The notes under the pieces are model-generated. The model was not told the origin of the DNA and did not search any database. It saw only the letters and a list, made by a program, of their open reading frames with translations. From positions 1 to 42,899 of the IMG/VR virus record IMGVR_UViG_3300003323_000237: a stretch of 42,899 bases of DNA. One strand, written 5' to 3'. Both the position numbers and the translations under genes were made by a program. Source of the stretch: a virus. Shown here piece by piece: positions 1 through 42,899 of this stretch (position 1 is its first letter; each line of letters opens with the position of its first letter).

Positions 1-89
1 TTTTTAATTAAAAATATTTAAAAAACTTGCAGGCCGGGGCGATAACATCAAACCGGATTCGCAATTTTAAACTGCAAACTTTTTAAACC

Positions 90-200
90 GTGAAAATATA
101 TCTCTTAGCCCCTCTGACTTTTATAATTGTATGCATAGTTCCGGCCCCTTACTTGAGGGAGATTGATTTTTTTGTTGAACATTTAATTTTTAAGATATAA
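90..200 (+). CDS. Small hydrophobic protein (36 aa, GTG start)
   Basis: Short open frame with a GTG start that follows an ACTTTTTAAA leader like those before other genes here. The product begins MKIYLLAPLTFIIVCIV, one likely membrane segment at residues 3-18, followed by a short polar tail. It ends one base before the next small ORF, as expected for an early operon of tiny genes. No family is recognised. The GTG start and small size make this a tentative call. Confidence 0.35.
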   Translation: MKIYLLAPLTFIIVCIVPAPYLREIDFFVEHLIFKI

Positions 201-201
201 A

Positions 202-366
202 ATGAAAATAGCTAGACTTATACTATTTATCACCGTTATAATAATGGCGGTGATAATTCGTAAAAGACAAATTAGTTTGATGTCTCCAAAAGAGCGGTTT
301 CTTTATGAATTGGATAGAGCTGGTATTTTAGATGTTTGTGATACTTTAAAAGTTATCATTGTTTAA
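202..366 (+). CDS. Small single-pass membrane protein (54 aa)
   Basis: ATG-started frame one base after the preceding small ORF. Residues 5-19 (RLILFITVIIMAVII) form one hydrophobic segment, followed by a basic RKR stretch, so the bulk of the protein probably faces the cytoplasm. The C-terminal part (SPKERFLYELDRAGILD) is amphipathic. I do not recognise a family. Small phage membrane peptides of this type are common in early regions; any host-takeover role would be guesswork. Confidence 0.5.
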   Translation: MKIARLILFITVIIMAVIIRKRQISLMSPKERFLYELDRAGILDVCDTLKVIIV

Positions 367-452
367 AGCCTGTATGAAAACTCGATACCGTTACTCTATT
401 GGTAAATACGCGTGACACTTATAATAGATAAAACTTTTAAACCAAAAATAAA

Positions 453-1067
453 ATGAACATATTCAATAACGATCCTAAAGTAAAAGAAGAACTCTTATCC
501 CTGCTGAAGCACCATCAAGAATTAGATGCCTTTGTGCAAGGGGCATGGCTAACCTCAGAGCAAACTGGAGACATATTTAAGGGATGTTTCTATGGCTGCC
601 TTATGCAGAAAGATACAAATCCATTAAAAGAGTTTTCAGATAAATATGGAGTGGATTTATGGTACTGCCATCTAACTGAAAGAATATTTGAGAATTTACC
701 ACAAGGAAAGTTTGAAGAATTTCCTTATAAAGCTATAGAGGCTCTTCCACTAAGATTTAATTTTAGTAAATTCAAATCTTTATGGTTTAAAACAACTTTA
801 TTAAAACAGCTAGAATGGGTTACGGATGATAGTATTAGAGCTATTCTTCTAAATACTTCTAAGCTTTTTGATGTTCCGTTCGATGAAATAGATTATAAAG
901 CAGCAAAGTCAGCAGCATGGTCAGCATGGTCAGTAGCAAGGTCAGCATGGTCAGCATGGTCAGCAGTAAGGTCAGCAAGGTCGACAAGATCAGCAAAGTC
1001 GGCAAGATCAGACCACTTTGTATTTTTAGCTGAACTTCTTTTTAAACTTATAAAAGAAAATGATTAA
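453..1067 (+). CDS. Phage protein with degenerate SAW/SAR tripeptide repeats (204 aa)
   Basis: Residues 1-140 resemble, from memory, a widespread phage/bacterial family of unknown function with a GC..GC cluster (here GCFYGC, 44-49) and an 'IFE.LP......FP..A..A.P' segment (78-100). Residues 149-186 are low complexity: Ser-Ala plus Trp, Arg, Lys or Thr, encoded by roughly 9-base units related to TCAGCATGG. A hydrophobic/charged tail follows. The stop overlaps the next start (TAATG). Families with alternating Ala/Trp/Ser repeats are known from many phages, but no function is established. The repeat could change length by slippage or recombination. Start chosen at the only upstream ATG, after an ACTTTTAAA leader. 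Confidence 0.85.
   Translation: MNIFNNDPKVKEELLSLLKHHQELDAFVQGAWLTSEQTGDIFKGCFYGCLMQKDTNPLKEFSDKYGVDLWYCHLTERIFENLPQGKFEEFPYKAIEALPLRFNFSKFKSLWFKTTLLKQLEWVTDDSIRAILLNTSKLFDVPFDEIDYKAAKSAAWSAWSVARSAWSAWSAVRSARSTRSAKSARSDHFVFLAELLFKLIKEND
897..1010 (+). repeat. Degenerate 9-bp tandem repeat inside a coding region
   Basis: Imperfect tandem units related to TCAGCATGG / TCAGCAAGG encode SAW/SAR/SAK tripeptides (residues 149-186 of the host ORF). Because the unit is a multiple of three, copy-number change would keep the reading frame and alter only repeat length. Confidence 0.85.
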
Positions 1068-1693
1068 TGGAAGAAAAGAAAATAGCTTTCCCCTTCCGCG
1101 TGAGGGCCTCGTTTAAAAGTACAAGTCAAAAAGCTAGAGTTATAAAAGCGAATAGTTACCGTAACGCTTTAGGACTTATACTAATGAAGTACCCCGGTAA
1201 AGTAATCTCACTTAAACATGCACGAAATATGGATTTAATAAGCTCACAAGTAGAAGCAGCCACGCTATCAAGACAACAGAAAAAAACTTTTTATATCTTT
1301 AAAGATAAAGAAGGTGAATGTGAAGTGTCTAAGGACTTACCAAAAAATTTAGACGATTTACTAGCTGTTTATATTTTGGGGGAAGAATCGAAATCGGAAT
1401 TAGAAAAATTAATCTCTGAACCCCCAAAAGTAAAATTAGATGTTAAACAAGTAAAAGAAAAAACAATGTCGACTAAAACAAAAAAGACTCCCGCAAAGAA
1501 AACTGCGAAAAAAGCTGTAAGTAAAAAAACTGCTCCGGCCACTAAAGAAAAAATAGTAGGAGACAAAATTGCAAGAGGTAACAATATGTCACTCACTGCT
1601 GCCGAATGGAAAAAGGTGGATGCTATTCTAGCAAAAGAAAAAATTTCTTTTTCAGCTTGGAGTAGAGGACTGGTTCAAGCGAAAATAAAATAA
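1067..1693 (+). CDS. Lysine-rich protein with C-terminal ribbon-helix-helix-like segment (208 aa)
   Basis: Three parts can be seen. Residues 1-125 form a mixed domain of unknown type. Residues about 134-164 are a histone-H1/HU-tail-like Lys/Ala/Thr stretch (KKTPAKKTAKKAVSKKT). Residues about 172-208 resemble the small protein at 4589-4750: 'MS..E.KK.DAILAKEKISFS.W.R.L..A.IK', a pattern compatible with a ribbon-helix-helix DNA-binding unit. A nucleic-acid-binding role is therefore likely, but neither target nor function is shown. The start overlaps the previous stop by one base, implying translational coupling. Confidence 0.8.
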   Translation: MEEKKIAFPFRVRASFKSTSQKARVIKANSYRNALGLILMKYPGKVISLKHARNMDLISSQVEAATLSRQQKKTFYIFKDKEGECEVSKDLPKNLDDLLAVYILGEESKSELEKLISEPPKVKLDVKQVKEKTMSTKTKKTPAKKTAKKAVSKKTAPATKEKIVGDKIARGNNMSLTAAEWKKVDAILAKEKISFSAWSRGLVQAKIK

Positions 1694-1793
1694 TGCATTT
1701 AAAAATTGTACAATAAAAGAATTAATTGCTCTAGCTATAACAGAAGTTTAGAAGCTAACAAGGATGCATTGTTCCCTCGGCTGTATAATTTTT

Positions 1794-1934
1794 ATTCTCA
1801 AAGAGACCGTGATGCTTATTAAGTCAGATTTCGCGAATCTGTCAACGTGTAGATAACATCCTTTCGTTTTAGGAAGGGCCTGATGTAGCGGTAAATAAGT
1901 AGAGCCATAGTGAACACAGCGCTCCTTTGAGAAT
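1794..1934 (+). ncRNA. Candidate structured RNA with nested helices
   Basis: The 256-base gap 1694-1949 holds no convincing ORF but a coherent fold. A 10-bp closing helix pairs 1794-1803 (ATTCTCAAAG) with 1925-1934. Inside it, 1814-1820 pairs with 1894-1900 (7 bp, one G-U). Inside that are two hairpins: 1825-1830/1836-1841 (CAGATT/AATCTG, 5-nt loop) and 1860-1865/1872-1877 (CCTTTC/GGAAGG, 6-nt loop). The closing helix is followed by six T (1934-1939), so it may also terminate transcription. The next start codon is at 1950. No known RNA class was recognised and no consensus promoter was found just upstream. Confidence 0.5.
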
Positions 1935-1949
1935 TTTTTAAAGTTGGTT

Positions 1950-2351
1950 ATGAAAGAACGTTTTGAAAAATTAAACAAGCTGCTAAAAGATGGTAAAGTG
2001 TTTATCAGTACGGATAGAGACAATCTTATAAAAGATGAACAGCGCGTATATAAATGGGTAGATTTCTCTCCTCCTGAAAACGAAAAACCTCTTTCCTTTA
2101 TAAATCTTAAACCACAAATACAAATGAACACAATTTACGAATTCGTTGGTAACTACTGCGCCGCCATTGTGATAGCAAAAAGTCGCAAGGCCGCTAAACA
2201 AATTTTATTGCTGAAGTGTCCTGATTTTGGCAATGGTGAAAAGTTTGCCTTTTTAAAGATTGGTATTTCCAATCTTAAAAATGAACATGTTGTTATGATT
2301 ATAAACACTATTAGCAACGATAATAAATTCACTCACTTAGAAACTCTTTAA
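1950..2351 (+). CDS. Hypothetical protein (133 aa)
   Basis: Starts at the ATG 16 bases after the structured element; an in-frame TTG at 1944 is less likely. The first 58 residues are charged; the C-terminal part (from 'MNTIYEFVG', an internal ATG at 2124) reads as a compact alpha/beta sequence containing SRKAAKQILLLK. It ends two bases before the next gene, so it is probably co-transcribed with the replication genes. I do not recognise a family, and the internal ATG could give a shorter second product. Confidence 0.65.
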   Translation: MKERFEKLNKLLKDGKVFISTDRDNLIKDEQRVYKWVDFSPPENEKPLSFINLKPQIQMNTIYEFVGNYCAAIVIAKSRKAAKQILLLKCPDFGNGEKFAFLKIGISNLKNEHVVMIINTISNDNKFTHLETL

Positions 2352-2353
2352 CC

Positions 2354-2923
2354 ATGGCAAAAAATTCAATCGATACATCCGCTGCTATTATAGTAGCAAA
2401 CCTTGAAAAAGAAAGTAAAACTTCTTTTAAAAAGTTAGAAAAGTTTGAAGTTAAAACGGAAGAAGATTATACAATTGCTGGAGACTTGCTCAAGCAATTG
2501 AAAACGTTTAAGAAACATGCGGAACAAAAAGAGTCCAGCATAGTAGACCCTATTAAGCAAGGCCTGAATGAAATTAAATTGTTATTCAAACCTTTCTATT
2601 CTAAAGTAGACGCAACGGAGGCCGCTACTAAATCCGCTATGCTAGCATATATTACAAAAAAGCAATTAGAAGCTGCAAAGATTCAAGAAAAGTTTGACAA
2701 GGGAGAAATAAAAAAGGTTTCTACTTTGATGGATAAACTTGCCCCTACACAGGTAGCTGCTAAAGGTATTCGCGAAACTAAGTATGTGGAAATTGAAAAT
2801 GAGAATTTAATCCCACGAGAATATTTAATCCCAGACATGGTAAAGATTAATCAAGCTATGCTAAAAGAAGGATTGAAAATTAAAGGGTGCAAGATTGAAA
2901 CACGTAAAGGACTAGCGATATGA
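2354..2923 (+). CDS. Phage coiled-coil protein of recombination/replication-operon type (189 aa)
   Basis: Residues about 14-110 are charged and helical with heptad character (LLKQLKTFKKHAEQKE, KSAMLAYITKKQLEAAKIQEKFDKG). The C-terminus ends in 'IPREYLIPDMVKINQAMLKEGLKIKGCKI', a signature I associate with a common phage protein usually encoded beside ssDNA-binding or exonuclease genes. Function is unestablished; Gam-like or annealing-accessory roles are only guesses. Its TGA overlaps the next ATG (ATGA). Confidence 0.8.
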   Translation: MAKNSIDTSAAIIVANLEKESKTSFKKLEKFEVKTEEDYTIAGDLLKQLKTFKKHAEQKESSIVDPIKQGLNEIKLLFKPFYSKVDATEAATKSAMLAYITKKQLEAAKIQEKFDKGEIKKVSTLMDKLAPTQVAAKGIRETKYVEIENENLIPREYLIPDMVKINQAMLKEGLKIKGCKIETRKGLAI

Positions 2924-3084
2924 AATCCAACGCTAAAATAAAAAGATCGTATGTACCTAGAAAGTATCTCTCGTTCTGGTCAAATCTATTCTCTAACGCT
3001 GCTGATAATATTAGAGGGGCAAGAGCTGTTTTTAAAATAATTGATTCTATACAAATTCAAAACTCTCTCCATGCAACTAGTTAA
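2920..3084 (+). CDS. Small basic protein (54 aa)
   Basis: ATG overlaps the previous stop (ATGA), and the frame overlaps the helicase gene by 14 bases. The product is basic at its N-terminus (MKSNAKIKRSYVPRKYL) with a mildly hydrophobic middle. No family is recognised. The tight overlaps at both ends match the pattern of real small genes in this region. Confidence 0.55.
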   Translation: MKSNAKIKRSYVPRKYLSFWSNLFSNAADNIRGARAVFKIIDSIQIQNSLHATS

Positions 3085-4399
3085 ATCTCAACAAAAATTT
3101 TTCGATCGGATAGCTTCTACTACTACTAACTATTTCGTCACGGGTAAGCCTGGGGTCGGGAAGTCAGTACTTATAAACGCATTAGTAGATGCGTTTCCAA
3201 ATAAGTACACGTTAGCAGCACCAACAGGATTGGCCGCGTTAAATATTGGTGGGCGGACTTTAAATTCTATATTTCGCATTCCAATCTTTGAAGGTATTAT
3301 AGAGCCAGACTACAACCAATTTTCAAATGATGATCAAGTTATAAAAATGATTCGATTCAACATTAAACATCTAATTATAGATGAGATAAGTATGGTTAGA
3401 GCCGACATGCTCGACTACATTGATCGCCTATTGAAGTACTGCAAGAAAAACGATTTACCGTTCGGTGGAATTCAAGTTATTATAGTAGGAGACTTCTTTC
3501 AACTACCCCCCGTTGCAAAGCCTTTCGAACTTGGTCAACTAAATGCGAATAATTATAAAACGCCTTTTGCATTTAGCGCGAAAATTTTTGAATCGGCAAA
3601 TTTTGAAACGTTAGAGTTAACTGAGGTTTTAAGACAGAAAGAAATTCAATTCATTAAAATACTTCACGCTGCTAGAACAGGCGATATAACAATCGCACAG
3701 TGTGGTAAGCTGAATAAAAATGTTAGAAGCGCTGACGACTTACGAATCACTTTATGCGGTATAAATCGCGACGCTGCCACAATAAATGCCAACCATTTAA
3801 AGAATTTGCCAGGCGAAACTGTAGAGTTTACCGGAGTAAAGTATGGAGAATGGCCGGCCCTACCCGTAGAGGAATTGCTTCAATTTAAAATAGGGGCCCA
3901 AGTCATGGTTAAAATGAATGGTGCAGATAGAGAGCAAAACGACAGGGATGGACTATTTCAATCCAAAGTTGTAAATGGTACTATGGGTAGAGTAGTATCC
4001 TTCATGGATGGAAATACGAAAGTAGAATCTGGCAATGTGACCGCTATAAATATTCAACTTGATAGTGGAGAGGAAATTTTAATACACCGTAGAACTTGGC
4101 AACGTAAGATAAAAGAATTAATAGACGGTGAATGGAATGAACGTGTAGTCGCATCATACGAACAAATACCTCTAACGCTTGCCTGGGCAATTTCTATTCA
4201 TAAATCGCAAGGGCAATCATTTGATAAGGTAACTATTGATCCGAGAAAAATGTTTGCAAATGGGCAATTGTATGTCGCATTGTCCAGATGTAGAACTTTA
4301 GAAGGAATTAATTTTACCAGTGTGGTGAATACTTCTAAATTTAAAGCAGATAACAACGTGAAACAATTTTATAAACAATTGAAAAATGCCAAAAATTAG
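3071..4399 (+). CDS. SF1 DNA helicase, Pif1/RecD-like (442 aa)
   Basis: ATP-dependent DNA helicase of superfamily 1, presumably acting at the phage fork or in recombination. Walker A GKPGVGKS lies at residues 25-32, Walker B IIDEIS at 102-107, motif III GDFFQLPPV at 140-148, a 'SIHKSQGQSFD' motif V-like block near 370-380, and motif VI YVALSRCRT at 401-409. These are standard for the Pif1/RecD2/Dda group, and the length fits a compact phage version. I chose ATG 3071 over an upstream in-frame TTG (3041), because the ATG product starts directly at the conserved 'Q..F' region. The gene overlaps the following ORF by 14 bases. Confidence 0.93.
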   Translation: MQLVKSQQKFFDRIASTTTNYFVTGKPGVGKSVLINALVDAFPNKYTLAAPTGLAALNIGGRTLNSIFRIPIFEGIIEPDYNQFSNDDQVIKMIRFNIKHLIIDEISMVRADMLDYIDRLLKYCKKNDLPFGGIQVIIVGDFFQLPPVAKPFELGQLNANNYKTPFAFSAKIFESANFETLELTEVLRQKEIQFIKILHAARTGDITIAQCGKLNKNVRSADDLRITLCGINRDAATINANHLKNLPGETVEFTGVKYGEWPALPVEELLQFKIGAQVMVKMNGADREQNDRDGLFQSKVVNGTMGRVVSFMDGNTKVESGNVTAINIQLDSGEEILIHRRTWQRKIKELIDGEWNERVVASYEQIPLTLAWAISIHKSQGQSFDKVTIDPRKMFANGQLYVALSRCRTLEGINFTSVVNTSKFKADNNVKQFYKQLKNAKN

Positions 4400-4586
4400 C
4401 AGCGTGCATATAATGTCCTTAGAGGACGTTTTCACATTTGGAAAGTACAAAGGTCTAACGCTTGAATGGGCTATCAACGAGGATTTAAAATATGTGAAAT
4501 GGCTTGTTGAAGAAAAGATGCTCGAAATGAATAACGAGGCATTTGCCGAGTATCAAGAAAATTTAAAATTTGACGAAACAATTTAA
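4386..4586 (+). CDS. Stand-alone ExoX-C-terminal-like domain protein (66 aa)
   Basis: The core 'FTFGKYKGLTLEWAINEDLKYVKWLVEEK' (residues 15-43) matches the small domain usually found at the C-terminus of exodeoxyribonuclease X-like exonucleases (pattern FGKYKG.t......dp.Y..Wl). Here it stands alone with no nuclease domain, between a helicase and a DnaQ-like exonuclease gene. It may act in trans with that exonuclease (inference). An internal ATG (4416) gives a shorter 56-aa alternative. Overlaps the helicase gene by 14 bases. Confidence 0.75.
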   Translation: MPKISSVHIMSLEDVFTFGKYKGLTLEWAINEDLKYVKWLVEEKMLEMNNEAFAEYQENLKFDETI

Positions 4587-4588
4587 TC

Positions 4589-4750
4589 ATGGCAAGACCG
4601 CGAAAAAAAGGTAGTACCAATTCTTTCAACGGGATAGGTATGGATAAAGAGGATGATAAAAAGTTAATTGCTATACTTAAAGATAAAGGACTATCTTTTA
4701 AAAGTGTGGCGAGAACTTTATTCAAGGCATACATCAAAGAAAACTCATAA
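4589..4750 (+). CDS. Small ribbon-helix-helix-like protein (53 aa)
   Basis: Begins with a basic arm (MARPRKKGS), followed by 'MDKEDDKKLIAILKDKGLSFKSVARTLFKAYIK'. The spacing (short strand, helix, turn, helix) resembles ribbon-helix-helix regulators, and it matches the C-terminus of the protein at 1067-1693. DNA binding is likely but not demonstrated. It may be a small phage transcription regulator. The ATG lies two bases after the previous stop. Confidence 0.65.
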   Translation: MARPRKKGSTNSFNGIGMDKEDDKKLIAILKDKGLSFKSVARTLFKAYIKENS

Positions 4751-4763
4751 ACACTTTGAAAAT

Positions 4764-4991
4764 ATGAAACGAGAACACATCGCAAAAGCTATTGAGCTAG
4801 AAGACAAACTTCAGCAACTAGAACAGGATTGGGCAACCGTAAAAACAGCGTCTTCTATTTTTATAGGTACTGAAGGTAAACCGCTTGTTTCACTGGTAAA
4901 CAAACAACTGCTGCTACGTTTGCAATTGCAAGCTCAACATGAAATTCAAGAGCAAATTAAGAATGTAAAAATTCAAATTGAAAAATTATGA
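4764..4991 (+). CDS. Coiled-coil protein (75 aa)
   Basis: Almost entirely helical with heptads: AKAIELEDKLQQLEQDW at the N-terminus and LLLRLQLQAQHEIQEQIKNVKIQI at the C-terminus, separated by a short loop (IGTEGKP). That suggests an antiparallel helical hairpin. ATG 4764 is preferred over upstream in-frame codons that would overlap the previous gene. No family recognised. Its TGA overlaps the next ATG. Confidence 0.65.
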   Translation: MKREHIAKAIELEDKLQQLEQDWATVKTASSIFIGTEGKPLVSLVNKQLLLRLQLQAQHEIQEQIKNVKIQIEKL

Positions 4992-5125
4992 TTTACTTCT
5001 TAGGTATATGTAAACTCCCGGATAGATATACTCCTAACTGTCCATTACAGTATATTTTGTCTTTTCCGTACCATGCAATCTACTTACCAACTATAAATAA
5101 AGTAGGATTATTTCACATCAACTAA
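4988..5125 (+). CDS. Small hypothetical protein (45 aa)
   Basis: ATGA overlap with the preceding gene. The product (MIYFLGICKLPDRYTPNC...) contains two Cys and several aromatic residues and is moderately hydrophobic. It ends nine bases before the exonuclease gene. Nothing is recognised. The coupling supports translation, but the short length keeps confidence moderate. Confidence 0.45.
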   Translation: MIYFLGICKLPDRYTPNCPLQYILSFPYHAIYLPTINKVGLFHIN

Positions 5126-5134
5126 ACCTTAATT

Positions 5135-5668
5135 ATGAAAAACCATCTAATGCTCGACCTTGAAACCTTAGGCGTAAACCCGGGCTGTGCTATTTTGTCT
5201 TTTGCGGCAATGCCATTTGATTTGAAAACGGGTACAACTAGCGAACCGTTTTATACTACTATTGATTTGAATAGTAGTATAAATGCCGGATTAAAAATTG
5301 AGCCGGACACTTTTAAATGGTGGATGAAACAAAATGATCAGGCTAGAGGACTGGTTAGTAAAACCGGATTATCTCTGGAGGAAGCCTTACGAGATTTCCA
5401 ATATTTTATCTCAATTCAATTTGCAGGAGATCCATTTTCTGTATGGGGCAATTCTTCATCTTTTGATTGCAGCATTTTAAAATCTGCTTATGACATTTGC
5501 AAATTGGATTTGCCCTGGAACGTTTTCAACGAGCGGGACTATCGAACTGTAAAAGGTTTATTCCCTGCTAACCTGCCTAAAAAAGATTCTGAAAAAGCTC
5601 ACGACCCTATATATGACTGTGAGTATCAAATTGAATGTTTGGTTCAAATATTAAACAGTTTAAAATGA
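5135..5668 (+). CDS. DnaQ-like 3'-5' exonuclease, DEDDh type (177 aa)
   Basis: RNase H-fold exonuclease. Visible catalytic residues: D8 and E10 in 'MLDLETLG', D111 in 'WGNSSSFD', and H156/D161 in 'HDPIYDCEYQIECL', the DEDDh order. The 'KWWMKQND' segment is typical of the Rv2179c-like/phage subgroup. It acts on 3' ends of DNA or RNA; here it could proofread or process nucleic acid beside the polymerase, which carries its own exonuclease domain. The stop overlaps the polymerase start (ATGA), so the two are translationally coupled. Confidence 0.9.
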   Translation: MKNHLMLDLETLGVNPGCAILSFAAMPFDLKTGTTSEPFYTTIDLNSSINAGLKIEPDTFKWWMKQNDQARGLVSKTGLSLEEALRDFQYFISIQFAGDPFSVWGNSSSFDCSILKSAYDICKLDLPWNVFNERDYRTVKGLFPANLPKKDSEKAHDPIYDCEYQIECLVQILNSLK

Positions 5669-7392
5669 AGTCTATCGCCCTTGACATAGAAGCTATCGGC
5701 CTCGACCCTTACAATGGAACTATATGGAGTTTAACTGTTAATGATGGTAAAACTATAATAGTAGAGCATGACTGTTTTGGTAAGGCCACATTTTTAAAAA
5801 AATATCGCAAAGTATTAGAAGACCCCAACACATGCAAAGTCATTCATAACGCTGGGTATGATGGCCCGTACATTGTTTTATTCTTTAAGCAAGTTTTTGG
5901 TATTGATGTAAGAATAAAAAATATTTGGGATACTATGCTTTGTGAGACTGTTATTCAAGGGGTGCAGATTCCAAAAAATTCCCGCGATCAGCAATTATAT
6001 ATTAAACACTCAGCCAAATTAGAATTTACTTTACCCAGGTACGGTTTTTCAATTCCAGATAAAGACATCACAAAAAATTTTATTGGCCGGCCTATCGGTA
6101 AAAAGTTTACTATGCCTGAATTGAAATATATGGAGGATGATGTGAAAGATCTTCTAAAGTTACAAAAAGCTCAAGAGTATCTTTTAACTCGCGATGGCCT
6201 ACTAGAAGTTGCTTTATTAGAAAATTTAAATGTGGAACGGGTTATAGACGCAAAGGTTCACGGGATTGGTTGGGATGGAAAAATTTGGAAAAAGATAGCA
6301 GAGGACAACGAAAAAGAATTTAAAAAACGTATGGCCTTGTTGCCATCTACGGTTGACAATTGGAACAGCCCTAAAAAGGTAAAAGATTATTTTAAGAGTA
6401 GAGGTATATTGATTAATTCGTTTGATGAAATTGATAAAGTGTATGCAACAACTAAAAATAAAACACTTGGTGATTTTATAGAGGCCAGGAATCTAACCAA
6501 ATCAATCACCGCATACGGGATGAATTGGTTTAAGGATGGATTTTGCAATATTGACGGACGAGTACGTGCTTCTATTCAACAAATCGTTAATACGGGCCGC
6601 TACAGTATGTACAACCCCAACTTGCAACAACTCCCCGCTAAAGGCCTCCACCGTAGCGCATTTGTACCTCGTAAGGGATATAAATTTGTTATAGGCGACT
6701 TTTCAGGGCAGGAAATGGGCATTATGGCAGCGGCTAGTAAAGAGGATTTATGGATTGACGCGATGCTTAGAGGGGATGATATACACTCTTTAACAGCTAG
6801 TCTATTATATGCAACACAATGGGCAACAGCTGGAGAAAAAGGTTGTACGTTTCCTAAAAAATGTTCTTGTAAGGGCCATAAATTGTTGAGAGAGCCGACC
6901 AAAATTTTAAATTTTATGCTTGCGTACGGTGGAGGGCCAAACAGGTTTGCTGAAAACACTGGATGTACTTTAGCTGAAGCACAAACAATTGTTAAAAGAT
7001 ATCGTAAAGTAGTACCGCGTTTGACCATGTGGCTAAATAACAATGCCAGAGAAGCGTTAAAGACTGGTGTTTCATTTTCTGCCGATCCTTACAAACGTAG
7101 ACGCCTGTTAAAAGGAGTAGAGGATTGGCAGATTGAAAATCAAGGTAAGAATAATCCTGTGCAATCTCCAGGTGCAAACATGATTAAACTTGCTATGAAT
7201 TCTATAAGCTGGGAGTATTACATCCCCCTTGTAATTCACGATGAAATAATTTTAGAAGTGCCCACTAAATCCGCAAAGGTAGCGAGTAAACATTTGAAAA
7301 AAATAATGGAGGAGTCCGCTGATTACATTACTGGAATCAAAGGTCTTATAAAAGTAACTCCTAGAATTGCTGATAATTTAATGAAGGAATAA
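5665..7392 (+). CDS. DNA polymerase, family A, with 3'-5' exonuclease domain (575 aa)
   Basis: Replicative phage polymerase. The N-terminal exonuclease domain starts with D7/E9 ('ALDIEAIG') and continues through 'HNAGYDGPYI' and 'WDTMLCETVI'. The polymerase domain shows 'TGRYSMYNPNLQQLP', motif A with D345 (GDFSGQE), motif B R409/K413 (REPTK..NFMLAYGGG) and motif C H525-D526-E527 (VIHDEI). Residues 394-405 hold a Cys/His cluster (C..KKCSCKGH) in the insertion before motif B, possibly a metal site. I chose ATG 5665 (ATGA overlap) over an upstream in-frame TTG. No 5'-nuclease domain is present. Confidence 0.95.
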   Translation: MKSIALDIEAIGLDPYNGTIWSLTVNDGKTIIVEHDCFGKATFLKKYRKVLEDPNTCKVIHNAGYDGPYIVLFFKQVFGIDVRIKNIWDTMLCETVIQGVQIPKNSRDQQLYIKHSAKLEFTLPRYGFSIPDKDITKNFIGRPIGKKFTMPELKYMEDDVKDLLKLQKAQEYLLTRDGLLEVALLENLNVERVIDAKVHGIGWDGKIWKKIAEDNEKEFKKRMALLPSTVDNWNSPKKVKDYFKSRGILINSFDEIDKVYATTKNKTLGDFIEARNLTKSITAYGMNWFKDGFCNIDGRVRASIQQIVNTGRYSMYNPNLQQLPAKGLHRSAFVPRKGYKFVIGDFSGQEMGIMAAASKEDLWIDAMLRGDDIHSLTASLLYATQWATAGEKGCTFPKKCSCKGHKLLREPTKILNFMLAYGGGPNRFAENTGCTLAEAQTIVKRYRKVVPRLTMWLNNNAREALKTGVSFSADPYKRRRLLKGVEDWQIENQGKNNPVQSPGANMIKLAMNSISWEYYIPLVIHDEIILEVPTKSAKVASKHLKKIMEESADYITGIKGLIKVTPRIADNLMKE

Positions 7393-7409
7393 TTTTAAAC
7401 TTTTAAATC

Positions 7410-7493
7410 ATGAAAGTGCATTTCACACGAGATCGATTATCGACTATGGGGGGATCAACTATCTTTTACGAACTAAACGAACCCAGTATATGA
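7410..7493 (+). CDS. Very small ORF (27 aa)
   Basis: Follows an AACTTTTAAA leader and ends in an ATGA overlap with the next gene. The peptide starts MKVHFTRDRLSTMGG. Nothing is recognised. Placement and coupling are the only support. Confidence 0.35.
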   Translation: MKVHFTRDRLSTMGGSTIFYELNEPSI

Positions 7494-7774
7494 AAATACC
7501 ACTCTTAATAATTTTAGCCGCCCTACTATTTGTCGCGATAAAATTTACAATTAAAAAATTTTTCGCCCGCGTTAAAGAAACAGATAAAACATTAGCAGAC
7601 TACGCGCCAATGAAAATCACCTTTAAAAGGAAAAGACAGTTGAAGGATTTACTTTATGAAGAGGACAATCCGGAAACTACTAAATTGTTCATTTGGGTAT
7701 TAATCGGATCAGCTATGACCGCGATTGGGATTATTTGTTTTTATTACCATTTTGTAAAGGGGTTAATACTATGA
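7490..7774 (+). CDS. Two-pass small membrane protein (94 aa)
   Basis: Hydrophobic segments at residues 4-18 (PLLIILAALLFVAIK) and about 68-88 (FIWVLIGSAMTAIGIICFYY) flank a basic cytoplasmic-type loop (KKFFARVK, FKRKRQLK). No family recognised. It overlaps both neighbours by ATGA junctions, so it belongs to the same translation-coupled string. Confidence 0.65.
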   Translation: MKIPLLIILAALLFVAIKFTIKKFFARVKETDKTLADYAPMKITFKRKRQLKDLLYEEDNPETTKLFIWVLIGSAMTAIGIICFYYHFVKGLIL

Positions 7775-8025
7775 TAGAGTATAGTTTAGAATATGCCATT
7801 CAAACGGTATTAGATCGTAATAATAACGTATCAATATCTAATGCAGAAGAAGGTAAGATAAGAATAACAGTACGGGATAGAGAACTGCATATAGCATCTC
7901 AAGAAAATTGCTGCCCAGATATAGTTCCCTTAACAATCTTGCGCAGGAATAGCGAAGTTCAACGATTAAAAATAATTGCAAATGCCGAAGCTCAAAGACT
8001 TACCCATAACCCAACAAAAGAATAA
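7771..8025 (+). CDS. Hypothetical protein (84 aa)
   Basis: ATG overlaps the previous stop (ATGA). The sequence has a beta-rich middle (NNVSISNAEEGKIRITVRDRELHIAS), a CC pair (residues 51-52) and a helical C-terminus. No family recognised. An upstream in-frame start (7693) would overlap the preceding gene heavily and is rejected. Confidence 0.55.
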   Translation: MIEYSLEYAIQTVLDRNNNVSISNAEEGKIRITVRDRELHIASQENCCPDIVPLTILRRNSEVQRLKIIANAEAQRLTHNPTKE

Positions 8026-8194
8026 GCCGTTTTTTGACAATGGAAAAGTTCAATTTTTTACTGAACGTGAAAAGAATCATATTACCGGATGGAAAATTGT
8101 TAATCAAGGTAAAGAAATAAAATTTCCGGTCGGCAAAGGCACATTGTTAGAAGCGTTTACTAAATTTGAAAATTATATTGGCAAAAACTTTTAA
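7982..8194 (+). CDS. Hypothetical protein (70 aa)
   Basis: The ATG at 7982 lies within the previous gene (44-base overlap). The product reads as beta strands followed by a helix: 'HITGWKIVNQGKEIKFPVGKGTLLEAFTKFENYIG'. No family recognised. Its stop is embedded in the CTTTTAAA leader of the next gene. Confidence 0.5.
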   Translation: MPKLKDLPITQQKNKPFFDNGKVQFFTEREKNHITGWKIVNQGKEIKFPVGKGTLLEAFTKFENYIGKNF

Positions 8195-8197
8195 ACT

Positions 8198-8569
8198 ATG
8201 TATGTAAAACTTATTATGAGTGACAAATTATATAAATGCTCTTCATGTGGAGCCGAATACACACAAAGAGCGTGGGAGAACAAGCCTTATGGATGCTGTA
8301 TGTGCAACAATGTTGAATATGTCCTTGTTCCATACGAAAAAGGTAAAATGACAAAAGACCTTGTAAACAATCCTGCCCACTATACCTACGGCAAAATAGA
8401 AGTCATTGATTTCATAGAGGATAAAAAATTAAATTTTCATCGCGGCAACTGTGTTAAGTATATAACAAGGGCTGGAAAGAAAGATCCTAACAAGGAAATA
8501 GAAGATTTAAAAAAGGCTGAATGGTATTTAAAACGTGAAATAGAGCGTCTTGAAAAAGCTATTGAATAA
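8198..8569 (+). CDS. DUF3310 protein with N-terminal zinc ribbon (123 aa)
   Basis: Residues about 14-37 contain two CxxC pairs (CSSC, CCMC), a probable zinc ribbon. Residues about 55-117 carry the DUF3310 signature: 'NNPAHYTYGKIEVIDFIED', 'HRGNCVKYITRAGKKD', 'EDLKKAEWYLKREIE'. DUF3310 proteins are common in phage replication regions and are sometimes called nucleotide kinases, but that activity is not shown by any motif here. Two Met codons (8198, 8216) are possible starts; the first follows the AACTTTTAAA leader. Confidence 0.88.
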   Translation: MYVKLIMSDKLYKCSSCGAEYTQRAWENKPYGCCMCNNVEYVLVPYEKGKMTKDLVNNPAHYTYGKIEVIDFIEDKKLNFHRGNCVKYITRAGKKDPNKEIEDLKKAEWYLKREIERLEKAIE

Positions 8570-8594
8570 AATAATTATCAACAACCAAATTGCA

Positions 8595-8747
8595 ATGTTC
8601 TATGTGACCAATAATAAAATTTATTGGTTGCGTAGGCATTGGCGATTTATAAGGCACAGTGAAATGTTAGAAGATAAAGTACTTGTTGGGCCGAATGATT
8701 TGAAATTGAAAAAAGGATTTAACTACTTCTATGAAGTTATAAAATGA
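8595..8747 (+). CDS. Small basic protein (50 aa)
   Basis: Starts MFYVTNNKIYWLRRHWRFIRHSEMLEDK; strongly basic and aromatic N-terminal half. Upstream in-frame TTG codons (8550, 8562) overlap the previous gene and are possible but less likely. The stop overlaps the next ATG (ATGA). No family recognised. Confidence 0.5.
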   Translation: MFYVTNNKIYWLRRHWRFIRHSEMLEDKVLVGPNDLKLKKGFNYFYEVIK

Positions 8748-9100
8748 AAACACTAAGACAAAGACTACCCAACATTGTAAAAACTACTTTATCTATAAGC
8801 GATGGTTGGCTTGTAGGCAGTGCAGCTGAACAACTACTTTTCCATTCAGAAAAACCTCCAAGGGATTACGATATAATAGTACCTTTTAATAATTGGCAGA
8901 AAACTATACTAAGTCTTAGAACCTTCCCTCACGCATTAAACTCTTTTGGGGGAATGAAATTTAAAAGTGATTTCAACTCTTCAGAAACAGTTGAAATAGA
9001 TTTGTGGCCACAAGAACTTTCAAACTTTTTAAACAATGCCCACAAATTTACATATATCTACAATATTAACTCAGGCATACTTCTTAAAAACGGTCTATGA
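8744..9100 (+). CDS. Orphan nucleotidyltransferase-fold protein (118 aa)
   Basis: Carries the pol-beta-type nucleotidyltransferase signature: 'GWLVGSAAEQ' (GS at residues 25-26), 'RDYDIIVP' with D41 and D43 in the metal-binding DxD arrangement, and a third acidic residue D86 in 'VEIDLWP'. Such minimal proteins transfer nucleotides to proteins, RNA or small molecules; the substrate cannot be read from the sequence. No HEPN/antitoxin-like partner gene sits beside it, so a MNT/HEPN toxin-antitoxin pair is unlikely. ATGA overlaps couple it to the genes on both sides, including the primase-helicase. Confidence 0.7.
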   Translation: MKTLRQRLPNIVKTTLSISDGWLVGSAAEQLLFHSEKPPRDYDIIVPFNNWQKTILSLRTFPHALNSFGGMKFKSDFNSSETVEIDLWPQELSNFLNNAHKFTYIYNINSGILLKNGL

Positions 9101-11544
9101 CAACTCCAAAACTATCCATGTTCAAAAACTCCTTTTCGAAGGAGCCATTTAAAAATATTGCCCTTGAAGAATTCTTAAATCTTATAAAATTTCAATGGAA
9201 GGATCAAGTTGAAAAAGTTCGCAGCACCCAAAACAAAAAACTAAAAGGTAATTTACCTGCTATTACAATTTCAGCACAGTTAAAAAATCGCGATGAAAAA
9301 ATTCCACTGGAAAAAAAATTAGTCGCGCATTCCGGTTATATATGCATTGATATAGATAGCAAGGATAACCCGCGTATGTCTACCAGTCATATAATCGATC
9401 ATGAGTGTGTTGCGCAATTTGTTTCGTGTCGCGGCGAAGGCCTTAAAATTATATATCGGTGTAAGCCTGTTAAAACAATAGCGGAACATTGGCGAATTTA
9501 TGATGCGGTTGAGGAAAGATTGAAAAATAAGAAGTTGGTAATTAAAATTGACAGTATTGTTAAAAGTATTACAACGCTCCAATATGTCACATACGATCCT
9601 GAGCCTTATATAAATTTAAAAAGTAAGTTAATTGTAAAACCACTTCCCCCAATCAAACTGAAGAAAAAGGTAAACGCAAAAGTTGACCTGAGTAAAGAAT
9701 TATCAATATTAAATACTTATATTGAAGAACTTGGCAAGAAAGATGTAACCAGTGAATACGAAGATTGGAATTCAATAGCCTTCGGGTTAACTTATTCGCT
9801 TGGTGAAGCGGGCCGAGAAATTTTTCACAAGTTGTCATGTAATTACAAAGGCTATTCTAAAATTGAAACGGATGAAAAATACGATAGCCATTTACAAAGG
9901 GACACTTCAAACATTGATCGTCCTGTAACCCTAGCTACTGTATACGATATACTTTCAAGTCATGTAAAAAGTCCTAAAGTTAAAGCCTTACAAAAACAAA
10001 AGGGTATTGCAATTGGTACGAGCGAAGGAACCGAATGTCCTGACTTAGTAGGCATGGTGCAATTTAAGTTGTTTTTATTTAAGAAATTAATTGATAAAGA
10101 AACCCACGCAATTAAAGCGTTGACTCCCCACTCAGTTAACCCGATTGCCTTCGGTCAATTACTAATGAGTAAAAATATTTTCCGCTATGAGAACACTTTT
10201 GTTAGAATAGCGGATAACATCGTGGAAAAAGTGGATACCCATACTATACTGTGGGAAATAAACGAACATGTGAAAGAACAAGGCGATTATGAATTTACTT
10301 ACAAAGGTGAATTATTTCATTATACTTGGGAAGACATGCTTTATGTTTGGAAAATTGCCAAAGCAAACTCTTCTATCGCCAATTCAATTTACAGCGAGGT
10401 CGCATTTTGGAAGCCAAATTTATTAAGGGATGAAATTGCTACTAGTTTTATTCCTTATCAGAATGGGGTGGTTAAGGTTACCAGCAAAAAAATTGAAATG
10501 GTTCCTTACAAGGAATTAAAATTTCAAATTTGGAAGGAGCGCATCATTCAACGCGATTTCACCTACACGCCAAAAATTGGAATGTTTGAAAATTTCTTCG
10601 CCAATGTTATAGGCCGGGGCAAAAATTTTAAATCGCAAATTTTAAGCGCGGAGTACAAACGTGGGCTATGGTATTTCGGCTACATGCTGCAAGGTACAAA
10701 AGACCCCGCCACGGCGCGCGCATGGATGTTATATGATATTAACGTGGGGAACAACGGACGTAGTGGTAAATCGATTATAGGTCAAGCCCTAGGCAAAATA
10801 AGGCATGTCACGTTAATAGACGGAAAGCAGGTTGATTTTCGTAATAGATTTTGGTTGCAAACTATACAGCCCTGGACAGATATTATATTTATTGATGACC
10901 CAAAGGCAAACACCTCTATTCTACCTATGTTTAATATGATTACAGGCACGGTAACAGCGGATAGAAAAGGGCTTATCCCTTTAGAGATACAAGCTAAATT
11001 TTTATTTGCTTCTAACTGGATAATGGAAAGTAGTGGATCTAGTGAAAGCGATAGACAGTTTATAAGTCAACTGTCCGACTATTATACTAACTACGCGAAA
11101 AAGCACGCCGACACGATAACCCCTATTGTGCATGCGCACGGTAAGCGGTTCTTTACAGAATGGGATGAGCAAGATTGGAGTAAGTTTGATTCGTTTTGTG
11201 TACGAGCCCTGCAATTTCACTTTAGCAGTGAAGTACCTAACAATACTATTATAGGGGACAGTCGCATCATACAATTTAAACAAAAGCATGGGGAAGAGTG
11301 TTATGAGGAACTTAATAACTTGTTCAAAACAAAAGCCGATATTAAGAATAGACACATTCAAAGGGATAGTCTTATTAATTATATACGTGATCGCGACAAC
11401 CAGACAAGCGCGAAAGAAGCGGGTACTATTGCGAGGGCCTTTTTGAAGGCGTTGGGGCTGGGAGATGTTAAAGTTTCGACGGTGTACATGCCTAACGGAA
11501 TGGTCATCAATGTATATAAATGGGAGAAAAATGAACAAAGGTAA
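9097..11544 (+). CDS. Primase-helicase: BT4734-like N-domain, PriCT-2-like linker, SF3-type ATPase (815 aa)
   Basis: Replication initiator/primase-helicase. Residues about 30-180 resemble the BT4734/VirE-N domain (archaeo-eukaryotic primase-like), with D85 and D87 in 'YICIDIDS'. Residues about 200-285 fit PriCT-2 ('YEDWNSIAFGLTYSLGEAGREIFHKLS'). The C-terminal ATPase has Walker A GNNGRSGKS at 551-559, Walker B 'IIFIDDP' with D600-D601, and a sensor-like 'FLFASNW', as in D5/SF3 phage helicases. It presumably primes and unwinds DNA at the origin for the family A polymerase. The AT-rich repeat block lies immediately downstream. Confidence 0.92.
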   Translation: MTTPKLSMFKNSFSKEPFKNIALEEFLNLIKFQWKDQVEKVRSTQNKKLKGNLPAITISAQLKNRDEKIPLEKKLVAHSGYICIDIDSKDNPRMSTSHIIDHECVAQFVSCRGEGLKIIYRCKPVKTIAEHWRIYDAVEERLKNKKLVIKIDSIVKSITTLQYVTYDPEPYINLKSKLIVKPLPPIKLKKKVNAKVDLSKELSILNTYIEELGKKDVTSEYEDWNSIAFGLTYSLGEAGREIFHKLSCNYKGYSKIETDEKYDSHLQRDTSNIDRPVTLATVYDILSSHVKSPKVKALQKQKGIAIGTSEGTECPDLVGMVQFKLFLFKKLIDKETHAIKALTPHSVNPIAFGQLLMSKNIFRYENTFVRIADNIVEKVDTHTILWEINEHVKEQGDYEFTYKGELFHYTWEDMLYVWKIAKANSSIANSIYSEVAFWKPNLLRDEIATSFIPYQNGVVKVTSKKIEMVPYKELKFQIWKERIIQRDFTYTPKIGMFENFFANVIGRGKNFKSQILSAEYKRGLWYFGYMLQGTKDPATARAWMLYDINVGNNGRSGKSIIGQALGKIRHVTLIDGKQVDFRNRFWLQTIQPWTDIIFIDDPKANTSILPMFNMITGTVTADRKGLIPLEIQAKFLFASNWIMESSGSSESDRQFISQLSDYYTNYAKKHADTITPIVHAHGKRFFTEWDEQDWSKFDSFCVRALQFHFSSEVPNNTIIGDSRIIQFKQKHGEECYEELNNLFKTKADIKNRHIQRDSLINYIRDRDNQTSAKEAGTIARAFLKALGLGDVKVSTVYMPNGMVINVYKWEKNEQR

Positions 11545-11794
11545 AGCAAAAACCCGATCAGGAATAATTTATTATCCAGGCTTTTTTAGCAGTTTTTTAG
11601 GGGCCGAAAATAAAAAGTTAGAAGTCTACCCATTCACTAGAGTTATAACAGGGGCCAAAAACTTCGCGCAACGTAGGTCTATAAGTTGCCTATTTTTGGA
11701 AATAATAGGCCAAATTTCGCAAAAAACGGTATATTTCTATATTTCTATTTTTCTTTTCCCGCCGAGATATGAAAATTTTAAATTTAAAAAATAA
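11531..11794 (+). CDS. Doubtful small ORF running into the repeat region (87 aa)
   Basis: ATG overlaps the primase-helicase gene by 14 bases. The first 55 residues could be a small basic protein (MNKGKAKTRSGIIYYPG...), but the last 30 are simply the translation of the AT-rich repeat block (YFYISIFLF...KFKK). No family recognised. It may be a real short gene truncated by the repeats, or a chance frame. Confidence 0.3.
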   Translation: MNKGKAKTRSGIIYYPGFFSSFLGAENKKLEVYPFTRVITGAKNFAQRRSISCLFLEIIGQISQKTVYFYISIFLFPPRYENFKFKK

Positions 11795-11844
11795 AATTTC
11801 TATATAGAACCTGGGATAGGGAAAATGGAAATATAGAAATATAC
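11729..11844. repeat. AT-rich inverted and direct repeats; candidate replication origin
   Basis: A perfect 17-bp inverted repeat pairs 11729-11745 (GTATATTTCTATATTTC) with 11828-11844, with a further TTTTCCC/GGGAAAA match inward (11754-11760 / 11819-11825). ATTTCTAT occurs at 11733, 11741 and 11796, and its complement at 11833. GAAATAT occurs directly repeated at 11828 and 11836. The surrounding sequence to 11897 is very AT-rich and holds no convincing gene. Position between the primase-helicase and ParB-like genes suits an origin or partition-like binding site; this is inference. Confidence 0.6.
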
Positions 11845-11897
11845 GGCACTCAAAAAAATAATAAATTATTATAACATATTTTAAATCTTTAGAAGAC

Positions 11898-12518
11898 ATG
11901 GCAAAAATTTCGTGGAAACCAGTTTTAGTAGAAGTTAAAAAGATCAAAGCAACTCCTAACAACTATAAAATTAAAACCGATCTTGGAAAGGCGCGATTAA
12001 ATGAATCGCTTTCAAAATTTGGATTGGCTGGTACGGTAGTTGTTAATACAGACCTTGTTCTTATAGATGGCAACAGTCGTTTGGTAGAAGAGAAAGAAAA
12101 AGGGAGTAAGAAAATTTGGTGTTCTATGCCGAATAGAAAACTGACCCCTAAAGAGTTTAAAGAAATGTCGGCCATGTTTGATTTTGCAAAAGCTGGAGAA
12201 GTGGACACTGAACGTATTACTAAAGAACTTGGAACAAGTAAAGACTTTTTTGAAGCGTGGGGATTGGATATGCCAGTTGAATTAAAAGGCAGGTTGGAAA
12301 AGTTAGGGGCAAATCAAAAAATCGAAAGAGTCATAAGCAATAAAATAGTAGAAGAAAAGCCGGTTATTTTAAAAGAGGAAGAATTTTTGATAAACCTTTT
12401 TTATAATCAAAAGGAAGAAGCTCTCTTCCGAAAGTTAGAAGAGAAAGCTGCTAAAAAATTAAAAAGTAAATCGACAAGTGAAACAGTTTTCAAAGTTTTA
12501 AAAGCGTTTACGAAATGA
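11898..12518 (+). CDS. ParB/Sulfiredoxin-fold domain protein (206 aa)
   Basis: Residues about 9-65 show the ParB N-terminal (ParB/Srx) pattern: 'VEVKKIKATPNNYK', 'LNESLSKFGLAGTVVVNTDLVLIDGNSRLVEE' with IDGNSR at 56-61. The C-terminal two thirds are helical and charged, without a recognised DNA-binding domain. Phage ParB-like proteins often accompany DNA methyltransferases, as here, where the stop overlaps the methylase start (ATGA). Possible roles are a nuclease/CTPase-like DNA-modifying partner or specificity factor. The repeat block just upstream is a candidate binding site. Confidence 0.85.
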   Translation: MAKISWKPVLVEVKKIKATPNNYKIKTDLGKARLNESLSKFGLAGTVVVNTDLVLIDGNSRLVEEKEKGSKKIWCSMPNRKLTPKEFKEMSAMFDFAKAGEVDTERITKELGTSKDFFEAWGLDMPVELKGRLEKLGANQKIERVISNKIVEEKPVILKEEEFLINLFYNQKEEALFRKLEEKAAKKLKSKSTSETVFKVLKAFTK

Positions 12519-13237
12519 GGTACATGGGATCTAAAAGAAGGATAGCCAAAGAAATCCTTCCTATAATTTTAAAAGGTAGAAGGAAAGGGCAGACTTTTGT
12601 AGAACCCTTCTGTGGTGGTTGTAATATTACTGAGCTTGTAGAAGGCCCCCGAATAGCAAACGACATACACGTTGAACTTATAGCTATGTACAAGGCTTTA
12701 CAAAGCGGTTGGTTGCCCCCTAAAAGGATAACCGAAGAGGAGTATAAAAGGATAATGAAAGGTTGTGACGCACCTTTAAAGGGGTATGCCGGGTTTACTC
12801 ATTCGTTTGGAGGGAGGTATGGGTCTACATATAGGCGTAATGAGGCCCCAAAAATGGGCAGCAGTATTAAGGGTTTGTATAAAAATATCGACTACGTGGG
12901 AAATCAAGCGTATCAGATGGTAGTGGGGCAGGCCGCCGCGTTAAAAAATGTTCGATTTGTTTGTGGTCAGTACTATGAATTAACTTTGCCTTTAAATAGT
13001 ATTATATATTTTGACCCTCCGTACGAAAACACATATACTTATGAAGTTGCAAAATTCCCTCACCGTAATTTTTGGGAGTATGTCAGAAGTTGTAAAGAAG
13101 ATGGGCATACGGTATTTGTCAGTGAGTATAACGCACCAAAAGATTTTAAATGCGTCTGGCAAAAAGAGATTAAAACACATCTTAACTCTCATCGGGGGAA
13201 TGCGTTTAAAGTTGTGGAAAAATTGTTTACTTTATAA
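12515..13237 (+). CDS. D12-class (Dam-like) DNA N6-adenine methyltransferase (240 aa)
   Basis: S-adenosylmethionine-dependent adenine methylase. Visible motifs: N-terminal 'RYMGSKRRI' (residues 2-10) typical of the D12 class, motif I 'FVEPFCGG' (28-35), and catalytic motif IV 'DPPY' (167-170). Length is close to the Dam family. No restriction endonuclease is adjacent, so it is an orphan phage methylase, probably modifying phage DNA against host restriction or marking an origin; target sequence not determinable. Translationally coupled to the ParB-like gene. Confidence 0.93.
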   Translation: MRYMGSKRRIAKEILPIILKGRRKGQTFVEPFCGGCNITELVEGPRIANDIHVELIAMYKALQSGWLPPKRITEEEYKRIMKGCDAPLKGYAGFTHSFGGRYGSTYRRNEAPKMGSSIKGLYKNIDYVGNQAYQMVVGQAAALKNVRFVCGQYYELTLPLNSIIYFDPPYENTYTYEVAKFPHRNFWEYVRSCKEDGHTVFVSEYNAPKDFKCVWQKEIKTHLNSHRGNAFKVVEKLFTL

Positions 13238-13249
13238 AACTAAAATGGT

Positions 13250-13576
13250 TTGAAAATAGTTTACATCGCTCATCCAGTAGCAGGCCATGTTACAATGAAT
13301 GTTAATAAAATAATTACCATTGTTAGAGAGATTAATCTACAGTATAATAACGTGGTTCCTATGGTTTGTTACTTAGCGGATATACAGGCTTTGAATGATG
13401 CTGATCCAAGTGAGAGGAAAAGGGGGATTGAAAATAATACCGCGATTATAAAATCAGGGATTATTGATGAGTTATGGATGTTTGGCGAATGGTGGAATTC
13501 GAAAGGATGTTTAGCGGAAATAGAACTAGCATCTTCTTTATCTATTCCTGTAGTTTATAAGACACAAAAACCTTAG
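13250..13576 (+). CDS. DUF4406/nucleoside deoxyribosyltransferase-like protein (108 aa, TTG start)
   Basis: Begins 'KIVYIAHPVAG' and continues with 'NVNKIITIVREI', 'DADPSERKRGIENNTAII', 'DELWMFGEWWNSKGCLAEIELA'. This is the pattern of DUF4406 and related nucleoside 2-deoxyribosyltransferase-like proteins of phages, probably acting on nucleosides or nucleotide derivatives. The only suitable start is TTG 13250; a nearby ATG (13244) is out of frame and stops at once. It may belong to DNA-precursor metabolism; catalytic activity is not certain. Confidence 0.8.
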   Translation: MKIVYIAHPVAGHVTMNVNKIITIVREINLQYNNVVPMVCYLADIQALNDADPSERKRGIENNTAIIKSGIIDELWMFGEWWNSKGCLAEIELASSLSIPVVYKTQKP

Positions 13577-13588
13577 ATAATAATTTAC

Positions 13589-13596
13589 TATCTTTG
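13589..13596 (+). promoter_or_regulatory. Possible -7 element (TATCTTTG) directly before TerS
   Basis: Exact match to TAnnTTTG, but no TTG lies 19 bases upstream. The element ends four bases before the TerS ATG, so any transcript from it would be leaderless or nearly so. Weak call. Confidence 0.3.
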
Positions 13597-13600
13597 TATT

Positions 13601-14122
13601 ATGAAAAAGAAAGTTATCAAAAGAGTAGGTATAAAAGATAAAAAAAGTAGAGGCGTTGTACCAGCAGGGAGAGGTATGGGTAGTGGAGCAGGAAGAGAAT
13701 TATCAATTTCTACTCCGGAACTTATGTGGGATCTTTTTCTTCAGTATGTATTATGGACCCGTAAGGAAACTTTTCAGGTGTTTGTAGGATTTAGCAAGGG
13801 ATCAAAACAATTTGTTGCCAAGCCTCGTCCACTGATCTGGATTGGGTTTGAGGCTTGGTTAGGTAATAATGGATATACTAGCAATCTTACAAATTATGAG
13901 CGTGGACCTAATAAAGAAACTGTTGCAAACTTTAAGCCTACCATCGAAAAAATAAAAAAAACTTGTAGTGAGTATTGCATTAGCGGCGCAATGAATGGAG
14001 TGTTAAATGCAAATCTTACAGCGCGGTTAGAGGGGCTTACTGAAAAGTCAGAAGTTAAAGTTGATGATGTAAGAGAAAAGGTAAAGGAGTTGTTCCCTAA
14101 AGAATTAAATGCGGAATTATGA
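13601..14122 (+). CDS. terS: Terminase small subunit (173 aa)
   Basis: Recognises phage DNA for packaging with TerL. The N-terminus is basic and Gly-rich (KKKVIKRVGIKDKKSRGVVPAGRG). The middle 'ELMWDLFLQYVLWTR' and 'RPLIWIGFEAWLGNNGYTSNLTNYE' segments followed by 'CSEYCISGAMNGVLNANLTARLEGLTEKSEV' match GP3-type (T1/phage DNA-packaging) small terminases of Bacteroidetes phages. Position a few genes before TerL agrees. Starts at ATG directly after a TATCTTTG element. Confidence 0.88.
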   Translation: MKKKVIKRVGIKDKKSRGVVPAGRGMGSGAGRELSISTPELMWDLFLQYVLWTRKETFQVFVGFSKGSKQFVAKPRPLIWIGFEAWLGNNGYTSNLTNYERGPNKETVANFKPTIEKIKKTCSEYCISGAMNGVLNANLTARLEGLTEKSEVKVDDVREKVKELFPKELNAEL

Positions 14123-14286
14123 AATGTTCTAAAGGAAAAATATTAAATAAGAAAACGTTTAAGAATTTAGAAAGGGAAGGCATGGAGTTAGAGGTAGGCG
14201 ATAAGATTTTCAAATCCCTCATTGTGTGGGGCAGGTATTCCTACGCAAAATTTACAATCACAAGTTTTAAAGGACAAGTAATGTAA
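14119..14286 (+). CDS. Small basic protein (55 aa)
   Basis: ATGA overlap with TerS. The product starts MKCSKGKILNKKTFKNLEREGMELEVGDKIF, then beta-like 'KFTITSFKGQVM'. Strongly basic and short; no family recognised. Tight coupling inside the packaging operon supports it. Confidence 0.55.
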   Translation: MKCSKGKILNKKTFKNLEREGMELEVGDKIFKSLIVWGRYSYAKFTITSFKGQVM

Positions 14287-14291
14287 TTTTT

Positions 14292-14372
14292 ATGAACGAT
14301 ATTATATCTGTAGGCGTACTTCTTATTTTAGGAGCCGTCTTAGAATTATTAGTAAGGGAGTTTTATTGGTAA
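14292..14372 (+). CDS. Small membrane peptide (26 aa)
   Basis: MNDIISVGVLLILGAVLELLVREFYW: a single hydrophobic helix followed by a charged/aromatic end. It starts five bases after the previous stop and ends two bases before the next ATG. Placement suggests it is translated; function unknown. Confidence 0.35.
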   Translation: MNDIISVGVLLILGAVLELLVREFYW

Positions 14373-14374
14373 GG

Positions 14375-14548
14375 ATGAAAATGGAAACCAGAGAACAGGA
14401 ATTTGAAATACTAGAACTGGGGATAACTATAAATGTTGACACGATTATGAGAACACAATCTGAAAGTCCGGGGGTAGATCTCAATACATTAGATTTAGTA
14501 GTTATCCTTGCAGTTACTGCACTGGTTTGTTATTTACTAAATATTTGA
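14375..14548 (+). CDS. Small C-terminally anchored protein (57 aa)
   Basis: Acidic N-terminal part (METREQEFEILELGITINVD) and a C-terminal hydrophobic helix at about residues 41-56 (LDLVVILAVTALVCYLL). No family recognised. The 77 bases after it hold a run of nine C (14590-14598) and the leader of TerL. Confidence 0.5.
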   Translation: MKMETREQEFEILELGITINVDTIMRTQSESPGVDLNTLDLVVILAVTALVCYLLNI

Positions 14549-14625
14549 AATTACTAACTACTACGGGTGTGAGAGATTATTTTAATCCTCCCCCCCCCTT
14601 TGCGAAAAGTATTAAGAAACTTTAA

Positions 14626-15924
14626 ATGGGAAGAATAATCAATCCTAACCTCCTCCACTTAGTCAATTCCTTCAAGGCGGTTAAAAATACTAAACCCAAG
14701 TTAAATATATCAATCGGGGAAGCGAGAACCTTAAAAGAAAGTCCTTTTATATATCGCGGTTCGTTATTAGAAGGTAGTAGCAGAAGCGGTAAGACCTGGA
14801 GCAGTGTGGACTTTTTAGTCTGGCTCTGTTCTAAGGTTGAAACAGATTGTACAATAAACATAATAAAGGAAACTTACAATTCCTTTAAAACAACTCTTTA
14901 CGATGATTTCAATCGTAGACTCCCAATGTACGGAATTCAATCACCGTTTGCCGACCGGCAGGAAGTAGCTCAATTTAAACTTTTTGGTAATAAGATTAAT
15001 TTATTAGGTGCGGATCGTGAAAGTGTGTTTGATGGTAATAGTTGCGATTATGCATATTTCAATGAAATGCTAGATATTAAAAATAACGTGTTTGATCAGA
15101 CTGAGCAACGTTGTCGTAAATATTGGTGGGGGGATTATAATCCTAAAGCAACTGACCATTGGGTGTATAAAAAGGTAGCAGCAAGACCCAATGTTTCATT
15201 TTTAAAAACTACTTTCTTAGACAATCCATATTTAAGTGCAGGTGAAAAAGAGAAAATTTTATCTTATGAACCGACTCATCCAGATGATCGTGAAGAGTTA
15301 GAAAAAAATAGAAGGCCTCACCCAACAAACATATTAGCAGGAACAGCGGATGATTATCGTTGGAAAGTTTACGGTCTCGGTGAACGTGCCGCACCCGAAG
15401 GACTAATATTTCCTTATGTTAAATGGTTGGATAAATTTCCTGAAAACATAGAACATGTTTATTATGGATCGGATGTAGGCTTTACAAATTCACCCTCTAC
15501 TATTGTAAAGGTAGGAATAGACGGTAGTAATATGTATTTAGAAAAGCTGTTTCATTGCCCTACCCCCTACGCAGAACAATTTGTAGACGCTGTTTCCACT
15601 CATGTGCCTAAAGATAAATTATGTGTTATAGATTCTGCGGATGGTCGTAAGAGTGGGGGATCTATTGGTTATGTAATGGAATGTAGAAAGGCTAAATTGA
15701 AAGTGGCTCCTGCTAATAAATTTAACGGGTCTATCATGTATGGAATATCTCTCATGAAAAATTACAAAATTCATATAGTAGATTGTCCTGAGTTTAAACA
15801 TGAACAGGCTAACTACACATTCAGAGAGGTACAGGGTATAAGATTAGACGAGCCTATAGACGATTTTAACCATCTTTGGGACGCGGCACGGTATGCCTGC
15901 CTAGCCAATTTAATACGAAAATAA
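14626..15924 (+). CDS. terL: Terminase large subunit (432 aa)
   Basis: Packaging motor and nuclease. ATPase domain: Walker A GSSRSGKT at residues 50-57 and Walker B 'DYAYFNE' at 141-147 (catalytic Glu 147). Nuclease domain (RNase H fold): D283 in 'GSDVGFTN', D336 in 'CVIDSADG', and the acidic pair and D419 in 'DDFNHLWDAARYA' (412-423). Length is typical of a phage TerL. It acts with the TerS gene about 0.5 kb upstream and docks on the portal. ATG follows an AACTTTAAA leader. A promoter lies six bases after the stop. Confidence 0.95.
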   Translation: MGRIINPNLLHLVNSFKAVKNTKPKLNISIGEARTLKESPFIYRGSLLEGSSRSGKTWSSVDFLVWLCSKVETDCTINIIKETYNSFKTTLYDDFNRRLPMYGIQSPFADRQEVAQFKLFGNKINLLGADRESVFDGNSCDYAYFNEMLDIKNNVFDQTEQRCRKYWWGDYNPKATDHWVYKKVAARPNVSFLKTTFLDNPYLSAGEKEKILSYEPTHPDDREELEKNRRPHPTNILAGTADDYRWKVYGLGERAAPEGLIFPYVKWLDKFPENIEHVYYGSDVGFTNSPSTIVKVGIDGSNMYLEKLFHCPTPYAEQFVDAVSTHVPKDKLCVIDSADGRKSGGSIGYVMECRKAKLKVAPANKFNGSIMYGISLMKNYKIHIVDCPEFKHEQANYTFREVQGIRLDEPIDDFNHLWDAARYACLANLIRK

Positions 15925-15929
15925 ATAGT

Positions 15930-15959
15930 TTGGCAAATGCTATTTTATTTGTACATTTG
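15930..15959 (+). promoter_or_regulatory. Bacteroidetes-type promoter, TTG-N19-TACATTTG
   Basis: TTG at 15930-15932 (preceded by T), exact 19-base spacer, TACATTTG at 15952-15959. Matches the TTG/TAnnTTTG pattern of Bacteroidetes primary sigma promoters. Predicted start near 15965. It sits between TerL and the head genes and is followed about 30 bases later by a terminator hairpin. Confidence 0.75.
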
Positions 15960-15964
15960 TATAT

Positions 15965-16031
15965 GGTTTAAGAGAGTTGTTCGATTTGTAAGGGCAGGCC
16001 CTGAGCAATGTAAAGTTGTTCAGGGCTTTTG
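15965..16031 (+). ncRNA. Candidate small RNA (about 67-70 nt) from promoter to terminator
   Basis: Transcription from the promoter at 15930-15959 would give a short RNA ending in the terminator hairpin at 15998-16026 plus T-run. There is no ORF inside it. An alternative weak hairpin AGGG/CCCT (15991-16002) overlaps the left terminator arm, so an attenuator is also possible. Either a discrete phage small RNA or a gate before the head operon. Confidence 0.5.
15998..16030 (+). terminator. Rho-independent terminator upstream of the portal operon
   Basis: 11-bp stem: GCCCTGAGCAA (15998-16008) pairs with TTGTTCAGGGC (16016-16026), one G-U pair, 7-nt loop, followed by TTTTGT and another T-run. Confidence 0.8.
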
Positions 16032-16053
16032 TAATTTTTAAAGAGACAGCACA

Positions 16054-16146
16054 ATGGGTAAGGTTATTAATCTCCAAGAATGGATAAAGAAAAAGGAAGA
16101 GAAAGAACGCCAGGCCATTATTAAGAAAATTTTAGAGCGGAAATAA
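16054..16146 (+). CDS. Very small charged protein (30 aa)
   Basis: MGKVINLQEWIKKKEEKERQ... is a highly charged amphipathic helix. ATG start downstream of the terminator; ends 20 bases before the next candidate frame. Nothing recognised; short but with a good start context. Confidence 0.4.
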   Translation: MGKVINLQEWIKKKEEKERQAIIKKILERK

Positions 16147-16166
16147 TTCAACAAATCGATAATCTA

Positions 16167-16274
16167 TTGAAAGACTTTTTTATAATTTATACCTGTCTAA
16201 TCTTAGCCAAACTCACAGAATGGTTTTTAATCGGCTTGTTCCGCTATCTAAAAGACAAGAACATTATTAAATGA
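16167..16274 (+). CDS. Possible small membrane protein with TTG start (35 aa)
   Basis: Frame from TTG 16167 encodes KDFFIIYTCLILAKLTEWFL..., a hydrophobic helix, and its TGA overlaps the portal ATG (ATGA), the usual junction in this genome. No ATG is available in frame. Tentative. Confidence 0.35.
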   Translation: MKDFFIIYTCLILAKLTEWFLIGLFRYLKDKNIIK

Positions 16275-17623
16275 GTATACTGAATTACTTCTTCGGTACG
16301 ATTGCAGGAGCTAACGGTCAAGGTTGGGGTGGCCTTTCCGATGGCAATATAAATTTTTTACCAACTGATGCACGGGGGGGCACAATAGACATTAGAGGCC
16401 CTGAGGCACAATGGTGGGGCATGAAGAGTAAGGACATGCAAAAGAAAGCGTATGACTTTTGTTACCCTGTTGCAGCGATTGCTGATGCCTTAGCCGATTA
16501 TGATATTACAGGCGAGATTGAAATTTTAAGAAGCGAGGGCAAGGGTAAAGAAGATTATGCTACTAATGAATGGGCTAACAGGATGAATAAGTTGTTAGCT
16601 CAACCCAACCCAATGCAAAGTTGGGAACAATTTAGAGGGCAGCAAGTTGTCTATAAAAAAGTATTTGGGTACTGTCCTGTTTTACCAATCGTTCCTTTTG
16701 GGTTTACTCCGGATAATGCAACTTCAATTATTAATTTGCCCCCCTGGTGTTTAGTTCCTAGAGGCACAGGCAATTATTTAAATGTATCTAAGATTGAAGG
16801 TTTTATAGAAGGATATACTTTTTCAATCTTAGGCAAACAGTTTAATATAAAACCTTCGGATCTTATAATTTTAGAAGATTCGTTTATGCAAGATGTTGAG
16901 AATGGCTATCTACTACCTCAATCGAAATTAGTAGGTCTTGACATGGCTATTTCAAATATATGTGCCGCGATGGAAGCGGATAATGTATTGTTAAAAAAGA
17001 AAGGCCCTCTGGGTTTCATATCGCCTGAAGCGCAGAAAGATGCGGCTGGTTATGTGCCGTATGATGAGGAAGATAAAAAAGAATTGCAGAAGCAACTTAG
17101 TAGGTATGGACTGACATTGACTCAATATCAATATGTAATTTCAAACAGCCCTACTAAGTGGAACGCAATGAGTTTTAATCCCAAAGAACTCACTACAAAG
17201 GAAACGGTGATAGCAGGGGAGAAAGCAATTTGTCATAGGTTCCGTTATCCTTATACATTATACGAGCAACAGGATGCAACGTACGCCAATGGGCAGCATG
17301 CTGAGAAGAGTTTATATGAGAGCAATATCATACCAAACAATCGCAAAGACTTGAACAAGTATAACAAGTTCTTTAAAGCGGCTGAAAACAAATGTAAAAT
17401 AACAGCTTGTTTTGATGATGTGGCATCCCTTCAGGAAGATGTTTTAAATAGCGGTAAAGCGGCTGATGCTTTAGACACAGCGCTACAAAAAGAATTTGAT
17501 TCAGAAATTATAACAGTGAATGAATGGAGACAAGCTCGAGGCTATGATAAATTACCTGATGGCGATGTTTATAAAAGTGAATGGATTGTTGTTCCACCTC
17601 CTGCACCAGTGCCCGTGATATGA
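16271..17623 (+). CDS. Portal protein, HK97-like (450 aa)
   Basis: Dodecameric portal through which DNA enters and to which TerL and neck proteins bind. The gene lies between TerL and the prohead protease, as in HK97-type phages. Sequence hallmarks are an N-terminal 'AYDFCYPVAAIADALAD' segment, 'NPMQSWEQFRGQQVVYKKVFGYC', the central 'LVPRGTGNY', and the C-terminal 'ICHRFRYPYTLYE' and 'NEWRQARGYDKLPDGD' ('iN..R...gl.p.e.gD'-type) ends. Family membership is from context plus these patterns. Its stop overlaps the protease start. Confidence 0.88.
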   Translation: MSILNYFFGTIAGANGQGWGGLSDGNINFLPTDARGGTIDIRGPEAQWWGMKSKDMQKKAYDFCYPVAAIADALADYDITGEIEILRSEGKGKEDYATNEWANRMNKLLAQPNPMQSWEQFRGQQVVYKKVFGYCPVLPIVPFGFTPDNATSIINLPPWCLVPRGTGNYLNVSKIEGFIEGYTFSILGKQFNIKPSDLIILEDSFMQDVENGYLLPQSKLVGLDMAISNICAAMEADNVLLKKKGPLGFISPEAQKDAAGYVPYDEEDKKELQKQLSRYGLTLTQYQYVISNSPTKWNAMSFNPKELTTKETVIAGEKAICHRFRYPYTLYEQQDATYANGQHAEKSLYESNIIPNNRKDLNKYNKFFKAAENKCKITACFDDVASLQEDVLNSGKAADALDTALQKEFDSEIITVNEWRQARGYDKLPDGDVYKSEWIVVPPPAPVPVI

Positions 17624-18390
17624 AAGTGTTACATCCTAAAATACAAGAATTAAAAATAAGATCTACTCCTGTGTCCATGAGTGGATCTTATGTAGACGCT
17701 GCCGGACTACTTCAAACAATTGATTTGAAAGTAGAAGTACTGGACGAAACAGATAGAACTATAAAAGGTTATTTAATTGTTTGGGGGCAACGGGATACTT
17801 ATGGTACATCTTTTATAAAAGGATGCTGTGCTAAATCAATTAAAGAACGGGGCCCGGATAGTGGGTCTAAACAGAAAATAGCTCATTTGTGGCAACACAA
17901 TTCAGATGAGCCTACAGGAAGATTTACAGTTTTAAAAGAGGATAAATATGGTTTGTATTTTGAAGCTGAATTAGACGATGTAGAAATTGGAAATCGTGAG
18001 TTAAGACAATTACGTTCCGGAACACTAAATCAGTTCTCAGTGGGTTTTGAATATGTGTGGGATAAAATGGAATACGATGAACTAAGTGATACTATTCTTT
18101 TATATGAGATTATTCTTTACGAGGGCTCTGTAGTAACATTTAGCAGCAATCCTGAAACGTATGTATTTAGAAGTCCTGAATTACTTTTAAAAGACAAAGA
18201 AAATTTAATAGATGAGACTGATAATTTTATAAAGTCTCTTCCAAAAAATAGACAATTAGAATTACGTCAATTAATAACACGACATATCTCACTAGCTAAC
18301 ATCAAGCCGGATAAGCCACTTGACATTAGCAAGCCGACGAAATCTGTTTTTGATTGTTTGAATAAATTAGTTGACCAAAACAAATTTTAA
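17620..18390 (+). CDS. HK97-family prohead protease (256 aa)
   Basis: Serine protease (S78-like) that cleaves the capsid delta domain during maturation. Residues about 48-145 carry the domain: 'TIKGYLIVWGQRDTYGTSF', then 'KIAHLWQHN' with candidate catalytic H89 or H93, 'GNRELRQLRSGTLNQFSVGFE' with candidate catalytic S140. The C-terminal 60 residues are charged and may be removed. Start at ATG 17620 (ATGA overlap with portal); the frame extends upstream without another good start. Directly precedes the capsid gene. Confidence 0.9.
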   Translation: MKVLHPKIQELKIRSTPVSMSGSYVDAAGLLQTIDLKVEVLDETDRTIKGYLIVWGQRDTYGTSFIKGCCAKSIKERGPDSGSKQKIAHLWQHNSDEPTGRFTVLKEDKYGLYFEAELDDVEIGNRELRQLRSGTLNQFSVGFEYVWDKMEYDELSDTILLYEIILYEGSVVTFSSNPETYVFRSPELLLKDKENLIDETDNFIKSLPKNRQLELRQLITRHISLANIKPDKPLDISKPTKSVFDCLNKLVDQNKF

Positions 18391-18393
18391 AAT

Positions 18394-19671
18394 ATGGCCG
18401 AAGAAGAAAAAGCAGCAGAGCTTCTAAAAAAATTAAAGGAGCAGACTGACAGTGTGATAACCACTCGAATGATGGGGATCATGAAGAAAGAAGAAATCGA
18501 GCAAGCCATCGAAACACGTATGGCCGAATTCAAAGGACTTTCAATTGAAAAGTTGAAAGAAATGCTTGATGAAGGTGATAAGGGTATCCGTTCTATTATG
18601 TTAAAGCAAGGTGAGGAAATCACTAAGATGAAGCTTGAGTTAGAAGGTAATAAAAAAGATGACCTATCTATTCGCGCACAAGTCGGAGCATGGCAGACAC
18701 GTAATAAGGAAATAATTGCTAAAATTCGTGCAGGTAATAGCGCACTTGTTGGGCAACTTGAACAACTTGAAATTCGTGCGGCTAATTCTCCTATGACTCC
18801 GGCCAACACGATAAGTGATACTATTGCGTTTAACGCGGGTTCAGTTATTAGAATGGGCGGCGAGGTATTCGATTTAAGACGTACTCAGCCTACATTCTGG
18901 GATTTCTTACCTAAAGGTAGAACAGGTCTTGAAAATTATCCTTGGGTAAATAAAAAGGTTCCTGCCGGTTCAGGTAATGCTGCCTTCATAGGCCCAGGCG
19001 TTGCTAAACCAGGTACTTCCTTTACGTTAGAAGTTGAAAATTCTAATGCGAAGAAGATCGCAGTTTCAATGAAAGTGGCAACTGAATTGTTGGACGATAT
19101 TGATGGAATGACAACTTATGTGCAAGTTGAATTAGCTTATCAATTAAAAATACAAGCTAATGCAGATTTGATGACTGGAGTAGGTTCTTCTACCAAGCCT
19201 GCCGGTGTTCAAACATTTTCATTACCGTTTACTACTAGTGGCCTGAGTACTGTTAACCCTAATAACTGGGATTGTTGCCGTGCTATTGTAGCGCAGATTC
19301 ACAAAGCGTTTATCAATAGTCCTATTGTTATTTTCATGAATCCTATTGACACTGCTAATATGGACATGGAAAAAGCAATTAGCCAAGGCACTTACATGGG
19401 CTTGAACGTGCGTCAAGTGCCTGGAGCTATCATAGTAGAAGACTATAACACTGCTGTAGGTTTCGTACAAGCAATTGCAACAGATTGTTTGAAGACACTT
19501 ATTTATAAAGACTTCATCATGAAATGGGGTTATGAAAATGATGACTTCACTAAAAATCTAATCACTGCAATTGCTGAGATGCGTATTCACTCTTTCCACA
19601 GTGAGAATGATGCGGCTGCTTTTGTGTATGATGATTTAGCGGATATTAAATCTCAAATAGCTGCGGCGTAA
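18394..19671 (+). CDS. Major capsid protein, HK97 fold (425 aa)
   Basis: Forms the icosahedral shell. Residues 1-105 are a charged coiled coil (delta/scaffold domain), probably cleaved by the upstream protease. The mature part begins about residue 130 and shows HK97-like blocks: 'SDTIAFNAGSVIRMGGEVFDLRRTQPTFWDFLP', 'KKIAVSMKVATELLDDIDGMTTYVQVELAYQLKIQANADLMTGVGS' (spine/A-domain region) and 'IVIFMNPIDTANMDMEKAISQGTYMG'. Family order (portal, protease, capsid) and length fit. Three bases separate it from the protease gene. Confidence 0.92.
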   Translation: MAEEEKAAELLKKLKEQTDSVITTRMMGIMKKEEIEQAIETRMAEFKGLSIEKLKEMLDEGDKGIRSIMLKQGEEITKMKLELEGNKKDDLSIRAQVGAWQTRNKEIIAKIRAGNSALVGQLEQLEIRAANSPMTPANTISDTIAFNAGSVIRMGGEVFDLRRTQPTFWDFLPKGRTGLENYPWVNKKVPAGSGNAAFIGPGVAKPGTSFTLEVENSNAKKIAVSMKVATELLDDIDGMTTYVQVELAYQLKIQANADLMTGVGSSTKPAGVQTFSLPFTTSGLSTVNPNNWDCCRAIVAQIHKAFINSPIVIFMNPIDTANMDMEKAISQGTYMGLNVRQVPGAIIVEDYNTAVGFVQAIATDCLKTLIYKDFIMKWGYENDDFTKNLITAIAEMRIHSFHSENDAAAFVYDDLADIKSQIAAA

Positions 19672-19697
19672 AAATTTTTAAAATAACTGAATAGAAT

Positions 19698-20357
19698 ATG
19701 GCAAAGAATAGAAATGAAAGCCCTACTCCTGAAGAAGGGCCAGACCAAAAACAACTGACGGTAAGTAAAGATGCTTCTATCGATTTTCCGGTTGAAGTAG
19801 AAGCGTTAGAAGCAGATCCGTATCATGTAACCGGTGAGAAATTCCACGCGGGCACTAAAAAAGCTGCGGAACTTGAAAAACGTGGTTGGGTTAAGATAAT
19901 TGGTAAAGTAGCGACAATGCTATTTATCCTATTATCAATAGGCTTGAACGCGCAAACTTCAGTAGATGTTCCTTTGGTTAACCCAGGTAATACTTTTGAT
20001 ATTACTAAGCTTAACACAGCTACTGCGACTCGCGATACAGTTACAAATACAGGTGTTGGTTATCTAAATACAAAAAAGATAAACGGCCCTGGAACAGTAA
20101 CTATAGCATTAGTAGTTACAAAGGTGAGTGGAACAGTCGGAGGTACTATAACTTTACAAGGTTCTTTAGATGGAACTAATTATAAAGCTATTAATACTTC
20201 AGAAACGCAAACGGGTATTGCCACTATTACTGCGGCAGATGCAAGCGCGGCCTACCATTGGCGATTGTCTAATTCTCCATTTACCTACTACCGAGTCAGT
20301 TGGACGGGCACGGGTACAATGGTTGCGTATTTAGATGCGAGAATACTGAAGCATTAA
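19698..20357 (+). CDS. Fusion-like head protein: short N-domain plus internal signal peptide and beta domain (219 aa)
   Basis: Residues 1-70 look like a small phage protein complete in itself, ending 'AELEKRGWVKIIGK'. Residues 74-87 then read 'MLFILLSIGLNAQT', a full Bacteroidetes-type signal peptide with an A|Q cleavage site, starting from an internal ATG at 19917. Residues 88-219 are Thr/Gly-rich beta sequence ('GGTITLQGSLDGTNYKAIN', 'YYRVSWTGTGTMVAYLDARI'), like a decoration or receptor-binding beta sandwich. Two genes may have fused by loss of a stop, or the internal ATG may be the true start of a second product. Located directly after the capsid gene. Confidence 0.75.
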   Translation: MAKNRNESPTPEEGPDQKQLTVSKDASIDFPVEVEALEADPYHVTGEKFHAGTKKAAELEKRGWVKIIGKVATMLFILLSIGLNAQTSVDVPLVNPGNTFDITKLNTATATRDTVTNTGVGYLNTKKINGPGTVTIALVVTKVSGTVGGTITLQGSLDGTNYKAINTSETQTGIATITAADASAAYHWRLSNSPFTYYRVSWTGTGTMVAYLDARILKH

Positions 20358-20382
20358 TAAATAGCGTTTAAAGGATTTTACA

Positions 20383-21120
20383 ATGTCTGTTGTAATACTC
20401 AAGTATACTGATTTTGATTATCTGCCGTACAACGTGCCTAGTGCGAATAGCGATACGTTTTTAAAATTCATGGTAGACACTCAACAGGAATGTCTAATTC
20501 TATTGTTAGGACTTGAGTATTACAATTCTTTTATCGATGCTTTGGCCTTGTTACCCGATGAATGGGTTGTTAAAAGTGCGGGTTACAACATAGACGATTT
20601 AGTGGTGTATGGTAAAAATATTTTTAAAAGTTTAACTAATGCAAATAACACTATACCTTCTACTACCGATATTATAAATTGGGAATTAGTAGAGGAGAAC
20701 AATAAATGGTTAGCACTTTTAAAAGGGGATACTTATCACTACTTAAACCGTCCGTATGTATGGAAAGGAATAGTGGAACTGCTAAAACCTTTTGTATATG
20801 CTGAGTACTTAAAAGCAACGTTTGACAATCACGCAAAAACAGGTATAAATATTGCAAAGATTGAGAATGGTACTTTAATAAGTGCGTCTCAAAGGATTGC
20901 AAGAGGTAGAAGGGCATTCAATGATTTAGTGGGAAATGCTACGCATTGGTGGCCGTTCCAAAATTGGAGGTGGCCCGGTAAAGCCAGTCTTGCGACCTAT
21001 CTTCTATCCTTAGAAAATGTTGATTCAGGAGACTACAATTCAACTGATTATACAACATGGCAAGCTTATGTATGCGGTTCATTTCAGCCTTATGGCAGTC
21101 TTAACGAGTTTAATCTTTAA
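20383..21120 (+). CDS. Head-tail connector/adaptor candidate (245 aa)
   Basis: Position (first neck gene after capsid and decoration-like genes) and the helical ends ('DTFLKFMVDTQQECLILLLGLEYYNSF', 'RPYVWKGIVELLKPFVYAEYLKAT') suggest a gp6-like head-completion protein. Residues about 64-100 ('AGYNIDDLVVYGKNIFKSLTNANNTIPS') resemble a small carbohydrate-binding (chitin-binding 5/12-like) insertion, which I recall in connector proteins of Bacteroidetes phages. Function by context; moderate certainty. Confidence 0.7.
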   Translation: MSVVILKYTDFDYLPYNVPSANSDTFLKFMVDTQQECLILLLGLEYYNSFIDALALLPDEWVVKSAGYNIDDLVVYGKNIFKSLTNANNTIPSTTDIINWELVEENNKWLALLKGDTYHYLNRPYVWKGIVELLKPFVYAEYLKATFDNHAKTGINIAKIENGTLISASQRIARGRRAFNDLVGNATHWWPFQNWRWPGKASLATYLLSLENVDSGDYNSTDYTTWQAYVCGSFQPYGSLNEFNL

Positions 21121-21123
21121 AAC

Positions 21124-21699
21124 ATGGAACCATTAATTGTAACTGATGCTATTGGTTTTGTAGTTCAAAGAATGCGACGAGTTAAGGGTTCAGATAATCT
21201 TCTAACGCCTTACTATATGTATGGACATAGGCTAGATATTAACCACCAATTGACTGACAAAGACAACGACGCAAAGTTGAAGTATCAAAAGTACCCACTA
21301 ATTGCACTACGATTAAATGTTGATGAAAGCATAAACAACGGTTTGAATGAGGTAGATTTAGACATTGCTATTGTGGACATGACAGATCCAAAATATAACT
21401 CTATTGAAAGAATGGAAAAGGTTATCAAACCTATTTTAATTCCGTTGTACAATAGATTTATAAAGGAACTCGGCAATAGTGGCTTATTCAGTTGGGCTAA
21501 TGACAGCGATATTCCAAAACACAAACGCAGACTTTGTCCGTACTGGGGCGTGCCTGATAAAAACGGTGTAATAGCAAATATCTTTAACGATCCTTTAGAC
21601 GCTATTGAAATAACAAATTTAAAATTGATTTTGTCTGATAGATGTTTTGATTCTTCAGGCAGAATTTTTTCAAAAGAATTTTCTAATGAGTTTAACTAA
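21124..21699 (+). CDS. Neck/tail-completion candidate (191 aa)
   Basis: Lies between the connector and the major tail protein, the usual place for head-closure or tail-terminator genes. Visible features are 'YPLIALRLNVDES' and 'IERMEKVIKPILIPLYNRFIKEL', suggesting an alpha/beta fold, and a C-terminal 'DAIEITNLKLILSDRC', a pattern seen in phage tail-terminator-like proteins. No catalytic motif. Three bases after the previous stop. Confidence 0.65.
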   Translation: MEPLIVTDAIGFVVQRMRRVKGSDNLLTPYYMYGHRLDINHQLTDKDNDAKLKYQKYPLIALRLNVDESINNGLNEVDLDIAIVDMTDPKYNSIERMEKVIKPILIPLYNRFIKELGNSGLFSWANDSDIPKHKRRLCPYWGVPDKNGVIANIFNDPLDAIEITNLKLILSDRCFDSSGRIFSKEFSNEFN

Positions 21700-21711
21700 A
21701 CAAAAAATTAT

Positions 21712-22587
21712 ATGTCTTGTGAAGTAGATGTAAAAGCATTAGGTCTCAGCAAGTGCAACAAATTGCCTAAGCAACCTAAAAGTATGTTCACAACTCCTCC
21801 GGGGTTTGTAATTCCTGCGGCCACTATTGCGGCTGGACAGGATGCTGTATTAGCGTATCTGCAAGATGCGTTATTGGATACTGAAGATGTTAGAATTTAT
21901 AAGTTTCCTAATTTCTTTAAGGCGGAGGATATTACTAAGGATACAACTTATGAAGAAACGTCTCTGGGTAAGAAAGATGTTCGTGACCCGAACTACGCTT
22001 TTAAATTTTCAATTAGTGAAAGCCTTTGTATGCATACCGCTTTGTATACTCATAAGAGTTACAATGGTCGTATCATATTGCTAGACATTGAAAATAAGCT
22101 GATTGGAACTTTAAAATCAAATGGTGATTTTGCGGGGCTTACTTATAGCCTTTTAAATCCTGAAAGTTTGAAGCTGTCTGACGGCACAGTAGCTACCGTG
22201 TCCCCTCTTGTAATAGAAATGCCTAATCCTCGCCAGTTGAACCAGCACGGTGCGTTATTCACTTTGGACTTTGTAGACGATTTAGCACTTATCATTGATG
22301 CTGTTATTACAAAAGTTTCTTTTATCTCTACTAAGGTAGTGGTAACAGTTCTTGCAGAATGTGATAGTACTCCTATTTCAGGTCTTGTAACGGCTGATTT
22401 CGTGTTCAAGAAAGCCAGCGACGGAACTACACAGAGTATCACAGCTGCTGAGGATGCTAACAACCCAGGTACTTATACACTTACTGGAACAGGTCTCGTT
22501 ACTGGCCCATTAAGCCTAGTAGCGGTTGCCTCGTTAAGCATTGCAGATGTAAATCCGGTAGAAGCCGACGCAATCACGATTGTATAA
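21712..22587 (+). CDS. Major tail protein candidate with C-terminal Ig-like domain (291 aa)
   Basis: Residues 1-205 read as a beta-rich tube-like domain ('YAFKFSISESLCMHTALYTHKSYNGRIILLDIENKLIGTL'). Residues about 206-291 form an Ig-like/BIG2-type domain ('KVSFISTKVVVTVLAECDSTPISGLVTADF', 'NPGTYTLTGTGLVTGPLSLVAV'). Ig-like C-terminal additions are common on siphophage tube proteins. Position before the chaperone pair and the tape measure supports the call. A rho-independent terminator follows the gene. Confidence 0.78.
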   Translation: MSCEVDVKALGLSKCNKLPKQPKSMFTTPPGFVIPAATIAAGQDAVLAYLQDALLDTEDVRIYKFPNFFKAEDITKDTTYEETSLGKKDVRDPNYAFKFSISESLCMHTALYTHKSYNGRIILLDIENKLIGTLKSNGDFAGLTYSLLNPESLKLSDGTVATVSPLVIEMPNPRQLNQHGALFTLDFVDDLALIIDAVITKVSFISTKVVVTVLAECDSTPISGLVTADFVFKKASDGTTQSITAAEDANNPGTYTLTGTGLVTGPLSLVAVASLSIADVNPVEADAITIV

Positions 22588-22608
22588 AATTTGCCAAGCG
22601 TTTATTAA

Positions 22609-22642
22609 GGAGGGCGTTTAGTAATGAACGTCCTCTATTTTT
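22609..22642 (+). terminator. Rho-independent terminator after the major tail protein gene
   Basis: 10-bp stem (22609-22618 with 22627-22636; two G-U pairs), 8-nt loop, followed by ATTTTTAC. Partial termination here would raise capsid/tube transcript levels relative to tape measure and fibre genes. Confidence 0.72.
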
Positions 22643-22648
22643 ACAAGT

Positions 22649-23092
22649 ATGGGAAGAGTAAGTAGTTTGATAAGCCATTTGGAAAAGTATACAGAGGCCC
22701 GACAGACTGAGGACTTACTTAAAATAGTAGAAGAGCATTCTGACTCCGCTATTGATTTAAACTTGGCGCAACTATTTGCGGGAAAAGATTCTAAGAATAA
22801 TTTTTTGGAGCCTCCTTATAGAAGTGTTAATTATGCGGAATTAAAATTGCATTTAAACCCTGCCGGAGTAGTGGACTTAAAACTTAGCGGGGATTTATAC
22901 AATGGATGGTTTTTAAACGCTTCTAAGTTTCCTGCAACATTTGGTTCTACCGATATAAAATTTGATGAGCTATCTAAAAAATATGGTGAAGACATTGCTG
23001 GGTTGGATAGTCAAAGTAAGTTTGTACTTATTCAGAAAGATCTTAGACCTAGCGTTATCCGTTATTATAAGCAAAAAGTTTTTAAGCTATGA
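22649..23092 (+). CDS. Tail assembly chaperone candidate, upstream frame (147 aa)
   Basis: Sits where lambda gpG-like proteins sit, between the major tail protein and the tape measure. Features: 'FLEPPYRSVNYAELKLHLNPAGVVDLKLSGDLYNGWFLNASKFP' and a charged helical C-terminus 'PSVIRYYKQKVFKL'. Its last codons contain CAAAAAGTTTTTAAG (23072-23086), two homopolymer runs allowing ribosome slippage into the following frame (+1 or -2). It may thus make a short form and a long fusion with the next ORF. No direct family match is claimed. Confidence 0.7.
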   Translation: MGRVSSLISHLEKYTEARQTEDLLKIVEEHSDSAIDLNLAQLFAGKDSKNNFLEPPYRSVNYAELKLHLNPAGVVDLKLSGDLYNGWFLNASKFPATFGSTDIKFDELSKKYGEDIAGLDSQSKFVLIQKDLRPSVIRYYKQKVFKL

Positions 23093-23639
23093 AAATATTC
23101 CTCTAAAAACTTACTTTGAAATCGCACTGAAAGGAGATTTTACTCTTGTTCAAGTAAAAGGGGTTAAAGACCAGGACAAGTGTATAGAAGTATGGGAAAA
23201 GATAGTAGAAGAAACGAGTACCGCGACTAACAATTTTAAATATATAAGTTACCGCAGTGTTTTAAACAGCTATAATATTTTAATGGCTGATTACAACGCG
23301 ATAAAAGCTTCAATAAGTGTTTTACAGTTTGAAGTTATTGACAGAGAAATTTCGTACCTTTTAAAAAAGGGTTATAAAATAAATACAAAAGGCAGTAGTG
23401 AAGACTATGCAAGGAGTCTCATAGCTGCTGAAACAAAATCAAATGCTTTAATTGCGAGACTTAAATTGAAAATGAGTGAACTAGAGCAGTTAAGTAAGGG
23501 GGAACAAGCTAATGCCTCTAACACTTTCGACACTGTAATGGCTGATTTAATGTCTAAAGGAATAGCGGCGAATGAAAATATAACATTGTCCCGTTACAAT
23601 GAGCTAGTAAAAGTCTTAAATAAAAAATCTAATGGCTGA
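23073..23639 (+). CDS. Tail assembly chaperone candidate, downstream frame lacking its own start
   Basis: This frame encodes a helical protein ('PLKTYFEIALKGDFTLVQVKG', 'KCIEVWEKIVEETS', 'LIARLKLKMSELEQLS') but has no ATG, GTG or TTG between the A/T runs and its conserved-looking beginning. Upstream starts in this frame (22962-22983) lie well inside the previous gene. The first codons shared after a shift would be at 23073-23087. The likely explanation is a programmed +1/-2 frameshift giving a gpGT-like fusion. Alternatives are a non-canonical start or a sequencing indel in the ATGAAAAT run at 23089. It overlaps the tape measure start by 8 bases. Confidence 0.7.
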   Translation, partial: KKFLSYENIPLKTYFEIALKGDFTLVQVKGVKDQDKCIEVWEKIVEETSTATNNFKYISYRSVLNSYNILMADYNAIKASISVLQFEVIDREISYLLKKGYKINTKGSSEDYARSLIAAETKSNALIARLKLKMSELEQLSKGEQANASNTFDTVMADLMSKGIAANENITLSRYNELVKVLNKKSNG

Positions 23640-26600
23640 TGAATCCGCGATAAGGAAAAGTGATATAATAGAACAGCCCGCTATTGTTGCGCCTTTGGAG
23701 TTAGCGGAGAATTTAAAAGTTCTTAAAAAAGAAATGATTGACATTTCTGATACCGCTAAAAAAATGGCTGATGCTCTACGTAGCGGTGTTAGTGGGGGAA
23801 GTTCTTTACCAAAAGCGAAAAAGGATAATGAAGAGTTGACTGAATCTCAAAGGCAACTTATAAATGTTCAGAAACAAATAGAAGTACAAGTTGCAAAGAA
23901 CAACGAAGCATATTTAAAACAACAAATTGCTTTACAAAAAGTAAAACAGGAATTAAAAGATTCTATCGCGTTAGGGGAAAAAGATGCGTTGGCTGTTAAT
24001 AAGCAAACCGCTTCCAGGGAAGTTTTGGGTAAGGCTCTTGAAAAGAACCAGCGAGAGTACTCACAATTGAATTCTGAAGAAGAAAGAAATAGTGCAAGGG
24101 GTAAATTACTATTTCAAGTTATTCAACAACAGAGCAAAGAGTTTAACGAGCTATCCACTTCCATTGGTATTACAAAACAGAACGTTGGTAATTACACTGG
24201 ATCTATTTTAGAAGCGTACTATAAAATAAACCAGTTAAAAAATGCTAATAAGGAGTTACTAGTACTACAAGGCAAGCTCACTCAAAGCACTGCTCAGGAA
24301 AGAGCTCAATACCAAGAATTAAACATTGCGATTCAAAATAATTTAACTCAGATTAACCAATACAATACTGCTATCACAACTACAGGTAGTAAAATGTCAG
24401 CACTAGTTGGACAATTTCTAGGAGCAGTTGGTTTGATAGGTGTAGTTTATTTAGCGGTCAACGCGTTTAAATCTTTCATTGCTGCTAACACGGAATTAGA
24501 AAAGTCGCTGAGCGATCTACAAGCTTTGACAGGAGCTTCTTCAGAAGATTTACAAACATATCGTGAAGCTGCTATTTCAATAGGAGTAGAAACAAAACGT
24601 TCCGCAAAAGATGTAGTAGAGTCGTTTAAGTTGATAGGGGGCGCAAGACCAGAACTACTACAGATAAAAGAAGACTTGATTGACGTTACTAAACAATCCA
24701 TTATACTTGCAAATGCTTCCGGTCTTGAACTACCTAAAGCGGCTGAAGCATTAGCAGGCGCACTCAACCAATTAGAATTACCTGCTAAAGATGCTGGCCG
24801 CGTGGTAAATGTATTAGCGGCAGCGGCCAAAGAAGGCGCGGCTGAGATTCCGGACATTTCAGAATCGTATAAAGACTTTGGCGCGGTGCTTCGCGGAGTC
24901 AATGGAAGTGTAGAAGAGGGCGCGGCTTTAATAGAAGTATTAGCAGATAGACAAATCAAAGGGGGCGAAGCTGGTACAGCGTTACGCAATGTTCTATTAC
25001 GTTTATCTGCTGTTAATGCACTTCCTAAAAAAGCTCAGGAACAATTGGCAAAATTCGGCGTTGATATAGTTAAAGTAGCAGATAATACCGTCCCATTAGC
25101 GGAACGATTGAAAGAGCTTGGTAAAATTTCAGGAGACGCCACAGCGCTTGTTAAAGTTTTCGGCGTTGAAAATTTTGTGGCGGGCAATATAGTACTTAAT
25201 AACATTCCAAGATTTGAACAGCTAACAAAAGCAGTCACAGGAACTCAGGAAGCTTATCGACAGGCCGCTGTTGCCACTAACAATTTACAAGGGGATGTAG
25301 ACGAGGCAAAAGCAACGGTTGGGGCCTTTGCTGAAGAAGTGGGAGGGCACACTCAAAGCGCGCTGCGGAGTTTTGTTCAAGGTTTTACTTTTATCATAAA
25401 TGTATTAAGAGCTACTCCTAAATTTTTATCGGATAACAAGGCTTTGTTCCTTGCGTTGGGTGTAGCTCTTATTGGTTTTAACAGCCAGTTAATTATTACT
25501 AATCTAAATTTGATTAGGCTTAACGCTCTACAACTTGTAACAATCGCAAGATTAGCAGCTATGCGTACGGCTACTATAGCTTTTTTTACCACGTTGGCAG
25601 CTAACCCGATAGGTTTGGTATTAGTGGGACTTTCAGCATTGATAGCAGCAGTAGCCGTGTATGATAAAAATTCTCAAAGAACTGTAGAGCTTGCCGAACG
25701 TACGGCAGCCGTAAATAAAAATTTAAATCAGGAATTAGATAGGACTTCTAAAGCTTATGATGATTTGACTATATCAATAGATGAATATTTAAAACTAAGT
25801 AAGACACAACAAGATAGTATAGTAGAACAGGTTGAATTTCAAAAAAGATATTCCTTAGTATTATTAAACCGTATAAAAATACAAAGAGAAGCCGTTGCGG
25901 CTACTGCTTCCGAACTTACGGGATTTCAAAAATTAAAAGCGGGGATACTATCATATTTTTCAATCGCGGCTGGAGCCTCTAGTGCCTTGGAAAGTTCTAT
26001 CGAAAATGTGGCGGCTGCAACAAACCCTATAGATGAAAAAATTAAAACTTTAGAAGACCAGATAAATAAATTTGATTCTTTCCTAACCGATAGCAAAGCG
26101 CAGCAAGTTCACGAAACTGAAGTAGCGGCTAAAAAAGAAGCTGATGCCGCGTATAAATTAAATAAGTTTAGAATCGAGCAAGCTATTAAAGCACAAGATG
26201 AGATTTTTAAAAACGAGTTTGCAGGGGAGCAGGAAAGATTAGATGCAAATGGTAAACGTGTTCAATTAGAAAATTCCTTAGCCCTGCTAGAACGAAATCA
26301 TGAACTAGCGAGTGAGAAATTAACAGCGTCTGATAAAATTTTAATTCAAGAAGAATACAACGCAAAACGCGCAGACAATATTAAGAAGGGGGCTAAGGAG
26401 AGAAGTGATTTAGAGGATAAAATTTTTAAGGAAGAAATGGCTATTGTTCTAAAAAACTTGCAAGAAACAGTAGATGCATATAAGTTATCTTTAGATACTC
26501 AAGTAGCCTTAATTAAAGACTCTGTTAATAAAGGAGTTATAACTCGAAAAGAGGGCGAGAAACAAATTAAGGAACTAGTAATTAAAAATGCACAAGATCT

Positions 26601-27588
26601 TACTAAAGAAACTATTAAACAATTACAAAATGTTTTAGACAGCGAACATTTAACAGCGGAAGAGAGAAAAAAGATTGCAAAACAAATAGCGGAATTACAA
26701 ATACAATTGATAAATGAAGTTTATGACGCTGGAAAAAATAATAGTAAATCATTTTTAGAACAATTAAAAGAAGATTTACAAAAAGCTTTAACCATCTATG
26801 AACAGTGGTCTCAAGCTGTAACAAGTCTTATACAAAATTTAACAGTCAGAAGAACAGCTTCTATCGATAAAGAAATTGCAGCGAGTGAGAAACAAAAGAA
26901 TAAAGAAATTTTACTCGCTGGAAATAATGAAAATGCAAAAGCACGTATAGAATTAGAAGCGGAAAAAAGACGCGAAACTTTAGAAAAACGTAGGGTAGAA
27001 GCACTACGCAAAGCCGCTATTTACGAAAAAGCTATTGCAGTAGTTCAAGCAGGCATAAAAGCGACACTGGCTGTATTGAATGAATTGAGTAGTGGCGATC
27101 CTTATACGGCCTTTGCACGAGCTGCGGCAGCGGCTGCGTTAGGTGCTGTTGAAGTAGCGGCTATTGTAGCTAAACCTATTCCAAGTTATGAACTAGGAAC
27201 ATTAAATCACCCTGGTGGGCCTGCGCGTGTAGGCGAGGCGGGAAGCGAATTAGTAGAGACACCATCAGGTAAAAGTTTTCTAACGCCCTCACGTACTACT
27301 ATAATTCCTTCCTTAGAAAAAGGATCTAAAGTTTATCCGCATGGTGAAACAATTAGAAGATTAGCATTAGCGGGAGCGGCTAATTATGGAGGCATTCAAG
27401 AAAATAATAGTAACGGATTAATTGAAATTTTTACAGGTGAGATTAAAGAATTGAAAAAGGCTGTTATAAATAGCCGACAACAATCTTCTAGTACCTATTT
27501 TGAGCATAACGTTCACGTGCTTCACAAAGTAAGTATAGAAAAAGAAAATTTCATAAAACGTCAACGCAGTAAAGTTATTATTAAATAA
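23632..27588 (+). CDS. Tail tape measure protein (1318 aa)
   Basis: Sets tail length and is ejected with DNA. Residues 45-250 are coiled coil; a hydrophobic stretch near 257-285 ('LVGQFLGAVGLIGVVYLAVNAFKSF') precedes the TP901/PhageMin-tail-type core (about 290-580: 'LEKSLSDLQALTGASSEDLQTYREAAISIG', 'GLELPKAAEALAGALNQLELPA', 'EAGTALRNVLLRLSAVN'). More hydrophobic segments occur near 605-675, then long helices to about 1180, and 'GGPARVGEAGSELVETPSG' close to the C-terminus. At roughly 0.15 nm per residue a tail of about 200 nm would be expected (family rule of thumb). Overlaps the downstream gene by one base. Confidence 0.93.
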   Translation: MADESAIRKSDIIEQPAIVAPLELAENLKVLKKEMIDISDTAKKMADALRSGVSGGSSLPKAKKDNEELTESQRQLINVQKQIEVQVAKNNEAYLKQQIALQKVKQELKDSIALGEKDALAVNKQTASREVLGKALEKNQREYSQLNSEEERNSARGKLLFQVIQQQSKEFNELSTSIGITKQNVGNYTGSILEAYYKINQLKNANKELLVLQGKLTQSTAQERAQYQELNIAIQNNLTQINQYNTAITTTGSKMSALVGQFLGAVGLIGVVYLAVNAFKSFIAANTELEKSLSDLQALTGASSEDLQTYREAAISIGVETKRSAKDVVESFKLIGGARPELLQIKEDLIDVTKQSIILANASGLELPKAAEALAGALNQLELPAKDAGRVVNVLAAAAKEGAAEIPDISESYKDFGAVLRGVNGSVEEGAALIEVLADRQIKGGEAGTALRNVLLRLSAVNALPKKAQEQLAKFGVDIVKVADNTVPLAERLKELGKISGDATALVKVFGVENFVAGNIVLNNIPRFEQLTKAVTGTQEAYRQAAVATNNLQGDVDEAKATVGAFAEEVGGHTQSALRSFVQGFTFIINVLRATPKFLSDNKALFLALGVALIGFNSQLIITNLNLIRLNALQLVTIARLAAMRTATIAFFTTLAANPIGLVLVGLSALIAAVAVYDKNSQRTVELAERTAAVNKNLNQELDRTSKAYDDLTISIDEYLKLSKTQQDSIVEQVEFQKRYSLVLLNRIKIQREAVAATASELTGFQKLKAGILSYFSIAAGASSALESSIENVAAATNPIDEKIKTLEDQINKFDSFLTDSKAQQVHETEVAAKKEADAAYKLNKFRIEQAIKAQDEIFKNEFAGEQERLDANGKRVQLENSLALLERNHELASEKLTASDKILIQEEYNAKRADNIKKGAKERSDLEDKIFKEEMAIVLKNLQETVDAYKLSLDTQVALIKDSVNKGVITRKEGEKQIKELVIKNAQDLTKETIKQLQNVLDSEHLTAEERKKIAKQIAELQIQLINEVYDAGKNNSKSFLEQLKEDLQKALTIYEQWSQAVTSLIQNLTVRRTASIDKEIAASEKQKNKEILLAGNNENAKARIELEAEKRRETLEKRRVEALRKAAIYEKAIAVVQAGIKATLAVLNELSSGDPYTAFARAAAAAALGAVEVAAIVAKPIPSYELGTLNHPGGPARVGEAGSELVETPSGKSFLTPSRTTIIPSLEKGSKVYPHGETIRRLALAGAANYGGIQENNSNGLIEIFTGEIKELKKAVINSRQQSSSTYFEHNVHVLHKVSIEKENFIKRQRSKVIIK

Positions 27589-30281
27589 TGGACATTAGAA
27601 TAACTTTAACAAGTCAGGGAAGTGGTGAGTCTAAAATAGTTAGCCTACCTGCGGGTTGGGATCAAGCTGTTTTAAGTTTGCAGAGAGATGCTGTGTATTC
27701 CGGTGTTCAAAAATATTTTAAAAGTACTTTAGGCTTTTATGGTAACGACGGTACTTATGACGGGTTTAGAGATTGGTTACTGCAACAAGAGTTGTTATAT
27801 GGAGTAGATGCCATAATTGAAAACTTAGTAGAATTCACTGACGATGAAATAACTTGGTATGAGTTGTTCAACGGAGAAATGCCCTTAAATGAGTTGATAG
27901 AAACAATAAATGAAAACGGACATAACGTAGAAGCAACGTTTGGCAGTTCAGGTTTTTGGGCAAAGTTGATTAGCAGAATTGAAACTCCAGTTAATTTACT
28001 TGCGACTACTGATTTAGATGGCAACGCGTTAACCCCTATTACTCCTTTAAATATAAAATTTACAGCGCAGCCTATAGACGAGTTTTCCACTTACACGGGA
28101 CATGCTGGCAGTTCCACTAATGTAGACAACTGTGAATGTGCGAGTACAGGTAATATCACTTTAACCGGTCATCAAACCATAGATGGAATTTTAACAACTG
28201 AAAAATTACGCGTTCTTTTAAAAGATCAAACAGACCCAAAAGAAAATGGTTTGTACAACGCCTCTTCAGGCACTTGGACAAGAACACCTGATTCAAATAC
28301 CGGAGTAGAGTTACAAGGCCTTATAGTTTTTGTAACTAGTGGAACTGTTAACTCAGGTAAAACTTTTAGGCAAACGACAACTCCCGTTATAATAGGAACT
28401 TCCTCTATTGTGTTCATAGAAACTAATTATGTAGACGATTATAAAATATTCGATCAATTTGTAATATGGGGGCCTGGTAATCCCGATGTTATAAGATACA
28501 GTCATCTGAGCCCCACTAAAAAGTTAGACGATATAAAAGATACTTTTGCTTTAGGTACGGAAGTTATAATGGATGCTGTTAATGATGTGCATGCAGATGT
28601 TACTAAAGTTGTACCTATAGTTGAACTTAATCAAGACGGTGGCGATTTGAATTTTTCGGGTACGTTTAATTTTCAGTTTGATTATGATTTTAAATATGGG
28701 CTGTATAATGGAGGACATCAAGCAGTTAAATCTGTCACAGCTCAGGTTTATATCTATGTGCAAAAAAACGCAGAGACTCCTATTTTAATAACAGGAGCAA
28801 ATGATGTTTATAATACTGGGTTTTCTTTAATTCCTAATGGAAGTAGTGCAAAACAGGAATTCAAATGCAGGTTAAATGTTCCAATCTCTAGTTTCTCGCA
28901 GGATGTTTTAGGGCTTCTATCCGCCGACCAAGTTAAGCTATACGCCGAATATATTTTTTCAATTCAATTTTTAGATGGAAGCAGTAGTAATGATTTACTT
29001 TTTGATACTGGTAGGGGCAATATATATGGAGGCCTTACTGCTACTAATTTAACTTTAAAATTGATTAGTACTGCTCCTGCCAGCACTTCTACTATGTTTT
29101 TTCTACACGATATTTTTTCGTTAGTGGTAGAAAGAATAACAGGACAAAGCAACGGTGTGTTATCACCCTACCTCGGCAATCCTGATGTTGCAATAGGCAA
29201 TTACACCGAAATTGGCTGCGCTTCTAACTTTGCCGCAATAAAGGGCCTTCAGGCACGCGGATACACATTAGTAGAAAAGCCGCATTTTGAATCTTTTAAA
29301 TCTGTGTTTGAGGGGGTCAATGCTATCTTGTGTTTAGGCATTGGTGAGAGAGTAGTTGATGGAATCAACAAAGTTTTTATAGGGCATAAAAAAGAATTCT
29401 TTGACAAGGATAATGTGTCGGTGCGTTTATCCTGGGTGATGAATATTACTAGAAGCTATGATCAAGATACTCAAATTAACACGGCTAGATTTGGGTATGA
29501 AAAATTTGAAACCGCTGATTTAACAACTTTTGCAAATTCGGGATTAGATGAAGTTTGCACGGAAAAAACTTTTGCCGATCGTTTTCAAAAAGTTGGAAAG
29601 CCCTTTGAAATGATAGCTAAATGGGTAGCGGGAGCACTAACTTTTGAAAGGGTTAGAAGATCTGTTAAAGCGTTAAAGAGTGATACATCCTATGACGATG
29701 ACACATTTATCATATCGCTTATTAAGGATGGAATTTACAGGCCTAAAACAGGAGCTGATTTAAACAGCGTTTCAAATGTTACAAATAGTGATTACCGTTA
29801 TAATCTTGATATAACTCCGGCAAGGAATTTTTATAGGTGGCGTAAGTTTTTATATGGTTGCCTTCAATCTTATGTCGGATCATTTTTTAAATTTCAATCT
29901 GGTAAGGGCAACTATGATGCGGTTACTAATTTAACAAGCACGTGCGAGGAAGAGTTTAGCGGAGCGGATTTATCGGAAAAGCAAGATATAGAAGTTACTA
30001 ATGAGTATTTATCGTTATCTGAACTTTTTAAAATAACTCAGCACCCCCTAACCTTTCAAGAGCTACTCCTTATAATGGCTAATCCTGAATACGCAATTGA
30101 GATAAGTCAGACCGATCAAAACTATAAAAGATTTTTTCTTAAAAACTTAGATATGGTTTTGGCAAATGGTAAAATAGATTTAGATGCGTGGTCTTATGAT
30201 AGGTTCATAATTAAAAATGTTCAAAACGATTTAGAAAATGGTCGCGTGTTTAGCGGTGAGTTTAGTCCCCCTTTTAGTTGA
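27588..30281 (+). CDS. Distal tail protein with inserted fibre-type domain (897 aa)
   Basis: First gene after the tape measure, so probably distal tail/baseplate. Residues 1-180 read like a tip/Dit-type beta domain. Residues about 184-282 match a tail-fibre repeat module ('ASTGNITLTGHQTIDGILTTEKLRVLLKDQTDPKENGLYNAS' in separate blocks and 'GKTFRQTTTPVIIGTSSIVFIET'), apparently inserted into the frame. The remaining 600 residues contain further beta regions and Cys residues without a recognised family. It starts at the last base of the tape measure stop (TAATG). Confidence 0.75.
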   Translation: MDIRITLTSQGSGESKIVSLPAGWDQAVLSLQRDAVYSGVQKYFKSTLGFYGNDGTYDGFRDWLLQQELLYGVDAIIENLVEFTDDEITWYELFNGEMPLNELIETINENGHNVEATFGSSGFWAKLISRIETPVNLLATTDLDGNALTPITPLNIKFTAQPIDEFSTYTGHAGSSTNVDNCECASTGNITLTGHQTIDGILTTEKLRVLLKDQTDPKENGLYNASSGTWTRTPDSNTGVELQGLIVFVTSGTVNSGKTFRQTTTPVIIGTSSIVFIETNYVDDYKIFDQFVIWGPGNPDVIRYSHLSPTKKLDDIKDTFALGTEVIMDAVNDVHADVTKVVPIVELNQDGGDLNFSGTFNFQFDYDFKYGLYNGGHQAVKSVTAQVYIYVQKNAETPILITGANDVYNTGFSLIPNGSSAKQEFKCRLNVPISSFSQDVLGLLSADQVKLYAEYIFSIQFLDGSSSNDLLFDTGRGNIYGGLTATNLTLKLISTAPASTSTMFFLHDIFSLVVERITGQSNGVLSPYLGNPDVAIGNYTEIGCASNFAAIKGLQARGYTLVEKPHFESFKSVFEGVNAILCLGIGERVVDGINKVFIGHKKEFFDKDNVSVRLSWVMNITRSYDQDTQINTARFGYEKFETADLTTFANSGLDEVCTEKTFADRFQKVGKPFEMIAKWVAGALTFERVRRSVKALKSDTSYDDDTFIISLIKDGIYRPKTGADLNSVSNVTNSDYRYNLDITPARNFYRWRKFLYGCLQSYVGSFFKFQSGKGNYDAVTNLTSTCEEEFSGADLSEKQDIEVTNEYLSLSELFKITQHPLTFQELLLIMANPEYAIEISQTDQNYKRFFLKNLDMVLANGKIDLDAWSYDRFIIKNVQNDLENGRVFSGEFSPPFS

Positions 30282-30289
30282 AAATATCT

Positions 30290-31687
30290 ATGAAAAAATT
30301 TGTATATTTGTGTCTACTTATAATGTTTTCTTGCGAGTGTCAAGAAACTTTAAAACCTATTAATTGCTTTAACATGTATTTTTCAAATGCGTTGCCTGTA
30401 CAATTATGGTTAGCTGGACAGAAGTCCTACAATCAACGCAATGAAAATAATTTTCCGGTGCAGCAATACTGCTTTAATCAAAAGTTTAAATGCGCTGCGG
30501 ATATAAAATGGCAATTGCAAGAACTTACTCAGGGACTAGATTACTATTTAAATACGATTGATAAAGATGGGAACATTTTAAATTCTACTTCTTTTAATAA
30601 GACTGACAAAATAATTACAACTGCTATACCTGTAACTTTGAATTTTATTAATACTGAATTTGCTGCTAATGTATCCAACTGGAATGTGTACGACAACCCG
30701 TCTGGGTACGTAGGGGCAAATTGGATATGGGCCGCCGATATCCCAGAAAATGGCATAGCGAAAATAGACGGGGTATCTTCAGGTAACAACTACTCTAAAA
30801 TATTTGGAGGCCTACGCCCTACAGGTATAAATTCAGATCGTGGTTGGCCTTTAGGAACTTATCAAGTAGTTGTGAGAGCACAAAGTAGAAGAGTTACTAG
30901 TAGCGCTGCGACTGTCTCGATTTATGAATTAGATGATGATGGAAATATAGTAGGAACTGTTTTAGCAAGTTCAACAGCGTACCCAGGCACTACTTCTCCT
31001 TCTTCAGGTTATCATGAAGGGTTTTTAGATTTTACATTAGCTCATTATGCTAAACAATTTGGAATCCAATTTTCGGATGGTGGAATTATAAAAATGGATA
31101 TTGCTTATATAAATATGGATGTTGCTCCTGCCGTTGATACTACTTATATAAAATCTATTTATGATTTAACAACTTCGTTACCCGCTTATTGCGATAGCAA
31201 AATAAAATTTGAAGTTAGAAGAACAGGAGATGATTTGTTAATGGCGTTTAGTGATTACATACAAGTAACAGATACGGACTTGTCAAGTCTACTAATTAAA
31301 TATAGAAGCCCCCTACCTTTCGATAGTATTTATTATGATGCCTCTAGTGACTATTTTGAATTTACCGTGCAGGGATTTTTAGCCCGCGAAGTAAATATAA
31401 AAAATGTTTCAGTGGTAGAACTTTCAAATGACGCGGTAGTACAAACTTCAGTTACTATTGCCAAGCAGCGTAAAATGGTAATAGAGGACATGCCGGATTA
31501 CATGCATACTAAAATAGAAGAAGCTTTAGCACATCCTGATTTAATAATTATAGGGGATGATGAAGAGGTGTTCAACTATATTGCAGATAGTCCTTATAAC
31601 AGGGAGGATCGACCAGATAGTTATCCTTTAACTGCTGCAAACACTTTATTAAAACGTAAAAATTATTTAAAACGGGGGGTTATATGA
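30290..31687 (+). CDS. Tail/baseplate-region lipoprotein-like protein (465 aa)
   Basis: N-terminus MKKFVYLCLLIMFSCECQE has a basic start, a hydrophobic core and a lipobox-like 'IMFSC' with Cys 15, a type II signal. The body is beta-rich: residues about 115-270 resemble a carbohydrate-binding-type sandwich ('GTYQVVVRAQSRRV', 'FGIQFSDGGIIKMDIAYINM'). The C-terminal 50 residues are acidic and helical. ATG 30290 preferred over an in-frame TTG at 30278. Position in the tail operon suggests a virion component, yet the export signal argues for membrane or surface location; both may be true at different stages. Confidence 0.7.
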   Translation: MKKFVYLCLLIMFSCECQETLKPINCFNMYFSNALPVQLWLAGQKSYNQRNENNFPVQQYCFNQKFKCAADIKWQLQELTQGLDYYLNTIDKDGNILNSTSFNKTDKIITTAIPVTLNFINTEFAANVSNWNVYDNPSGYVGANWIWAADIPENGIAKIDGVSSGNNYSKIFGGLRPTGINSDRGWPLGTYQVVVRAQSRRVTSSAATVSIYELDDDGNIVGTVLASSTAYPGTTSPSSGYHEGFLDFTLAHYAKQFGIQFSDGGIIKMDIAYINMDVAPAVDTTYIKSIYDLTTSLPAYCDSKIKFEVRRTGDDLLMAFSDYIQVTDTDLSSLLIKYRSPLPFDSIYYDASSDYFEFTVQGFLAREVNIKNVSVVELSNDAVVQTSVTIAKQRKMVIEDMPDYMHTKIEEALAHPDLIIIGDDEEVFNYIADSPYNREDRPDSYPLTAANTLLKRKNYLKRGVI

Positions 31688-32022
31688 TTTACTTAATAGC
31701 ATTTTTTGGATCATTGCTTTACAACTATATTCTATTTGTAATTGCAAAAGGCAACTGCGATAAGGCCGGAGTTGAAATGGAGTACCGCAAATACTGTAAA
31801 ATGAATTGGGATAATTGGGGGCTTACAGTTCTACTAGTTCCCGTTCTTGTCTGGTATATGCCAGACATTATAAATTTAATAAATGATAAATTGAATGCGG
31901 ATTTAAAAACTTACTCAGTTTATTACTTAGGAGCAGGGCCTTTAACTGAGGTTGTTCTGTTTGGAATGTATAAATTAGCAGGCTGGAAAAATAGCTGGGT
32001 AGCCCCTGTCCACAAAGATTAA
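31684..32022 (+). CDS. Multi-pass membrane protein in tail region (112 aa)
   Basis: Hydrophobic segments at residues 1-21, about 46-66 and possibly 80-102, with a short charged loop between the first two. ATGA overlap upstream; three bases to the fibre gene. It could be a holin-like or a DNA-entry/exclusion membrane protein; holin candidates also occur in the lysis cassette, so function is open. Confidence 0.6.
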   Translation: MIYLIAFFGSLLYNYILFVIAKGNCDKAGVEMEYRKYCKMNWDNWGLTVLLVPVLVWYMPDIINLINDKLNADLKTYSVYYLGAGPLTEVVLFGMYKLAGWKNSWVAPVHKD

Positions 32023-32025
32023 AAT

Positions 32026-34953
32026 ATGAAGAAATTTATTTATTTACTGCTTCTTTGCCCTTTGACAGTCTTCGGGCAATTAACCGATGCTCAACTTACA
32101 ATTGAGGCAAATTCTATTAAGAATTCCAATACTTTAAATTCAATAACTCCTACCATACTTGGTAATATGTTAAATCATATTATTGATAATAAACATAATA
32201 AAAATGTAGGGGCTTACGTTATAACTACTGGAATTGCAAATGCTTATATAGCTAATCCCTCCCCTGTGTATACTTCATATTATGCAGGCATGCGAATAAA
32301 GCTGTACATACATGCTGCTAATACGGGAGCATCGACAGTAAATGTGAATTCGCTAGGGATAAAAAATTTAAAGCGTGCTAACGGTGCAGGATTATCAAGC
32401 GGGGATCTTGCTATAACTTCTATTTGGGAATTTGTTTATGACGGTACAGATTTTAAAGGGGAAATAACTAGTGGTTCGGGCGGAGGCGGCGGTGATCTGG
32501 TTTCTACTAATAACTTATCTGACGTTGCAAATACATCTACAGCTCTTTCAAATTTAGGAGGGCTTTCAAATTCTTTACTATCAACTAAAGTGTTTGTTGG
32601 TAACTCTTCTAATATAGCAACAGGGGTTAATATATCTGGAGATGGTACAATATCTAACACAGGGGTATTTACTTTAGCCAATACAGCTGTAGTACCTGGA
32701 AGTTATACGAGCACTAATATAACAGTAGATTCTAAAGGAAGAATTTTAACAATAGCAAACGGCAGTGGAGGAGGGGGCACGTGGGGCTCTATTACAGGAA
32801 CGTTATCTTCACAGACTGATTTACAAACCGCATTGAATGCAAAAGGAATAGGGGACTTACTTTCTACTAACAACCTTTCAGAACTTACAAGTCCGTCTAC
32901 CGCTAGAACGAATCTAGGTTTGGCGATAGGAACAAATGTTCAAGCATATAGTTCAAAGTTAGGTAATTTTTCCGCCCTTGCAAATTCTTCCGGAGTGCTC
33001 ACAAATGATGGTGCTGGAAATTATAGTTGGGGGTCTGCCGGTAGTAGTGGAACAGTTACCTCTATTGCTACTACAAGTCCTATCACAGGGGGAACAATAA
33101 CAACAACTGGCACTATAGGCATAAGTGACGCGGCTGCGGATGGAAGCACAAAAGGCGCGGCAAGTTTTACGGCGAGTGATTTTGATGCAACTAGTGGAAA
33201 CATTGCTATTGATTATACTAACGGGCAAGTCGCTACTAATTCAGTTCCAGGATTTTTAAGCGCGGCGGATCATACATCTTTTGCCGCTAAACAATCGGCT
33301 ATAACTTTGACAACTACAGGCACTAGCGGGGCTGCTACTTTTGTAAGCAATATTTTAAATATTCCGCAATACGCTGGAACAACCTATAACGCGGGTACAG
33401 GATTGACTTTGACTACTGGGACATTTAGTGTCAATACCTCTCAAAATATTTCAACACTTTCAAACTTAACATCAAATGGGTTTCTAAAGACTTCAGGGGG
33501 AGCTGGTACACTAGGAGTGTCGAGCACTGTCGATGCTACTACCGAATTATCTGGTATAGTGCCAACCGTAAATGGGGGCACAGGCGTTGATAACAGTACA
33601 GGAGGTACTGCAAATCAATTCTGGGCAAGACCAAACGGATCTACAGGTGCAGCAACTTATAGAGCAATTGTAGCTGCTGATATTCCTACTTTAAATCAAA
33701 ATACAACTGGTAGCGCAGCAACATTAGCGACGGCTAGAACTATTAACACAGTCCCTTTTAACGGCTCTGCAAATATATCTATCCCCGGTATGGGATCAGC
33801 AAATAGACAAACTGCTTCTTACACTTTAGTTTTAGGTGATGCTAATAATGTTGTCGAACAAAATGTTGCATCATCAAATACTCTTACAGTACCCCCTAAT
33901 TCAAGTGTGGCATTTCCTATTAACACACAAATTACTTTAACGCAATACGGCGTTGGATTGACTACAGTTGTTGCTGGAAGTGGTGTAACAATTAGGAGTA
34001 GTAGTGGAGGTCTCGCAAGTCCTGGACAATATTTTCCAATGGTGTTATGGAAGGTTGCTACAGATGAATGGTATTTATGGAATGGGAATGCGGCTTTAAC
34101 AACTGCTGCCTTAACAAAAACAGATGATACAAATGTTACTTTGACTTTAGGTGGTTCGCCATCGACAGCGCTTAATAATGCGACAAGTTTGACACTTGGG
34201 TGGACTGGATCTTTAGCTGTTACACGTGGTGGAACTGGAATTACATCTATCTCCTCCGGTGATATACTTTATGGGTCTGCTTCTAATACTTTATCCACAA
34301 GAAATATTCTAAATACTAGTCCTGCTTCTTTATTCCATTTGAAAGCAGGTTCAGCTACTGCAAATACTGCTCCGTTACAATTTACATCCGGGCCTGTTGA
34401 AACAACTATAAGGGCAGGAATAATAGAGTACAATAACGCTTTTTATCACAGTAATTCTGCATTAAATAGATATGGATTAGGAGGGGTAATACAAGACTTT
34501 ACAAGTGATGCAGCCAATTCTGGAACCTCTGAAACAGATTTATATACTTATACGACAAAAGCCTCTACATTATCGGCTACGGGAGAAAAGTTAACTGCCA
34601 ATTTTATCACCATATCATCAGATGTAACTGCTAGCAGTGACTATAAGATTTATTTTGGAGGCACTCAGATTTATGATTCTGGTGTGCTTGGAACGACTAC
34701 AGGTACATTCAATTTTAATGTTACAATAATTAGGACTGGATCGACAACGGCCAGATCTGTAGTTATATGTGATAGTAGTGTAACAGCTGGAACATCAGGG
34801 CCATCAGTAATTGAAACTGACTTAACTGGGTTAACTTTCACAAATACAAATATCATTAAAATAACTGGACAAGCTGGTGGCGCTGGCGGGGGAAGTAGTG
34901 ATCTAACTGCAAAGCTCGGTTCAATTGAATGGAAACCATCAGCCAATAATTAA
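32026..34953 (+). CDS. Tail fibre protein with N-terminal signal peptide (975 aa)
   Basis: N-terminus MKKFIYLLLLCPLTVFGQLT is a textbook Bacteroidetes signal peptide (cleavage G|Q after residue 17). The body is Thr/Ser/Gly-rich fibre sequence. The module 'GDL(V/L)STNNLS(D/E)L...STA..NLG' occurs twice (near residues 155 and 276), and 'VNGGTGVDNSTGGTANQFW' and 'TRGGTGITSISSGDILYG' repeats follow. The C-terminal 130 residues look like a compact receptor-binding beta domain ('YKIYFGGTQIYDSG'). Receptor recognition is the likely role. Export signal on a fibre is unexpected. Confidence 0.85.
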   Translation: MKKFIYLLLLCPLTVFGQLTDAQLTIEANSIKNSNTLNSITPTILGNMLNHIIDNKHNKNVGAYVITTGIANAYIANPSPVYTSYYAGMRIKLYIHAANTGASTVNVNSLGIKNLKRANGAGLSSGDLAITSIWEFVYDGTDFKGEITSGSGGGGGDLVSTNNLSDVANTSTALSNLGGLSNSLLSTKVFVGNSSNIATGVNISGDGTISNTGVFTLANTAVVPGSYTSTNITVDSKGRILTIANGSGGGGTWGSITGTLSSQTDLQTALNAKGIGDLLSTNNLSELTSPSTARTNLGLAIGTNVQAYSSKLGNFSALANSSGVLTNDGAGNYSWGSAGSSGTVTSIATTSPITGGTITTTGTIGISDAAADGSTKGAASFTASDFDATSGNIAIDYTNGQVATNSVPGFLSAADHTSFAAKQSAITLTTTGTSGAATFVSNILNIPQYAGTTYNAGTGLTLTTGTFSVNTSQNISTLSNLTSNGFLKTSGGAGTLGVSSTVDATTELSGIVPTVNGGTGVDNSTGGTANQFWARPNGSTGAATYRAIVAADIPTLNQNTTGSAATLATARTINTVPFNGSANISIPGMGSANRQTASYTLVLGDANNVVEQNVASSNTLTVPPNSSVAFPINTQITLTQYGVGLTTVVAGSGVTIRSSSGGLASPGQYFPMVLWKVATDEWYLWNGNAALTTAALTKTDDTNVTLTLGGSPSTALNNATSLTLGWTGSLAVTRGGTGITSISSGDILYGSASNTLSTRNILNTSPASLFHLKAGSATANTAPLQFTSGPVETTIRAGIIEYNNAFYHSNSALNRYGLGGVIQDFTSDAANSGTSETDLYTYTTKASTLSATGEKLTANFITISSDVTASSDYKIYFGGTQIYDSGVLGTTTGTFNFNVTIIRTGSTTARSVVICDSSVTAGTSGPSVIETDLTGLTFTNTNIIKITGQAGGAGGGSSDLTAKLGSIEWKPSANN

Positions 34954-34960
34954 CTTTTAA

Positions 34961-36967
34961 ATGATGAAAAAATTAACACTTATAAAGGGCTTATTACTTA
35001 AATCTTTATTCCTTATAATTCAAGGAACTGTTGTATTTACAACATATGCCCAATTACCAGCAGTTACAAATTATCGCAATCCAAATTCAAATGCATATGA
35101 TTTATCCTATCAGGCTGTTCTTGATTATGCATATACACAGAAGATTGGAAGACCATCAATAGATCAACAAGCTGCGCAAAATAATTTCTTAAAAGCCCTA
35201 AAGACTGCTGGTATCTGGTCTATAACCGATCATTTAAAAGTACTTGCGACAAATGGGCCAGGAAACTTTACTGATATAAATTGGGCAAACCCCGGTACTA
35301 ATAATTCGACACGAGTTGCGGGCCCATTACTTGTTAGAAATAATGGATATAAATTTAACGGAGTTGATAGCTATTTAAATACTGCATTTGTACCAAGTAG
35401 TGCAACTAATTATATTTTAAATTCAGCTGAGTGTGTTGTTTATTATAGGGATATATCAACAGGGTTATTTATAGATGGAGGACGTGATGCCAGTTCAACG
35501 AATGGAACTTTTATAACACCTTCAAGTGCTTCTACGCAAGCTAATGCGGGGAATAATTCATCTACTACAGGAACAGTTACTAATAGTCAATTTGATACTT
35601 CTGATGGATTATACTTTTTTGGCAGAACAAGCTCATCTAGTGGTTTTATCAGAAAAGGATCAAATTCAAGAGTTACTTATTCAAATTCATCTACAGCCAG
35701 AACAGCAGTAAGTTTTAAGTTAGGTGTTTTAAATACTGCTCCATCAACATTTGGACAATGGAATACAAGAAAATGCTTATTGTTTTGGGCAGGAGGTGTA
35801 TTAACGACAACACAGGAAGATTCTTTTAAAGCTGCATGGGATGATTATTTAAATGCAGTAAATGCTGATCCAGGATTGCCTACTTTGGGTTCATTATATA
35901 ATAAATCTTCATGGTCTGATTTAAGTGATTTTACAAATACAGGAGTTACTGCATCAATTATAAGTAACCAAATTAATATTACTGCTGGATCAAGTTCACT
36001 ATCAGCGACTCTTGCATTAAATAGATATACATGTCTTGAGAAATGGAAATGGGTATGCCAATTCACAGTTGATAAAACATCTGGGGCCGGCGGAATAGGA
36101 TTTGGTGTAAAATCTGCTAATACAAGTGCGCAGAATGATGTTGTTGCTTATTTTTCATCGTCATCCACAATAAATTCTGGATTATCAATTATAGCAAGTG
36201 GATTAAATGGGACGTACACAAATAGAGCACTCACTTCTGCACTAACCTATAGTTCAGGAGATAAGATTGAGTTGATATTTGAAAGGAATGGTGATTTATT
36301 TACAGTGACTTCAAGAAATGTAACTACATCAAGTTCAAGTGTAACGGTATCATATACTTATCCAGCCTCATCCCCACTTCTACCAAATACTTCCAGATTT
36401 GCATTATATGCTATTGGTCATACAACTACCGTTAACTCAATGTATCTTGAATCTTCAGAGAGTAAGAACGCGAAATTTGTAATCGTTGGAGATAGCAAGA
36501 TTTGTTATTACTATGCATCTAAATATAACTTGAGGGCTTCTGCTTTATTATCTGATTATACTGGATATGGAGTAGCTCTCGGTGGCGGGTCTGATAAATC
36601 TGCGGATATGCTAAATCGTGTTCAGGAAATAATTGATTTAGCACCAGAAGTTGTTATTCTTTGTGGGGCTTCTAATGATCCACGTTTTGGTGTTGCAAGT
36701 GCTACAACAAACGCTAACTATGCTTCTTTAGTAAGCACAATTACCGCTGCTGGAATTAGAGTAATTCATACAACAGGCTTTTATGAAACTAGTGGTGTTG
36801 ATCAAACAGGACTTCAGACTTATATAAACGCTAACTACTCGTCACTTGACATTATTCCAACATTGTCAACTGTTATAGGATTGAATGCTGATGGGATTCA
36901 TCCTAATGATGCAGGATTTGCTACGTGGGTTGGTGTTTTAATCAATTCAAACAAAATATCATATTAA
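34961..36967 (+). CDS. Tail-spike-like protein with SGNH hydrolase domain and signal peptide (668 aa)
   Basis: Residues 1-30 form a signal peptide ending 'TTYAQ' (A|Q). Residues about 60-300 and 310-500 read as two lectin/LamG-like beta modules ('YKFNGVDSYLNTAF', 'FTVDKTSGAGGIGFGV'). The C-terminal domain is an SGNH/GDSL esterase: block I 'IVGDSKI' with Ser 512, block II-like 'GVALGGGSDKS', block III 'CGASND', block V 'DGIHPND' with D644 and H647. SGNH domains on tail proteins remove acyl groups from surface glycans. It probably modifies the host capsule or LPS during adsorption. Two adjacent Met codons (34961, 34964) are possible starts. Confidence 0.88.
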   Translation: MMKKLTLIKGLLLKSLFLIIQGTVVFTTYAQLPAVTNYRNPNSNAYDLSYQAVLDYAYTQKIGRPSIDQQAAQNNFLKALKTAGIWSITDHLKVLATNGPGNFTDINWANPGTNNSTRVAGPLLVRNNGYKFNGVDSYLNTAFVPSSATNYILNSAECVVYYRDISTGLFIDGGRDASSTNGTFITPSSASTQANAGNNSSTTGTVTNSQFDTSDGLYFFGRTSSSSGFIRKGSNSRVTYSNSSTARTAVSFKLGVLNTAPSTFGQWNTRKCLLFWAGGVLTTTQEDSFKAAWDDYLNAVNADPGLPTLGSLYNKSSWSDLSDFTNTGVTASIISNQINITAGSSSLSATLALNRYTCLEKWKWVCQFTVDKTSGAGGIGFGVKSANTSAQNDVVAYFSSSSTINSGLSIIASGLNGTYTNRALTSALTYSSGDKIELIFERNGDLFTVTSRNVTTSSSSVTVSYTYPASSPLLPNTSRFALYAIGHTTTVNSMYLESSESKNAKFVIVGDSKICYYYASKYNLRASALLSDYTGYGVALGGGSDKSADMLNRVQEIIDLAPEVVILCGASNDPRFGVASATTNANYASLVSTITAAGIRVIHTTGFYETSGVDQTGLQTYINANYSSLDIIPTLSTVIGLNADGIHPNDAGFATWVGVLINSNKISY

Positions 36968-36986
36968 TGGTAAAATTATTAATGAA

Positions 36987-37016
36987 TTGAAATACACAAA
37001 AATAAATTTATATTTA
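36987..37016 (+). promoter_or_regulatory. Promoter for the lysis cassette, TTG-N19-TATATTTA
   Basis: TTG at 36987-36989, exact 19-base spacer, TATATTTA at 37009-37016 (TAnnTTT plus A). Predicted start near 37022, about 43 bases before the first lysis gene. Confidence 0.62.
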
Positions 37017-37064
37017 GAACGATAACCAATTGCTAGGCACACTTATTACATTAAATCAAAAACT

Positions 37065-37337
37065 ATGCTACTAGAAGCTATAACAAATAATGGGGGCATA
37101 TCTGCCGAATGGGTATTGGTGAGTATAGTAGGCATAGCCGTTGTTATGGCAGGCTTTATACTTAAAAAATTAATCGACAAGCAGGATAAGCATGGAGAAA
37201 TATTAGAAGCTCAAGGAACTAAATTAGCGGTTCACGCGGAAAAGTTAGAGACGTTGGAAGAGGATAGAAGAACAACCCATTTAATAAAAGAAAACACTGA
37301 GGAAATTCTCACCAAACTTAAATACTTAAAAGGATGA
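37065..37337 (+). CDS. XhlA/holin-like membrane protein with coiled coil (90 aa)
   Basis: One membrane segment at residues about 15-33 (EWVLVSIVGIAVVMAGFIL) followed by a long charged coiled coil (KKLIDKQDKHGEILEAQGTKLAVHAEKLETLEEDRRT, in separate heptads). This topology resembles hemolysin XhlA-like and class III holin partners of phage lysis cassettes. First gene after the promoter at 36987-37016. ATGA-coupled to the next gene. Confidence 0.65.
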   Translation: MLLEAITNNGGISAEWVLVSIVGIAVVMAGFILKKLIDKQDKHGEILEAQGTKLAVHAEKLETLEEDRRTTHLIKENTEEILTKLKYLKG

Positions 37338-37768
37338 TTACTATTTTAAAAATACTGTTATGGGTTGTAGTAGCGATACCTATTTTAAATTTTATTGATT
37401 ATAGAACTACTAAGAATGGAGAGAAGCCTTTCTATCTTTTGTATCATATATTTAGAGGTTTTCTATTTATTTTATGGGGATCGCTACTTGTCAGAGAAGT
37501 TCCTTACGGGCCAGGACAAGGCAAGGAATATGCATTTCAATTGATTTATCTTATACTATTCGCCTTATCCACTTTCTGGGTAGAGTACGAACTTATAAGA
37601 AATTTGTGGAGTAAAAGACCGTGGGACTATTACGATCACAAAGAGGGAGATAGTGGCTACATTGATTTATTCTTTAAGAAAATTGGCAGTAGGGGTTTTC
37701 ACATAACTTGTAAAATACTAGTTCTTATAATTTCAATCTTATCCGGTATTAGACTTTACTACTTATGA
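37334..37768 (+). CDS. Four-segment membrane protein of lysis cassette (144 aa)
   Basis: Hydrophobic stretches at about residues 2-20, 35-52, 66-84 and 124-143 with short charged loops. It sits between the XhlA-like and DUF5675-like genes, so a holin role is plausible, though its size is larger than most holins. No family recognised. ATGA junctions on both sides. Confidence 0.6.
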   Translation: MITILKILLWVVVAIPILNFIDYRTTKNGEKPFYLLYHIFRGFLFILWGSLLVREVPYGPGQGKEYAFQLIYLILFALSTFWVEYELIRNLWSKRPWDYYDHKEGDSGYIDLFFKKIGSRGFHITCKILVLIISILSGIRLYYL

Positions 37769-38226
37769 AATTTATCCTTCAATACTATTTCCACAATCCC
37801 ATTTACAGTCTCGGTTTTATAACAAACGGAGACTATAAAGCACACGTTATAGCAGATCCACCAAGGGAACAAAAAATAAAAAAGATTACACGATTTAAAG
37901 CCGGCATTTATAAGTTAGGTATTAGAAAAGAAGATACCGAATTAACTTTAAAACACCGTAAAGACTATAACCACGGTTCTGATATATGGTTTAAATATCA
38001 TATTGAAGTTTTAGGAATTGAAAATTTTAACGGATGCTATTTTCATTCCGGTATAGATGCGGCTCACACGGATGGATGTGTTCTACTAATGTATATCCTT
38101 AACTTGTCAGTTGAAACTATGCAAGGTAGTGGAAGTGTGGCGGCTGTTAGAACATTTTATGAAATTGTTTATCCACTGTTAGAAAAAGGAGTTGAAGTTA
38201 CAATAGAAGTTAAAGACGAATTATGA
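37765..38226 (+). CDS. DUF5675-like protein, candidate cell-wall lysin (153 aa)
   Basis: Pattern 'FKAGIYKLGIRKEDTELTLKHRKDY', then 'CYFHSGIDAAHTDGCVLL' with H94, H101 and C105. This His...Cys arrangement recalls the L,D-transpeptidase (YkuD) catalytic block 'H.G.......GCI.L' and is characteristic of DUF5675 proteins in phage lysis loci. It may cut or remodel peptidoglycan; no other lysin was recognised in the window. No signal peptide, so it would need a holin. Activity is inferred. Confidence 0.72.
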   Translation: MKFILQYYFHNPIYSLGFITNGDYKAHVIADPPREQKIKKITRFKAGIYKLGIRKEDTELTLKHRKDYNHGSDIWFKYHIEVLGIENFNGCYFHSGIDAAHTDGCVLLMYILNLSVETMQGSGSVAAVRTFYEIVYPLLEKGVEVTIEVKDEL

Positions 38227-39041
38227 AAAGTTTAATCATTTACGCATTACTATTTTGTACGGTATCTTATGGACAGATGTACAAACAAACATTTAAGTGT
38301 GGATCAGACAGCTACTACAATGTTTATTCTCCTACTAACTTAGCGCCGGAATTAATCGTGTTATATTTTCATGGGCTAGGGGAAGAAGGTAATACAGTCG
38401 ATGCGATTAATTCCGCAAATGGGCCTGAAAAAAATGAGATTCCAAAATTTTTTCGCGCTGGAAAAGAACTGCCCGCTATTTACATAGTCCCTCAACTTCA
38501 TACAGGCAAAACAGACTGGGGGCCAAATGATATAAACCCTCTGTTCCCTATTCTTGACATATATGGACGTAATCTACCTAAACTGGTCACAGGGCTCAGT
38601 TTAGGGGGTAGGGCGGTACATACCGCTATTCACCTATCAAGAGCATATAATAGTGGAAAACCAGGCTACTTTGCCTATGCCGCTGCTATATGTGGATCTA
38701 TTAACAGGCCTGATAGCAGTGACTACAAAGGAACCAAATTAAAAATGTGGCACGGAGCTTTAGACGAAACTATTAAGCCAGGGCCTGACAGAGCATTATA
38801 CAAGTTGCTAGGAACTACTAATACTGAATATATTGAATATCCTAACGATGGGCATGCGATTTGGTCTAAAGTCTATGCGTGGGCTGATTCTACTGATGGG
38901 TTTTTTGAATGGCAGAATCGTGTGGTTAAGAAATTAGACGTAGTAGAACAAATTAAAACTACTGCTATTATAAATGGGTACTTATTTTTAGAAACGGACA
39001 AAGGTTTTAGATATACAGTACCTCTAACAAAAATAAGATGA
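38223..39041 (+). CDS. Secreted alpha/beta hydrolase (272 aa)
   Basis: Signal peptide at residues 1-17 ending 'SYGQ' (G|Q). Esterase core: oxyanion 'YFHGLGEEG' (48-56), nucleophile elbow 'GLSLGGR' with Ser 126, acid D181 in 'HGALDET', His 211 in 'NDGHAIW'. The arrangement resembles PHB-depolymerase/phospholipase-carboxylesterase families. Encoded between the lysin candidate and the spanin-like gene, it may attack an envelope ester or lipid during exit, or act as a surface enzyme. The C-terminal 50 residues are a separate small beta region. Confidence 0.85.
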   Translation: MKSLIIYALLFCTVSYGQMYKQTFKCGSDSYYNVYSPTNLAPELIVLYFHGLGEEGNTVDAINSANGPEKNEIPKFFRAGKELPAIYIVPQLHTGKTDWGPNDINPLFPILDIYGRNLPKLVTGLSLGGRAVHTAIHLSRAYNSGKPGYFAYAAAICGSINRPDSSDYKGTKLKMWHGALDETIKPGPDRALYKLLGTTNTEYIEYPNDGHAIWSKVYAWADSTDGFFEWQNRVVKKLDVVEQIKTTAIINGYLFLETDKGFRYTVPLTKIR

Positions 39042-39616
39042 CACGAATTTATACAATCATTATTTTAATAGCCCTCCTCTGCTTAGGTGGGGGAACTATT
39101 ACTATTCTTTATAAAAAATGGCGGGCTGCTGAGGAACAAGTTAAAAATATGGTAGCACTGAATGGAAAGAAGTTTAAAGAACTAGAAGTTTATAAGAACA
39201 AGTACAATGAGATTGTTTATAAAAATGAGGCGGTCGAGTTAGAAAGTAAAAGTGTTAAAAAGCTGGTGAAGAATGACCAATTGAAAGAACTTAAAAGTTT
39301 TGATAAACCGTTAAAAAATAATTTCAACAATTTAAAATCGGCTACAACTTTAAAAATCGAAATACCTTTGAACTCTACCTCTACTTTTATAAAACCAGAT
39401 AGTACCTTCAATATTGATAACGGTAGTGGAAGAATCGCGCACACTGAAAAAGGATTTCAAATTTTTATAGATGATACTATTAAAACTTCATTAACTGTTA
39501 TCAACTATTGGCATAGAAAATGGTTTTTAGGAGCGAAGAAATGGAACAGTGAAGCGACTAGCAGTAATAAAAAATTAATTATTACAGAGTTGAAAACTAT
39601 AGTAGTGAAGAAATAG
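39038..39616 (+). CDS. Spanin-like membrane-anchored protein (192 aa)
   Basis: Single N-terminal membrane segment (residues 4-25, 'IYTIIILIALLCLGGGTITILY'), then a coiled coil ('WRAAEEQVKNMVALNGKKFKELEVYKNKYNEI' region, about 29-95), then a beta-rich tail containing 'INYWHRKWFLGAKKWNSEATSSN'. The tail resembles proteins found in Bacteroidetes phages and prophages at this position. N-in/C-out topology with coiled coil suits an i-spanin-type role in outer-membrane disruption (inference). The 3' end overlaps the convergent minus-strand gene by 20 bases. Confidence 0.68.
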   Translation: MTRIYTIIILIALLCLGGGTITILYKKWRAAEEQVKNMVALNGKKFKELEVYKNKYNEIVYKNEAVELESKSVKKLVKNDQLKELKSFDKPLKNNFNNLKSATTLKIEIPLNSTSTFIKPDSTFNIDNGSGRIAHTEKGFQIFIDDTIKTSLTVINYWHRKWFLGAKKWNSEATSSNKKLIITELKTIVVKK

Positions 39617-40031
39617 AAGATTCCTCTCTCTTCAATCTCAATATTATTTTTTTCATCATTAATTGTCTAGTTGAAGACCAAACAACCTCTACTTTGTGTC
39701 TTTTAAACATAGTATCGATAATTTTAAGTACAATCTTACCTTCTACTTTTCTTGCTGCGCCGCCGGGGAATTTTTTAAGTTCAAAATCTTTTCGACTGCA
39801 CTCAACGTATACCACTAGTTTTATTTTATTCATTGTGGCCCTTACGAGTTCTTTTCTAAATCGTACATGCCCTTGAAGCACTGATCCGTATAAATCAATA
39901 CCGGATTTTCGCTCGATACAAAAAGAGTTTTCAAGGAGAATAGTTGAGTAGTCGCCTACTAACAGCTTCTTACGTACCACGTTGCCAGTAAATGCGGGTA
40001 GCTGCTCACGAGTGTCCACTATAATTTTCAT
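39597..40031 (-). CDS. ERCC4-domain nuclease (144 aa)
   Basis: Structure-specific nuclease fold of the XPF/ERCC4 type: 'IIVDTREQLP' (D6), 'LLVGDYS' (D27), and the signature 'IERKSGIDLY' at residues 39-48 (E40, R41, K42), followed by 'RFRKELVRA'. No helix-hairpin-helix is present. Such small nucleases in phages probably cut branched DNA during replication or recombination. Last gene of the minus-strand recombination operon; its end overlaps the convergent spanin-like gene. Three bases separate it from the upstream gene. Confidence 0.9.
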   Translation of the reverse strand: MKIIVDTREQLPAFTGNVVRKKLLVGDYSTILLENSFCIERKSGIDLYGSVLQGHVRFRKELVRATMNKIKLVVYVECSRKDFELKKFPGGAARKVEGKIVLKIIDTMFKRHKVEVVWSSTRQLMMKKIILRLKREESSISSLL

Positions 40032-40034
40032 TAT

Positions 40035-40343
40035 TTAAAACGGCAAATAGAGGTTAGGATCTAATCCGTTATCTTCTAACAATTTTATCAACCTGGCATT
40101 ATCCCTTTCTAAATCCATAATTCTTAGGTGCATAGAGCTTCTATAATTCTTAGGCCCGTTATCGGGGTAGAAAATATCCTCCCACATTTCTGCCCTTTCC
40201 CTGTAGGTTTGTTTACCTTTATAATCATTAGGCATTTCGTCAAGCAAGTGTTTGAAATCGTGCATCAGTCTTCTACCCGCTTTTATAACTAGTTCCAAAG
40301 TCTGTTCTCGAATTTCAAAAATATCCCGATTAAAATTTTCCAT
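40035..40343 (-). CDS. Small helical protein in recombination operon (102 aa)
   Basis: Mostly helical and charged: 'NRDIFEIREQTLELVIKAGRRLMHDFKHLLDEMP', then a 'YRERAEMWEDIFYPD' block, and a coiled-coil end 'LRIMDLERDNARLIKLLEDNG'. No family recognised. It is preceded by a structured RNA leader and followed three bases later by the ERCC4 nuclease gene, so it may be a partner in DNA processing. Confidence 0.65.
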   Translation of the reverse strand: MENFNRDIFEIREQTLELVIKAGRRLMHDFKHLLDEMPNDYKGKQTYRERAEMWEDIFYPDNGPKNYRSSMHLRIMDLERDNARLIKLLEDNGLDPNLYLPF

Positions 40344-40357
40344 TATTAAATACTTAG

Positions 40358-40435
40358 AAGACGCGCGGAGTATAACCTCCCTGTTTCTTAATAACTGCTA
40401 AACCAATAAAACAGCTATTTAAAACTACGCGTCTT
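40358..40435 (-). promoter_or_regulatory. Structured three-helix leader before the 102-aa gene
   Basis: In minus-strand RNA, AAGACGCG (40435-40428) pairs perfectly with CGCGTCTT (40365-40358). It encloses a 6-bp hairpin (40414-40409 with 40386-40381) and a 4-bp GGAG/CUCC hairpin (40380-40377 with 40370-40367, 6-nt loop). The start codon lies 14 bases downstream. The 101-base gap 40344-40444 contains nothing else. Could be a translational operator or protein-binding site. Confidence 0.45.
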
Positions 40436-40444
40436 GACCAGTGA

Positions 40445-41329
40445 TTAAACTACTACAAATTTTTCAAGTTTTTCCTTATATTCTTCTAATTCCTTTTTAG
40501 GAAACTTGTCGTGTAATTTGGAAAGTTTAACTCCCTCCTTAGCTGCTGCCTTAATAGCGGCCTGATAAATTTTGTGTTGCTCTGCAATAGCTTTTAAAGC
40601 TTCTTTGCCTTTTGTTGATCCCATTTTCAATTGTTTTAAATTATTGTCGGCTGTTTTAATAGGTACAACCGTTTGACCTGGTATTATTGCTTTACCATAC
40701 TTAGAAAAACAATATAAAAGGAGGTCTAATTCCTGTTTAGCATATAGTTCCTCGTTAGCATACCTTCTAACATCCATTATGTAAATATTATGCGGGGGCT
40801 GTTTTTGAAGGCCTACAAAGTAACAATTTTTACGGCCTTTACCTATCTTATATGTAAGTCCCTGCTTTACATAATCAAATTCTAAAGCCTTTGCAATGAA
40901 CACACCCTCGCTGGAGCATGACGTGGATTTCCAATCTAAAACAGTAGAAGTGCCTTCCTGCTCTACGTCTATAATGATTGCTACTTTTACACCGTTAATA
41001 AAAACGTACTCTTTTAATTCGCGATTTGAGTTTTTTAGAAGGGATAAAAGAACTTTGTTTTTTCTAACGTTTTCGCAAATAGATAAAATTGCCTGTCGTT
41101 CGGCGACTACTAAATTAGAATAGTCGGCAGCCCTGAATGATTCATCCTCTACAAATTGTAAATGTTCGTGAAGCACTCGTCCAAATACTAAATAGGTTTC
41201 ATCCCCGCTAAATTGTTTTAACCCTAGTAGAAACGTTTTAAATGCTCCCATTGATGAATGAGAGGTATTCCCTTCAGGTATCGGCCCCGTGATTAAATTT
41301 TGAGAAAGCAGTATATTTAATAAACTCAT
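40445..41329 (-). CDS. PD-(D/E)XK exonuclease, RecE/Cas4-like (294 aa)
   Basis: Visible catalytic set: H54 in 'LVFGRVLHEHLQF', D121 in 'VAIIIDVEQEG', 'DWKST' at 132-136 (D132, K134) and the 'Y..Q...Y' helix at 153-160. This matches phage exodeoxyribonucleases of the PDDEXK_1/exodeoxyribonuclease VIII type, which resect dsDNA ends for strand annealing. The C-terminal 60 residues are Lys-rich and helical. Encoded downstream of the ssDNA-binding gene and separated from it by a terminator, so expressed at a lower level. Annealase not identified. Confidence 0.88.
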   Translation of the reverse strand: MSLLNILLSQNLITGPIPEGNTSHSSMGAFKTFLLGLKQFSGDETYLVFGRVLHEHLQFVEDESFRAADYSNLVVAERQAILSICENVRKNKVLLSLLKNSNRELKEYVFINGVKVAIIIDVEQEGTSTVLDWKSTSCSSEGVFIAKALEFDYVKQGLTYKIGKGRKNCYFVGLQKQPPHNIYIMDVRRYANEELYAKQELDLLLYCFSKYGKAIIPGQTVVPIKTADNNLKQLKMGSTKGKEALKAIAEQHKIYQAAIKAAAKEGVKLSKLHDKFPKKELEEYKEKLEKFVVV

Positions 41330-41338
41330 AAGCTTTAT

Positions 41339-41367
41339 AAAAAAGGACAGCCGTAAATTAGCTGCCC
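41339..41367 (-). terminator. Rho-independent terminator between ssDNA-binding and exonuclease genes
   Basis: In minus-strand RNA: GGGCAGC (41367-41361) pairs with GCUGUCC (41351-41345), one G-U pair, 9-nt loop, followed by six U (41344-41339). Lies in the 65-base gap between the two genes. Confidence 0.82.
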
Positions 41368-41394
41368 TTCTATCTTTTAAACAAAATGAAATTT

Positions 41395-41967
41395 TTATTT
41401 CTTTCCCTTCGCTGGAACTTTAGCCGCAGGTTTTGCAGTTTTCTTTTTCGCGGTAGTAGCTAATAAGTACTCTTTAGTGTCCGCGATTAGCCCTTGAGTC
41501 TTTTCAGGCAACTCGTTAAACACGTTTGCATCGAAATCTTCAGGAGTTAGAAATAAGCAGTAAGAAGGCTCATTTGATTTCTTAGGCTTAACCCCTTTTG
41601 CAAGGCCGCTAATATTTGTAATGTTTGCATACCCATTATTGTGCTCTATTGTAATAGAAGCAGGTTTGCCGATTAAATCAGACGGATCAAAGTTAGCAGG
41701 GTCTTTAACCATTAGCCAGGCCTTCAACGTTTTAGCAAAATTGGAATTTGGACTTGCAGAGTAGGTGAATTTTTGGAATACTACTACGTTATCCCCTTTA
41801 GAAGTTTTTTCATCAACTAAGTGGAAGTAAACACGGCATTGACGAACTTCTTTTTCCTCTTCTTTAAAGGTGGTAAGTTGTGTGCCTAAATCAATAAACT
41901 TGCAACAAACTGCATTATGCACGCCTTCGGGGGCGAGTTCCCATTCAGGTTTTGGAATTTTAGCCAT
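41395..41967 (-). CDS. ssDNA-binding protein candidate, DUF669-like (190 aa)
   Basis: Residues about 10-120 read as an OB-fold-like beta domain: 'PEGVHNAVCCKFIDLGTQ', 'RQCRVYFHLVDEK', 'VVVFQKFTYSASPNSNFAKTLKAWL', 'LIGKPASITIEHNNGYANITNISG'. The pattern is close to phage proteins annotated DUF669 or phage ssDNA-binding. The C-terminal tail is Lys/Ala/Pro-rich (KKKTAKPAAKVPAKGKK) rather than acidic. It probably coats ssDNA for the RecE-like nuclease and polymerase. First gene after the minus-strand promoter at 42009-42038, and followed by a strong terminator, implying high expression. Confidence 0.8.
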   Translation of the reverse strand: MAKIPKPEWELAPEGVHNAVCCKFIDLGTQLTTFKEEEKEVRQCRVYFHLVDEKTSKGDNVVVFQKFTYSASPNSNFAKTLKAWLMVKDPANFDPSDLIGKPASITIEHNNGYANITNISGLAKGVKPKKSNEPSYCLFLTPEDFDANVFNELPEKTQGLIADTKEYLLATTAKKKTAKPAAKVPAKGKK

Positions 41968-42008
41968 AATTTTTAAGTTTTAGAATTTTGGTGTTTTTAT
42001 AATTTATG

Positions 42009-42038
42009 TAAAGGTACAATATATAAGGAGAAAAGCAA
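42009..42038 (-). promoter_or_regulatory. Minus-strand promoter, TTG-N19-TACCTTTA
   Basis: On the minus strand TTG at 42038-42036, exact 19-base spacer, TACCTTTA at 42016-42009. It lies 41 bases before the ssDNA-binding gene and diverges from the plus-strand promoter at 42112-42141. The 73 bases between the two are AT-rich without other visible sites. Confidence 0.7.
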
Positions 42039-42111
42039 AGGCCGAATAAATTATTAATTTTTCACTTTTTAGACCTTTGAAAAATAATTTAAAATAAATT
42101 ATAATAAATTA

Positions 42112-42141
42112 TTGCAGTTCCAGATTTTTGATATACCTTTG
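42112..42141 (+). promoter_or_regulatory. Plus-strand promoter, TTG-N19-TACCTTTG
   Basis: TTG at 42112-42114, exact 19-base spacer, TACCTTTG at 42134-42141: full match to the Bacteroidetes consensus. Predicted start near 42147, giving a leader of about 336 bases before the next start codon. Confidence 0.82.
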
Positions 42142-42146
42142 AATCA

Positions 42147-42410
42147 TCAAACAGGGTAGACGGCCCCACAAGTAGTGAAAGCCCGCGGTTGCGGTATCGA
42201 GCTTGAGTCAGAAGTACTAATAAGGTATCAAGGCCCTTATAACTTTATTGAGATTGAGGTGGAAGCAAACCACTTTGGCGAAAGTTCAAACGCTGTGAAG
42301 CATTAGACGAATTGAAGAACCCCAAAAATAACGCATGCCTCAGAACTTGTTTGAGATAGTCAATGGCAATACCTAGAAGGTTTAAAACTTCTACATGATA
42401 GCTGAGGAAA
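42147..42410 (+). ncRNA. Structured leader RNA upstream of the hammerhead ribozyme
   Basis: No plausible ORF, but many local helices. They are: 42183-42186/42191-42194 (CCGC/GCGG); 42220-42225/42235-42240 (ATAAGG/CCTTAT); 42259-42262/42270-42273 (GTGG/CCAC); 42273-42276/42281-42284 (CTTT/AAAG); a GTGA-tetraloop hairpin at 42292-42301; and a three-way junction closed by CCTCAG/CTGAGG (42338-42343/42402-42407) enclosing TTGA/TCAA (42351-42363) and TAGAAG/CTTCTA (42374-42379/42388-42393). Not matched to a known class by eye. Ribozyme cleavage downstream would release it as a separate RNA of about 275 nt. Confidence 0.55.
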
Positions 42411-42471
42411 TTAAAAATGTATGCAATAAACAGTTGCACTGATGAGTCGCAGAATCGACGAAACATTTTAA
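42411..42471 (+). ncRNA. Type III hammerhead ribozyme
   Basis: All core elements are present. Stem III: AAAATGT (42414-42420) pairs with ACATTTT (42463-42469), extended past one bulged A by TT/AA. Cleavage triplet GTA (42419-42421), predicted cut after A42421. Stem I: TGCAA/TTGCA (42422-42426/42434-42438), 7-nt loop TAAACAG. Core CTGATGA at 42439-42445. Stem II: GTCG/CGAC (42446-42449/42456-42459), 6-nt loop CAGAAT. Core GAAA at 42460-42463. Open-ended stem III makes it type III. The next start codon is 12 bases beyond the element. Both loops are available for the tertiary contact known to speed natural hammerheads. Confidence 0.95.
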
Positions 42472-42482
42472 CTCGCAAGGTT

Positions 42483-42899
42483 ATGAAATCATTCAAAACA
42501 CTAGCTACAAAAAAATCAATCGAATTAGCGGTTCGCAATAATGATGTAACTGCACTTTTCGCAATGTTCAAAGGCAATCGATCTAAAGTATTTGAAGCTG
42601 TTAGCGGCATAATGATTAAGAAGCTATCGAAACGCGCTTATGATCTGGCTTACAGCAGACAACATAAATTTACTTATCGTCCCGAAAAACAAATTCATTC
42701 AAAACAAATACGCGCAATTCTTTTTGCAAAAGAACAGGTAAAATCAGGCTCTATTAAGACTAATTACGCGAAGACTCTTATTAAAGGCAATTTGAATATT
42801 TATTGGGCGCATCCAGTCTATGGGCATTCTGATTACAATAAGTCACTAGCTTTTGAAAACACTGAATCGAATAGAATTCTAGCCAGCAAGATTAATTCC
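42483..42899 (+). CDS. Unknown protein downstream of the ribozyme, runs off the window (139+ aa)
   Basis: Open from ATG 42483 to the last base. The N-terminal 65 residues are helical and basic ('MKSFKTLATKKSIELAVRNNDVTALFAMFKG', in parts). The rest contains 'SKQIRAILFAKEQVKSGSIKTNYA', 'NIYWAHPVYGHSDYNKSLAFENTESNRILASKIN'. I do not recognise the family. If the window ends are adjacent, the frame continues with FLIKNI and stops at base 21, giving a 145-aa protein. Its mRNA would begin at U42422 after ribozyme cleavage. Preceded by the strongest promoter match in the window, so probably early and abundant. Confidence 0.8.
   Translation, partial: MKSFKTLATKKSIELAVRNNDVTALFAMFKGNRSKVFEAVSGIMIKKLSKRAYDLAYSRQHKFTYRPEKQIHSKQIRAILFAKEQVKSGSIKTNYAKTLIKGNLNIYWAHPVYGHSDYNKSLAFENTESNRILASKINS

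Follow-up and report, generated by a model that had tools for sequence, protein, structure and literature searches.

Hammerhead ribozymes in phages and the element of the window

Phages carry hammerhead ribozymes of types I, II and III, according to a later review (PMC7761336), and the nearest precedent for the element described here is HHphage of haloviruses HF1 and HF2, published in 2011 (PMC3088659). On an early polycistronic transcript, HHphage precedes the first ORF by 13 nt; the 5' end of the mRNA has been mapped to the cut, and control by salt has been suggested (PMC3088659). Hammerheads flanking phage genes have also been described in prophages (e.g. Agrobacterium ardA), where the processing of long transcripts has been suggested as their function; cleavage by prophage-type hammerheads has been shown in vitro and in E. 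coli, and 4 of the 18 consensus hammerheads assayed in the survey were inactive, which counts against activity at the present locus (PMC3088659).

The window analyzed here is the whole 42,899-nucleotide stretch of a viral record (IMG/VR IMGVR_UViG_3300003323_000237). Like HHphage, it has a hammerhead shortly before a start codon, but in HHphage the core is altered and the host is an archaeon, whereas the window element has a canonical core and its host is probably a Bacteroidetes bacterium. Like the prophage elements, it is adjacent to a phage gene, but those are clustered inside operons (PMC3088659), whereas the window has a single hammerhead, after a promoter-proximal leader. It shares with the type III hammerheads of RF00008 (Hammerhead_3) the permutation (stem III open), the canonical core and the GUA triplet, and differs from them in its loop II, CAGAA(U), and in being encoded by phage DNA instead of a viroid or plant satellite. 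The element is thus a canonical type III hammerhead, a predicted ribozyme of a kind already known, and its position too has been described before. Its parts are:

42414-42469, + strand: hammerhead element, full-length canonical type III
42414-42420, + strand: stem III, 5' strand, AAAAUGU (model alignments, inverted repeat)
42419-42421, + strand: cleavage triplet GUA (model alignments, type III parse), scissile bond 42421/42422
42422-42438, + strand: stem I hairpin, UGCAA-UAAACAG-UUGCA (model alignments, fold)
42439-42445, + strand: core strand CUGAUGA (sequence, model alignment)
42446-42459, + strand: stem II hairpin, GUCG-CAGAAU-CGAC, with the loop CAGAA common to the viral family
42460-42463, + strand: core strand GAAA (model alignments)
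42463-42469, + strand: stem III, 3' strand, ACAUUUU (model alignments, inverted repeat)
42464-42482, + strand: spacer from core to ATG, 19 nt, at the 5' edge of the ribosome binding region (mostly 16-20 nt in the family)

The core strands, GTA triplet and three helices listed in the first-pass annotation were all found at these positions in the sequence and its inverted repeats. Stem III forms all seven of its pairs (42414-42420 with 42463-42469) and is extended, past a mismatch, by UU/AA (42411-42412 with 42470-42471); it is rich in A-U pairs, which counts against activity. Stem I has 5 bp (42422-42426 with 42434-42438), a possible additional U-G and the loop UAAACAG, and stem II has 4 bp (GUCG 42446-42449 with CGAC 42456-42459) and the loop CAGAAU. 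The A15.1-U16.1 pair is present as U42420-A42463 beside the core strands CUGANGA and GAAA, and the GUA at 42419-42421 conforms to the NUH rule for cleavage sites. Stems I and II are closed by loops and stem III is open, as in type III (61-mer fold, model alignments), and the 61-mer alone is predicted to fold into exactly the hammerhead helices.

RF00008 aligned with the element over its full length (model positions 1-54), at 47.5 bits (E 3.7e-9 in 910 nt, 4.2e-11 for the record). This score is 1 bit under the Rfam gathering score of 48.5 bits, a curation threshold rather than a structural feature, and a default Rfam scan of the window at the gathering score therefore returned no match. Fifty viral hammerheads, that of the window excluded, yielded a model that scored the element at 52.0 bits (E 6.5e-14) and matched nothing else within the 42.9 kb; no second hammerhead able to make circles was found over this length with either the Rfam scan or the 50-sequence model. 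The bare core pattern alone is present in 8 of 100 shuffles, but the E-values of the two full models bear out the earlier estimate that such an element would very rarely arise by chance.

A viral family defined by loop II CAGAA

Hammerheads of types I and III were frequent in IMG/VR in a first pattern scan. The pattern CUGAUGAG-N2..4-CAGAA-N1..4-CGAAAC was found in 88 IMG/VR contigs; together with the window (89), 71 matches fitted a type III parse, for which stems I and III must have at least three pairs; another 12 fitted type I, and 6 fitted neither type. IMG/VR thus holds at least 70 further type III hammerheads with loop II CAGAA. The invariance of the core and loop II is no evidence, because the search pattern prescribed both, and some of the stem pairing likewise results from selection, because of the pairs that the parse demands. 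The covariation of stems I and II goes beyond this requirement. The 50 distinct type III sequences other than the window gave an almost gap-free alignment, with standard pairs in 91.6% of pair cells (62.3% when shuffled), 267 cells changed on both sides (69 when shuffled) and double-sided changes in 14 of 17 pairs. Pairing reached 98% in stem I and 100% in stem II, and fell to 26–44% when the partners were slid by 1–3 columns. Since the model made from these sequences finds the window, the window element belongs independently to this covarying family. It has the loop II CAGAA(U) and its ATG lies 19 nt past GAAA, within the family range of 14–21; with regard to a possible tertiary contact between loops I and II, the first base of loop I is U in all 50 aligned relatives and in the window, in a set selected for loop II CAGAA. 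An exact search of IMG/VR for the window's own stems gave no match. No publication on the CAGAA family or its fixed spacing was found among open-licence papers.

The distance to the start codon is the constant feature of the family; the leader is not. Of the 71 type III elements, 70 have an ATG that opens a reading frame no more than 150 nt downstream, and for 59 this ATG lies 14–21 nt past GAAA (mode 18 nt), a spacing seen at 4.7% of random positions in these sequences. No same-strand ORF ends within 250 nt upstream in 47 of 68 CAGAA type III elements versus 4 of 37 other type III elements; of these 37, 31 have a gene end within 60 nt upstream, as do 108 of 178 type I elements. In the window, no same-strand ORF of at least 60 aa ends within 1.2 kb upstream. 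Since family members usually sit about 18 bases before a start codon, they probably serve to remove a long leader from the mRNA of the gene.

A relative of the element is present in a cultured phage group, in 68 Flavobacterium phage records of the elemo group (Elemovirus). In elemoA (MT497017.1), an unannotated type III hammerhead at L232:3000-3056 (66.8 bits, of the same family) lies between leftward and rightward gene blocks, with CDS 49, the first small rightward gene, directly after it; the tiny minus-strand CDS 50-53 annotated in the leader region are probably spurious. The elemo-group hammerhead and that of the window have in common the CAGAA loop, the divergent junction and the ATG directly after the element, whereas the leader sequence differs and the elemoA core reads CUGAAGA, with A at the variable position 7. 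Position 7 of the hammerhead core is not conserved. The first-pass annotation had called the setting unusual; the other viral type III elements with this loop, the cultured Flavobacterium phages and the 2011 precedent (PMC3088659) make it less so.

Other arrangements were observed in the course of these searches. Another phage type III group (L028, L039, L049, L059, L072, L074, L088, L120), with a stem III of 3–4 bp, is located between genes and before an ATG, and has a terminator-like hairpin (e.g. GTGTCTTCAAAGACAC) directly 5' of the hammerhead. Five same-direction type I hammerheads lie within 4.3 kb of one viral contig (L104:1892-6194), as if an operon were cut into single-gene mRNAs. Bacterial genomes gave 20 pattern matches, of which only a few were true hammerheads by score, with several in candidate-phyla assemblies; a Candidatus Taylorbacteria MAG contig (L233:4214-6213) has five type III hammerheads in 2 kb, several of them directly before small ORFs.

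Gene context, promoter-like site and leader

The element is located at a junction between leftward genes and a rightward gene, in the following surroundings:

39597-41967, − strand: divergent leftward genes (ORFs), one with a 45% relative in a related phage
42112-42141, + strand: Bacteroidetes-type promoter-like site, TTG (42112-42114), 19 nt, TACCTTTG (42134-42141)
42148-42421, + strand: leader RNA of about 274 nt, the predicted cut-off 5' product, from the promoter-like site to the scissile bond
42374-42393, + strand: leader hairpin UAGAAG-GUUUAAAA-CUUCUA, directly upstream of the ribozyme (inverted repeat, fold)
42483-42899, + strand: first rightward gene, truncated where the contig ends (139 aa or more, MKSFKTLATKK...)

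The gene at 42483 has a coding score of 0.096 bits per codon; in 48-codon stretches, gene frames score 0.18 ± 0.12 and wrong frames −0.11 ± 0.17. No convincing homologue of its protein was found in viral and genome collections, Pfam, PHROGs or phages, and there is no tRNA near the ribozyme. At the other end of the window, an ORF at 453-1067 (+ strand) ends in a C-terminal run of SAWSAW/SARSAR-like repeats. The terminase is closest, among annotated phages, to those of Cellulophaga phages Nekkels_1 and Nekkels_2 (39.7%), a relationship in line with a flavobacterial host. Neither hammerhead model found an element in seven related phage records sharing the capsid gene, some of which are fragments; the closest full-size IMG/VR contigs sharing this gene are 36–72% identical. 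The lack of a hammerhead in these relatives, which counts against a functional role, indicates that not all members of this phage lineage carry the element.

The promoter-like pattern lies at −288 from the predicted cut and has a background of 0.04 per 300 nt of this genome. The strong host-type promoter proposed earlier is plausible as a Bacteroidetes-type site, but the epithet 'strong' holds less well; the match is partial at −33. From this site, transcription would be expected to start near 42148. The pattern TTG ... TAnnTTTG was present between −450 and −60 in 17 of 34 leaders tested, versus 5.5% of random positions.

The ribozyme claim is independent of the leader of the window, which is about as stable in folding as its shuffles (z 0.33), has no BLAST neighbour and contains no known RNA family (Rfam). 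Homology of this leader to CTAGGAA-type or elemo-type leaders was considered and rejected: only short words are shared, and the consensus folding energy is weaker when the window is included. A stop-free frame of 48 codons at 42160-42306 (+ strand), with a possible GTG start at 42175, has a gene-like codon score of 0.07; it is not claimed as a gene, because 13% of wrong-frame stop-free stretches score equally high.

In the elemo-like relatives, by contrast, the leader shows conservation, with covariation in its last hairpin (92.5% paired, double-sided changes in 6 of 10 pairs, a covariation score reached by 0 of 500 shuffles), so the cut-off leader is a structured RNA at least in this group. 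The conserved stretch is the last ~115 nt before the hammerhead (L188, L217, L177, L161, L212, L220, L195, L201), with a covarying AAAUA-loop hairpin; it has no Rfam match in the loci scanned and is a candidate new phage RNA element. The cut might mainly serve the leader: a non-coding RNA that is structured and has a defined 3' end would be freed to act in infection, and the mRNA end would be a by-product. The gene-free leaders of 110–450 nt before many family members are consistent with such a role, as is the covarying hairpin. That hairpin is, however, absent from the window leader, which gives no BLAST match to the elemo-like leaders, has different hairpins and folds no better than shuffled sequence, and it is the distance to the ATG that is fixed across the family. 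This explanation therefore seems unlikely.

Less probable still is a regulated switch, in which a signal or the leader structure would govern the folding of the ribozyme and hence expression of the gene. The predicted minimum-energy fold of the element together with its full leader keeps stem I and rearranges stems II and III, a competition that would suit a switch and counts against simple activity; the leader-associated position and the salt control proposed for HHphage (PMC3088659) point the same way. Leaders vary between groups, though, no ligand-binding family was matched, and the canonical core and loops suggest fast, constitutive cleavage.

Proposed role of the ribozyme

A fossil or chance hammerhead-like sequence, inactive as a ribozyme, might account for the score just below the Rfam threshold, the absence of the element from the nearest phage relatives and the core pattern seen in shuffles, but it is very improbable in view of the E-value of the full model, the covarying family and the fixed spacing. 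No better placed is the idea of a coding stretch running in frame through the ribozyme from an ATG at 42417: the frame 42402-42899 is open across the element, but codons 42417-42482 score −0.17 versus 0.10 for the gene, the covarying structure belongs to a family whose ATG comes after the element, and cleavage would take away the ATG at 42417.

Sequence, covariance models and comparative data thus support the original proposal that a phage 5' leader here contains a complete type III hammerhead whose cut is at 42421/42422. The reading that we favour, with a probability of roughly 0.77 on these data, is that a functional hammerhead generates the 5' end on the first mRNA that a rightward phage operon produces. 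Transcription from a host-type promoter at the divergent junction would begin near 42148 and, once 42414-42469 had been transcribed, the RNA would fold and undergo self-cleavage at 42421/42422. A 2',3'-cyclic phosphate would be left on the departing 274-nt leader, while the hairpin-capped 5'-OH end of the mRNA would consist of stem I, core and stem II, with the last core base 19 nt before the ATG, approximately at the start of the ribosome footprint. The coding mRNA, uncoupled from its leader, would be expected to have a 5' UTR that is short, constant in length and free of a 5' triphosphate, and this may affect mRNA stability or translation.

A broader and more doubtful proposal, which we put forward tentatively, is that many Bacteroidetes phages open an operon with a module made up of a host promoter, a structured leader RNA, a type III hammerhead and, at ribosome-footprint distance, a start codon, in which the ribozyme would both free a trans-acting leader and give the mRNA a 5'-OH end that the 5'-end decay enzymes of the host could not use.

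Why phages keep hammerheads has been a standing question since at least 2011. The fixed distance to the ATG, the gene-free promoter-proximal leaders and the copy in a cultured phage make the idea that these ribozymes set mRNA 5' ends directly testable. If it is true, ribozymes, rather than host nucleases, would set the ends of operon mRNAs in phages.
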